Source: a virus
IMG/VR virus record: IMGVR_UViG_3300030329_001608
Span: 1-38,886 of that record
Reading direction: 5' to 3' (one strand)
Length of the DNA stretch: 38,886 nt
Below are positions 1 to 38,886 of the stretch, piece by piece. Positions within the stretch are counted from its first letter, which is position 1. Every line of letters begins with the position of its first letter. The notes beneath the pieces are model-generated. The model had not been told where the DNA came from. It searched no databases and saw only the letters and a program-made list of their open reading frames with translations. Both the position numbers and the translations under genes were made by a program.

Positions 1-633
1 ATGGCAATGGGGCCAACTGCGGGACTACTAAGCGGAGAGCCTACCGATACAGTTGAATTACTTACTGGTGAAAATGTCATTGGTAATGATCCATCTATTA
101 TTGATGATTACCAAGATGGCGTGGTTTCAGCGGCATCGGATATACCTGCTGATGCGGCATCTAACTATCAAGACCCATTTGCATTTGAAGATGCAAAAGC
201 ATCGGCTTCTGTTAAGTCGTATAGAGATGTTTCAGAAACGTGGGATTGGCTGAAAGATAAAATTCCAACTGAAAAGATTGGTCAGGCATGGGAATTCTAT
301 AAAAATTTATGGAAGAAAGACCCGCTAGTAGCCTTATACGGTACGCAAAAAGTATTAGAAATGGTGCTGACTTTCCTTGATAAAGAAGATGAAGAGGAGT
401 CATACCGGAAAAGACACGTAGCAGGAATGCCTCCACGGTCTATGTCTGATGTTATGAAAACCCACCAAAGAGCAAAAGCGGCGGGACTAAGGCACGACAA
501 AACTGGAATATGGGCGCAAAGTGCAAGACCTAGTTCCGGTATGCAAGGAGCAGTTAATCCTGTAAGGGCATCTGCAATAAACAGACAGCCTCCGGGCTTG
601 CTTGGAAGAAATCCGCAGAGGGCATTAGTATGA
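1..633 (+). CDS. Hypothetical virion-region protein, possibly 5'-truncated
   Basis: An open frame of 210 residues begins with ATG at the first base of the window, so the true start could lie further left. I do not recognise the family. The first 70 residues are acidic and low in complexity, the middle is amphipathic with Trp and Lys, and the last 70 residues are basic, Pro/Gly/Arg-rich and probably disordered. There is no signal peptide or membrane segment. Its stop overlaps the next start in an ATGA, and it leads a run of coupled genes ending in the giant protein, so a virion or internal protein is the best guess. This is inferred from context only. Confidence 0.6.
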   Translation: MAMGPTAGLLSGEPTDTVELLTGENVIGNDPSIIDDYQDGVVSAASDIPADAASNYQDPFAFEDAKASASVKSYRDVSETWDWLKDKIPTEKIGQAWEFYKNLWKKDPLVALYGTQKVLEMVLTFLDKEDEEESYRKRHVAGMPPRSMSDVMKTHQRAKAAGLRHDKTGIWAQSARPSSGMQGAVNPVRASAINRQPPGLLGRNPQRALV

Positions 634-1133
634 TAGGCCAAGGAAACACTCAGCCTGCAACAGAGCAGGAGAATAAACAGGCGCAAATAATACTACAGAA
701 CATAGAACAGTATTTGTTTGATGACGATGCATATGAAAATATAGTTCAAAAAATTAGAGAAGGCGGTGAAGACCCCGCAACCATGATCGGCGCTATAGTT
801 GGTCAGTTACTTCACGCCCAGATGGTATCTGCTAGGGGAGCAGGAAAGGAACTATCAAGGGATATCTTAATCCCTATTGCCGCTGAAGTTGTAAACGCCA
901 TCATAGAAATAGCAATGGACGAAGGACTGATCAACATACAGGATGAATCCCAACTGGAACAAATCCAAGGAGATGCAATGATCGCCGCTGTTGATGCTTA
1001 CATGAGCCTTGGTGACGATGGGGTTAACAAAGAAGCCGCAGGGCAGTTCACCCAAAACGTCATGCAGGGACGTATGAACTCTCCGCAAGCCCAACAGGGA
1101 ATGATTAATAACATGGTTGGAGGTGCGGCATGA
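630..1133 (+). CDS. Hypothetical phage protein, acidic, helical
   Basis: A 167-residue protein that starts inside the stop of the previous gene (ATGA) and ends in the same way into the next, so translation is probably coupled. It is acidic and looks mostly alpha-helical, with repeated Ile/Ala/Glu segments. The last 35 residues are rich in Asn, Gln, Met and Gly. No catalytic motif, signal peptide or membrane segment is visible. I do not recognise it. Its position between two virion-type genes suggests a structural or chaperone role, which is inference. Confidence 0.7.
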   Translation: MIGQGNTQPATEQENKQAQIILQNIEQYLFDDDAYENIVQKIREGGEDPATMIGAIVGQLLHAQMVSARGAGKELSRDILIPIAAEVVNAIIEIAMDEGLINIQDESQLEQIQGDAMIAAVDAYMSLGDDGVNKEAAGQFTQNVMQGRMNSPQAQQGMINNMVGGAA

Positions 1134-2428
1134 GTGCTTTAGAAGCCGTCAAAATTGGCGGAGGATTAATTAAAGACTTAATGGTTCTTGATGCGGCAAG
1201 AAATAAAACCGCCGCAGAAGCACAACAACAAGAGTTTGCTAATCAACTTGCATTGGCTCAATTAGAAAGTGATCAACTTACAAGAAAGACAGAAGTTCTT
1301 ACTACGGCTTATGCTACTCAAGCAGATGCTTACAAAGGTCTTCAACAAGCATTAGTTGAAGATAGTGACTTAGCAGGTGATGAAGCATGGATGAGAAATT
1401 ATGAAACTGTTTTTCAAAACCATCTACAAGCACGAAATATGTTGTTTGCAGAAAATGGAATTACTCTTCCTGAACTAACTGATTCATTCGATATAGCAAG
1501 GCATGAGTTAAGTGTTCTCCCGCCAGATAAATCTATTTGGATTGATGGCACGACAGATAAATTAATAAAGGATAAGTATGGTGTAGGTGACGAAGCCATT
1601 AAAGAAATTAAAATTGCTTGGATAGGACTACAGCCTAATGCGTCCAAAGAAGAACAAGAAAAATTTAACAAGCAATTAAAATTGTGGACTGACAATGTAC
1701 TGATTGATGGTAAACCTGTTGACTCATTTCCCATCCCCGGCGAAGGGGTTCCTACCGCAGAAGAACAGGCGTTAGAGTCATCTGTTTTGGGAGAAGCATT
1801 GCTAGGTGCTGGCACTTTGGGATCACTTAAGGCGATAGGCAAATTTATTCCTAAATCTTTTTGGTCAAAACTATCTAACAAATTAGAACCAATTAAGCCT
1901 TATAAATTTAAACATGACTCTACTGGAAGGCCTGCTTTTAAAACCCAACCAACATACGGACAAGGGCCTTCAGCAAGGGTTGATCTAAGAACATTTGGAT
2001 TAGAGTCGGCTCAACCTGCGTTAGCCAGAGGAGGTCTAACCTCATTTGGTAAAAAGGCTATTGGATATGGTTTGACAGGCGCAGGTCTTCTTGCGGCTGA
2101 TGAAGTATTTGCAACAGAAAAACTGTTGGAGGGTTCGTTATCTCCTTCTGTTGGAATGGATTCAAACGTTATTCCTGAAAGCGCAGTACAAGAACTTCAA
2201 AACTTAGACAAACAATTTGGAACTGGCACTGGTGGGCTGATGTCTCTTGCTGACACTATTGAAGAAAGTCAAGAGCAAACCATGTCTCAAAAAGTAAAAG
2301 AATTTTTTGATATGTATATTCTGTACATACAAGAATATGGACAGAGACAAGCAGATCAATACATGTCAAGAGCCTTTGAGTTATTGTCAGACGCAGAAAA
2401 ACAAGAAGTTACAGAAATACTACAATAG
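1130..2428 (+). CDS. Hypothetical virion-region protein (432 aa)
   Basis: The start lies in an ATGA overlap with the preceding gene. The N-terminal 130 residues are helical and Gln/Ala-rich and may form a coiled coil. The centre, around residues 215-245, holds a Gly/Ala/Leu-rich stretch that could contact membrane. Another small hydrophobic Gly/Ala segment occurs near residues 307-325. The C-terminus is acidic and helical. Base composition is A+T-rich like the giant gene downstream. It lies 35 bp upstream of the giant ORF. An internal virion or ejection protein is plausible from position and composition, but no family was recognised. Confidence 0.7.
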   Translation: MSALEAVKIGGGLIKDLMVLDAARNKTAAEAQQQEFANQLALAQLESDQLTRKTEVLTTAYATQADAYKGLQQALVEDSDLAGDEAWMRNYETVFQNHLQARNMLFAENGITLPELTDSFDIARHELSVLPPDKSIWIDGTTDKLIKDKYGVGDEAIKEIKIAWIGLQPNASKEEQEKFNKQLKLWTDNVLIDGKPVDSFPIPGEGVPTAEEQALESSVLGEALLGAGTLGSLKAIGKFIPKSFWSKLSNKLEPIKPYKFKHDSTGRPAFKTQPTYGQGPSARVDLRTFGLESAQPALARGGLTSFGKKAIGYGLTGAGLLAADEVFATEKLLEGSLSPSVGMDSNVIPESAVQELQNLDKQFGTGTGGLMSLADTIEESQEQTMSQKVKEFFDMYILYIQEYGQRQADQYMSRAFELLSDAEKQEVTEILQ

Positions 2429-2463
2429 TCTGAAGCCTTTGCCTAAGACTAAGAGAGAGAACT

Positions 2464-5400
2464 ATGGTTGAATATTACAGGGAAGGTGCGCTTGTAGGAC
2501 AAGAAGTACCAACTACAGATACTAGAACGCAATATGAAATAGGAATGGAATCTCCTATGGGATTTCAAGATATTGCTCCTCTTGCAACATATCAACCACC
2601 CCAGAGAAGTGACATTGGTTTAGCCTTTTCTAAAGGATCAAGGCTGTTGCTTGGCTCTGGAGAAACTACGTTCAAAGGATTTACAGGCTCTCTATTAAAA
2701 GAGTTTGGACTAGAAGAAGCGGGAGCAAGATGGCTAAGTGACGCATATCAATCTGGATTACTCATGGGTATGGATGTTAATGAGATTGATGAGCAACTCA
2801 AAGGCCCTAAGAATCTAGGCGAGATCGAAGATTGGAAGGGTGCTATTGCTTGGGGCATGAACGCTGTAGCAGAACAAGTTCCAAACTTAATGACTACGTT
2901 TGCCCCCGCTGTTATCGGAACTGTTATTTTTAAAAGACCAACGCTTGGAACTGTTGGCACATTAGGCACAATAGACTTTCTTAATACCGCTGAAGTCTAT
3001 ACCGACCTACTCATGGAAACTACCCAAAGTAGACCCGCTGTTGCGGCAAGCACTGGGGCTTTAATGAGCCTTTTAGATATGATTGTTCCCATGAGAGTCT
3101 TAGGAAAAATGGGGTTAGGAAATGATTTTGCCAGTTATTTTGGCAAAAAAATTAAAGACCCTAAAAGCGGTTGGCCTCAAATGATTGGTGAGATGCTTGC
3201 TAACGGAGCAAGCGAAGGCGTAACAGAATACGCTCAAACCATGATGGAAGGAATGGCCCTCAACTACGTCAAAGAAAATGACAAACTCTTTGAATTCACA
3301 CAAGCCCAACAAGAAGAGCGACTAGAAGCAGGTGCTAGGGGCGCTCTTGTGGGTTCCCTCCTTGGAATTCCAATATCCTACGCAGGCAGATCAGCCAGAA
3401 AAAAAGCAAAAGAATATAGTAATGACGCACTAGACGATCTAGTAAATAAAAATATCAATGCAAACAAAGAAGATGAGGCCGCTCTTGGCGGAGAAGGCTT
3501 TGTTTTGCATGGAGATACTACTGTAGTAAATACAGCAGAAAAAAGAATACTTGAAGCAAGAGGTAAAAGTTTATTTAGCACCCCACTTCAGTCAGAATTT
3601 GTTGTTAATGAAAAAGGAGAGCAGATATTAAGGCCAGACTCAGAGTATGAAAGGTTTCTTAGAACTGGAGAGATTGATCCCATTCGTTTTGGGGAGATTG
3701 CTAGAAGGTTTCAAGCAATAGAGAAAGGCGAAGATTTAATGGTCACGCCAGAAGAGGCGGAAGTTTACAGGCGCAAAGGAATTGAGATTCGTAAACTAAT
3801 AGAAAAGTTTAACGACCAAGATAGAGTTAACGAAATAAATAAAAAAGCAACTGCTAGGTTAAAAAGGCTTGGCATAGATGCTATCTATAATTACAATGTA
3901 AAAAGCCATGATCCACGAATTTCATTTCTAAGACAACAAGCAGTAAAGGATCGTTACGATCCAGAGCCTGTTGAGCCTACTGGTGATCCATCACAATTTC
4001 CTTTAACTATAAACCCAACTACGATTTCTAGGCTACTAAGGATAGGCAGAGAAAAAAGGGCAAGGAAAGCGGCAGAAACAACTGCTCGTATGCAACAGCC
4101 ATCCGAACAAAAGTATAAATATAAAGCAACAGACCCCATTGTTGCTACAGTAAAAGGACAGGAAAGACTTCCTCTTGGGTTACCACAGCAAGAAGACAGG
4201 GATCAAAGAACAACTTCAGAAGCAAAAAAACTTGGTTGGAGTATTGACAATACGACTCTTGTTGTTACTTCAACTGGAGATGCTAAACGAAAAAATAATA
4301 AAAAGGAATACAGAAGTGTATATGAAAATCCAGATTACATTATAAAAAAAGCAAGTCCAGAAGGGCCTACAACCGCAGACTCTGCAACAACTTTATCAAT
4401 ATCTGACTGGGTTGTTATAGACAAATCAGATGGCTCCGTTATAAAACGAGTACCCGCAGGTAACACTACAAGAGAACAATTTAATAAATCTGTTGAAGCG
4501 GGTAAGCCTATATTTCCTGTAGAAATTTATATGGAAGGGGAAAGTAATTTACGGCAACTTATTAATGAGTTTGCAGATACAACTTACGATCCTAGAGTTG
4601 AGCCTCAAGAGGTAAGCGATCTTGAATCTCGTTCTTTAGAACAGTTGCTTTCAGTAACGGAAAAAATAATTCCTACCGTTGGTAATAAGATAAGACTGTT
4701 TAATAAAGACACTGGTGTATTTGTAGATAACAAGATATACACTCTTGACGAGCCTGTTAAGAAAATTAGAAATAAAAAAACTGGTGCAATAGGTAAAAGA
4801 TATGTAGTAACTCCAACTAGTGGTGGAGTGCAAAAAGTTATTGATCTATTTAAAGGTAATCGTATTTTTGTAGACCATCTAAGGTTTGCTCAATTACTTA
4901 GGGAGTATGACGAAACTCGTATTACTGACGAAGAAGCGTACCTTGAAGACCCACTGCTTACTGAAGAAGATCGCCAAGCATTTCTTGCAGAGGCGAGAAA
5001 AGATGAACAATATGATATTAAGGAAACAGATACTGGAATAGAAATAAAAAGAACTGAGCCAAAGCCAGACGAGTCTGGGAAAACTTTGCTTGCAGGAGAG
5101 CAGGTTCAAAGTAACCGACAGGTTCTAGTTGAAGAACTAAACAAGAACAAAAAATTTAAACAAAACTTAATTAAGGTGTTAACTAGGTTAGAGTTTTGGA
5201 ATGCAAGAGCGGCAAAACTTTCTAAGCAAACTACTGATGCTGAGAAAAAGGGAATAATTTCTGACGAAACTTTTGAGGATGATGTTCCATCTGATTTTGA
5301 TTTCCTTGAGAAAAGAACTATAGGAAAAAAAGAAACTAGCATACAGGCTTTCTTCAACAAAAAGGAAAAGAACTTTGCATTACTAGCGGGTTCAGATTTG

Positions 5401-8400
5401 GCTAATATAAAAAAATGGGTAGGCAAATACGCTAGAGAAACAAGCAAACAAATAAATAAAAACATTGAAGACGGCATTATATCTGAAAAAGATTACGCTA
5501 ATAAAGAACTTGAGGTGGGCAGGTACATTGATGAGCAAATAGGCGTCATTACTGCAAGAGAAAAACCTGAACCTACTAGACAAGAGGGTATTGATGTAAC
5601 AGCCATTGATCCTAGAACAGGGTTGCGACCTACTCCTGAAACTTTTAGGGTGAAGTTAACTCCATCTGCCGCTAAAAAATACGGACTAGAGCCAAATGTT
5701 TTTTATGAATGGGAAACATTTTCTCTTCCTCAGTGGGGAGAATCAAGAGATGACTTTATAAAAGTTGCGGGTCAACTAGTAAGGCAAGTAAGGAGGGGTG
5801 CAGAGTCTTCTGAGATTGTAAACGTAGAGAAGAAGCGCACTATTAAAAAACTAAAGCGTGATGACTTTATAGAAACAGACCCAAGTGTTCTTCCAGATAC
5901 TGTGCCAAATAAAGAAGGAATAGACCAAGCATTTATTGATCCAAAGTCTGGTGTATTTATAGTAAGAAGGGCGGTAGATGTTGGCGAAGGCGCTTCACGA
6001 TACGACATGTATGACTTTGAAGTTTACCTTACCTATAACGATAAGATAGAGTACCAAGGAAAAATTCAAACTCTAAGCGAAACATTAGTAGACTATGAAA
6101 ATACTTACGTTCCTACAGAAGAAGGGCCTCTTACCACTGCTTTAGTTAAAAAATTAATTCCTGTACAAGTTTATATTGAAGCAATCAAAACAAGACCACC
6201 GGGAAAAATAAAAAAGCAAAAAATTAAAGAACTTATAACGACTGATCGCTTTGGAAAAAAGGATGAAGTTGTACAAAAAATAAGTTCGGGTGATTTACAG
6301 AGAGTACTTAAACTAAAAGATGCAAAAGTTAAAGTAAAGGTTTCTCCTTCTATTGTCGCTAAAATTAATAGCGAAAGAAAAAATCTTGGTATGAATCCTA
6401 TAGAAACAGATGCCGAGTTCGATGTATCTTTGACAAGAAGATCGGATAATGTAATTGTTAATTATGAAGGATCAATAAGAGAAATAAAAGCATCTTCAGT
6501 AGTTGAGTTATCGGTAGAAAGTTTTGTTCCTAACAGAGTGGGCGCGATTGAGCAATACACTACCTTCTTAGAAAGAAGCCCAGAGACAAGAGGCGCTCGT
6601 CTTATTGCATCGTTTAAGGGGGAGTCTGGACAAGACATGATCGCTTACTCAGATTTTCTTGAAGAGATGTACGGAGATACTGCACATAAGTACGGTATGT
6701 TCGGCACAGAAAGAGAAAACATGGTTGAGGCTAGAACTAGAGAGTTTGACAAGCATTCAGGTGAGAGAGTAATGCTTACTCTTAGCGGCGGTCAAGAAAT
6801 TGTAGGGACTATTACTGGGGTTTCAGATGGCACTATAAGATTTTACTATCCTAAGACTATTAAACCTGTAGAGATAGATGTATTAAATGTAGAAAGATTT
6901 CAACCCCTCCTGAAAAAACCAACGTATGTAGCACAAGAGGCAGTAGATGACTCTATAAAAATCTCTGGAAACATGGTTGTATTTTCTCCTGCTACCCCGG
7001 AGAAAAGAGATTTCCAAGCAGAAGATGAGTCTCCACTTACTGTGCAAGTTTTCTTGAGGAAAGATGGTACGTATCGCATAACTGTAGATGGGGTAACGGA
7101 AGAGACTGATTTAAGTGCAGAAGGTACGGTTGATCTTCTTAACGATCTTAACAAATCTTCAAAGGGAAACATAAATGTTTACAGACTTCCAGAAGGCATA
7201 CGTAAAATAGAATTAGATAAGCCGGGAGAAATAATTTACTCCAAGCAAAAGAAACCAATAGACCCAGAATTTGTTGGCCCTATGCCAAAGGACAACATGC
7301 TTAGATTTGTATTTGAAGTTGGAGGAGAAAGAACAAATCCACTTACAGGTACAATTATAAATTACGAGCGCAAGGCTTCTAAGGGCTACGGAAAAGATGC
7401 TACTCATGAAACAGTGGAAGACCCATTAACTGGATTAAAATATAAAAGAAGGTCAGACCTAGTAGAAGCAGTAAGTGACAATGATGTTTCTACTTTAGAA
7501 AAAGATGTAGATAAAGAATTAACTTCCAACGTAAAGGCTCTTGGTAAGGCTATTGAAGAGGTTAATAAGGCAGAACAAATTGCTCTGGAAGAAAAAGAAA
7601 ACAACATTCAAAGGGATAATTACACCTCTAGAACCTTGCCTTACGAAGAAGTTTCTTCAAAGCCATTTTCAATTCTTCCTATTGGTCAGGAATTTGTAGA
7701 CAGAAAAGGAACCCAATGGGAAGTTTCTTTGCACGATGGAAGAAATACCTATTTAAAATTTATTGGAGGTAAAGCACCAGAGTTTAATTTCAAATTAAAC
7801 TACAACGGTAAAAAAGACGAAGGTAAATTTGAAGAGGGAATGGAGATCGCAGTATTTAGTGGCTCGACTCCTTCCTCTATGAGAGTTGAAAAAGAACTTG
7901 AAGACAAGTCTTTAGAGGTGGCTAGAAGATTTGGAATTGGATACGCTAAATATTCTATTGTTAATCCTGTTCCTGCTGATGGGACAGGCTCCATGTCTTA
8001 CAACACAGGGCTTACTCCAAATAGATTTAAAGAATTGCTTGGCCCTTTAGTCGGTAAATTAAACGTTGCAAGATTGGTTAACAAAGGCCTTATAAAGATT
8101 GTACAAAACCAAAGTGATGTGCCTAACGCACCATTGGAACTAGGGGTAAAGTCAGTAACAAGAAATGGCGAACTTATATTTATAACAAACAATATTAGAG
8201 AAGAAGAAATTATACCTGTGTATATCCATGAAGTTGGGGTTCACATAGGGCTAAAAGATTTTTTTAGTAAGTATTTTCCTTCTTTAATAGAGGAAGTTAA
8301 ACTTAAAAGACAGGACAAAGAATGGGTAGATGCATTTAAAAATGCTGAGATAGTTGCTAACCAATTTACATTTACTGACAGCATAGCCAGAGAAAACTTT

Positions 8401-11400
8401 GTTGCTGAAGAAGCAATGGGATACTACATTGAAAGCACAAACAATTTCAAAGATTCTTTATGGCAAAAATTGATTGATGCTTTTAATAGGTCAGTTGCAA
8501 AAATAAAAATGTGGTTTAACAAAAAGTTAAGCAACGAAGAAATAGTTTCTTTTATTCGTGGTGCTGTTCGCGGAATGAGTGAAAGGAATTTTGAAGATGC
8601 ACTGAATAAAGTAGACGAGCAATACTATTCTGTAGCAAACGCAGGTGAACGCGCAGTAGATTATTTGGGCGGCGCTGTTCAAGACAAACTAAAGGATATA
8701 GATTCTGCTCGTCAAACAAACTATGTTCAAAAGTCTAATGCTGTATGGGGATCAGTCAAAAAGTTTTTTGATCCATTTGTTGCACTGCCGAAAGCAAGAT
8801 TGTTTAGGCAGATGAGGTCTTTGTTGCATGGTGATCTTGGAAAGATAGAAGAGTTAGGTAAGGCGGTCATAAAAAACTTTGCTGACTTAACAGAAGCGCA
8901 GAACGAAGAACTGTTTAAGTTCTTTACTACTAAGGGACATGTCATAGACGAGAAGACTGTTACCAATGCAGACCTTAGAAGAAAAGCACAAGCCTTAAAG
9001 ACAGAGATAGAGAACATAGCAGATGCAGGATTGTTAAGGGGAATTTTTCCAGAGGCAAGCATGGAGCAACTGGAAGAACTTAGGGGAGCATACCTTCCAA
9101 GAGTTTACATGTACTGGTTGCTGAAGTCAGATGAAAGACAGCCGGGACAAAGAACCTTGGGGTCTATGAGGTATGTAAAGAAAAGAGAAGACGAACTTGT
9201 AGAAGAACTTGCTGATATGTGGGGCCAAGTTAAAGATGTGCAGTACTTGCTTTATAGGGCAGTTACTGTTCCTCAACAAGACATGGCTATTATTGATTTC
9301 TTGTCTGCTCTATCTAAACGCACTGCGTTTTCTGACACGGATGAGTTTAGAATTCTAAATGAAAACATCGCAACAAAAAAAGAACAGATAAAAGAAGCAA
9401 AGAAAGCAAAGGATGAAGAAAAAGTAAAGTCTTTAAACAAAGAACTTAAAGACTTGAATACTGCTAAGAAAAATTTTGCAGGGCCAAGAACTCAGATGGG
9501 TGATACTCCTTGGGTTATGCCTAATCAGTGGATTGAAATTGAGTTTACTTACCGTGGAAAAACTGTAAAGCAAAGGACAACTCTTGCTTCTTTAAACAAC
9601 CAGATAAATGATTTGCAAGAACATTTACGTTTAAGTGATAAGGTGCTGAAAGAATCTGCAAAAGAAACTATACGAAAAAGAATTGCTGATTTAGAAATGG
9701 CTAGGTTTAATTTTTTCCAATCTATTGAGCCATCAATTAAATCAAAAGATGAGGTAGCAGGAAAAGATCAGCAAGAAAAAATACTACAGCCTTATTATTC
9801 TAGTGAGTATGACATAAGTAATTTCCGAAGAATACCTGACAATCACAAGTATGGTTCAATGGCAGGACTTTGGGTTAGGAAAGAAATACATGATGACTTG
9901 GTTGGAAACTCCGACATGGTGTACGGAGAAGCAAACATGTTTCAGAAACTGTTTCTTCCTTACGGCAGACATGCCAAGTTAGTTAGCGCATATAAAATGA
10001 TGAAGGTTCCTATGAACCCTCCAACAGTTGTAAGAAACTTTGTATCTAACTTAGTGTTGTTGCAACTAATAGGTGGAGTACCATTCCATAAACAACCCGC
10101 ATTACTAAGCGCCGCCTTAAAAGAAATAAGGGGTATGGATTCCGGTAAAGTCTTTACTCATTCAACACAGAAAGATGAGAACGGAAACCCAAGAAAGTTT
10201 ACAGCCTATGAGTTGGCTAAAGAACAGGGCATTGCCGCATCTACCTTAACCTCTGCTGAAATGAAAAAACTAGAGGAAGTATTTCAGCACATGGAGAAAG
10301 ATGGTGTATGGTCTATTGCTACTGGAGGTAAAAAAGTATGGAATAAGTTAGCAGGATTTAGTGGAGACTTATACCAGAACATAGAACTGCTTGGCAAAGT
10401 AATGGCTGTCATGCATAAACTTGAAACCGAAAGTCAAAGAGCAGAACTTCAGGATATACTTGCAAACTCTGATACTCCTGAGTTGTCTATAGAAGACATC
10501 GCTATTCAAGAAGCCAACAGAATTTTGTTTGATTACAGCGAGGTTCATCCGTTTGTTAGAGGTGCTAGGTCTTCTTTCTTGGGCGCACCATTTATAACAT
10601 TCCAAGTTAAGGTTCTTCCAGAACTGTTGAAGGTTGCTATTAAACATCCATACAGGTTCCTACCATATGCTATGATGCTTGGCGGAATGCAAGCAGTGTT
10701 TGGTTCTATTCCTTGGGTGGATGACGATTGGGATAAACTAGAGAAATTACTTCCAGAGTGGACTAAAGATAATACAATGGTGTTCCTACCTTGGAAGGAT
10801 TCAAACGGAAACATTCAAGCAGTTGACCTTTCTTATTTCTTTCCTTGGACATTTTACACCCAAACATTTTCTCATCTCAGGCAAGGAGAATTTAGCAGGG
10901 CTTTAGTAGAGGGTGGAATTATGGGGCCAATGTTTCAGATGGCTACCGCTATCTCAACAGGCATTGATCCTTGGTCACAAAGGCCAATATCAAATAAGAA
11001 CGATCCTTTGTCTGATAGAGTGTTTGACAAAATGAGTTACATGAACTCAATGATCTTGCCTCCTTGGTTAACGAGAACAGGTATTGTGTCGTTGTCTTCT
11101 TTGGGAGAAGCCATGTTTAGGCTAGACCCAAGAGAAGTGGAAGGTAAACTTGCAGACCTTATGTTAGGAAGAGAGAACGTATTTGGAGAGCCAAGAAGAA
11201 GTTTTATGGGAGTGCTTGGAGCGGCGGTTGGGTTGAATCCTTATGCTGTATCCCCTAAAGCAAGATCAAGACAACTAAGAAGGTTTGATGTAGACATAAA
11301 AAAACTTGAGTCAGAAATTGAATACGTTAAAACCAACAGAAAGTTATCTAAAAACGAAAGGGTAAGAAAAGTAAACGAGTTAAAGAGAAGAGTTGATCAG

Positions 11401-11460
11401 GCAAGAGAGGACAAGGGCGAGTTTAGAAAAGCAACTGCCAACATAAAGAGGACGCTATGA
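2464..11460 (+). CDS. Giant large-polyvalent-type internal virion protein with zincin-like motif
   Basis: A single 2998-residue frame, about a quarter of the window. The N-terminal 310 residues are rich in Gly and Ala with weakly hydrophobic helices near 141-156, 191-216 and 290-308, as in phage ejection proteins. The middle (about 330-1900) has many charged modules. A zincin-like motif lies at residues 1922-1927 (HEVGVH, an HExxxH form) with a Glu-rich helix near 1980-1986 that could give the third ligand. A module from about 2100 (FFDPFVALPKARLF) and the C-terminal part from about 2514 (MNPPTVVRNFVSN and a later aromatic/Pro membrane-like stretch near 2700-2750) resemble domains of known large polyvalent proteins. 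The likely role is a protein packaged in the virion and delivered with the DNA. The resemblance is from memory of the family and the protease activity is inferred. Confidence 0.85.
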   Translation: MVEYYREGALVGQEVPTTDTRTQYEIGMESPMGFQDIAPLATYQPPQRSDIGLAFSKGSRLLLGSGETTFKGFTGSLLKEFGLEEAGARWLSDAYQSGLLMGMDVNEIDEQLKGPKNLGEIEDWKGAIAWGMNAVAEQVPNLMTTFAPAVIGTVIFKRPTLGTVGTLGTIDFLNTAEVYTDLLMETTQSRPAVAASTGALMSLLDMIVPMRVLGKMGLGNDFASYFGKKIKDPKSGWPQMIGEMLANGASEGVTEYAQTMMEGMALNYVKENDKLFEFTQAQQEERLEAGARGALVGSLLGIPISYAGRSARKKAKEYSNDALDDLVNKNINANKEDEAALGGEGFVLHGDTTVVNTAEKRILEARGKSLFSTPLQSEFVVNEKGEQILRPDSEYERFLRTGEIDPIRFGEIARRFQAIEKGEDLMVTPEEAEVYRRKGIEIRKLIEKFNDQDRVNEINKKATARLKRLGIDAIYNYNVKSHDPRISFLRQQAVKDRYDPEPVEPTGDPSQFPLTINPTTISRLLRIGREKRARKAAETTARMQQPSEQKYKYKATDPIVATVKGQERLPLGLPQQEDRDQRTTSEAKKLGWSIDNTTLVVTSTGDAKRKNNKKEYRSVYENPDYIIKKASPEGPTTADSATTLSISDWVVIDKSDGSVIKRVPAGNTTREQFNKSVEAGKPIFPVEIYMEGESNLRQLINEFADTTYDPRVEPQEVSDLESRSLEQLLSVTEKIIPTVGNKIRLFNKDTGVFVDNKIYTLDEPVKKIRNKKTGAIGKRYVVTPTSGGVQKVIDLFKGNRIFVDHLRFAQLLREYDETRITDEEAYLEDPLLTEEDRQAFLAEARKDEQYDIKETDTGIEIKRTEPKPDESGKTLLAGEQVQSNRQVLVEELNKNKKFKQNLIKVLTRLEFWNARAAKLSKQTTDAEKKGIISDETFEDDVPSDFDFLEKRTIGKKETSIQAFFNKKEKNFALLAGSDLANIKKWVGKYARETSKQINKNIEDGIISEKDYANKELEVGRYIDEQIGVITAREKPEPTRQEGIDVTAIDPRTGLRPTPETFRVKLTPSAAKKYGLEPNVFYEWETFSLPQWGESRDDFIKVAGQLVRQVRRGAESSEIVNVEKKRTIKKLKRDDFIETDPSVLPDTVPNKEGIDQAFIDPKSGVFIVRRAVDVGEGASRYDMYDFEVYLTYNDKIEYQGKIQTLSETLVDYENTYVPTEEGPLTTALVKKLIPVQVYIEAIKTRPPGKIKKQKIKELITTDRFGKKDEVVQKISSGDLQRVLKLKDAKVKVKVSPSIVAKINSERKNLGMNPIETDAEFDVSLTRRSDNVIVNYEGSIREIKASSVVELSVESFVPNRVGAIEQYTTFLERSPETRGARLIASFKGESGQDMIAYSDFLEEMYGDTAHKYGMFGTERENMVEARTREFDKHSGERVMLTLSGGQEIVGTITGVSDGTIRFYYPKTIKPVEIDVLNVERFQPLLKKPTYVAQEAVDDSIKISGNMVVFSPATPEKRDFQAEDESPLTVQVFLRKDGTYRITVDGVTEETDLSAEGTVDLLNDLNKSSKGNINVYRLPEGIRKIELDKPGEIIYSKQKKPIDPEFVGPMPKDNMLRFVFEVGGERTNPLTGTIINYERKASKGYGKDATHETVEDPLTGLKYKRRSDLVEAVSDNDVSTLEKDVDKELTSNVKALGKAIEEVNKAEQIALEEKENNIQRDNYTSRTLPYEEVSSKPFSILPIGQEFVDRKGTQWEVSLHDGRNTYLKFIGGKAPEFNFKLNYNGKKDEGKFEEGMEIAVFSGSTPSSMRVEKELEDKSLEVARRFGIGYAKYSIVNPVPADGTGSMSYNTGLTPNRFKELLGPLVGKLNVARLVNKGLIKIVQNQSDVPNAPLELGVKSVTRNGELIFITNNIREEEIIPVYIHEVGVHIGLKDFFSKYFPSLIEEVKLKRQDKEWVDAFKNAEIVANQFTFTDSIARENFVAEEAMGYYIESTNNFKDSLWQKLIDAFNRSVAKIKMWFNKKLSNEEIVSFIRGAVRGMSERNFEDALNKVDEQYYSVANAGERAVDYLGGAVQDKLKDIDSARQTNYVQKSNAVWGSVKKFFDPFVALPKARLFRQMRSLLHGDLGKIEELGKAVIKNFADLTEAQNEELFKFFTTKGHVIDEKTVTNADLRRKAQALKTEIENIADAGLLRGIFPEASMEQLEELRGAYLPRVYMYWLLKSDERQPGQRTLGSMRYVKKREDELVEELADMWGQVKDVQYLLYRAVTVPQQDMAIIDFLSALSKRTAFSDTDEFRILNENIATKKEQIKEAKKAKDEEKVKSLNKELKDLNTAKKNFAGPRTQMGDTPWVMPNQWIEIEFTYRGKTVKQRTTLASLNNQINDLQEHLRLSDKVLKESAKETIRKRIADLEMARFNFFQSIEPSIKSKDEVAGKDQQEKILQPYYSSEYDISNFRRIPDNHKYGSMAGLWVRKEIHDDLVGNSDMVYGEANMFQKLFLPYGRHAKLVSAYKMMKVPMNPPTVVRNFVSNLVLLQLIGGVPFHKQPALLSAALKEIRGMDSGKVFTHSTQKDENGNPRKFTAYELAKEQGIAASTLTSAEMKKLEEVFQHMEKDGVWSIATGGKKVWNKLAGFSGDLYQNIELLGKVMAVMHKLETESQRAELQDILANSDTPELSIEDIAIQEANRILFDYSEVHPFVRGARSSFLGAPFITFQVKVLPELLKVAIKHPYRFLPYAMMLGGMQAVFGSIPWVDDDWDKLEKLLPEWTKDNTMVFLPWKDSNGNIQAVDLSYFFPWTFYTQTFSHLRQGEFSRALVEGGIMGPMFQMATAISTGIDPWSQRPISNKNDPLSDRVFDKMSYMNSMILPPWLTRTGIVSLSSLGEAMFRLDPREVEGKLADLMLGRENVFGEPRRSFMGVLGAAVGLNPYAVSPKARSRQLRRFDVDIKKLESEIEYVKTNRKLSKNERVRKVNELKRRVDQAREDKGEFRKATANIKRTL

Positions 11461-11693
11461 GATTGGTATGCGTAGAGTGGTTAGACATCTACGCATCAGC
11501 AGGGTGGGAAAAAGAAGATGAGATAGAGCCGCAAACCTTTTGGTCTATCGGATACCTCATCGTTAAAGACTCAAGGGTGCTGAAGATTGCCAACACCAAG
11601 GATGTGGAGGACAATTACTTTGGTATCACTGCCTTCCCCATCGGTTGCGTGGTGTCCATTACTGATATTCCCTCGACAGTTTCCGCTGAGTAA
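11457..11693 (+). CDS. Small conserved phage protein (78 aa)
   Basis: It starts in an ATGA overlap with the giant gene, so it is probably translated from the same message. The protein opens with VEWLDIYASAGW and continues with acidic residues and a 'SIGYLIVKDSRVL' strand. That layout resembles small phage proteins of unknown function that pair a Trp-Leu-Asp motif with a short beta domain. There is no signal peptide. Its last 35 bp overlap tail-to-tail with the metallophosphoesterase gene on the other strand, marking the convergence of two transcription units with no obvious terminator between them. Function is unknown. Confidence 0.75.
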   Translation: MRLVCVEWLDIYASAGWEKEDEIEPQTFWSIGYLIVKDSRVLKIANTKDVEDNYFGITAFPIGCVVSITDIPSTVSAE

Positions 11694-12441
11694 CGGCAAC
11701 TATCTCGTCGTAGTAACCCTCACCATCTAGTTGGTTTAACATAATCACTCCTCTCCACCACTGATGCTCAGTGTCTCTGCACCAGTTCTCAGAGTACTTG
11801 GGGTGACTATAGCATCCGGCACTAAGGCCGAATATTTTCTGGCCGTCAGGCCTCGTCTGTTCAGCGTGGTTGTACAAATGGGTGTGACCCTGTACCGCAC
11901 TACAATGTAGTTTGGAAACCAGTGTGAAGCCAAGGTGGACGCTACTGATGGGCCTTCCAGATATGCCAGAGGTAAAGTAATGGCTGAAGGATATCCCTGC
12001 CACAGTCAGCACTGACTTGAAGGGAGTAACCTTCCATCCATTCTTCTCATACTGCAAGTCCTTAATACCTATAGCACCATCCAACTCAGGGGCAGAGTTA
12101 GTCGCCCTGCTGATGCGATCTTCATGGTTTCCAAGACACATGTGCATCTTGGGCTTGTACTGCTTATCTTTGTTCTTTCTCTTCTGGGCGTTGTACGCCC
12201 TCAACGGTTCCATAAGTTTCTCTTGGGCTTCAATACAACTATTTATATCTTTCTTATAGCGTTTGCCTTCAAAGCCTTTGGTTCCCTTGTCATATGAAGA
12301 TAGTGATGGCATGTCAGCAAAGTCACCCAGACATACTATGTACTCTGGCTTGTGAGCCACAATGAACTTACCCAGATGGGTAAACCTTTCATTGTCATAG
12401 TCTGGGTTGGCATGTGCATCAGGAATTATTAGCAAGTTCAT
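11659..12441 (-). CDS. Calcineurin-like metallophosphoesterase
   Basis: A 260-residue cytoplasmic protein with the ordered metal-binding motifs of the calcineurin-like phosphoesterase superfamily: D8-x-H10, GDFAD starting at G39, GNHED at 104-108, an isolated His at 154 and GHTH at 185-188. Together these supply the two-metal site that hydrolyses phosphoesters. The substrate cannot be read from sequence; phage members may act on nucleic acids or nucleotides. It is the last gene of the leftward operon, starts in a 4-bp overlap with the YkgJ-type gene and overlaps the 78-aa gene from the opposite strand by 35 bp. Fold confidence is high; substrate is unknown. Confidence 0.9.
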   Translation of the reverse strand: MNLLIIPDAHANPDYDNERFTHLGKFIVAHKPEYIVCLGDFADMPSLSSYDKGTKGFEGKRYKKDINSCIEAQEKLMEPLRAYNAQKRKNKDKQYKPKMHMCLGNHEDRISRATNSAPELDGAIGIKDLQYEKNGWKVTPFKSVLTVAGISFSHYFTSGISGRPISSVHLGFTLVSKLHCSAVQGHTHLYNHAEQTRPDGQKIFGLSAGCYSHPKYSENWCRDTEHQWWRGVIMLNQLDGEGYYDEIVAVTQRKLSREYQ

Positions 12442-12767
12442 TTAGCGATCTCCAATACTTTGTTGTACTGTTCCCTGTTGTTACTGACCTTGGCCCATGC
12501 GACACAGTTAAAGTCCCTACACATTTGAGGACGATCCTCGTATATGCCACACTTGTAGTTATCTACTAGGTGAGAGCATCTAATCTTGATGCCAGTTTCT
12601 GTGGCTTCAATGTGGTCATGCTTTTCTACTATGGCATTTAACCAATGCATCTTCCTTGGGTCTTTCCAACTAGGATTGATTTCAATCTCGCAACATAAAG
12701 CGCACTTGGTACACAGGCTCTCAGTTATGTCACTCTCTTGTAGGGGCCAACGGCTATTGGGCTTCAC
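12438..12767 (-). CDS. CxxCxxCC metal/Fe-S-binding protein (YkgJ family)
   Basis: A 109-residue protein with the signature cluster C19-x2-C22-x2-C25-C26, followed by C64, C73, C83 and C88 in a 'GIYEDRPQMCRDFNC' context. This is the pattern of the CxxCxxCC/YkgJ family, thought to bind zinc or an iron-sulfur cluster. Its biochemical role is poorly known even in bacteria. Length is close to the short members. It overlaps the metallophosphoesterase by 4 bp and the upstream 76-aa gene by 14 bp, so it belongs to the nucleotide and recombination operon. Presence with a phage IscA-type protein in the same window is notable. Confidence 0.85.
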   Translation of the reverse strand: MKPNSRWPLQESDITESLCTKCALCCEIEINPSWKDPRKMHWLNAIVEKHDHIEATETGIKIRCSHLVDNYKCGIYEDRPQMCRDFNCVAWAKVSNNREQYNKVLEIAK

Positions 12768-12984
12768 GCCTACGAACCTCCTCGACTATTGCAATGTCGC
12801 GTTCTTCTGGTGTGCTGTAAGGCCCCTTGGTACAGAGGTAAGTTTTGTATGGGTCAGCCAACATGAACCAGTGATCATTCCTGTTCTTGTTGGGAACTGA
12901 ATACCTCTCGCACCTGTACTTAGTTCCTCCAACAATCCCCATGTTGAAGGCGCTTCCTTTACCCCAGTTTATTTCATACGCCAT
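12754..12984 (-). CDS. Hypothetical protein (76 aa)
   Basis: A small basic protein with aromatic residues and two Cys (26 and 51), ending in a charged helix (EERDIAIVEEVRRREAQ). No family recognised. It overlaps the YkgJ-type gene by 14 bp and abuts the stop of the 65-aa gene, consistent with membership of the leftward operon. The short beta-rich start and helical end with 'STPEERDIAIVEE' suggest a small folded domain, possibly DNA-associated. That last point is a guess. Confidence 0.6.
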   Translation of the reverse strand: MAYEINWGKGSAFNMGIVGGTKYRCERYSVPNKNRNDHWFMLADPYKTYLCTKGPYSTPEERDIAIVEEVRRREAQ

Positions 12985-13181
12985 TAGGTGTATAGTGCAT
13001 CTACTTGTTCTTCAAGGCGTTCAATCTTTTTATTCTGTTCCATCACGATCCAAATTAGTCTATCTAAATATTCGGTTATAGTAAAAATCCCCTTTGCGTC
13101 TGGCGCAGGATAGGGAATCCCAACTTCGTTAAAATCTACATCTTTATCCATCAATGCTTGTATTTTTTCGCTAGTATCCAT
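12984..13181 (-). CDS. Hypothetical protein with C-terminal coiled coil (65 aa)
   Basis: The open frame extends upstream to 13238, overlapping the ribonucleotide reductase gene by 32 bp. I chose the internal ATG at 13181 because it is preceded by AAAGGA about eight bases upstream and leaves a normal 25-bp gap. The 65-residue product is acidic at first (KDVDFNEV) and ends in a helix, about 40-62, with heptad-like spacing (ITEYLDRLIWIVMEQNKKI then ERLEEQVDAL), a likely short coiled coil. No function recognised. Confidence 0.6.
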   Translation of the reverse strand: MDTSEKIQALMDKDVDFNEVGIPYPAPDAKGIFTITEYLDRLIWIVMEQNKKIERLEEQVDALYT

Positions 13182-13206
13182 TTGGTATCCTTTGTTTAAT
13201 TTATCT

Positions 13207-15057
13207 TTACAGTTCACAAGCACCTCCTGTGCAGGCAAACTCCTGACTGCTAGTGGTAACGTCTTCCTCTTCTAGGATCAAGTCCCAGTCAATCTCCTTT
13301 GGTATCTGTTTGGCTCTGGCCTTGTACTCCTGCTCGTCGCAGTCCTCATAGGGAGCAGACTCATACGAGTGCGCCTCGTCTGCGCTAGGCAGGAAGGATA
13401 CGCCAGATACAATATCGAAATTGTGCCACACCCATGCGCCTACCTCTACCCACTCATGCTCCTTGACGTAGATAGTGACTGACGGTTTGTGTTCGCACCA
13501 GTGTATAGAGAACCTCTTCCATATCTCAAGATGCTCCAAGGCTGACAGGTCATGTCGGGTCAGAGACTTCTTGGGAGACTTCTGAGGGAACTCAAACACC
13601 CAAGCCTCTGCATTGTATGGGTCAGTGTGGTGTGGTATTCCAGAGTCAATGAGGGCCTGTGATAGAGGGTCTTTCTTATCGTTGCGAACCCTGCGAATCA
13701 GGTGTGAATTGTAGCGAGGGTGTATCCCTGATGCACTGTTCACAAGTTGGCTGACTGTACCTGACGGCTTGACACAAGTGATGGCGGTACTCTCTGGGAT
13801 TCCAAGTTTCTTGGCCCACTGTTTATTTACTTTGACAGCATGAGCCTTAAGAGATTCCAGATCATCTGCACTGGCATTCATAATAGCGGGGCAGTCCATG
13901 ATCCCTGTCAGGCTAACGCCAAGTAGTCTCTCTTCCTCAGTGTTTCTCTTCCATGCAGGAGACAGATACCTGAAGTCAGTTAACGTGGACTGTAGAGTGC
14001 CAATGATAGTGGCGATCTCTACCTTGTTCTTGATGTCCTCAAGCGTGTCTCCCTCTCTGCACACTGCTTCTGAAAGATTGCAGAATTCTTTTGGCCTGAG
14101 CAGAATTTCCGAACAGGGATTGCAACCGAACTCATGCTCACTGTCCCTACGCTCTGGAACCATTCTCTTTGCGGCTTCACGATTGAAGATGCCACGCTCT
14201 CCACTACGGCTTTCATACAGAGCAGTCCACTCACGCAGGAATATCCCCATGTCAGGCTTCTCTGTATAGCATACGCTGTTGTTAGCCAAAGCCCTTTGTG
14301 GATTCTCAGTCCACCACTGACCAGACTTGGCATGACGCATACGATCATCAGTCAGATTGGATAGCGAGATAGTGGCTGATCTACGTACACCACCGACTAC
14401 CACTGACTCACCGATAAAGCACACCAGATCGTGACACTCTATGGAGTTTAGTCTCCTGCCTGATGCTCCTCTGAACACGCTGACAAAGTGGCGGAACAGT
14501 TTATCCAGTGGCTCTGGGCCTGATGCCCTGCCCCCGAATGTCTTGAGCCTAGCACCCGCAGGTCTGATCTTGGACACATCCCATGTGGGAACCTGCCCCG
14601 CATACAACAGGCTGACCAGTTCCTTGAGGGCCTTTGCCCACCCAATCTTGCTATCGCTTACAACGATAACCGAATCGCTATCATGGAACTCATCTGCCAC
14701 ATGCGGTAGCATGTTTATGTAGCCTCGCTCCACACTAAAGCCAACTCCTGTGCCACACATGAGAACATACATGCATTCATCGAATGCTCTTGGGCTGTCG
14801 ATAGGAAGGTACGAGCAGTTATATCCGGCGACTGCATCCCTGTCCAATGCTTTACCCGCAGTCATCATGCACCTCATGCTAGGCATGACATCCATGTTAA
14901 CGATGGCATCACGAACAAGCCCCAGATTAATGGACGTTCTGTTCTGGAAGAAGTCTACGTAACGCTCGACTGTTTCTTCCCATGTCTCCCTGCGCTTCTG
15001 CTCATCCAGATACTTGGCGTACCTCGACTTGTGTATAAACTTTTGGTACTCGTTCAT
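13207..15057 (-). CDS. nrdJ: Class II (adenosylcobalamin-dependent) ribonucleotide reductase
   Basis: A 616-residue protein that reduces ribonucleotides, probably triphosphates, to deoxyribonucleotides for phage DNA synthesis using vitamin B12 coenzyme. Key residues match the monomeric Lactobacillus leichmannii-type enzyme: C81 (GYNCSYLP), then C315, E317 and C326 in 'CNPCSEILLRPKEFCNLSE', with the same 11-residue Cys-Cys spacing as the C408/C419 pair. A C-terminal redox pair, C609 and C614, has the five-residue spacing of the swinging-arm cysteines. No small subunit is needed, and none is seen. It is shorter than the 739-residue reference. It overlaps the upstream 93-aa gene by 4 bp, so it is coupled to it. 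Confidence 0.93.
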   Translation of the reverse strand: MNEYQKFIHKSRYAKYLDEQKRRETWEETVERYVDFFQNRTSINLGLVRDAIVNMDVMPSMRCMMTAGKALDRDAVAGYNCSYLPIDSPRAFDECMYVLMCGTGVGFSVERGYINMLPHVADEFHDSDSVIVVSDSKIGWAKALKELVSLLYAGQVPTWDVSKIRPAGARLKTFGGRASGPEPLDKLFRHFVSVFRGASGRRLNSIECHDLVCFIGESVVVGGVRRSATISLSNLTDDRMRHAKSGQWWTENPQRALANNSVCYTEKPDMGIFLREWTALYESRSGERGIFNREAAKRMVPERRDSEHEFGCNPCSEILLRPKEFCNLSEAVCREGDTLEDIKNKVEIATIIGTLQSTLTDFRYLSPAWKRNTEEERLLGVSLTGIMDCPAIMNASADDLESLKAHAVKVNKQWAKKLGIPESTAITCVKPSGTVSQLVNSASGIHPRYNSHLIRRVRNDKKDPLSQALIDSGIPHHTDPYNAEAWVFEFPQKSPKKSLTRHDLSALEHLEIWKRFSIHWCEHKPSVTIYVKEHEWVEVGAWVWHNFDIVSGVSFLPSADEAHSYESAPYEDCDEQEYKARAKQIPKEIDWDLILEEEDVTTSSQEFACTGGACEL

Positions 15058-15335
15058 AAAGTGACAGGCCCCTCTTCTACTTCGATCTCCAACTTGGATA
15101 TCTCAGACATTGGAATGATCCACTTGCTGTTATCGGCAAGGCCTATCTCATACACGGTAATGTCCTTGAAGGTACTCTGAGATGACATGTCTTTAGCAAG
15201 TACCTCCTGTCTCCTGTTTGACTTCTTGGCCCAACATATGGCCCCGATATCTATGATCACTGAAAAGTTCTGTAGTATCACAGTCCTTGTTCCCTGTGAC
15301 CGTTTGAAAAACCTTACTTCTCTGTAAAATGACAT
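15054..15335 (-). CDS. Hypothetical protein upstream of RNR (93 aa)
   Basis: The start is supported by GAGGAA five bases before the ATG, and the stop overlaps the RNR start by 4 bp. The product is basic in the first half and acidic at the end (EISKLEIEVEEGPV). It appears to be a small beta-rich domain with no catalytic motif. No family recognised. Tight coupling to nrdJ makes a role in the same pathway possible, but nothing in the sequence shows it. Confidence 0.65.
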   Translation of the reverse strand: MSFYREVRFFKRSQGTRTVILQNFSVIIDIGAICWAKKSNRRQEVLAKDMSSQSTFKDITVYEIGLADNSKWIIPMSEISKLEIEVEEGPVTL

Positions 15336-15493
15336 TCAAGTTCCTCGTAATCTTCTTTCAGATTCTTTTTGATTGCGTACTCTATGTACTCTTCAAGAGA
15401 GACTCCCCAAAAACTTTTGAACACATCGCTCCAGTTTTTTGAGGAGTCTTTTCTCGACTTGCGGTAGCAGTATCTAGCAAATGAATACTTCAT
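15314..15493 (-). CDS. Small hypothetical protein (59 aa)
   Basis: A 59-residue frame begins MKYSFARYCYRKSRKDSS and ends EDYEELECHFTEK. It fills the gap between ssb and the 93-aa gene and overlaps the latter by 22 bp. The N-terminal third is basic and aromatic, the rest acidic and helical (VSLEEYIEYAIKKNL). The ribosome site is weak (AGCAGAG), and a 7-bp hairpin lies just upstream. No family recognised. It is supported by position and by amino-acid composition that looks coding. Confidence 0.55.
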   Translation of the reverse strand: MKYSFARYCYRKSRKDSSKNWSDVFKSFWGVSLEEYIEYAIKKNLKEDYEELECHFTEK

Positions 15494-15503
15494 ATGCTCT
15501 GCT

Positions 15504-15523
15504 AGGTCATAGTTTAATGACCT
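15504..15523 (-). other. Inverted repeat between ssb and the 59-aa gene
   Basis: AGGTCAT and ATGACCT form a perfect 7-bp stem around a 6-base loop. It sits 4 bp past the ssb stop and about 10 bp before the next start. There is no U-tract, so it is not a typical terminator. It could stabilise the ssb end of the message or modulate translation of the 59-aa gene. Confidence 0.45.
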
Positions 15524-15527
15524 TACG

Positions 15528-15899
15528 TTAGAAGGGAATGTCCTCTCCCTTCTCGACTACATCAGCGGTGTGCTTCTCTCCTCCTGCACCTCCTAGCATC
15601 TGCATTACATACCCATTGATCTCAGTTACGTACCTCTTTATGCCCTCCTTGTCATCATATGAACGGTTAGAGATTCTGCCCTCGACATAGATTTGTGATC
15701 CCTTGTTTACGTACTGCTTGATTACATCAGCAGTCTTGCCAAAGAACACAACCCTGTGCCAATCGGTTGTCTTGTTATCACCGTAACCGCTGTTGGTTGC
15801 CAGTGAGAAAGACGCTACTGTGTCTCCCGATTTAGTCTCGCGGAACTCAGGTTCCTTACCAACGTGACCCACTAATATCGCTTTGTTTACGCTTGCCAT
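15528..15899 (-). CDS. ssb: Single-stranded DNA-binding protein
   Basis: A 123-residue OB-fold protein. It opens with 'MASVNKAILVGHVGKEPEFR', the typical bacterial SSB start, continues with 'FSLATNSGY' and 'TDWHRVVFFGKTADVIKQYV', then 'GSQIYVEGRISNRSY', and ends in the acidic tip EDIPF used to recruit partner proteins. The linker before the tip is very short compared with the 178-residue E. coli protein. It coats single strands during replication and recombination. It overlaps the exonuclease gene by 13 bp, placing it with the recombination genes. The ribosome site (AGAGG) is about ten bases from the ATG. Confidence 0.95.
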   Translation of the reverse strand: MASVNKAILVGHVGKEPEFRETKSGDTVASFSLATNSGYGDNKTTDWHRVVFFGKTADVIKQYVNKGSQIYVEGRISNRSYDDKEGIKRYVTEINGYVMQMLGGAGGEKHTADVVEKGEDIPF

Positions 15900-16633
15900 C
15901 TAGCATCATACCTCTTGGTTAGTTTCCATAATTGTAAGGCCGCTTCAAACATACTAAACAGCCTCTCTCTTTCTTCCCATTGGTATTCTGCTACATAACC
16001 GGGAGAAGAAAACGATACAAAAAGGTTGAGGAGTTTCCTTCCTCCACCTATCCCATGATTGTAAGCCGCCAGTTGTACGCCATGAGAGTCGTACACATCA
16101 GGCTTCTTACCTTCATCCAAAACTTCCTTGGTCTTGAAGTCAACAACCCACTCATCAGAGTACACATCTATCTTACCTCCGTACCCCATTGGGTGAGCGA
16201 ATGACTGCTCCACCTTCCAGTCCTGATCACCACAAACTTCTCTCATCTTTGCGAGAGTCTGCATGACCATGTGTATTTCGTTTGGGTCTTGTGATCCGCA
16301 ACTGCCAGTGAGTAGTTGTTGCTCAATCAGGTTGTGCATGTATGTCCCTCTCTCAGCAGACTTTATCGAATGCTCTTTGGACAATGCAAACACACGCTTC
16401 TTGAACTCTGACTCCTCTTCATCCCAGAACTGTTTTGATTCCATCATTGAGTCAAACAATTGGTCTTGAAAGTATCTGTTCAGACCGGGAGATGCAACCA
16501 CATCTTTCCAAACGGTAGACACGGAAGGAACCCACTCATATTTACGAGCATCACGCAAGGTGGTGTTACGCATACCATTCTTGCCCTCAATCTCGTACTG
16601 TGGGTTGCCCTCCTTGTCATACCAGTGGCTCAT
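15887..16633 (-). CDS. PD-(D/E)XK exonuclease (RecB/Cas4-like)
   Basis: A nuclease of about 248 residues. Using numbering from the GTG two codons upstream, the motifs are H102 in GTYMHNLIEQ, E144, D158 in YGGKIDVY, D167-F-K169 in WVVDFKTKE, and Q189-xxx-Y193 in VQLAAYNHG. This is the RecB/AddB-type arrangement that resects DNA ends to make single strands for annealing. I prefer ATG 16633 to GTG 16639 because it overlaps the upstream stop as ATGA and lies nine bases after GGAG. It neighbours ssb and a possible annealing protein, which fits a phage recombination system. Confidence 0.88.
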   Translation of the reverse strand: MSHWYDKEGNPQYEIEGKNGMRNTTLRDARKYEWVPSVSTVWKDVVASPGLNRYFQDQLFDSMMESKQFWDEEESEFKKRVFALSKEHSIKSAERGTYMHNLIEQQLLTGSCGSQDPNEIHMVMQTLAKMREVCGDQDWKVEQSFAHPMGYGGKIDVYSDEWVVDFKTKEVLDEGKKPDVYDSHGVQLAAYNHGIGGGRKLLNLFVSFSSPGYVAEYQWEERERLFSMFEAALQLWKLTKRYDARWQA

Positions 16634-16857
16634 TTCCACTTACTCCAGTATGAGTCTTGTTTGAGTTTCATCTCTCTTGCGAGTCTTTCTACAGCACGTT
16701 GCGCGTCAAGGCAGTCCTTGGCATACGCAGAACCCATCTCCATGACATCCCTTGTCACCTCTGTTGAGAGGTTGATGACTTCGATGATTAGTTCTCTGTG
16801 CTTTTCACTAACTGTACCTTTACTTGCGGGTTTCTTGGTTACCTTCTTCTCAGCCAT
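16630..16857 (-). CDS. Small basic helical protein (75 aa)
   Basis: The open frame reaches 16929, but ATG 16857 has AGAGGA eight bases upstream and is the better start. The product starts MAEKKVTKKPASKGTVSEK, a Lys-rich disordered tail, and continues as a helix with heptad-like spacing (HRELIIEVINLSTEV). It overlaps the annealing-protein gene by 8 bp and the exonuclease start by 4 bp. It has no recognised family. A small accessory factor of the recombination genes between which it sits is possible. Confidence 0.6.
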   Translation of the reverse strand: MAEKKVTKKPASKGTVSEKHRELIIEVINLSTEVTRDVMEMGSAYAKDCLDAQRAVERLAREMKLKQDSYWSKWK

Positions 16858-17263
16858 TCTTAAAGTCCTCTGATTCATCTTGACCATAAACACCATACTT
16901 GTATGCGCCTGACAGTTTGAGTACAGCACGTGACAACGCTCTCTTCTCTGCCATCTCTACGACATACAACGTTGTGACATTCCCTTCTCTTCCCTTGCCA
17001 AACAACGCAGAGGCAAAGGTTTCAATGGTTGTGTCACCCTTCGTTGCAACTGCTTTCACAACTGCAAAGTCTTTCTGAGGCGGTACGCTCATCAGTTCAA
17101 ACGATACCTTGATCTCGTTGGCGTACTGTATCTTCTCAATCCCTGTCCTTGTGATGATAGGAATATTCTTTCCGCCTCGCTCAAAGTTAAAGATGTCCTC
17201 CTTAACTATGAGATCGTTCTCCTTAACCAAGGCATTGAGGAAGTCTCGTTTACTTACTGACAT
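16850..17263 (-). CDS. Possible single-strand annealing protein (Rad52/ERF-like)
   Basis: A 137-residue protein with strand-rich N-terminal part ('NEIKVSFELMSV', 'DFAVVKAVATKGD') and a helix with 'VEMAEKRALSRAVLKLSGAY', then a flexible acidic tail. The AEKRALSRA helix following a beta sheet recalls the Rad52/ERF superfamily, where a helix of the form A-x-x-x-KRAL packs on a strand-binding sheet. It sits next to a RecB-like exonuclease and SSB, which supports an annealing role. The start has a strong GGGAGG ribosome site. Fold assignment is tentative; a structure prediction would decide. Confidence 0.5.
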   Translation of the reverse strand: MSVSKRDFLNALVKENDLIVKEDIFNFERGGKNIPIITRTGIEKIQYANEIKVSFELMSVPPQKDFAVVKAVATKGDTTIETFASALFGKGREGNVTTLYVVEMAEKRALSRAVLKLSGAYKYGVYGQDESEDFKNG

Positions 17264-17357
17264 GTTCTTCCTCCCACTGTTGCCATTGGGCTACGGTCTG
17301 CTCGTACTCCTCTTGGCCTTCCATCTCCTGAATTTCTTCTTCAGTCATGTCATCCAT
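17250..17357 (-). CDS. Very small acidic protein (35 aa)
   Basis: A short frame, MDDMTEEEIQEMEG then QEEYEQTVAQWQQWEEEHVSK, extremely acidic and probably helical. It overlaps the NinB-like stop by 8 bp and the next start by 14 bp, and the strong ribosome site of the downstream gene lies within it. That arrangement fits translational coupling, but the frame is short and its own ribosome site (GGAG) is ten bases away. It might only be a spacer with a coupling role. Confidence 0.4.
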   Translation of the reverse strand: MDDMTEEEIQEMEGQEEYEQTVAQWQQWEEEHVSK

Positions 17358-17730
17358 ATTCAATATGCTCCATTCGTACATCGAGTTGGTTTGCTAGTTG
17401 CTTGACTCTTTCGATCAAGCCCGACATCTCCTCGACATCAAGTTCAGAAGTGCCACGTACTCTGGTTCTAGGTGTGCCGTCGAGTCCTGTGTATTCTACA
17501 CTACCAAGATACTCCTGACTGACGTACTCCTTGATCTCTTCTACGCTGTGTCCTGTGCTTTCTGCCAAGGCCCTAATTATAGCATGGAATAAATTGTTTT
17601 GTTCCACGCTACGACTATTCTTATGCTCCCTGATTATGACTTCTTGCTTCTTGCCTTCTGTGTCTATGTCAGTGACGGCATCTATGCATCTCCACTTAAT
17701 GTCGTCTGATCGTATCACGTACCTCTTCAC
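17350..17730 (-). CDS. ninB: NinB-like recombination protein
   Basis: A 126-residue protein with the layout of lambda NinB: an N-terminal beta segment, then an 'RSVEQNNLFHAIIRALAEST' helix, a 'SVEEIKEYVSQEYLG' helix and a C-terminal 'SGLIERVKQLANQLDV' helix. NinB binds single-stranded DNA and helps phage recombination. The start is GTG at 17730 with AAGGAG seven bases upstream, an excellent ribosome site, so the GTG is probably right. The gene overlaps its upstream neighbour by 35 bp. The family match is from motif memory. Confidence 0.75.
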   Translation of the reverse strand: MKRYVIRSDDIKWRCIDAVTDIDTEGKKQEVIIREHKNSRSVEQNNLFHAIIRALAESTGHSVEEIKEYVSQEYLGSVEYTGLDGTPRTRVRGTSELDVEEMSGLIERVKQLANQLDVRMEHIEYG

Positions 17731-17908
17731 CTGATATCTCCTTGAATAGTTCCTTCATTCCCACAGTTGCTCCCTCTATGAACACGCCCCTTAACATCTC
17801 CTTGTAAGGCCCCATGTCTGTGTGTACGAAAAGCAACTTGGGATATATGTCATCCTCAAAAATCTTGTCGATTCTTTCCAGTGTCTCCACCGCTCTGTCT
17901 TCTATCAA
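17696..17908 (-). CDS. Hypothetical protein (70 aa)
   Basis: A frame of 70 residues with TTG as its first start codon, overlapping the upstream stop by 4 bp. An alternative GTG start six codons in (17890) is possible. The product is mixed-charge and helical (EDRAVETLERIDKIFEDDIYPK, shortened here to its character: charged helix, then a Gly/Val middle). It ends 35 bp inside the NinB-like gene. No family recognised. Confidence 0.5.
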   Translation of the reverse strand: MIEDRAVETLERIDKIFEDDIYPKLLFVHTDMGPYKEMLRGVFIEGATVGMKELFKEISGEEVRDTIRRH

Positions 17909-18114
17909 TTTAGTTTATCCATAAAGGTTATGTTCTTGACTTCAACACGGTACGTAACGTTGTTGTTGACGTATATGTTGTGGTCTAACTCTTGGGAAAT
18001 TATGGCTCTCATAATCTCATCGTCCGGTTCGCCATCATGCTCAATCTCTATGGCAACTAGGACATCTTTAACACGCCACTCTCCATCGCTCTCCCTATCA
18101 TCTGCAACGTCCAT
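17905..18114 (-). CDS. Hypothetical protein (69 aa), start uncertain
   Basis: The frame stays open to 18297, but the upstream part is only the shadow of the HNH gene. The first good start is ATG 18114, with AAGGAG about eleven bases upstream, giving 58 bp of overlap with the HNH gene. The product is acidic (DVADDRESDGEW) and then strand-rich (NVTYRVEVKNITFM). It could bind DNA or partner proteins but no family is evident. Its stop overlaps the next TTG start. Confidence 0.5.
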   Translation of the reverse strand: MDVADDRESDGEWRVKDVLVAIEIEHDGEPDDEIMRAIISQELDHNIYVNNNVTYRVEVKNITFMDKLN

Positions 18115-18320
18115 CTGTACTGTGTCTCCTTGTCGTGTTCCAGAGAGTGGCAGTCCGAGTGACACTGCTGACAAACTGGTATGGTGAAATAGTCGGGAAC
18201 CTTCCTTCCCATACCCGCCCCAAGAGAACTGCTTCTGAGGTGGTGGACTTGGACAGGGTGAGTCCCGCAGTGAATGCATGGGTGTTCCGCTACCCACTGC
18301 ATATACTTTTTACTTTTCAT
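18057..18320 (-). CDS. HNH nuclease (DUF968/Ref-like)
   Basis: An 87-residue protein with C15-x2-C18 (CIHCG), H26-H27 (VQVHHLR), a Gly-rich loop (LGAGMGRKVPDY) and C50-x2-C53-H54-x3-H58 (IPVCQQCHSDCH). This is the zinc-supported HNH arrangement of DUF968/Ref-like recombination nucleases, which cut DNA in phage recombination regions. It is the first gene of the leftward operon and starts only six bases after a -10 box, so its message may lack a leader. No ribosome site is visible upstream. Confidence 0.85.
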   Translation of the reverse strand: MKSKKYMQWVAEHPCIHCGTHPVQVHHLRSSSLGAGMGRKVPDYFTIPVCQQCHSDCHSLEHDKETQYRWTLQMIGRAMESGVLKMS

Positions 18321-18323
18321 TGG

Positions 18324-18352
18324 TTGATTATAACATATGGATTTAGTATAAT
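18324..18352 (+). promoter_or_regulatory. Sigma70-like promoter for replication genes
   Basis: TTGATT (18324-18329), a 17-bp spacer and a perfect TATAAT (18347-18352) precede the winged-helix gene, with the start expected near 18359 and a leader of about 24 bases. The -35 overlaps the leftward -10 box, so the two promoters would compete for RNA polymerase. Confidence 0.75.
18327..18335 (-). promoter_or_regulatory. Extended -10 promoter for leftward operon
   Basis: On the minus strand, TG-T-TATAAT (18335-18327) forms an extended -10. The ATG of the HNH gene follows six bases after TATAAT, so transcription would begin at or next to the start codon and give a leaderless message. No clear -35 is visible. 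Part of this box overlaps the -35 of the opposing promoter. Confidence 0.6.
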
Positions 18353-18382
18353 CCCATGTTCGTTTAATTTTTAGGGTAAATT

Positions 18383-18919
18383 ATGAGCCTAAGAAGAATA
18401 CTCAAGGCACTAGACCTTGACCTTACAACGTCTGAGAAAATGATTCTTATCCTTCTATCAGACAATGCTAATGATGAGACAGGAGAGTGTTGGCCCTCAC
18501 AAAAATACCTTGCTAACAGAGCGGGAATGTCCAGACAGAATGTTAACTTAATTATCAATAAGTTACGTGAGAAAGGACATATATCTTTTGAACACAGGAA
18601 GGGGGAGAACGGACAGAGAAGCAACATGTACCGAATCCTTACCCTGTCAAATGAGATGACACCCCCTGTCAACTCAGATGACACAGAATCTGTAATAGAA
18701 TCTTTACATATTGCTAACAGCAGTATATGGGATGTATGGGAGCAGTTGGCAGGCCCCAAATCCAGAGGGATATTGGGCCAGTTAATCAAGAACAATGGGG
18801 AGAACGAGGTAGCCAAAGCCATAGGCATTGTGCTGTTGAAAAGACCTGCCGATCCCAAGCAGTATCTGTACGGCATACTAAGGAATAACAAACCCAGAAG
18901 AAAAGGATTCCAAGCATGA
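18383..18919 (+). CDS. Winged-helix replication initiation-like protein
   Basis: A 178-residue protein. Residues 14-75 (TTSEKMILILLSDNAN, then CWPSQKYLANRAGMSRQNV and NKLREKGHISFEHR) form a winged helix-turn-helix of the kind found at the N-terminus of phage replication O-like proteins. The C-terminal part ('DVWEQLAGPKSRGILGQLIK', 'DPKQYLYGILRN') resembles the small helical domains of DnaD/DnaT-type loaders. It is first in the rightward operon and its stop overlaps the primase-helicase start. It probably binds the origin and helps load the helicase; this is inferred from the family. Confidence 0.75.
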   Translation: MSLRRILKALDLDLTTSEKMILILLSDNANDETGECWPSQKYLANRAGMSRQNVNLIINKLREKGHISFEHRKGENGQRSNMYRILTLSNEMTPPVNSDDTESVIESLHIANSSIWDVWEQLAGPKSRGILGQLIKNNGENEVAKAIGIVLLKRPADPKQYLYGILRNNKPRRKGFQA

Positions 18920-20622
18920 AAGACTACGCAGATTTTGGTATCAAGTTCACTGGCACAGGCGGTCAGGTTGCAACCACTTGTCCTAAGTGCAGTAAGGACA
19001 GGCGCAAGAAGAATGCTAAGTGCCTGTCTGTTAACACAGATGAGAAGGTTTGGTTGTGCCATCACTGTGGTTGGAGTGGTAGCCTGTTGTCGGGTACTGA
19101 TGACAGCCTTGGATTGCACTGGCGTAAGCCTGAGTTCAGGAAGCCAGAGCCTATACCCAAGAGCGATCTGCCAGAGGCTACGATTGAGTGGCTGAATAAG
19201 AGAGGCATATCAGAGGAGACAGCCATCGACTGTGGTATCGGCATGAAGAAGGTGTACATGCCTCAGTCTGAGGAAGAGAAGATGGCCCTCACGTTTCCCT
19301 ACTACCGCAACGGTGAGTTGGTGAACGTGAAGTACAGGTCAGGCTCCAAGGAGTTCAGGTCTGAGGTAAATGCAGAGCGCATACTGTATGGGCTTGACGA
19401 TATCTCAGATGAGGATGGGATTGTTATCTTTGTCGAGGGAGAGATGGACAAACTATCTCTGTATGAGGCGGGGATAAAGCAATGTGTCAGTGTGCCTGAT
19501 GGTGCGCCATCCATTGAGTCAAAGAACTACTCATCTAAGTTTGAGTTCCTCAACGAGCCACGTATCAACGGAGTGGAGAAGGGCAGGACGTATATCATAG
19601 CGGTGGACAACGATGCCCCCGGCCAGAGATTGCAAGAGGAACTGGCACGTAGGCTTGGCAAAGAGGTGTGCAGTAGGGTGACATGGCCCGAAGACTGCAA
19701 GGATGCCAACGATGTACTGGTCAAGCATGGCAAGAAGGTGTTGGCTGAGTGCATCGAACATGCGGAGCCATACCCCATAGCGGGTACGTTCACAGCCAGT
19801 GATCTGTCCGACAAGTTGGGTGAGTTGTATGACAACGGACTGGAGAAGGGAATCTCTACAGGTTGGGAGTGTCTCGACAAACACTACCTAGTCAGGCCGG
19901 GATGTTTCTCTGTGGTGACAGGTATACCATGCAGTGGCAAGTCCAACTGGATTGATTCTATGATGGTGAACATAGCCAAGAAGGATGGTTGGAGGTTCGC
20001 CATCTTCTCACCAGAGAATCAGCCATTGGAGGATCACATGTCCCGCATCATGGAGAAGTATGTAGGCGCCCCATTTAGGCAGGGGTTTAACAGACGAATG
20101 ACCAAGGAGGAACTGAACTACGCCAAGGACTGGGTGAAGGAACACTTCCACTGGATACTGCCAGAGGATGACGCAGAGTGGACTCTTGAGAAGATACTGG
20201 AGACAGCGAGGGGATTGGTCAGGAGGCATGGGATCAGGGGCTTGGTGATTGATCCGTGGAATGAGTTGGAGAGTGCGAGGGGTACGTTCTCTGAGACAGA
20301 GTACATTGGAGTGTGCTTGAAGAGGGCGAGGCAGTTCGCCAGAAGGTACGGCATACACCTGTGGATCGTAGCCCACCCTGCCAAGATGTACCGTGACAAG
20401 GATGGAGGCTACCCAGTGCCTAGCCTGTGGGATATCTCAGGCTCCGCACATTGGAGGAACAAGTCAGACTCAGGAGTGGTGATCTACCGTGACCTGTCAG
20501 ACCCTGACTCCAAGTTGGTAGACATCCACATTCAGAAGCAGAGATTCAGGCAGGACGGTGCTATGGGAATGGCATCGCTTAGATACAACCCAATCGTAGG
20601 AGATTACTATGAGACTCATTGA
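18916..20622 (+). CDS. Bifunctional primase-helicase (T7 gp4-like)
   Basis: A 568-residue replication enzyme. Domains in order: zinc ribbon C22-x2-C25 ... C48-x2-C51; TOPRIM primase core with E174-G-E-x-D178 (FVEGEMDKLSL) and D231-N-D233 (IIAVDNDAPGQ); linker around 285-325; RecA-like helicase with Walker A at 336-343 (GIPCSGKS), Walker B around 'GLVIDPWNEL', a QH-loop-like 'WIVAHPAKM', and a final 'DISGSAHWRNKSDSGVVIYR' motif. It lays RNA primers and unwinds the fork, acting with SSB. It shows the T7 gp4 length and order. No DNA polymerase gene lies in this window. Confidence 0.93.
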   Translation: MKDYADFGIKFTGTGGQVATTCPKCSKDRRKKNAKCLSVNTDEKVWLCHHCGWSGSLLSGTDDSLGLHWRKPEFRKPEPIPKSDLPEATIEWLNKRGISEETAIDCGIGMKKVYMPQSEEEKMALTFPYYRNGELVNVKYRSGSKEFRSEVNAERILYGLDDISDEDGIVIFVEGEMDKLSLYEAGIKQCVSVPDGAPSIESKNYSSKFEFLNEPRINGVEKGRTYIIAVDNDAPGQRLQEELARRLGKEVCSRVTWPEDCKDANDVLVKHGKKVLAECIEHAEPYPIAGTFTASDLSDKLGELYDNGLEKGISTGWECLDKHYLVRPGCFSVVTGIPCSGKSNWIDSMMVNIAKKDGWRFAIFSPENQPLEDHMSRIMEKYVGAPFRQGFNRRMTKEELNYAKDWVKEHFHWILPEDDAEWTLEKILETARGLVRRHGIRGLVIDPWNELESARGTFSETEYIGVCLKRARQFARRYGIHLWIVAHPAKMYRDKDGGYPVPSLWDISGSAHWRNKSDSGVVIYRDLSDPDSKLVDIHIQKQRFRQDGAMGMASLRYNPIVGDYYETH

Positions 20623-20821
20623 GAAACATTTATCAATCAGCCCGGATACAATAGAAGAAATTATGATAGAATTAAGGGAGGGTACACCATTAAGAAAAAT
20701 AGGTAAGATGTTTGGGTATAGCGAAAGAATTATTAAAAATGTAAATGAAGGAACCCTATTGCCAATACCCGGATTTAGATACCCAATTCGTAGTAAGTAT
20801 ACGAGGGAAACTTCATGCTAA
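20609..20821 (+). CDS. Small helix-turn-helix protein (70 aa)
   Basis: A 70-residue basic protein overlapping the helicase by 14 bp. It has a helix-turn-helix-like core (TPLRKIGKMFGYSERIIKNVN) and ends in 'GTLLPIPGFRYPIRSKY', the phrase that often follows an HTH in phage HNH-associated proteins. DNA binding is likely; partner and site are unknown. It lies before a nuclease gene, so it may steer nuclease action or regulate the operon. Confidence 0.6.
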   Translation: MRLIEKHLSISPDTIEEIMIELREGTPLRKIGKMFGYSERIIKNVNEGTLLPIPGFRYPIRSKYTRETSC

Positions 20822-20880
20822 GTTGGACATCTTTAATAGCGTTTTACTTAGTCTTTGTGACACTAGTATTAATTCTGTGA
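20815..20880 (+). CDS. 21-residue hydrophobic peptide
   Basis: A 21-codon frame starting ATG at 20815 with GAGGG seven bases upstream. The peptide begins MLSWTSLIAF and continues almost wholly hydrophobic to its end, enough for one membrane span. Its stop overlaps the GTG start of the next gene in GTGA, a classic coupling arrangement. It may be a real membrane peptide or a leader peptide that couples translation. Function unknown. Confidence 0.5.
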   Translation: MLSWTSLIAFYLVFVTLVLIL

Positions 20881-21281
20881 GTGAAGGAGAAGAATTATTT
20901 CTTAGTCAGTGTGTAGCCTGTGGCCTCCCTGTTCCAGAGAGAGAGCATAAATTTCTGGAGCGGAGGAGGTTCAGGTTTGACTTTGCTTGGATCGACCTGA
21001 TGTTAGGGGTTGAGATTGAGGGAGGGGTGTACTCCAGAGGTAGGCATACCAGAGGGGTGGGGTACAGTCGTGACCTAGAGAAGTACAACTTGGCGGCGAT
21101 GCATGGGTGGACTGTGTATAGATTCACCACGCAGGATGTGAAGAGCGGTGTGGCTGTCGGGTTTATAACAATAATAATAAATAAAGGGGGATTGATTGAT
21201 GGGTATAAGGATATCAGCGGAGGACTTATGCTCCCTGACTCCAACAACAGAACTAAACCAAAGGCCAAGGGTAAGGTCTGA
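20877..21281 (+). CDS. PD-(D/E)XK endonuclease (DUF559/Vsr-like)
   Basis: I choose GTG 20877, coupled to the 21-residue peptide by a 4-bp overlap, giving 134 residues; the frame is open to ATG 20745 but that would overlap the HTH gene by 77 bp. Motifs: 'RREFRFDFAW'-type strand (RFRFDFAWIDLMLGVEIEGG) with Asp and Glu of the catalytic core, 'RHTRGVGYSRDLEKYN' and 'GWTVYRFTTQDV', matching the DUF559/Vsr-like fold. The last 30 residues are basic and probably disordered. The cut site is unknown. It sits with replication genes, suggesting Holliday-junction or branched-DNA processing. Confidence 0.7.
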   Translation: MSEGEELFLSQCVACGLPVPEREHKFLERRRFRFDFAWIDLMLGVEIEGGVYSRGRHTRGVGYSRDLEKYNLAAMHGWTVYRFTTQDVKSGVAVGFITIIINKGGLIDGYKDISGGLMLPDSNNRTKPKAKGKV

Positions 21282-21720
21282 GGTTATATGCTATGTGTTG
21301 GCAGGGATATCGAAGGAAGCGTCTAACTTTGTCAGGCTGAAGTACGCCAATGATGATAGCAACATGAGGCCAGTAGCCCATGAACTGGTGAGGCGTGTAA
21401 GGAAGAGAGCGCCCAAGATTCTGAGCGATGATGAACTGTGGAAGTTGGCACTGATCGCAATACGAGAAGCGATATCAGACCACATGTGTGGCACGTGCAA
21501 TGGGAAATCGTGGGTGAGTACAGGGATGAAGCAGATCGTGTGCTTCACATGCAAGGGGACAGGGAAGAGGAGCAAGAAGAGCAAGGACATAGCAGAGGAT
21601 TTGGATATGTCGTTGCAGTTTTACAACAAGTACTGTAGATATATTGTGGAAAGGAATATGTTGGGTATACTTTCCTCATATGAGGGGGAACTGCACAATG
21701 CCTTCAGAAATAGGCTGTGA
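21199..21720 (+). CDS. Zinc-ribbon protein resembling phage antiterminator Q
   Basis: A 173-residue protein starting at ATG 21199 with AGGGGG eight bases upstream. It has a helical N-terminal half and a zinc ribbon C97-x2-C100 ... C115-x2-C118 (CGTCNGKSW, CFTCKGTGKRSKKSK), followed by a helical tail. The CxxCxGxG form and the position at the end of the replication operon match lambdoid Q-type antiterminators, which let RNA polymerase read into late genes. It overlaps the nuclease gene by 83 bp. A promoter-like repeat lies about 100 bp downstream. The Q assignment is moderately supported. Confidence 0.55.
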   Translation: MGIRISAEDLCSLTPTTELNQRPRVRSEVICYVLAGISKEASNFVRLKYANDDSNMRPVAHELVRRVRKRAPKILSDDELWKLALIAIREAISDHMCGTCNGKSWVSTGMKQIVCFTCKGTGKRSKKSKDIAEDLDMSLQFYNKYCRYIVERNMLGILSSYEGELHNAFRNRL

Positions 21721-21815
21721 GAGGCCGTGTAATGGCCTGTATTGAACGATCTATAGTGGACTGGTAGGGTGGTACTGGGTAGGATAAGTTGACCGTCACC
21801 GGCCTTACCCTGAGA
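21721..21815 (+). other. Intergenic segment after the antiterminator-like gene
   Basis: A weak hairpin, AGGCC and GGCCT around a seven-base loop, follows the stop, with no T-run. No gene, tRNA or strong terminator is seen here. The stretch leads into the promoter-like repeat and may hold a binding site for the preceding protein, which is a guess. Confidence 0.4.
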
Positions 21816-21817
21816 GG

Positions 21818-21845
21818 GGGGGGTTGACACGTATGGTATAATATA
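21818..21845 (+). promoter_or_regulatory. Promoter-like repeat, copy 1
   Basis: A G-run is followed by TTGACA (21824-21829), a 7-bp spacer ending TATGG, and TATAAT (21837-21842) then ATA. TG-G-TATAAT is an extended -10. TTGACA is too close to be a normal -35 (7 bp, not 17). It matches copy 2 at 28737-28764 at 26 of 28 positions in the same orientation. Confidence 0.65.
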
Positions 21846-21862
21846 GGTGGAAGAATATGGAC

Positions 21863-21886
21863 AAAAAAAAGGGGGCCGAAGCCCCC
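21863..21886 (-). terminator. Strong intrinsic terminator of the leftward accessory block
   Basis: On the minus strand GGGGGC, loop TTCG and GCCCCC are followed by eight T residues: a textbook terminator with a stable tetraloop. It lies seven bases past the stop of the 54-aa gene and ends transcription from 28378 leftward. Confidence 0.92.
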
Positions 21887-21892
21887 TCAATA

Positions 21893-22057
21893 TTACATCT
21901 GTGAATCGAAGTATCTAAGTAGCGCATCGTATACAGACTTAGGACATCTTTCTAAGTCCTCAACATCAACGCCGAGTTTCTCTGCTACGATGTACTCAAG
22001 GTCAGCAACGTAGTCTTGCTTCTCTACGTCAGATATGGCTTGGTAGGCATCAATCAT
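21893..22057 (-). CDS. Small acidic protein (54 aa)
   Basis: A 54-residue protein opening MIDAYQAISDVEKQDYV with a strong GGAGG ribosome site seven bases upstream, and a 4-bp overlap with the SprT-like stop. It is acidic and helical, and looks like a small folded domain (KLGVDVEDLERCPKSVYDAL). It is the last gene before the terminator. No family recognised. Confidence 0.7.
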   Translation of the reverse strand: MIDAYQAISDVEKQDYVADLEYIVAEKLGVDVEDLERCPKSVYDALLRYFDSQM

Positions 22058-22506
22058 AGGTACTCCTCCAAGATATCTGCATCATGCTTAACCTTGTGCG
22101 TCTTCATGTGCTTCAACATAACGTCAAGAGAGTTGCCCATGTAAGTATGCATCAGTGCAGTAAACACTGACACAAACTCTGGGCCATGCCATGCTAGTGT
22201 AACTGCGTGTGGCTTCTCCATGTTATGGTACACAATGTGATGGGATAACTCATGCAACGCAGGCCCCATTGTCCTCGCCCAACCACCGGGAAGAACAATC
22301 TTGCCTTCGTAAGTCTTAGCCCAAGCCCAGTTACTATTTAACTTGCGGCTTGAAACGACTTCGATCTTTGCATCAAGACCTATGTCATCCATCACACCGT
22401 CTAGGAAAAGTTGTATGCTAGTCAATGTAGTGAAGTCTTTGTTTCGCTTCATCGAATAGAACTTCTTTTCCCAAGCGTACACACGTGAACGTTGTGAGTC
22501 TTTCAT
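22054..22506 (-). CDS. SprT-like zinc metallopeptidase
   Basis: A 150-residue protein with H85-E86-x2-H89 (ALHELSHHIVYH) and a third ligand region at H107 (LAWHGPEFVSVF), the order found in SprT/Wss1-like zinc proteases. The N-terminal half is basic. I use ATG 22506 because GGAGG lies five bases before it and it overlaps the upstream stop as ATGA. Relatives act on protein-DNA crosslinks or unknown targets; the target here is unknown. It sits in the leftward accessory block. Confidence 0.75.
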   Translation of the reverse strand: MKDSQRSRVYAWEKKFYSMKRNKDFTTLTSIQLFLDGVMDDIGLDAKIEVVSSRKLNSNWAWAKTYEGKIVLPGGWARTMGPALHELSHHIVYHNMEKPHAVTLAWHGPEFVSVFTALMHTYMGNSLDVMLKHMKTHKVKHDADILEEYL

Positions 22507-22673
22507 AACTGCCTCCATTCAGAAAGGTTGAACCATCGCCATTTATCTGGGGCTAACTCTAGGTATAGTCCCTGAGACTCCTTGGGAGTGTTCATCTTTC
22601 TGTAGGCAATCACCTTGCCAGACATTACCTGTCCGGTTCGGTTGCATTTCAGACTTATCTTCTTTTCTTTCAA
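22503..22673 (-). CDS. Small basic protein coupled to SprT-like gene (56 aa)
   Basis: A frame with TTG start at 22673, AGGAG seven bases upstream, or ATG 22625 (40 residues). The product includes 'SLKCNRTGQVMSGKVIAYRKM' in its first half and 'APDKWRWFNLSEWRQL' at the end. Its stop overlaps the SprT-like start by 4 bp (ATGA), which supports real translation. It overlaps the end of the 87-aa frame in another register. No family recognised. Confidence 0.5.
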   Translation of the reverse strand: MKEKKISLKCNRTGQVMSGKVIAYRKMNTPKESQGLYLELAPDKWRWFNLSEWRQL

Positions 22674-22806
22674 TTAGATACTCCTGTTTTTCTTTCTCAG
22701 TTTCTTTCTTTCCATCATTTCTGATGGACTTGCGTGAGACTATGTGCTTACCACCCTTACGCATAATCGGATAGTTAACACGTGGTTTGATTCTCTTATG
22801 GTTCAT
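22543..22806 (-). CDS. Very basic hypothetical protein (87 aa), C-terminus doubtful
   Basis: A Lys/Arg-rich frame starting MNHKRIKPRVNYPIMRKGGK, with GGAG ten bases upstream. The first 50 residues look natural and nucleic-acid binding. The last 40 overlap another frame that looks more coding (the 56-aa gene), so either the two genes overlap or this one ends differently. No family recognised. Confidence 0.4.
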   Translation of the reverse strand: MNHKRIKPRVNYPIMRKGGKHIVSRKSIRNDGKKETEKEKQEYLIERKEDKSEMQPNRTGNVWQGDCLQKDEHSQGVSGTIPRVSPR

Positions 22807-22819
22807 TCATTGGTTACTC

Positions 22820-23488
22820 CTAGTGTAGTCCACTTGTTACAATGTTAACATCACGATCCCAACATGCAAAGCAGTTTGACTCCTCGCATGATGAGAACCC
22901 CTTACCGTCTTCGACTGGGCATATGTGACCTTGAGCCTTGTCTCTGTCGGAATGAACTAAGTGATGGGTGATCTGCTTACAATCATCGAACCCCTTCACT
23001 ATGTCTCCATCAACCATGTAACCAGACATCTGGATTACTAGGTTATCTGGAATTGTACCACCCTCGTCAAGGAACTGACGCACCGTGCGCTTCTCCTTGG
23101 TAACGAGCCAGTGCTGTATGTGCGGAGTACCATTACATACTTCAATGATATTCCGCAGATGTTGCACACTGTCGATGTCACCGCTGTCGAACCACCGGAA
23201 CCTGTGCTTAACCTTGATATAGATAAGCATGGTCATGGCTGTAACCCACAGAGGATGATACAGTTTCTCGTATCGTTTCTGTTGGGCGTTCTTGACGTTG
23301 GGATAATTGTAGTTGCCTTTCATGGCATAGCACTCATGGCACACAGAGCCTTTGACTTCCCTCAGTTTGCTACCTACCTTGCAATGCTTGGCAGGGATAG
23401 AGAAGGAACTCTCAGGCATCTTGGTAGTCTGTGATAGACCACCTGTGATCTCATTGAGTGCGCTAACTACTTGTTGTTTTGTTTGCAT
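22820..23488 (-). CDS. Gp88-family phage protein
   Basis: A 222-residue protein. The frame opens at 23566 but ATG 23488 has GGAGA five bases upstream and lies just after the palindrome, so it is the likely start. It contains 'SVCHECYAMKGNY' near residue 50 and a C-terminal cysteine cluster 'ICPVEDGKGFSSCEESNCFACW', with a central 'RFRWFDSGDIDSVQHL' strand, as in the Gp88 family. The Cys set suggests metal binding. The biochemical role of the family is unknown to me. Confidence 0.75.
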   Translation of the reverse strand: MQTKQQVVSALNEITGGLSQTTKMPESSFSIPAKHCKVGSKLREVKGSVCHECYAMKGNYNYPNVKNAQQKRYEKLYHPLWVTAMTMLIYIKVKHRFRWFDSGDIDSVQHLRNIIEVCNGTPHIQHWLVTKEKRTVRQFLDEGGTIPDNLVIQMSGYMVDGDIVKGFDDCKQITHHLVHSDRDKAQGHICPVEDGKGFSSCEESNCFACWDRDVNIVTSGLH

Positions 23489-23499
23489 AAGATTCTCCG

Positions 23500-23514
23500 T
23501 GTTAATAATTAACA
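23500..23514. promoter_or_regulatory. Operator-like palindrome A
   Basis: TGTTAATAATTAACA, a perfect 15-bp palindrome around the centre base. It starts three bases before the stop of the 127-aa gene is cleared and lies 12 bp before the Gp88 start, abutting its ribosome site. Confidence 0.85.
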
Positions 23515-23516
23515 TG

Positions 23517-23900
23517 TTAGATATCTGCTTCGTCCCTGATACCTTCAGTAGTCGAAACCAGATCATCTAAACTGTGATAGACAGAATTGAGAGAGGACTT
23601 GTACTCCTCTATCTTATCCAGTGCATAACGAATGTCTGCAAAGTTGTCAATGTCATCGTACATCAGACACTTGCTAACCTCATCAGCGTGGTTGTCCCAC
23701 TCCAACTGAGTCTCAATCTCGTTATCCTTGAGGTAACGGCCAAGAGATTCAGCACTGATGCAGTAGTTCCACTCAAGAACTGACTCATCTTGAGTATCTG
23801 ATGACAGCATCTTGCCTTCAAGATCAGCAACAGTCTTGATCTCGTTGGCTTCGATGAACTTGAACACAGCAATTAAAACACTAAGGATATTGTTATCCAT
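23517..23900 (-). CDS. Hypothetical acidic protein (127 aa)
   Basis: An acidic, helical protein with Asp/Glu throughout ('LKDNEIETQLEWDNHADEV', 'DIDNFADIRYALDKIEEYK'). GGAG lies six bases before the ATG. No motif or family is recognised. Highly acidic small phage proteins can mimic DNA or bind host enzymes, but there is no direct evidence here. No palindrome precedes it. Confidence 0.7.
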   Translation of the reverse strand: MDNNILSVLIAVFKFIEANEIKTVADLEGKMLSSDTQDESVLEWNYCISAESLGRYLKDNEIETQLEWDNHADEVSKCLMYDDIDNFADIRYALDKIEEYKSSLNSVYHSLDDLVSTTEGIRDEADI

Positions 23901-23953
23901 TTCTTTCTCCGTTTAAAGTTGAGCAGTTCAGAAGCATGCTCAGGCTATAGAAA

Positions 23954-24148
23954 CTAACCGTTGAATTGTTTGCTACCAAACTCATGCTCAAGAGCAGAGC
24001 GTATAGGCCCTGACAAATCATCATAGAGTTTGTCGTACCCTTCATCGCCTACCTCTGGGTTGATATCATAGGCATGGATAGCGATGTAGTCTACGATCTT
24101 TTGCATGAGCAAGTACTGCTTTTCTTCGTTCATATTTACATATGACAT
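23954..24148 (-). CDS. Hypothetical protein (64 aa)
   Basis: Strong GGAGG ribosome site five bases before ATG 24148. The product is acidic and helical ('EEKQYLLMQKIVDYIAIHAY', 'DKLYDDLSGPIRSALEHEF'). No family recognised. Confidence 0.7.
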   Translation of the reverse strand: MSYVNMNEEKQYLLMQKIVDYIAIHAYDINPEVGDEGYDKLYDDLSGPIRSALEHEFGSKQFNG

Positions 24149-24159
24149 AGTAACCTCCG

Positions 24160-24411
24160 TTACTTTAAGTAGGGTATTAACTCTCTTTCGCTTAACTCTT
24201 TGGTTACATCAGAGTCCTTGCTTGCCAACCAGAACACAGGTTCTAACTTAGTCTCCTTATCATCAAGAGACACAGTTTCAAGAGTGATCTCATTCAGTTC
24301 CAAGTGGATTAGATACGAGTCATCAAAGAATATGTCACCTACATAGACAGTGCAATGTCCTTCAATGTCCCAAGAGTCAGGCGAATAAGGATCGTATGAT
24401 GGATGGGCCAT
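24160..24411 (-). CDS. Hypothetical acidic protein (83 aa)
   Basis: Starts with MAHPSYDPYSPDSWDIEGH and has a strand-rich acidic core. CGGAGG lies nine bases upstream, and the start shares one base with the previous stop (TAATG). No family recognised. A small domain that binds a host protein is possible but not shown. Confidence 0.65.
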   Translation of the reverse strand: MAHPSYDPYSPDSWDIEGHCTVYVGDIFFDDSYLIHLELNEITLETVSLDDKETKLEPVFWLASKDSDVTKELSERELIPYLK

Positions 24412-24635
24412 TACTTGCTACCTCCGTATGACTCAGGCATCTGATCCTCGCTTGGATCAACGACATTCTTGGCTACCCTTGACCACTTGAGCCACGAATA
24501 CAGTTGAGTCTCAAGGTCAGCGATGTCATGCTCATTTGCAATGACCAAGACAGGAGGGCCGGGAGAGTCGTTGTCATAGATTGCGATGCCTTCGGAGGGC
24601 ATGTCAGCAATGCGGGGTGCTACTACTAAGTCCAT
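24411..24635 (-). CDS. Hypothetical protein (74 aa)
   Basis: The product starts with strand-rich residues (MDLVVAPRIADMPSEG, 'PPVLVIANEHDIADLE') and ends acidic with a Trp-rich helix (YSWLKWSRVAK). Coupled to the 83-aa gene by one-base stop/start sharing. No family recognised. Confidence 0.65.
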   Translation of the reverse strand: MDLVVAPRIADMPSEGIAIYDNDSPGPPVLVIANEHDIADLETQLYSWLKWSRVAKNVVDPSEDQMPESYGGSK

Positions 24636-24664
24636 AGTTATTCTCCTATGTGTTGTGGTGTTGA

Positions 24665-24922
24665 TTAGATAGTGATCTTATGATGACCATCATACCAGAC
24701 AATAACATCATCGTCTGTTTCCATCCAAGCCACAGCACCACAGGACAATGGCTTGTCAGGATTGTATACAAGTTTAACCTTACCGAGTGTCTCAACATAG
24801 AACGAACGGTAGTTTCTCTTGTAAGTTTTAACGGTGAATGGAGGACGTTCATCGTCCCAACTGGTTGCATGTTTCTTGTTCCATGCAATGTTGTGGCGGT
24901 TAACGTGGATGCGTTTCTTCAT
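24665..24922 (-). CDS. Hypothetical protein (85 aa)
   Basis: The frame runs to 25123, but ATG 24922 has GGAG six bases upstream and fits the gene spacing. The product starts MKKRIHVNRHNIAWNKKHAT and is basic, then beta-rich ('RSFYVETLGKVKLVY', 'DDDVIVWYDGHHKITI'). No family recognised. It overlaps the previous gene by 23 bp. Confidence 0.65.
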   Translation of the reverse strand: MKKRIHVNRHNIAWNKKHATSWDDERPPFTVKTYKRNYRSFYVETLGKVKLVYNPDKPLSCGAVAWMETDDDVIVWYDGHHKITI

Positions 24923-25193
24923 TGTCATCTCCAATAGGAAACCACTTACCAAGTTTCTTTTCGTATGTCTTGTAGTGGTAGACCACTTGGTGACCAGTAC
25001 GAGGAAAGGATTTGAGTGACCAACACAGGCCGATACCATCGACAGCAGTGAGGCACTCCTTGATAAAGAAGTGAGCGCCTTCCAGACTATCGAAAGTTGC
25101 AGTTGTGTAGTCGCCTTCGGCATCTTGTGTAAGCATACCGAACTCGCCTCTGGCTTCGTCAGCCACGATAATGATTGTTGTTGCTTCGGACAT
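24900..25193 (-). CDS. Hypothetical protein (97 aa)
   Basis: Chosen start ATG 25193 has GGAG six bases upstream and shares a TAATG with the previous stop; a longer start is four codons back. The protein has strand-like beginnings (ATTIIIVADEARGEFGML) and a Phe/Lys-rich C-terminal half (YHYKTYEKKLGKWFPIG). No family recognised. Confidence 0.65.
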   Translation of the reverse strand: MSEATTIIIVADEARGEFGMLTQDAEGDYTTATFDSLEGAHFFIKECLTAVDGIGLCWSLKSFPRTGHQVVYHYKTYEKKLGKWFPIGDDNEETHPR

Positions 25194-25381
25194 TAGTTTC
25201 TCCATGCGTGGTGTGTTAATCTGGCAGGTATTACTACTAACTCGTTACAATTATCACAGCACCTGCCTTCTGATGACACTGGTTCCGGGTTGTTGCCCTG
25301 ATTCCAGTACACCTTACCGTCTTCAGTCTTCTTAACTTCGACGGTGAAGCCACAGATACAACAGTTTGGGGTTGGTTCCAT
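25193..25381 (-). CDS. Small zinc-ribbon-like phage protein (62 aa)
   Basis: Cys pairs at 7-8/10 (NCCICGF) and 41-42/45 (GRCCDNCNELVVIPARL) form a compact metal-binding layout, with an intervening 'KVYWNQGNNPEPVSSEG' loop. Similar small proteins are common in phage accessory regions. Probable role: zinc-stabilised small adaptor; target unknown. GGAG lies six bases before ATG 25381, directly after palindrome B. Confidence 0.7.
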   Translation of the reverse strand: MEPTPNCCICGFTVEVKKTEDGKVYWNQGNNPEPVSSEGRCCDNCNELVVIPARLTHHAWRN

Positions 25382-25391
25382 TGTTTACTCC

Positions 25392-25406
25392 TGTTAATAA
25401 TTAACA
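25392..25406. promoter_or_regulatory. Operator-like palindrome B
   Basis: TGTTAATAATTAACA, 10 bp before ATG 25381 and abutting its AGGAG ribosome site. Confidence 0.85.
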
Positions 25407-25409
25407 TTA

Positions 25410-25427
25410 GGGGGAGCGAACTCCCCC
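25410..25427 (-). terminator. Hairpin after the DUF932 gene
   Basis: GGGGGAG and CTCCCCC form a 7-bp stem around a tetraloop, 14 bp past the DUF932 stop. On the minus strand it is followed by TAATG then palindrome B, so no clean U-tract. It may act as a weak terminator or attenuator. Confidence 0.55.
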
Positions 25428-25441
25428 CTCTGTTAGGTTGG

Positions 25442-26539
25442 TTATGCCGCGAGTGCGACTCGTTGCCACTGTTTCGGATTCAGATTGATGATGTTGCCAC
25501 CCAACTCCTGTAACTCTGTGGCTCTATCATAGTCCTCCGACTTGTGTGCAATGTTGGTGATGGCGTTGGCGAAACCCCAACGTGAGTAGTCACCGTCCTC
25601 AAGCAGTGAACGCTTGGCTTGCTTGACTTCGGAGTCACTCAGGCTGAACTTCTTGCCTACACTTTCGATTGCATCTTCAGGCTCGACACTAGAATCCAGT
25701 TCATCCTGTGCTGATGCATTGAACTTAGCGACAGTAGCCCTGAACTTGTCATGGTCTACACAGTCCAACACATGATCCCGCAGTTGCTTGGTAAGCGTCC
25801 GCTTCATTGAGATTATTGTGTCAGATTGGTAGTCCAGTTCACCACGTGCATTGGCTGAACCAACGTGACGGCGACGAGTACCTGAGTCATTGACCGTCAT
25901 ACCATTGAGACAGACTAGCCTGTGAATAAACGGACTGACAATAATAGAGCCGTGTCCTGTCTCACTGTTACTGATTATGACCCCGCACTCTACGATGTCA
26001 TTGACTTGCTTAGACCTAACCTCTAACTGCATGTTAGGGAAAGCAATCTTCATGTAGAGTTTGTTGTCAGTCAGACCAGTGGAGATGAACTTCAACTCCT
26101 GCTTGTCGGCTATCTGATGCAACACTGGCGCAACACCGTCCATGAGATCAACGTAGTCAAACGTCAGGAACGAGCGTGAGTGTGCGGAACGAAACACATT
26201 CGACGCAGGGCCGTTGTCATACGTGCGGAACAAACGATCCGTAGCCTTCTCGACAGGAGAGTGAAGCAACTGGTTGAAGTTGGTATCAACCAACTCATCC
26301 ATACCTCTTGCTTGCAGTTTCTCTATGTACTGAGAAGGAATGCCAAGGTGTGTACCAAGTTGCCGTCTGGCGTTGTCACTAAAGATACCATCATAGTTAG
26401 TGCTTCCGTCAGACAGCATGATATTAGCACCTCCGTTGAACACAGTTGCTTGAGTAGTAGGCGCAATGAAATCACGCTTACGCTCTGCATCTACACGGAC
26501 ACGTTGGGCCAGTTCTTCAATAGTGTACTCATTTTGCAT
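25442..26539 (-). CDS. DUF932 protein
   Basis: A 365-residue protein of the DUF932 family, found in many phages and plasmids; its biochemical role is unclear. Visible segments: 'TVFNGGANIMLSDGSTNYDG', 'FSDNARRQLGTHLGIPSQY', 'RAHSRSFLTFDYVDLMDGV'-type core (FRSAHSRSFLTFDY), 'LYMKIAFPNMQLEV' and 'FIHRLVCLNGMTV'. The length fits the family. It has its own palindrome-bearing leader with a weak AGG ribosome site ten bases before the ATG. It is the largest gene in the leftward accessory block. Confidence 0.88.
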   Translation of the reverse strand: MQNEYTIEELAQRVRVDAERKRDFIAPTTQATVFNGGANIMLSDGSTNYDGIFSDNARRQLGTHLGIPSQYIEKLQARGMDELVDTNFNQLLHSPVEKATDRLFRTYDNGPASNVFRSAHSRSFLTFDYVDLMDGVAPVLHQIADKQELKFISTGLTDNKLYMKIAFPNMQLEVRSKQVNDIVECGVIISNSETGHGSIIVSPFIHRLVCLNGMTVNDSGTRRRHVGSANARGELDYQSDTIISMKRTLTKQLRDHVLDCVDHDKFRATVAKFNASAQDELDSSVEPEDAIESVGKKFSLSDSEVKQAKRSLLEDGDYSRWGFANAITNIAHKSEDYDRATELQELGGNIINLNPKQWQRVALAA

Positions 26540-26570
26540 AACAGTTTTACCTATAGTTAAAGATTGCTAT

Positions 26571-26585
26571 TGTTAATAATTAACA
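26571..26585. promoter_or_regulatory. Operator-like palindrome C
   Basis: TGTTAATAATTAACA, extendable by one T-A pair on each side, 31 bp before the DUF932 start. Confidence 0.85.
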
Positions 26586-26589
26586 ACAG

Positions 26590-26631
26590 GGTGCAACACT
26601 GCACCTCGATGCCCACCCGGAGATGAGCATC
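26590..26631 (-). other. Paired hairpins before palindrome C
   Basis: Two stems: GGTGCA/TGCACC around ACAC (26590-26605) and GATGCCCA/TGAGCATC with one wobble pair (26608-26631). They lie between the 74-aa gene and palindrome C and may end the upstream transcript or fold the leader. Confidence 0.5.
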
Positions 26632-26642
26632 AGGGTTAAGTG

Positions 26643-26867
26643 TCAGGCTACATAAGGATAGTACCACCATTCCTTGGGGAGAAAACTAACCTCCCAACCA
26701 GTGGACACCTCGTTGATGTCACACCACCTGAGATTGAGGCAGTATTCCTCTGCTTGGTAATGTTGAGAGAATACAACACGTATCTTGAAGACTCCATCAA
26801 TATCTTTACCACACCTGATTGATTGGAAGTCTTCGGGCTGATACTTAGAAAGGTCTTCAAAGGTCAT
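26643..26867 (-). CDS. Hypothetical aromatic protein (74 aa)
   Basis: Starts MTFEDLSKYQPEDFQSIRCG and is rich in Trp and Tyr at its end (WEVSFLPKEWWYYPYVA). AGGAG lies six bases before the ATG, directly after palindrome D. No family recognised. The C-terminal aromatic patch could be a membrane- or partner-binding surface. Confidence 0.65.
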   Translation of the reverse strand: MTFEDLSKYQPEDFQSIRCGKDIDGVFKIRVVFSQHYQAEEYCLNLRWCDINEVSTGWEVSFLPKEWWYYPYVA

Positions 26868-26877
26868 AACAATCTCC

Positions 26878-26892
26878 TGTTAATAGTTAACA
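26878..26892. promoter_or_regulatory. Operator-like palindrome D
   Basis: TGTTAATAGTTAACA, arms perfect and centre changed, 10 bp before ATG 26867 and abutting its AGGAG site. Confidence 0.8.
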
Positions 26893-26896
26893 ATGG

Positions 26897-27415
26897 TTAA
26901 TACACAGTAACGGACAACAGTACAACAGCAGTGATAAGAAGTGACAGGCTAGTCACAGCGAATAAAGCGCACCCGGCGATAAACAACAGCCAGTGTTTAG
27001 GGCCAAGTACACGGCGCAACTCCAACAGTCCGAACAGTTTCATTGGTTTCTCCTTGAGAATGTATGTTTTACCAGAGAATTCCTCTGTGATGGTTACATC
27101 TTCAGGTCTTAATCCTCGACGTACATCAATGCGGAGGGCGCGGTCTTCAGGATCATTCCACCGGGGTTCGCTGTGGTATACAGAGAACTGCCAACGGTCT
27201 GCGCCGTTAAGGTTAAGCGACTCTGACAAACCATCTCTGTATGCTACCCATTCAACCTCTGTGTGACCCATACTAAAGGCTTGTTGGAACTTAGGTTGAG
27301 AGGATAACATCTCCCACAGTTGAATACCTACTCTGGTGGGGATGTCATCATCATCTTCAAGATCGTTCATCTTTGTGAACCAATAATGGTACTGCTCGTT
27401 AAGGTCTATAGGCAT
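26897..27415 (-). CDS. Tail-anchored membrane protein (172 aa)
   Basis: An acidic N-terminal domain ('LNGADRWQFSVYHSEPRW', 'EDVTITEEFSGKTYIL') followed by a basic segment and a long hydrophobic C-terminus from about residue 142 to the end (WLLFIAGCALFAVTSLS, then LLITAVVLLSVTVY), enough for one or two membrane spans. It probably sits in the inner membrane with its globular part in the cytoplasm. No family recognised. A role in superinfection exclusion or host takeover is possible for an early membrane protein, but this is a guess. GAGGAA precedes the ATG by eight bases. Confidence 0.65.
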   Translation of the reverse strand: MPIDLNEQYHYWFTKMNDLEDDDDIPTRVGIQLWEMLSSQPKFQQAFSMGHTEVEWVAYRDGLSESLNLNGADRWQFSVYHSEPRWNDPEDRALRIDVRRGLRPEDVTITEEFSGKTYILKEKPMKLFGLLELRRVLGPKHWLLFIAGCALFAVTSLSLLITAVVLLSVTVY

Positions 27416-27431
27416 AGTGTTGTTCCTCGTT

Positions 27432-27446
27432 TGTTAAAAATTAACA
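27432..27446. promoter_or_regulatory. Operator-like palindrome E
   Basis: TGTTAAAAATTAACA, arms perfect, 16 bp before ATG 27415. Its leader is nearly identical to that of copy F. Confidence 0.8.
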
Positions 27447-27448
27447 GA

Positions 27449-27494
27449 TGATGCAGGACGCATCACAATAGGGGCCAATGCATGCACCCCTATT
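27449..27494 (-). other. Paired hairpins before palindrome E
   Basis: TGATGC/GCATCA around AGGAC (27449-27465) and AATAGGGG/CCCCTATT (27467-27494). The second follows the 85-aa gene and may be a terminator; the first abuts palindrome E. Confidence 0.5.
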
Positions 27495-27504
27495 AGGTCG
27501 AGTC

Positions 27505-27762
27505 CTAATCGTCTGGGTTAACGTCTTTCCATTCGCCGTAACGTTTAGGTACAAGAGGCATGACCAATGAGGGTTCACCCTCACCACGCCTGTACCCCTG
27601 ATCATTCAGGTCATTCATAATGTGCCTCAGTTCGTTGTCAGCAATGCAGAGAGCCACTTCAGCCTCATTTATGTCATTGGGTAAACAACCGCCATTGAGC
27701 CTGTTTAGGGCAATGTCTATGTTGCTTTTAACGAGTGCAATTCTGTCAAGATTGTTGTGCAT
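27505..27762 (-). CDS. Hypothetical protein (85 aa)
   Basis: A helical, acidic protein starting MHNNLDRIALVKSNIDIALN with a Cys-Gly linker (GGCLPNDINE) and a basic end. AGGT precedes the ATG by nine bases in a leader almost identical to that of the 172-aa gene. No family recognised. Confidence 0.6.
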   Translation of the reverse strand: MHNNLDRIALVKSNIDIALNRLNGGCLPNDINEAEVALCIADNELRHIMNDLNDQGYRRGEGEPSLVMPLVPKRYGEWKDVNPDD

Positions 27763-27777
27763 AGTGTTGTACCTGTT

Positions 27778-27792
27778 TGTTAAAAATTAACA
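27778..27792. promoter_or_regulatory. Operator-like palindrome F
   Basis: TGTTAAAAATTAACA, identical to copy E, 15 bp before ATG 27762. Confidence 0.8.
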
Positions 27793-27798
27793 TCGCTT

Positions 27799-27845
27799 AG
27801 TGCTAGTCAGCACTGTGATACGCCCCCCATCCCGGCGGGGCGCAT
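27799..27845 (-). other. Paired hairpins before palindrome F
   Basis: AGTGCT/AGCACT around a tetraloop (27799-27814) and a GC-rich stem ATGCGCCCC/GGGGCGTAT with one wobble (27818-27845). They lie between the 173-aa gene and palindrome F. Confidence 0.5.
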
Positions 27846-27856
27846 ACCACTGATGA

Positions 27857-28378
27857 CTAACGATACTTAGCATTGAGCGCATCAATCAACTTGTCGCGCT
27901 CTCTCTTTATCATATTCTCCACTCTCTTAAGTTCTGAATCGGCAGTAGGGCGATTAACAGAACCGCCTTTACTCCCACCCTTTGAGTGGACATGGGAGCC
28001 GACTCTGATCTTACCGGCCAGAATGCCTTCAATGTTGGAGTCGATGATCTCAGGGTCAAACTCCCATTCGCCTGATTCCAACTTGTACAGTCCGGGCTTA
28101 CCAGTAGGAAGGCCATTGTCATAGCCATTCATAATAGACTGCCACGTTTGTACGAGAGTGCCACGCGAAACCTTGCCACCCTCTTTTGCAACGTCCTTTT
28201 CGATAACGTCTGTCACTGTTTTCTTGATACCGCCCTGACTGGTAACGATAGCGTCCATGTCAGTACGTTTCTCAAGAAGTACGCTAACCAGAACGTTAGA
28301 CATACGCTTCTGCAAGGTGATGCATGCATTGGAAAATGACTCGACTGAGTTAATGTACTTCGTAGATTTGAATTGCAT
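27857..28378 (-). CDS. Hypothetical protein (173 aa), first gene of leftward block
   Basis: The product starts MQFKSTKYINSVESFSNACI; the middle (VSRGTLVQTWQSIMNGYDNG) and a Gly/Ser-rich basic segment (HVHSKGGSKGGSVNRPTADS) lead to a Lys/Arg-rich helical end. AGGAG lies ten bases before the ATG. No family recognised. As the promoter-proximal gene of the block it may be expressed first. The basic tail suggests nucleic-acid binding. Confidence 0.65.
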   Translation of the reverse strand: MQFKSTKYINSVESFSNACITLQKRMSNVLVSVLLEKRTDMDAIVTSQGGIKKTVTDVIEKDVAKEGGKVSRGTLVQTWQSIMNGYDNGLPTGKPGLYKLESGEWEFDPEIIDSNIEGILAGKIRVGSHVHSKGGSKGGSVNRPTADSELKRVENMIKRERDKLIDALNAKYR

Positions 28379-28454
28379 AGTAATGCTACTCCTAGTGTCC
28401 GACTTGCACTCATATATTTAATTGCGCTTGTCGGGGGTTCAATGATTTACGTCA

Positions 28455-28469
28455 TGTTAATAATTAACA
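28455..28469. promoter_or_regulatory. Operator-like palindrome G
   Basis: TGTTAATAATTAACA, 76 bp before ATG 28378 and just downstream of a possible leftward -10 box. Confidence 0.85.
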
Positions 28470-28620
28470 GACGCGAGGCAGGGCCGATATGCTCCAAACC
28501 CTGTACACATATTATACAGATGGCGCTAGGTACCCTAGCCAGATATGCGATCCGATCCCCTTTTCAGTGGAACGATCCGCCCCCCCATACAGCGCGAAAA
28601 AACACACACACCCACACACA

Positions 28621-28736
28621 TCCTACTTTTTGGGTACAATTTTGGGCGGGAACTACACTTTGGTGGCAAAAATTACGGGGTTGTATGGGACGGGGCTGTA
28701 AAATTTTTGGGTTTTGGAATTTTTTGGGGCATATCA
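28621..28736 (+). other. G/T-rich segment
   Basis: The plus strand has repeated T-runs followed by GGG or GGGG (for instance TTTTTGGG, TTTTGGG, TTTTTTGGGG), with few C residues. Such asymmetry can mark an origin or a region prone to G-quadruplex or R-loop formation. No coding frame looks real. It leads straight into promoter-like copy 2. Confidence 0.4.
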
Positions 28737-28764
28737 GGGGGGTTGACAGGTATGTTATAATATA
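28737..28764 (+). promoter_or_regulatory. Promoter-like repeat, copy 2 (late genes)
   Basis: Six G, then TTGACA (28743-28748), a 7-bp spacer ending TATGT, TATAAT (28756-28761) and ATA. The extended -10 (TG-T-TATAAT) would start transcription near 28768, about 45 bases before the first late gene at 28813. Confidence 0.75.
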
Positions 28765-28812
28765 TACAAAAGGTATAGGAAGACTAGGACTTTAATTTAA
28801 TGGAGAGTAATT

Positions 28813-29433
28813 ATGTACGGAGGAGGACATCCTGACCACGGAATGAGTGGTGTAACAGGACAACATAGCGCAGGAACAGGCATGGAGAGTGCCTATGGGG
28901 GGAAGGCAATTGGTGTTCCCGGTGGTCTTGCCGCAGGACAGAACGCAATGGGCGCTTTTCTGGACGCTATGGCTCAAAAATATGGTATGGAATCCGTAAC
29001 AAACTTTGTAGATGGCTACCTGAACAGGCACTATAATCAGCAAACTTTAGGACAGCCATTGAATGTTCCCGCTCAAGGATATCGTGACCCAAATTTTAGT
29101 TCTCAAACTTTTGGGTACAATCCATCCGCTCCTGTAAATCCTGAACATGACTTAAGCCAGTATGGTCACGAACTTTCTGGGGCTTTTGCAAATGCCCTAG
29201 ACGCACAAAACCTTGATATGTCTGGAAGAATGACTCCTGATCAACTTGCGGCTCTTGATGCGATTCATGCAAATACAGATAACTTTACTAACTTTGAAGC
29301 CTATGCTGATCCATCTGTTCTAGCAGATGCTATGCCTGCACCTAATTATGGGCCTGAATACGGCGGTGGTGGAGATCAGTTACTTCCACCACGTTGGCTA
29401 CCCGGAAAACAACCTTACATGAGTGATATCTAG
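28813..29433 (+). CDS. Hypothetical late-region protein (206 aa)
   Basis: GGAG lies seven bases before ATG 28813. The product begins Gly/His-rich (MYGGGHPDHGMSGVTGQ), has a helical middle (NAMGAFLDAMAQKYGMESV) and a Pro/Asn-rich linker, and ends Gly/Pro-rich. It looks like a low-complexity structural or scaffold protein. No family recognised. First gene after the late promoter. Confidence 0.65.
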   Translation: MYGGGHPDHGMSGVTGQHSAGTGMESAYGGKAIGVPGGLAAGQNAMGAFLDAMAQKYGMESVTNFVDGYLNRHYNQQTLGQPLNVPAQGYRDPNFSSQTFGYNPSAPVNPEHDLSQYGHELSGAFANALDAQNLDMSGRMTPDQLAALDAIHANTDNFTNFEAYADPSVLADAMPAPNYGPEYGGGGDQLLPPRWLPGKQPYMSDI

Positions 29434-29435
29434 TA

Positions 29436-29966
29436 ATGGCTGAAAGAGGGGAATTCGGCCCACCGGGATTTGGGCCTTCTAAAGGCGGAGGTGAGCCTTC
29501 AATTTCCCTAGAAGAATTTGTAGATCGACATTTGAAAGGATGGAATTTGCATACCAATCCTAATAATCCTTACAGTAGTTCATTTAGTTATAGCGGCCCT
29601 GTTGGGTGGGGCTATGGAACTATTGATCCAAAAGGAATAGGGTGGGACTTTAATCCGTCTGCTGTTCCGGGTCTTAGTATTCAAGGGCATAATTTTGATC
29701 CTACAGGTTTATCATATGGGATAAATAACAATATTCCGGGGCTTGGACTTAATTTTAATTTAGACCAAGATTTTAATCCTAGTTTAGATTTTGATTACTA
29801 TGGAACACCGGGAGTAGGTTTGCTAGGCTCTTACGATTTTGATACAGGAAGTCATAATTTACAGGGAACTATGAACAATCTGTTTGGTGTTCAGGGTTTA
29901 AACCTAGATGCTAATTACGGATCAGGCGGTTATGGTGCAGGTATTAGTTATGGTGGTGATCTATAA
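29436..29966 (+). CDS. Gly/Asn-rich beta-repeat protein (176 aa)
   Basis: After an N-terminal 'GPPGFGPSKGGGEPSISLEEF' the protein consists of alternating Gly, Asn, aromatic and Asp residues (GWDFNPS, HNFDPTGLSYGINN, LNFNLDQDFNPS, DFDYYGTPGVGLLGSYDF). The spacing suggests beta-strands in a repeated hairpin or solenoid, as in spike or outer-surface proteins. There is no signal peptide. Virion decoration or spike is a guess from composition. Confidence 0.6.
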   Translation: MAERGEFGPPGFGPSKGGGEPSISLEEFVDRHLKGWNLHTNPNNPYSSSFSYSGPVGWGYGTIDPKGIGWDFNPSAVPGLSIQGHNFDPTGLSYGINNNIPGLGLNFNLDQDFNPSLDFDYYGTPGVGLLGSYDFDTGSHNLQGTMNNLFGVQGLNLDANYGSGGYGAGISYGGDL

Positions 29967-31075
29967 TGGCTGACGCTTGGTATGGGGAAAATGAAACATA
30001 TGGAACTTTAGCAGATTTCCTTACAGGAGAAATGCTGAATGACCTTTGGGGCAATGACCCATCATGGGGTATGCGTCCCACCTATACCAATGCAGTATCA
30101 GAATTTGTCGGTGAAAATCCTCTTACCAATATTTTTGTAGATTCTAGGGATATATTGAGCCAAGGTGGAGGGCCTGATTTGTATGATTGGCTTGCTCTTG
30201 GAGTCTCTGGAATACCCGGAGTAAGCCCTGCATTATCCGCCGCTAACAAGTATGTAACAAGACCAATCTGGCAAAACATACAGGCGGCTAGTCAAAGCAG
30301 ATTTAATCCAAGAACTGATTGGAGAATTGCTGAAGGAACACGCTTTGTAGACGGAGTGGAAATACCTCCTACCTATGTAGACTCTGGATATAGGCACTCT
30401 CTTGAAGGAAGAATAAAAGAAAGATTGGGAATGCTTCCAGAGAAAAAAGATATGCCAACTGTTACTTTGCAGGATGCAGAAAATCTTTACGATGATATCT
30501 TAAGAGATCAAAAACTTATAGAGGCTTTACGATCTAAAGGATACGATCCTTCAAAAACTTTAGACGAACTATCGGTTGCAGAAACACCATCTGTTTACCA
30601 AATATCGTCTGAAGAATGGAAAGCAATGGAGCCATTACTTAAGAACCAATGGTTGCAAAGAGAGGGCCTTACTGAAGGCGATATGACAATTTTTCATTAC
30701 CTTAACGAAGGAAGAGATGAATTCCAAAAGTCTTTTGCCTTGGTAAAAAAACATGGGGATAAACAACTTATAGACTCTTTATCCAATACAATAAGAATAC
30801 ACGATGACTATGTACTTAATTGGCCTGAAACTCCCTTTATAAAAGTTTTAAAAGAAGGGGATGGCCCTACTGAAAAAGTTGTTAGCAATTTTAAAAGGAT
30901 TAAAAGAGCAGACAAACTTACCAAAGAATTTGTTAATATGGAAAAAACCGGGATGAAGCCTTCTCATGTCGATGCAACTGAATGGGAAAAACTTACAGCA
31001 GATTTGACTACAGAAGAAACTCTAAATCTTGCAAAACGAATGACACTAAAGAATTCTTTAAAATTAATACAATGA
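29966..31075 (+). CDS. Hypothetical virion-region protein (369 aa)
   Basis: Starts one base inside the previous stop (TAATGG). The N-terminal 100 residues have a Gly/Trp-rich part and a mildly hydrophobic helix (YDWLALGVSGIPGVSPAL). The rest is mixed-charge helical with many Lys, Asp and Glu. The stop overlaps the small-terminase start in ATGA. No catalytic motif recognised. Confidence 0.65.
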   Translation: MADAWYGENETYGTLADFLTGEMLNDLWGNDPSWGMRPTYTNAVSEFVGENPLTNIFVDSRDILSQGGGPDLYDWLALGVSGIPGVSPALSAANKYVTRPIWQNIQAASQSRFNPRTDWRIAEGTRFVDGVEIPPTYVDSGYRHSLEGRIKERLGMLPEKKDMPTVTLQDAENLYDDILRDQKLIEALRSKGYDPSKTLDELSVAETPSVYQISSEEWKAMEPLLKNQWLQREGLTEGDMTIFHYLNEGRDEFQKSFALVKKHGDKQLIDSLSNTIRIHDDYVLNWPETPFIKVLKEGDGPTEKVVSNFKRIKRADKLTKEFVNMEKTGMKPSHVDATEWEKLTADLTTEETLNLAKRMTLKNSLKLIQ

Positions 31076-31518
31076 GCAAAAAACCTAGCAACAATAACAA
31101 GTTTGTAAAACTGTGGACTCCGCAAATGAAACGGAGAGTAGAGATTCTTTTCTACAATGGCGCTTCTATCGTAGAGGTATGCCGCGAGATCGGTATTGTA
31201 AAAAAGACATTCTACAATTGGATGGAAGCCTATCCAGAATTTAAAGAAGTTGTAGATCACGGAATGATTGCCGCTGAATCTTGGTGGATTGAGAGAGGCC
31301 GAGAGAATGTTGATAACCGAAAGTTTAATCACGCTCTCTGGCTACTGATGATGGTTAACCGATTCAAATGGCATTCTGCTTACGCCAAAAAGGAAGAGAA
31401 AAAAGAAATCGTTAACGAGCATAAGGTTGAAGTTAAGAATGCCGTAGACGTAGATTCTATTCTACAAAAATCTATTCAACAGGGAATAGATCAAATAGAT
31501 AAATCACAAGTTCACTAG
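31072..31518 (+). CDS. Probable terminase small subunit
   Basis: ATG 31072 overlaps the previous stop (ATGA), so the upstream extension to 30982 is discarded. The 148-residue product has a helix-turn-helix (ASIVEVCREIGIVKKTFYNW) followed by 'MEAYPEFKEVVDHGMIAAESWW', a typical small-terminase pattern, then a long charged coil ending in Gln-rich helix. It probably recognises the packaging site on phage DNA and works with the large terminase 1.9 kb downstream. Confidence 0.75.
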   Translation: MSKKPSNNNKFVKLWTPQMKRRVEILFYNGASIVEVCREIGIVKKTFYNWMEAYPEFKEVVDHGMIAAESWWIERGRENVDNRKFNHALWLLMMVNRFKWHSAYAKKEEKKEIVNEHKVEVKNAVDVDSILQKSIQQGIDQIDKSQVH

Positions 31519-31527
31519 GAGAACGGT

Positions 31528-31647
31528 ATGCCAAAAGTAGGAAACAAAAAATTCCCTTACACTGCAAAAGGTAAAAAAGCGGCTATGACTGCGGCTAAAA
31601 AGACGGGGAAAAAAGTCAAGACTTCTAAGACTAAGAAAGGGTACTAA
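31528..31647 (+). CDS. Lys-rich 39-residue protein
   Basis: ATG 31528 follows AGGAG by six bases. The product starts MPKVGNKKFPYTAKGKKAAM and continues Lys/Thr-rich to its end. Similar short Lys-rich proteins occur next to terminase genes in marine phages. It may bind DNA in the head; the exact role is unknown. Confidence 0.7.
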   Translation: MPKVGNKKFPYTAKGKKAAMTAAKKTGKKVKTSKTKKGY

Positions 31648-31649
31648 AC

Positions 31650-32564
31650 ATGGCAGACGCTGATGTTTCAGGCCCACCGGGGAATCTAAACGGAGGCGGT
31701 AGTAGCCAAGGCGGTGGAGATGCTCCTAGTGTAGGCCCCGGCACAGGAATGAATCCTGATAACCCTGCCAGAGGAGTAACCTTTGGGGGTCTTTTAGGCG
31801 GCACTACAGATTCTTCCGCTACTGATTCAGCACTGGATGGCCTTTTAGGACTTTTAGGATTTGATCCTAGCGCCCCGGCTGCTGGAGTAAATGTAGAAAC
31901 TGAAGAAGAGGCCCCAAGAACCCATCCAGATGAAGGACTTTTTGGAGTTCAATCAGTTTCTCTTACTGACCCCGGCTACTCTAAAGCAGTAAACAAACAA
32001 GGCAAAGCACTTGGTTATGACGCGGCTAAGAAACAAAATCTACTTAACAGACAGTTAGAGTACTGGGGAAAATTTGAGACTAAGGCTAAATCATTAAAGG
32101 AGCAAATTGATGCTTTAAGACAAAAGCCAAATAAAACCCAAGATGATTATAAAGAACTTAGCAAACTAAGCAGGCAATACCAAAATGTAATGGAATCAGA
32201 CCAGTACCAAAAATTTCAGGGTTATAACAATCCTGCTCTAGGATGGGGAGCAAAAGCACTAGCATCTTCATTAGGATTGGGTGTTGTTGGATTGGCGCCT
32301 TCAATAGAAAGAGCATTAATTCAAGGGGGGTGGGCATTAGATACAACAACTCCTCAAGATGTTATGGACGCTGATCCGGCAGATGATGCTCCAGAAGGAC
32401 CATCTGATGAAGGTCAATCAACTTTTTGGTCTTTAATGAATGTTGTTAGAAACAATAGGGATATATTTGAAAATGTTTCTATTGAAAAAATTAGAGAACT
32501 TCTTGGAGATTCAAAAAAATTCTGGGAATTTTACGAAACCGCAAAGGCAGAACAAACTAGTTAG
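31650..32564 (+). CDS. Hypothetical virion-region protein (304 aa)
   Basis: Gly/Ser/Pro-rich first 100 residues (disordered), a helical middle with a coiled-coil-like stretch (LEYWGKFETKAKSLKEQIDAL), a hydrophobic Gly/Leu segment near 205-225 that could touch a membrane, an acidic linker and a charged helical end. No family recognised. Probably a virion or internal protein. Confidence 0.65.
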   Translation: MADADVSGPPGNLNGGGSSQGGGDAPSVGPGTGMNPDNPARGVTFGGLLGGTTDSSATDSALDGLLGLLGFDPSAPAAGVNVETEEEAPRTHPDEGLFGVQSVSLTDPGYSKAVNKQGKALGYDAAKKQNLLNRQLEYWGKFETKAKSLKEQIDALRQKPNKTQDDYKELSKLSRQYQNVMESDQYQKFQGYNNPALGWGAKALASSLGLGVVGLAPSIERALIQGGWALDTTTPQDVMDADPADDAPEGPSDEGQSTFWSLMNVVRNNRDIFENVSIEKIRELLGDSKKFWEFYETAKAEQTS

Positions 32565-32574
32565 GTAAATTATT

Positions 32575-33435
32575 ATGGCATACAATCCTTTTTTAAGATC
32601 AAGACTTTCTTCTGGATATGGAGATTATCTTAATCGCACTCCTCAAACTGGTATCTTTGAAGGATTTATTGATACTGATGGCGATGGAATTGATGACAGA
32701 TATCAATCAGGGCCGGGACAGCCAGATATGCGTAATCAGTTTCAAAATCCCCCACAGGGATTTGTTCAACGTCCGGGGCCTGCAACTCAAGCCCTTGTGC
32801 ATTTTTATAACCAAAATACTGGACAAACTTGGACAGCGCCTAATGGAAGTTATGTTCCTCCCGCAGGTTGGGAAGTAGTATCTCAACAACAATTTGAGAA
32901 TATAATCAATCAACAGTCAAACCAACCCTTTCAACAGCAACAGGTAAATCAACAGCAACAGCAAAATCAGCAGACGAACCAGTATCCTCACGGTAGAATG
33001 CCTGATTTTGAATCGTATGTTAGATCTAATCCCGACTTACTTAAGGCATATAAAAAGAAATACGGCGATGACATGAGCAAACTGATGCCTTGGGGAAGAC
33101 AGCATTGGCGCAAACACGGCAAGGAAGCGGGAAGAGACATGCAGTTTCAGGCCGCGCCCAAGTATGATCCTTCGTTGTTTAAAGGGAAAAAGATTGCAGA
33201 CCTTGAAAACAAATTCAGGGCTGATCAGGATACTGGAATGCGTCATCAGGCTAGGTCTTGGAGGCAAAGCCAAATGGACGCGGCTAAAAAGAAATATGGA
33301 TTTGGCACTGATGACTTTAATAAATCAGAATGGATTAAGCAAAGAAATAAAATTGCCAGTAGACACAGAAGAATGATAGGAGCAGGAGATAAAACTCTAA
33401 AATCTGGCACAGTTATACCGGGATACAATCCATAA
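32575..33435 (+). CDS. Q-rich protein with DxDGDG loop and surface-type repeat
   Basis: A 286-residue protein. Near residue 33 it has a 'DTDGDGIDD' loop like the calcium-binding loops of dockerin or EF-hand type repeats. A Gln-rich linker (about 105-137) follows. Near 143-190 the segment 'FESYVRSNPDLLKAYKKKYG', with 'RQHWRKHGKEAGRD' behind it, resembles the 'Y-I-x-S-x-P-D-L ... HY..HG..EGR' repeats seen in adhesin-like proteins. The C-terminus is basic. Role: perhaps virion surface or host contact, inferred. Confidence 0.6.
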   Translation: MAYNPFLRSRLSSGYGDYLNRTPQTGIFEGFIDTDGDGIDDRYQSGPGQPDMRNQFQNPPQGFVQRPGPATQALVHFYNQNTGQTWTAPNGSYVPPAGWEVVSQQQFENIINQQSNQPFQQQQVNQQQQQNQQTNQYPHGRMPDFESYVRSNPDLLKAYKKKYGDDMSKLMPWGRQHWRKHGKEAGRDMQFQAAPKYDPSLFKGKKIADLENKFRADQDTGMRHQARSWRQSQMDAAKKKYGFGTDDFNKSEWIKQRNKIASRHRRMIGAGDKTLKSGTVIPGYNP

Positions 33436-33441
33436 TAATGT

Positions 33442-35106
33442 ATGCTAGTAGATATAAATGAAAGGGCGTTAGCAACAGGTAAAAATGTTGATGCCGCTAT
33501 TAAACTAGCGGAGTGGGCTAGAACAGCAGACTATGATTCAGTCGTTAAAGCATACGCTGAATGTCATCGTGATCCTAACATTGATGATTCTTTTATTCGC
33601 ACTCTCGCTCAGTGTGACAGGTTTTATCTTGGCGTTTTTATCTGTAATCGGCACGATATGCTACATCCTTGGATATATGAAAGATGTAGAGAGGTCGAAT
33701 CAAACAAAGATGATCATCTAGATTTATGGGCTAGATTTCATTACAAGTCAACTATAATAACTTTCCTTGGCTGTGTTCAGGAAATTTTGTGTAATCCTGA
33801 CATTACTATAGGTATTCTTTCATATTCAGCAAGGCAGGCAAAGCCTTTTCTCAGGCAAATAATGCAGGAGTTTGAGTCAAATGAAAAACTCCAAGATTTA
33901 TTTTCTGATATTTTGTGGAAGAATCCAAAACATCAAGCGCCCAAGTGGGCGGAGAATGAAGGAATCTGTGTTAATAGGTTTGCTAACCCTAAAGAGCAAA
34001 CAGTCGAGGCACATGGACTTGTCGATGGTCAGCCTACTGGACGACATTTTTCACTCATTGTTTATGACGATGTTGTAGTTCAAGAGTCTATTACCACACC
34101 AGAACAGATCAAAAAGACAACTACCCAATGGGAACTGTCTTTAAACCTTGGGTCTACACATGATCCAAGATATCAATATGCGGGAACTAGGTACGCATAC
34201 GGCGACACATATGGAACAATACTACAAAGAGCCGCAGTCAAACCTAGAATACATCCCGCAACCTACAATGGTCAGATGGATGGTGAACCAGTATTTCTTG
34301 CTGAAAAGCGTTGGGAAGAAATCAAAAAAACTACATCCACATACACAGTAGCCTGTCAGCAACTACTCAATCCGATTATCGGAAGTGACGTATCGTTTAA
34401 GCAGGAATGGTGGAATGAGTGGGAAGTAAGGCCGTACACATTAAACGTGTATATAATGGTTGATCCCGCTCATTCAAAAAAGAAAGAGTCAAACAGGACT
34501 GCGTTTGCAGTAGTTGGTGTTGATGCCAACTTTAACAAGTATCTGCTAGATGGCGCTTGCCATAGAATGTCTCTTTCTGAAAAATGGGAAATGCTCAAAC
34601 GACTGCGCCAAAAATGGAAGAGAGCGCCGGGAGTAAGAGAAGTTAAAATAGGATACGAAAGGTACGGCGCACAAAGCGACATAGAACATTTTAAAGCGAT
34701 GATGTCTGCTGATGGTAGTAACTTTCCTATCTACGAACTTAACTGGGTTGGCGGCGGAGGTTCCCAATCAAAGAGGGACAGGATACAAAGGTTAGAGCCA
34801 GACCTTAAGGATGGTTCTTTCTTTTTCCCATATCCTACTGATGAGAAAATGCTGACATCTTATCAGCGAGATTTCAAAGAACGTAAGCAATCTTTTCTTA
34901 TCTCCAAAAAAATAATTTGTATAGACGAAGAACGAAAAACTTACGACTTAACTAAATGGGTTAAGGATAACGAGTATAACCTCTTTCCTACTATACACCC
35001 TGATTTTTTAGATGCTTTATCTCGCGTGTATGACATAGACCCTATGCCTCCAAGATCAGGAAATAGGGGAAGAAGTTTAGAACCACCCGCAGAGGCTCGT
35101 TATTAA
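33442..35106 (+). CDS. terL: Terminase large subunit
   Basis: The ATP-driven packaging motor and nuclease. A 554-residue protein with an ATPase domain containing a deviant Walker A around R98-FHYKST-104, and a Walker B with D209-D210 (FSLIVYDDVVV). The nuclease domain has D341 (YIMVDPAHSKKK), E405 (KIGYERYG) and D521/D524 (HPDFLDAL). This is a T7-like arrangement of the large terminase. Its start at ATG 33442 follows the previous gene by six bases. The stop shares one base with the next start. Confidence 0.92.
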   Translation: MLVDINERALATGKNVDAAIKLAEWARTADYDSVVKAYAECHRDPNIDDSFIRTLAQCDRFYLGVFICNRHDMLHPWIYERCREVESNKDDHLDLWARFHYKSTIITFLGCVQEILCNPDITIGILSYSARQAKPFLRQIMQEFESNEKLQDLFSDILWKNPKHQAPKWAENEGICVNRFANPKEQTVEAHGLVDGQPTGRHFSLIVYDDVVVQESITTPEQIKKTTTQWELSLNLGSTHDPRYQYAGTRYAYGDTYGTILQRAAVKPRIHPATYNGQMDGEPVFLAEKRWEEIKKTTSTYTVACQQLLNPIIGSDVSFKQEWWNEWEVRPYTLNVYIMVDPAHSKKKESNRTAFAVVGVDANFNKYLLDGACHRMSLSEKWEMLKRLRQKWKRAPGVREVKIGYERYGAQSDIEHFKAMMSADGSNFPIYELNWVGGGGSQSKRDRIQRLEPDLKDGSFFFPYPTDEKMLTSYQRDFKERKQSFLISKKIICIDEERKTYDLTKWVKDNEYNLFPTIHPDFLDALSRVYDIDPMPPRSGNRGRSLEPPAEARY

Positions 35107-35276
35107 TGGCTAGAACAAGAAGAGTTGGCAAAAGAAACTACCCTCCAAAAAGGGTTGCTTACAAAATGTCCAACAAAACTTTTTATGAGAGACAACCAAG
35201 AAAGTTTCCATACGGTGAGTTTCCATATGTTCAACCTACATATTGGATTGCAGGTTACTGTGAGAACGAAACATGA
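35106..35276 (+). CDS. Small basic aromatic protein (56 aa)
   Basis: Starts MARTRRVGKRNYPPKRVAYK and ends 'FPYVQPTYWIAGYCENET', with TAATG overlap with the terminase stop and ATGA overlap with the next gene. It is strongly basic at the start, aromatic at the end. Could bind DNA or membrane. Function unknown. Confidence 0.7.
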   Translation: MARTRRVGKRNYPPKRVAYKMSNKTFYERQPRKFPYGEFPYVQPTYWIAGYCENET

Positions 35277-35644
35277 AATCATTATTTCTTTTTTTATCTT
35301 TAGTTGCTTTTTCAGTCATGGCTCAAGAAAGAACAGCACCTATTGGTATAAAGCCAGTAGTTGTTAACATGCAGTTATTTTGTGCTGATTCGTTTGAGTT
35401 CTTAATGAATGTACTGGCCGCAGACTTTAAAGAGTATCCTGTTATGATGGGTTATCTTAAAGAAGAACCCGCCAATTCCCACACTCTAGTATACTTTGTC
35501 AACAAAGAGATGACTGCATCAACTCTAGTTATATCAAAGAAGAGTAAGGACAGAGAGCAAGCCTGTATAATCTGGTCTGGTAAATCACCTAGCGGCATGT
35601 CGTTTTCTGTAAATCCAAACCCTATGTTTGCTGATGAACTATGA
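35273..35644 (+). CDS. Secreted protein with signal peptide (123 aa)
   Basis: The N-terminus (MKSLFLFLSLVAFSVMA, then QE) is a clear Sec signal peptide with likely cleavage after Ala17. The mature part has two Cys (37 and 98) that may form a disulfide, fitting a periplasmic location. No catalytic motif is seen. It starts and ends in 4-bp overlaps, so it is coupled to its neighbours. It belongs to an envelope-directed group with the coiled-coil and lipoprotein genes. Confidence 0.75.
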   Translation: MKSLFLFLSLVAFSVMAQERTAPIGIKPVVVNMQLFCADSFEFLMNVLAADFKEYPVMMGYLKEEPANSHTLVYFVNKEMTASTLVISKKSKDREQACIIWSGKSPSGMSFSVNPNPMFADEL

Positions 35645-36081
35645 GCGACGAGGGAACTGTAAAGTTATCTGACAGAACTAATGTTGGATTGCCATTAAGA
35701 AATCTGATCGGATTAGCGTCAGCAGTTGCGGTTGGAACGTGGGCTTGGTTTGGGCTTCAAGAGAAACTAAACCAACATGATATGCGTATCCAACTAATGA
35801 GAGCAGAGGTAGATAGCAACTCTGAATTCTCTCAGCAATTACAACGTGGTGAGATTAGCACAGCATCATCGCAAGAAATGTACTTACTGCTTGAGCATAC
35901 TAGCCGACAACTAAGCGCATTAGAAAAAGCAGTTGCAGAAGGCAAAGCGGTAAGCATAAACAAACAACAAGAACTGACGCTGAAGTTTTTGGGTGACAGA
36001 GTAAATACCTTGGAATCAAAAATTGAAAACATTAGAGATAAGATGGCAGAAATGAAGGCTAACGGTAATGGGGTGCATTAA
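35641..36081 (+). CDS. Membrane-anchored coiled-coil protein (inner-spanin-like)
   Basis: A single membrane span near residues 21-40 (NLIGLASAVAVGTWAWFG) is followed by a long periplasmic coiled coil (QQLQRGEISTASSQEM, 'HTSRQLSALEKAVAEGK', 'KFLGDRVNTLESKIENIRDK'). This topology is like an inner spanin that links to an outer lipoprotein in lysis. A lipoprotein gene lies nearby (36866). Assignment rests on topology only. Confidence 0.55.
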   Translation: MSDEGTVKLSDRTNVGLPLRNLIGLASAVAVGTWAWFGLQEKLNQHDMRIQLMRAEVDSNSEFSQQLQRGEISTASSQEMYLLLEHTSRQLSALEKAVAEGKAVSINKQQELTLKFLGDRVNTLESKIENIRDKMAEMKANGNGVH

Positions 36082-36330
36082 ATGGAAACATTATTTGTGT
36101 TAGTTCTCTATATCAACGGAGTAGCCAAAGAACACATGGCCTATTGGGAAGACCCAGTTGTAAAAGAATGGGTGGAGATGGGGCTACCGGGATGCCTTGC
36201 TATGAAGCGAACCCTAAAACGACAGGGATGGCACGACAGCGAAGGCGGTAGATATGCTTGCGAAAAGCGCACAGTAGAAACTAGAATAGATTGGGAAGGC
36301 AAGAAGGTTATTGCAAGGATCATTGAATGA
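36082..36330 (+). CDS. Hypothetical protein (82 aa)
   Basis: Directly follows the previous stop (TAAATG). Starts METLFVLVLYINGVAKEHMA, hydrophobic at first but not a standard signal. Later charged with two Cys (GCLAMKRTLKRQG and YACEKRT). Similar short proteins occur in phage lysis regions. No function can be given. Confidence 0.6.
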   Translation: METLFVLVLYINGVAKEHMAYWEDPVVKEWVEMGLPGCLAMKRTLKRQGWHDSEGGRYACEKRTVETRIDWEGKKVIARIIE

Positions 36331-36506
36331 AACATTTAAAGGAGCAGAATGAAACGTATTTGCAACACTTACGAAAAGCAATGTACTTTGCTGGCTGTCT
36401 GTTGGTTGGGAGTCTGTGCGCTTTCGCTCATGCTCTTGTTCCATGCGTTTTAACTAAGACAACTACTAATTTAATTAACCACATTCAATCCAGATTGGGA
36501 GGGTAA
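36327..36506 (+). CDS. Small membrane protein (59 aa)
   Basis: ATG 36327 overlaps the previous stop (ATGA). The N-terminus is polar (MKHLKEQNETYLQHLRKAMY) and the middle has one membrane span, about residues 19-40 (MYFAGCLLVGSLCAFAHALV). A small holin-like or accessory lysis role is possible from size and span. A Thr/Ile/Asn tail follows. Confidence 0.6.
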   Translation: MKHLKEQNETYLQHLRKAMYFAGCLLVGSLCAFAHALVPCVLTKTTTNLINHIQSRLGG

Positions 36507-36515
36507 TGAACCACA

Positions 36516-36827
36516 TTGGTAATAACTCAGAAAGCACAGGATCAACTAAACCACTTGCTAGAGGATGGAGAGGTTTTAGAAATAGGCTTAAGAGGTGGTG
36601 GATGCAATGGCCTTATTGTGACTCTAGAGAAGACGATCTCGACAGGCACTACCCAACTGAGCATTGGCGAAAACACCAAATTCGCAGATCAGATGTCGCA
36701 GACATACTTACAAGGCGGTAGCCTTGACTACGAAGATACAGGATTTTCTAAAACGTTTGTGGTCAATCCAAGTGAAGGTACAGCAAGATGTGGATGTGGT
36801 AATAGCATCGCTCTTCCAGAAGTGTAA
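36516..36827 (+). CDS. A-type Fe-S carrier (IscA/HesB family)
   Basis: A 103-residue protein with the three family cysteines C30 (GGGCNG) and C92/C94 (RCGCGNS), equal to C35, C99 and C101 of IscA. It would hold a [2Fe-2S] or [4Fe-4S] cluster and pass it to client proteins. The frame is closed by TGA three codons before the apparent TTG start at 36516; GGGAGG lies about 12 bases upstream, closer to an out-of-frame ATG at 36506. The TTG start fits the family's 'VITQKAQDQL' beginning. Phage-borne IscA is known in marine phages as an auxiliary metabolic gene. Confidence 0.85.
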   Translation: MVITQKAQDQLNHLLEDGEVLEIGLRGGGCNGLIVTLEKTISTGTTQLSIGENTKFADQMSQTYLQGGSLDYEDTGFSKTFVVNPSEGTARCGCGNSIALPEV

Positions 36828-36854
36828 CAACCTTACAATATTCAGGAGTCAATA

Positions 36855-36950
36855 GTGAAAGAAAAATGGAAAGCACTACCAAAGAAAACAAAGATGTGGA
36901 TTCTAATTGGCGTGGCCGCGTTTATCGTAGCCTCTGCTATCTGGGGCTAG
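36855..36950 (+). CDS. 31-residue membrane peptide
   Basis: GTG 36855 has AGGAG six bases upstream. The peptide starts MKEKWKALPKKTKMW, basic, and continues with a membrane span (ILIGVAAFIVASAIWG). It overlaps the start of the lipoprotein gene in another frame. It may be a mini-holin or a coupling peptide. Confidence 0.6.
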   Translation: MKEKWKALPKKTKMWILIGVAAFIVASAIWG

Positions 36951-37312
36951 TTCTAGGAGTTATAGGATGCGGGACGATAAAGAAAGCGGGAGTGGTAGCG
37001 ACAGCGGCAGGGACGGGTGCAGTTGCGGGGACTGTACTCAGTGGGGGTGTGATTGCACCTATAGCGGGAAGCATGACAAGTGCCTTTGTGGCAGATGTGG
37101 TGACGGAGGTGACGGGTTCGTCCCGCACTACTATGGATAGCGGCTCCTGCGCTCCTGATAACTTCTGGAGTTTGCTTGGCTCTATGGCTGAGATGGGCGG
37201 TTGGTTGCTCATTCTCGTAGTTATTATTCCAATGGTACTTGGATGGTTTTTACCCGGACCTGTTAAGATGAAAGGCAGAGAGCCTAAACACCCTAATCCA
37301 CTTATGAGATGA
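36866..37312 (+). CDS. Lipoprotein with C-terminal membrane segment
   Basis: A 148-residue frame with a lipobox (LVLGVIGC, Cys35 from ATG 36866) followed by a Gly/Ala/Thr-rich middle and a hydrophobic segment near 112-129 (GWLLILVVIIPMVLGWFL). A GTG at 36896 would give a shorter signal (25 residues) and is a fair alternative; neither start has a good ribosome site, and coupling to the 31-residue peptide is likely. The stop overlaps the next start (ATGA). Such proteins are common in marine phage lysis regions; an outer-spanin-like role is possible but the C-terminal membrane segment is unusual. Confidence 0.65.
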   Translation: MESTTKENKDVDSNWRGRVYRSLCYLGLVLGVIGCGTIKKAGVVATAAGTGAVAGTVLSGGVIAPIAGSMTSAFVADVVTEVTGSSRTTMDSGSCAPDNFWSLLGSMAEMGGWLLILVVIIPMVLGWFLPGPVKMKGREPKHPNPLMR

Positions 37313-38340
37313 AAGAATATATAAAGGACTGTCTTAAATCTTTCAGTGGTGTGCTTTTATATGTGTGTGTATTATTTTGTATAATATACGCATCAATAGC
37401 ACAATCTGACATTTACGGATCAAGAGCAAGTTTTCTTTTACACAATGATCTGCGTAATTGGATGAGTCTATCGTACTTATCTACTAATGTAGATGATGCG
37501 TGGCGTAGGAGAGTAGAGAACGCCCTAATTAATCAAGGTGACACTCATATCTATATCTATTCTCAAAATGGAGATGACGGCATTGGGAATGTTTCGCCTC
37601 AATCTGATTGGGAACTTAGATTAGATCATCTTAACAACAAAGGTCTGCGTCCTGTCATGTGGTTAATGGCAGATGATTCTCCTAACTTAGCATCCAAGCC
37701 TCTCTCCTATCACAAGTCTCATAACTCTGAGATGGTTCGGAGGTTTGATGACAAGGTAGATGGATATGTTATTGGGCTTGAAGTAGATGAATATTGGTCA
37801 GCGGCACAAGTAAGAGAGATGGTTGCCGATTTAAAGACCAAGACAAACAAACCTGTTGGTGTGCATCTTACTCCCGGTATTAAGCCGGGATACCTTGACA
37901 ATGCTGATATAATATATCTGCAAACAGGTTTTGGACTAAATGAAGCACAATTCCGGGCAAGGGTAAAAGAGGGGTTGGCTTTAGGCAAGCCTGTGGTAGT
38001 GGCCGAATACCATATGGATTCTTCTTCAACTGTTGCAAAAAGATACGGAGATATTGCATGCCAAATGGGGGCGATAGGGACAGGAAACGGAAGGAACGTA
38101 GCCCTGTGCGGCCAGAAAACAATAAAGAAAAAAGAGTGGTATCAGGAATACGAGAAAGAGTTGATCGTTACTGGGATCGCCGCAGTCACCCTTTACGCAA
38201 TATTAAATAGAAATGGAAAAGACCCAACCTTTGAACTTTATGCGAATGATAATGGGTACGAAGTTGGAATGAAATCAGGTGGGTACAATTTAAGGTACTC
38301 AGAAGACAAGGTAATGGCTACATACAGGATAGAATTTTAA
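37309..38340 (+). CDS. Exported TIM-barrel-like glycosidase candidate
   Basis: A 343-residue protein with an N-terminal membrane or signal anchor at about 13-31 (SGVLLYVCVLFCIIYASI). The body alternates strands and helices: 'RPVMWLMADD', 'DGYVIGLEVDEYW' with E158 and E161, 'KPVGVHLTPG', 'ADIIYLQTGFG', 'GKPVVVAEYHMDS' with E233. Two Glu at strands four and seven are the pattern of clan-A glycosidases. A second hydrophobic stretch lies near 288-305. It could degrade cell-wall or surface glycans in lysis or entry. Family not confirmed. Confidence 0.6.
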   Translation: MKEYIKDCLKSFSGVLLYVCVLFCIIYASIAQSDIYGSRASFLLHNDLRNWMSLSYLSTNVDDAWRRRVENALINQGDTHIYIYSQNGDDGIGNVSPQSDWELRLDHLNNKGLRPVMWLMADDSPNLASKPLSYHKSHNSEMVRRFDDKVDGYVIGLEVDEYWSAAQVREMVADLKTKTNKPVGVHLTPGIKPGYLDNADIIYLQTGFGLNEAQFRARVKEGLALGKPVVVAEYHMDSSSTVAKRYGDIACQMGAIGTGNGRNVALCGQKTIKKKEWYQEYEKELIVTGIAAVTLYAILNRNGKDPTFELYANDNGYEVGMKSGGYNLRYSEDKVMATYRIEF

Positions 38341-38886
38341 TGGCTACTACATTAACATTAAGACAAACAAAAGGAAGCCCTCTTTCATACAATGAGATGG
38401 ATTCTAATTTACAAAGTTTAGACGTAAATAAGCAGGAAGCCATACCGAATTTAAACGTAGCAACATCATTAGATGAGTCTGTGGATAAAATTCTTTTTTA
38501 CGATGACTCTACAACAACAGCAAAATCAATCATACCAAACAATATAAGCGCTTTTGTTGAGCGAACTTTAATAGTAAAATGCGTAAATGATTCTATTGCC
38601 CCTACAACGGGAAATGGAATTGCTCACATAACTATACCATCTTCGTTAAATAATAAAAGATTAAAATCTACAGAAGCGCATGTTTATACAGTAGGGACAG
38701 GCGGATCCATAACAAATGTTCAAATACATAATCTAACAGATGGGGTTGATATTCTTTCAACTCCTATAACAATAGATTTAAACGAAAAAGATTCCTCTAC
38801 TGCCGCAACGCCCAATGTTATAAGCGCAAACAATCTTGTGTCTACTGCCGATGTGCTTAGAATAGATGTTGATGCTGTTGCAACAA
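38340..38886 (+). CDS. Tail fibre protein, N-terminal part (runs off window)
   Basis: ATG 38340 shares one base with the previous stop (TAATG), and the frame is open to the last base (182 codons). The beginning 'MATTLTLRQTKGSPLSYNEM', followed by 'DSNLQSLD', matches the 'LR-x-x-KGSPLT-x-x-E-x-D-x-N-F-x-x-L' motif that opens many phage tail fibre and collar proteins. The rest seen is Thr/Asn/Ile-rich, strand-like. Receptor binding is carried by the missing C-terminus. The 3' end is cut by the window. Confidence 0.75.
   Translation, partial: MATTLTLRQTKGSPLSYNEMDSNLQSLDVNKQEAIPNLNVATSLDESVDKILFYDDSTTTAKSIIPNNISAFVERTLIVKCVNDSIAPTTGNGIAHITIPSSLNNKRLKSTEAHVYTVGTGGSITNVQIHNLTDGVDILSTPITIDLNEKDSSTAATPNVISANNLVSTADVLRIDVDAVAT

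Follow-up and report, generated by a model that had tools for sequence, protein, structure and literature searches.

A-type iron–sulfur (Fe-S) carriers of the SufA/ErpA type are known from marine phages (PMC5332604, PMC9038755, PMC10580990). As far as the accessible parts of these reports go, the carriers come from uncultured marine phages and are of the PF01521 type, as is the one considered here, and a second reading frame is not described in those parts; the present family, in contrast, is divergent and has a conserved overlapping ORF. Marine phage auxiliary metabolic genes of this sort are usually read as one gene with one borrowed function.

Overlapping genes are common in viruses (reviewed in PMC8227390). 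Overprinted viral genes resemble the present locus in that an existing gene is read in an alternative frame to give an extra protein, but here the product is an orphan, and the two frames start only 4–16 nt apart in most relatives. The embedded spanin genes Rz/Rz1 of lambda (PMC6139136, PMC5295617) also consist of a small gene, often unannotated, lying on the same strand within another gene in a different frame; here, however, the outer gene encodes a metabolic-type carrier rather than a spanin, and the hidden protein has no lipobox. In E. coli, two adjacent start codons (AUGUG or GUGUG) were shown to yield both frames (PMC9841429), with starts 2 nt apart, whereas the distance here is 10 or 4 nt and the conserved overlap extends over about 70 codons. 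Overlapping phage genes and phage A-type carriers are therefore already known, and what is unusual at this locus is the depth of conservation: a carrier gene of a borrowed type bears a second frame in two deep clades, on about a hundred contigs of uncultured phages. In a search of openly available papers, neither of the two hidden ORFs reported below was found described.

The carrier gene and its overlapping frame

The window, i.e. the whole stretch of DNA analysed, is a 38,886-base IMG/VR virus record that includes genes for terminase, primase-helicase, class II ribonucleotide reductase, SSB and NinB; a search of named phages returned no close relative of this virus. The features discussed here are collected in Table 1.

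Table 1. Features of the window discussed in the text.
Feature	Position	Strand	Product and start	Basis or remark
YkgJ-type putative zinc/iron-chelating protein	12438..12767	-	GTG start	PF03692, E=2.2e-9
DUF6356 membrane protein	36327..36506	+	59 aa	PF19883, E=3.6e-16; directly 5' of the hidden ORF
GGGAGGG ribosome-binding-like site	36497..36503	+		Sequence
Overlapping ORF, candidate hidden gene	36506..36721	+	71 aa, ATG start	+2 frame relative to IscA
IscA/ErpA-type A-type Fe-S carrier	36516..36827	+	103 aa, TTG start	Family profiles, fold model, Cys ligands
Single-helix membrane ORF	36855..36950	+	31 aa, GTG start	Conserved in relatives
Lipoprotein-like ORF	36866..37312	+	148 aa	Lipobox VIGC, C-terminal hydrophobic segment
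AGGAG	36955..36959	+		Sequence; precedes the ATG of the Cys-rich ORF by 7 nt
Second hidden ORF, Cys-rich	36967..37140	+	57 aa	Nested in the lipoprotein-like ORF

The IscA ORF matched PF01521 (E=2.9e-5) with 24.7 bits, narrowly below the curated cut-off of 26.3, and TIGR00049 (E=2.1e-13) with 50.4 bits, narrowly below the cut-off of 58.8; it also matched phrog_17776 (E=6.4e-13). A profile built from the IscA alignment matched solved A-type carriers over its full length (HI1723, E=6e-11; E. coli IscA, E=3e-8). The AlphaFold model (pLDDT 81) resembles the structures of IscA and SufA, with TM scores of 0.67 to 1r94 and 0.73 to 2d2a. The original prediction of an IscA-type gene with three intact Fe-S ligands agrees with these profiles and with the fold, and also with the invariance of Cys30, Cys92 and Cys94 (codons 36603-36605, 36789-36791 and 36795-36797) in 22 sequences. 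Family, fold and ligands agree that the product is a divergent A-type Fe-S carrier, for which cluster binding and transfer are predicted functions. Placement within the IscA, ErpA and SufA subfamilies was not achieved, in that every equivalog model scored far below its cut-off, the ErpA model scoring best.

It had been proposed that TTG is the only plausible start of this gene, and that an ATG ten bases earlier in another frame is better served by the ribosome site. Both points hold. TTG is the earliest possible IscA start, because an in-frame TGA lies at 36507-36509. The GGGAGGG site, with spacing counted from GGAGG, is separated from the ATG by about 3 nt and from the TTG by about 13 nt, and a GGAGG/AGGAG-like site is also present in most relatives. 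In addition, the stop codon of the DUF6356 gene (TAA, 36504-36506) has one base in common with the hidden ATG (TAATG), which suggests coupled translation.

The same arrangement was found in related viruses. Relatives were retrieved by IscA queries and not by the hidden frame, and 47 related start regions were compared, a set that includes the window and contains a few contigs more than once. The hidden frame is open for 69-73 codons in 45 of these 47 close viral IscA records, and the only records in the set that lack it are the two with a GTG-start IscA (L014 and L016). Where IscA starts with TTG (37 records), the hidden ATG always lies 10 nt upstream of that codon; where it starts with ATG (eight records), the distance is always 4 nt. 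Relatives with a normal ATG, put forward earlier as an observation that would speak against the unusual start, do therefore exist, but the hidden ATG remains there as well, 4 nt upstream. The TTG itself is kept across a lineage (37 of the 47 start regions), and since the spacing of the hidden ATG follows the type of IscA start, it can be regarded as characteristic of a lineage and linked to how the two starts are arranged. When the hidden protein was used as the query, every locus found was of this same two-frame kind. The remaining alternative frame contains 9-14 stops in each close relative carrying the hidden frame.

Absence of stop codons from the hidden frame

Because each hidden codon begins at an IscA wobble position, a stop can arise in the hidden frame only if that wobble is T and the next two bases are AA, AG or GA. 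Among 21 non-redundant close relatives (clade 1), T was found at none of 290 such stop-making wobbles within the overlap, compared with 299 of 732 (41%) at the other wobbles of the overlap. Just 3' of the hidden stop, T occupies 120 of 198 (61%) equivalent stop-making sites, and 38% of the other wobbles of the IscA tail. A count by columns gave 0/18 versus 31/45 (Fisher p=2.6e-7). Eighteen ordinary genes of the window, taken as controls, showed no avoidance (812/2017, 40%, versus 1815/4380, 41%).

The frame might be open by chance, or by recent common descent in sequences whose composition happens to avoid T. Synonymous shuffles gave probabilities of an open frame from 2.5e-4 to 1.6e-2 per sequence, so that in single sequences the chance value reaches 1.6%; moreover, the synonymous sites of clade 1 are unsaturated, and a comparison restricted to independent close pairs yields only p=0.018 for stops, with no signal for conservative change. 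Against this, T is frequent both at all the remaining wobbles of the stretch and immediately past the hidden stop. In tree simulations where only IscA was constrained, a mean of 3-9 of the 21 tips were open, and all 21 were open in none of 2700 runs, including those with an open root and a T-poor composition.

A second, distant clade (clade 2), whose IscA is 35% identical to that of the window, was first met at loci retrieved through a neighbouring ORF. Eighty of its loci were then retrieved with an IscA alignment, and 60 non-redundant ones were analysed over a fixed region, without being picked for openness. T was present at 17 of 611 stop-making wobbles versus 591 of 1846 (32%) other wobbles, while stop-making sites in the tail had T in 71 of 164 cases (43%). 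The hidden frame was open in 52 of the 60 loci, against 6.2 expected. Stop avoidance is thus repeated independently in clade 2, at fourfold sites that are near saturation, and we consider chance or descent an extremely improbable explanation.

The frame is absent from eight of the 60 clade 2 loci, six of which form one terminal group of the tree. On a quick protein tree, which leaves the point of origin of the frame unsettled, this looks like a loss and not an original absence. Some members of clade 2 have no obvious start near the hidden frame.

Proposed expression and possible role of the two products

The reading that we favour, and hold with considerable confidence, is that 36506-36827 comprises two overlapping genes on the same strand, the hidden frame being selected and translated. 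Ribosomes that terminate on the DUF6356 gene, or that GGGAGGG recruits, would initiate at the ATG and produce a 71-residue basic, probably helical protein, while other ribosomes would initiate at the TTG ten bases further on and produce the A-type carrier with its three Cys ligands. Initiation at the ATG would dominate and that at the TTG would be rarer, so that one message could give two proteins with no need of a frameshift. We infer that both frames are translated, with a ribosome site common to both. This reading also accounts for the odd TTG start. Dosage may be limited by a weak start, as originally suggested, but this leaves the open, conserved second frame unexplained.

A fusion of both frames into one protein by programmed frameshifting had also been envisaged. 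The frames do overlap, and the hidden ORF ends with AGG CGG TAG beside IscA codons where a +1 shift would continue. However, a -1 slippery heptamer is absent from the window and none is conserved in the relatives, and each frame owns a start codon. Furthermore, a late fusion would drop Cys30, and if the frames were joined close to their starts, about 70 stop-free codons would be unnecessary. The frameshift idea did not find support in these data, and we regard it as very unlikely.

It is also conceivable that the translation of the hidden frame, and not its product, is selected, and that ribosomes initiating at the strong ATG serve as a decoy or a coupling device setting the level of IscA made from a weak start, in line with the original dosage idea. 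The starts lie 4-10 nt apart, the ribosome site is nearer to the ATG, and the TTG of one arrangement is weak, all of which would suit such coupling. The residues of the hidden protein point the same way, as they give no clear sign of constraint: measured against a tree null in which stops were forbidden, residue conservation showed no clear excess (z about 0 for identity and 1.5-2.5 for invariant columns). Synonymous divergence in the overlap was not lower than in the IscA tail, and in clade 1 the silent sites of the tail past the hidden stop (36720-36827, codons 69-103) are as conserved as those of the overlap. On the other hand, some 70 stop-free codons would be superfluous for this purpose, for which an early stop would do equally, and the frame is open even where IscA starts with a normal ATG. 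We therefore judge a purely regulatory frame to be improbable. Under the two-gene reading, the hidden protein itself, beyond its translation, would be under selection, and since selection has kept the frame stop-free in two deep clades, this protein is very probably of importance to the phage.

The hidden protein is small, basic (pI 9.6-10.9 across relatives, 10.5 in the window) and rich in Arg and Trp. AlphaFold predicts three helices for it with low confidence (pLDDT 56), and searches of family libraries and of the PDB returned only insignificant matches to ribosomal proteins. As for its role, our guess would be an accessory factor made alongside the carrier, e.g. one that partners IscA or binds nucleic acids.

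The test employed here, i.e. the search for T missing only where a stop would result, is cheap and may be used on other phage genes. The same approach led to a neighbouring hidden ORF with eight invariant cysteines.

The downstream cysteine-rich ORF and other genes

Downstream of the carrier gene lies a lipoprotein-like ORF for which family searches gave no significant match. With its lipobox and C-terminal hydrophobic segment it has the same layout as a unimolecular spanin (PMC6139136), which is a resemblance only. Its start and signal region are overlapped by the single-helix membrane ORF, which puts three frames to use in a stretch of about 130 bases.

The 57-residue Cys-rich ORF nested in the lipoprotein-like ORF has eight conserved cysteines in the pattern CxCxxCx4CxCx8CxCxxC, each of which can be encoded only if a given wobble base of the outer gene is T. 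In 21 of 21 relatives, T is present at all eight. A count of wobbles inside this ORF was dropped as circular, the region being bounded by its own stop, and an invariant-column test was used instead: wobble columns were invariant at 8/8 cysteine positions versus 6/32 elsewhere (p=3.9e-5). In viral contigs 162 relatives of the ORF were found, many with no IscA nearby; among 48 further loci that were checked, the eight-Cys pattern was present in 47 and the outer frame was open in all 48. The ORF had no match in the family libraries or solved structures searched. Because selection at the residue level is plain here, this is the stronger of the two hidden genes.

One could imagine a compressed Fe-S module in which the carrier passes a cluster to the eight-Cys miniprotein and both act together with the hidden basic protein, with the overlapping frames placed beside possible lysis membrane genes. 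This is a speculative proposal, and one that we would not expect to prove right.

The YkgJ-type gene noted earlier in the same phage is confirmed by its PF03692 match. Together with the carrier, its product might sustain Fe-S clients in the infected cell, as was originally proposed. The protein contains a CxxCxxCC motif, and the gene adjoins a metallophosphoesterase gene (11659-12441).

Two further observations may be recorded. In the 343-aa ORF at 37309-38340, 88 codons of the +2 frame are free of stops, a longer run than every other control gene shows. Finally, one relative (L068) has the hidden frame and an IscA 75% identical to that of the window; its contig, 15.8 kb long, was binned as a Flavobacteriales MAG (TMED123), which is possibly a hint to the host or else a binning error.
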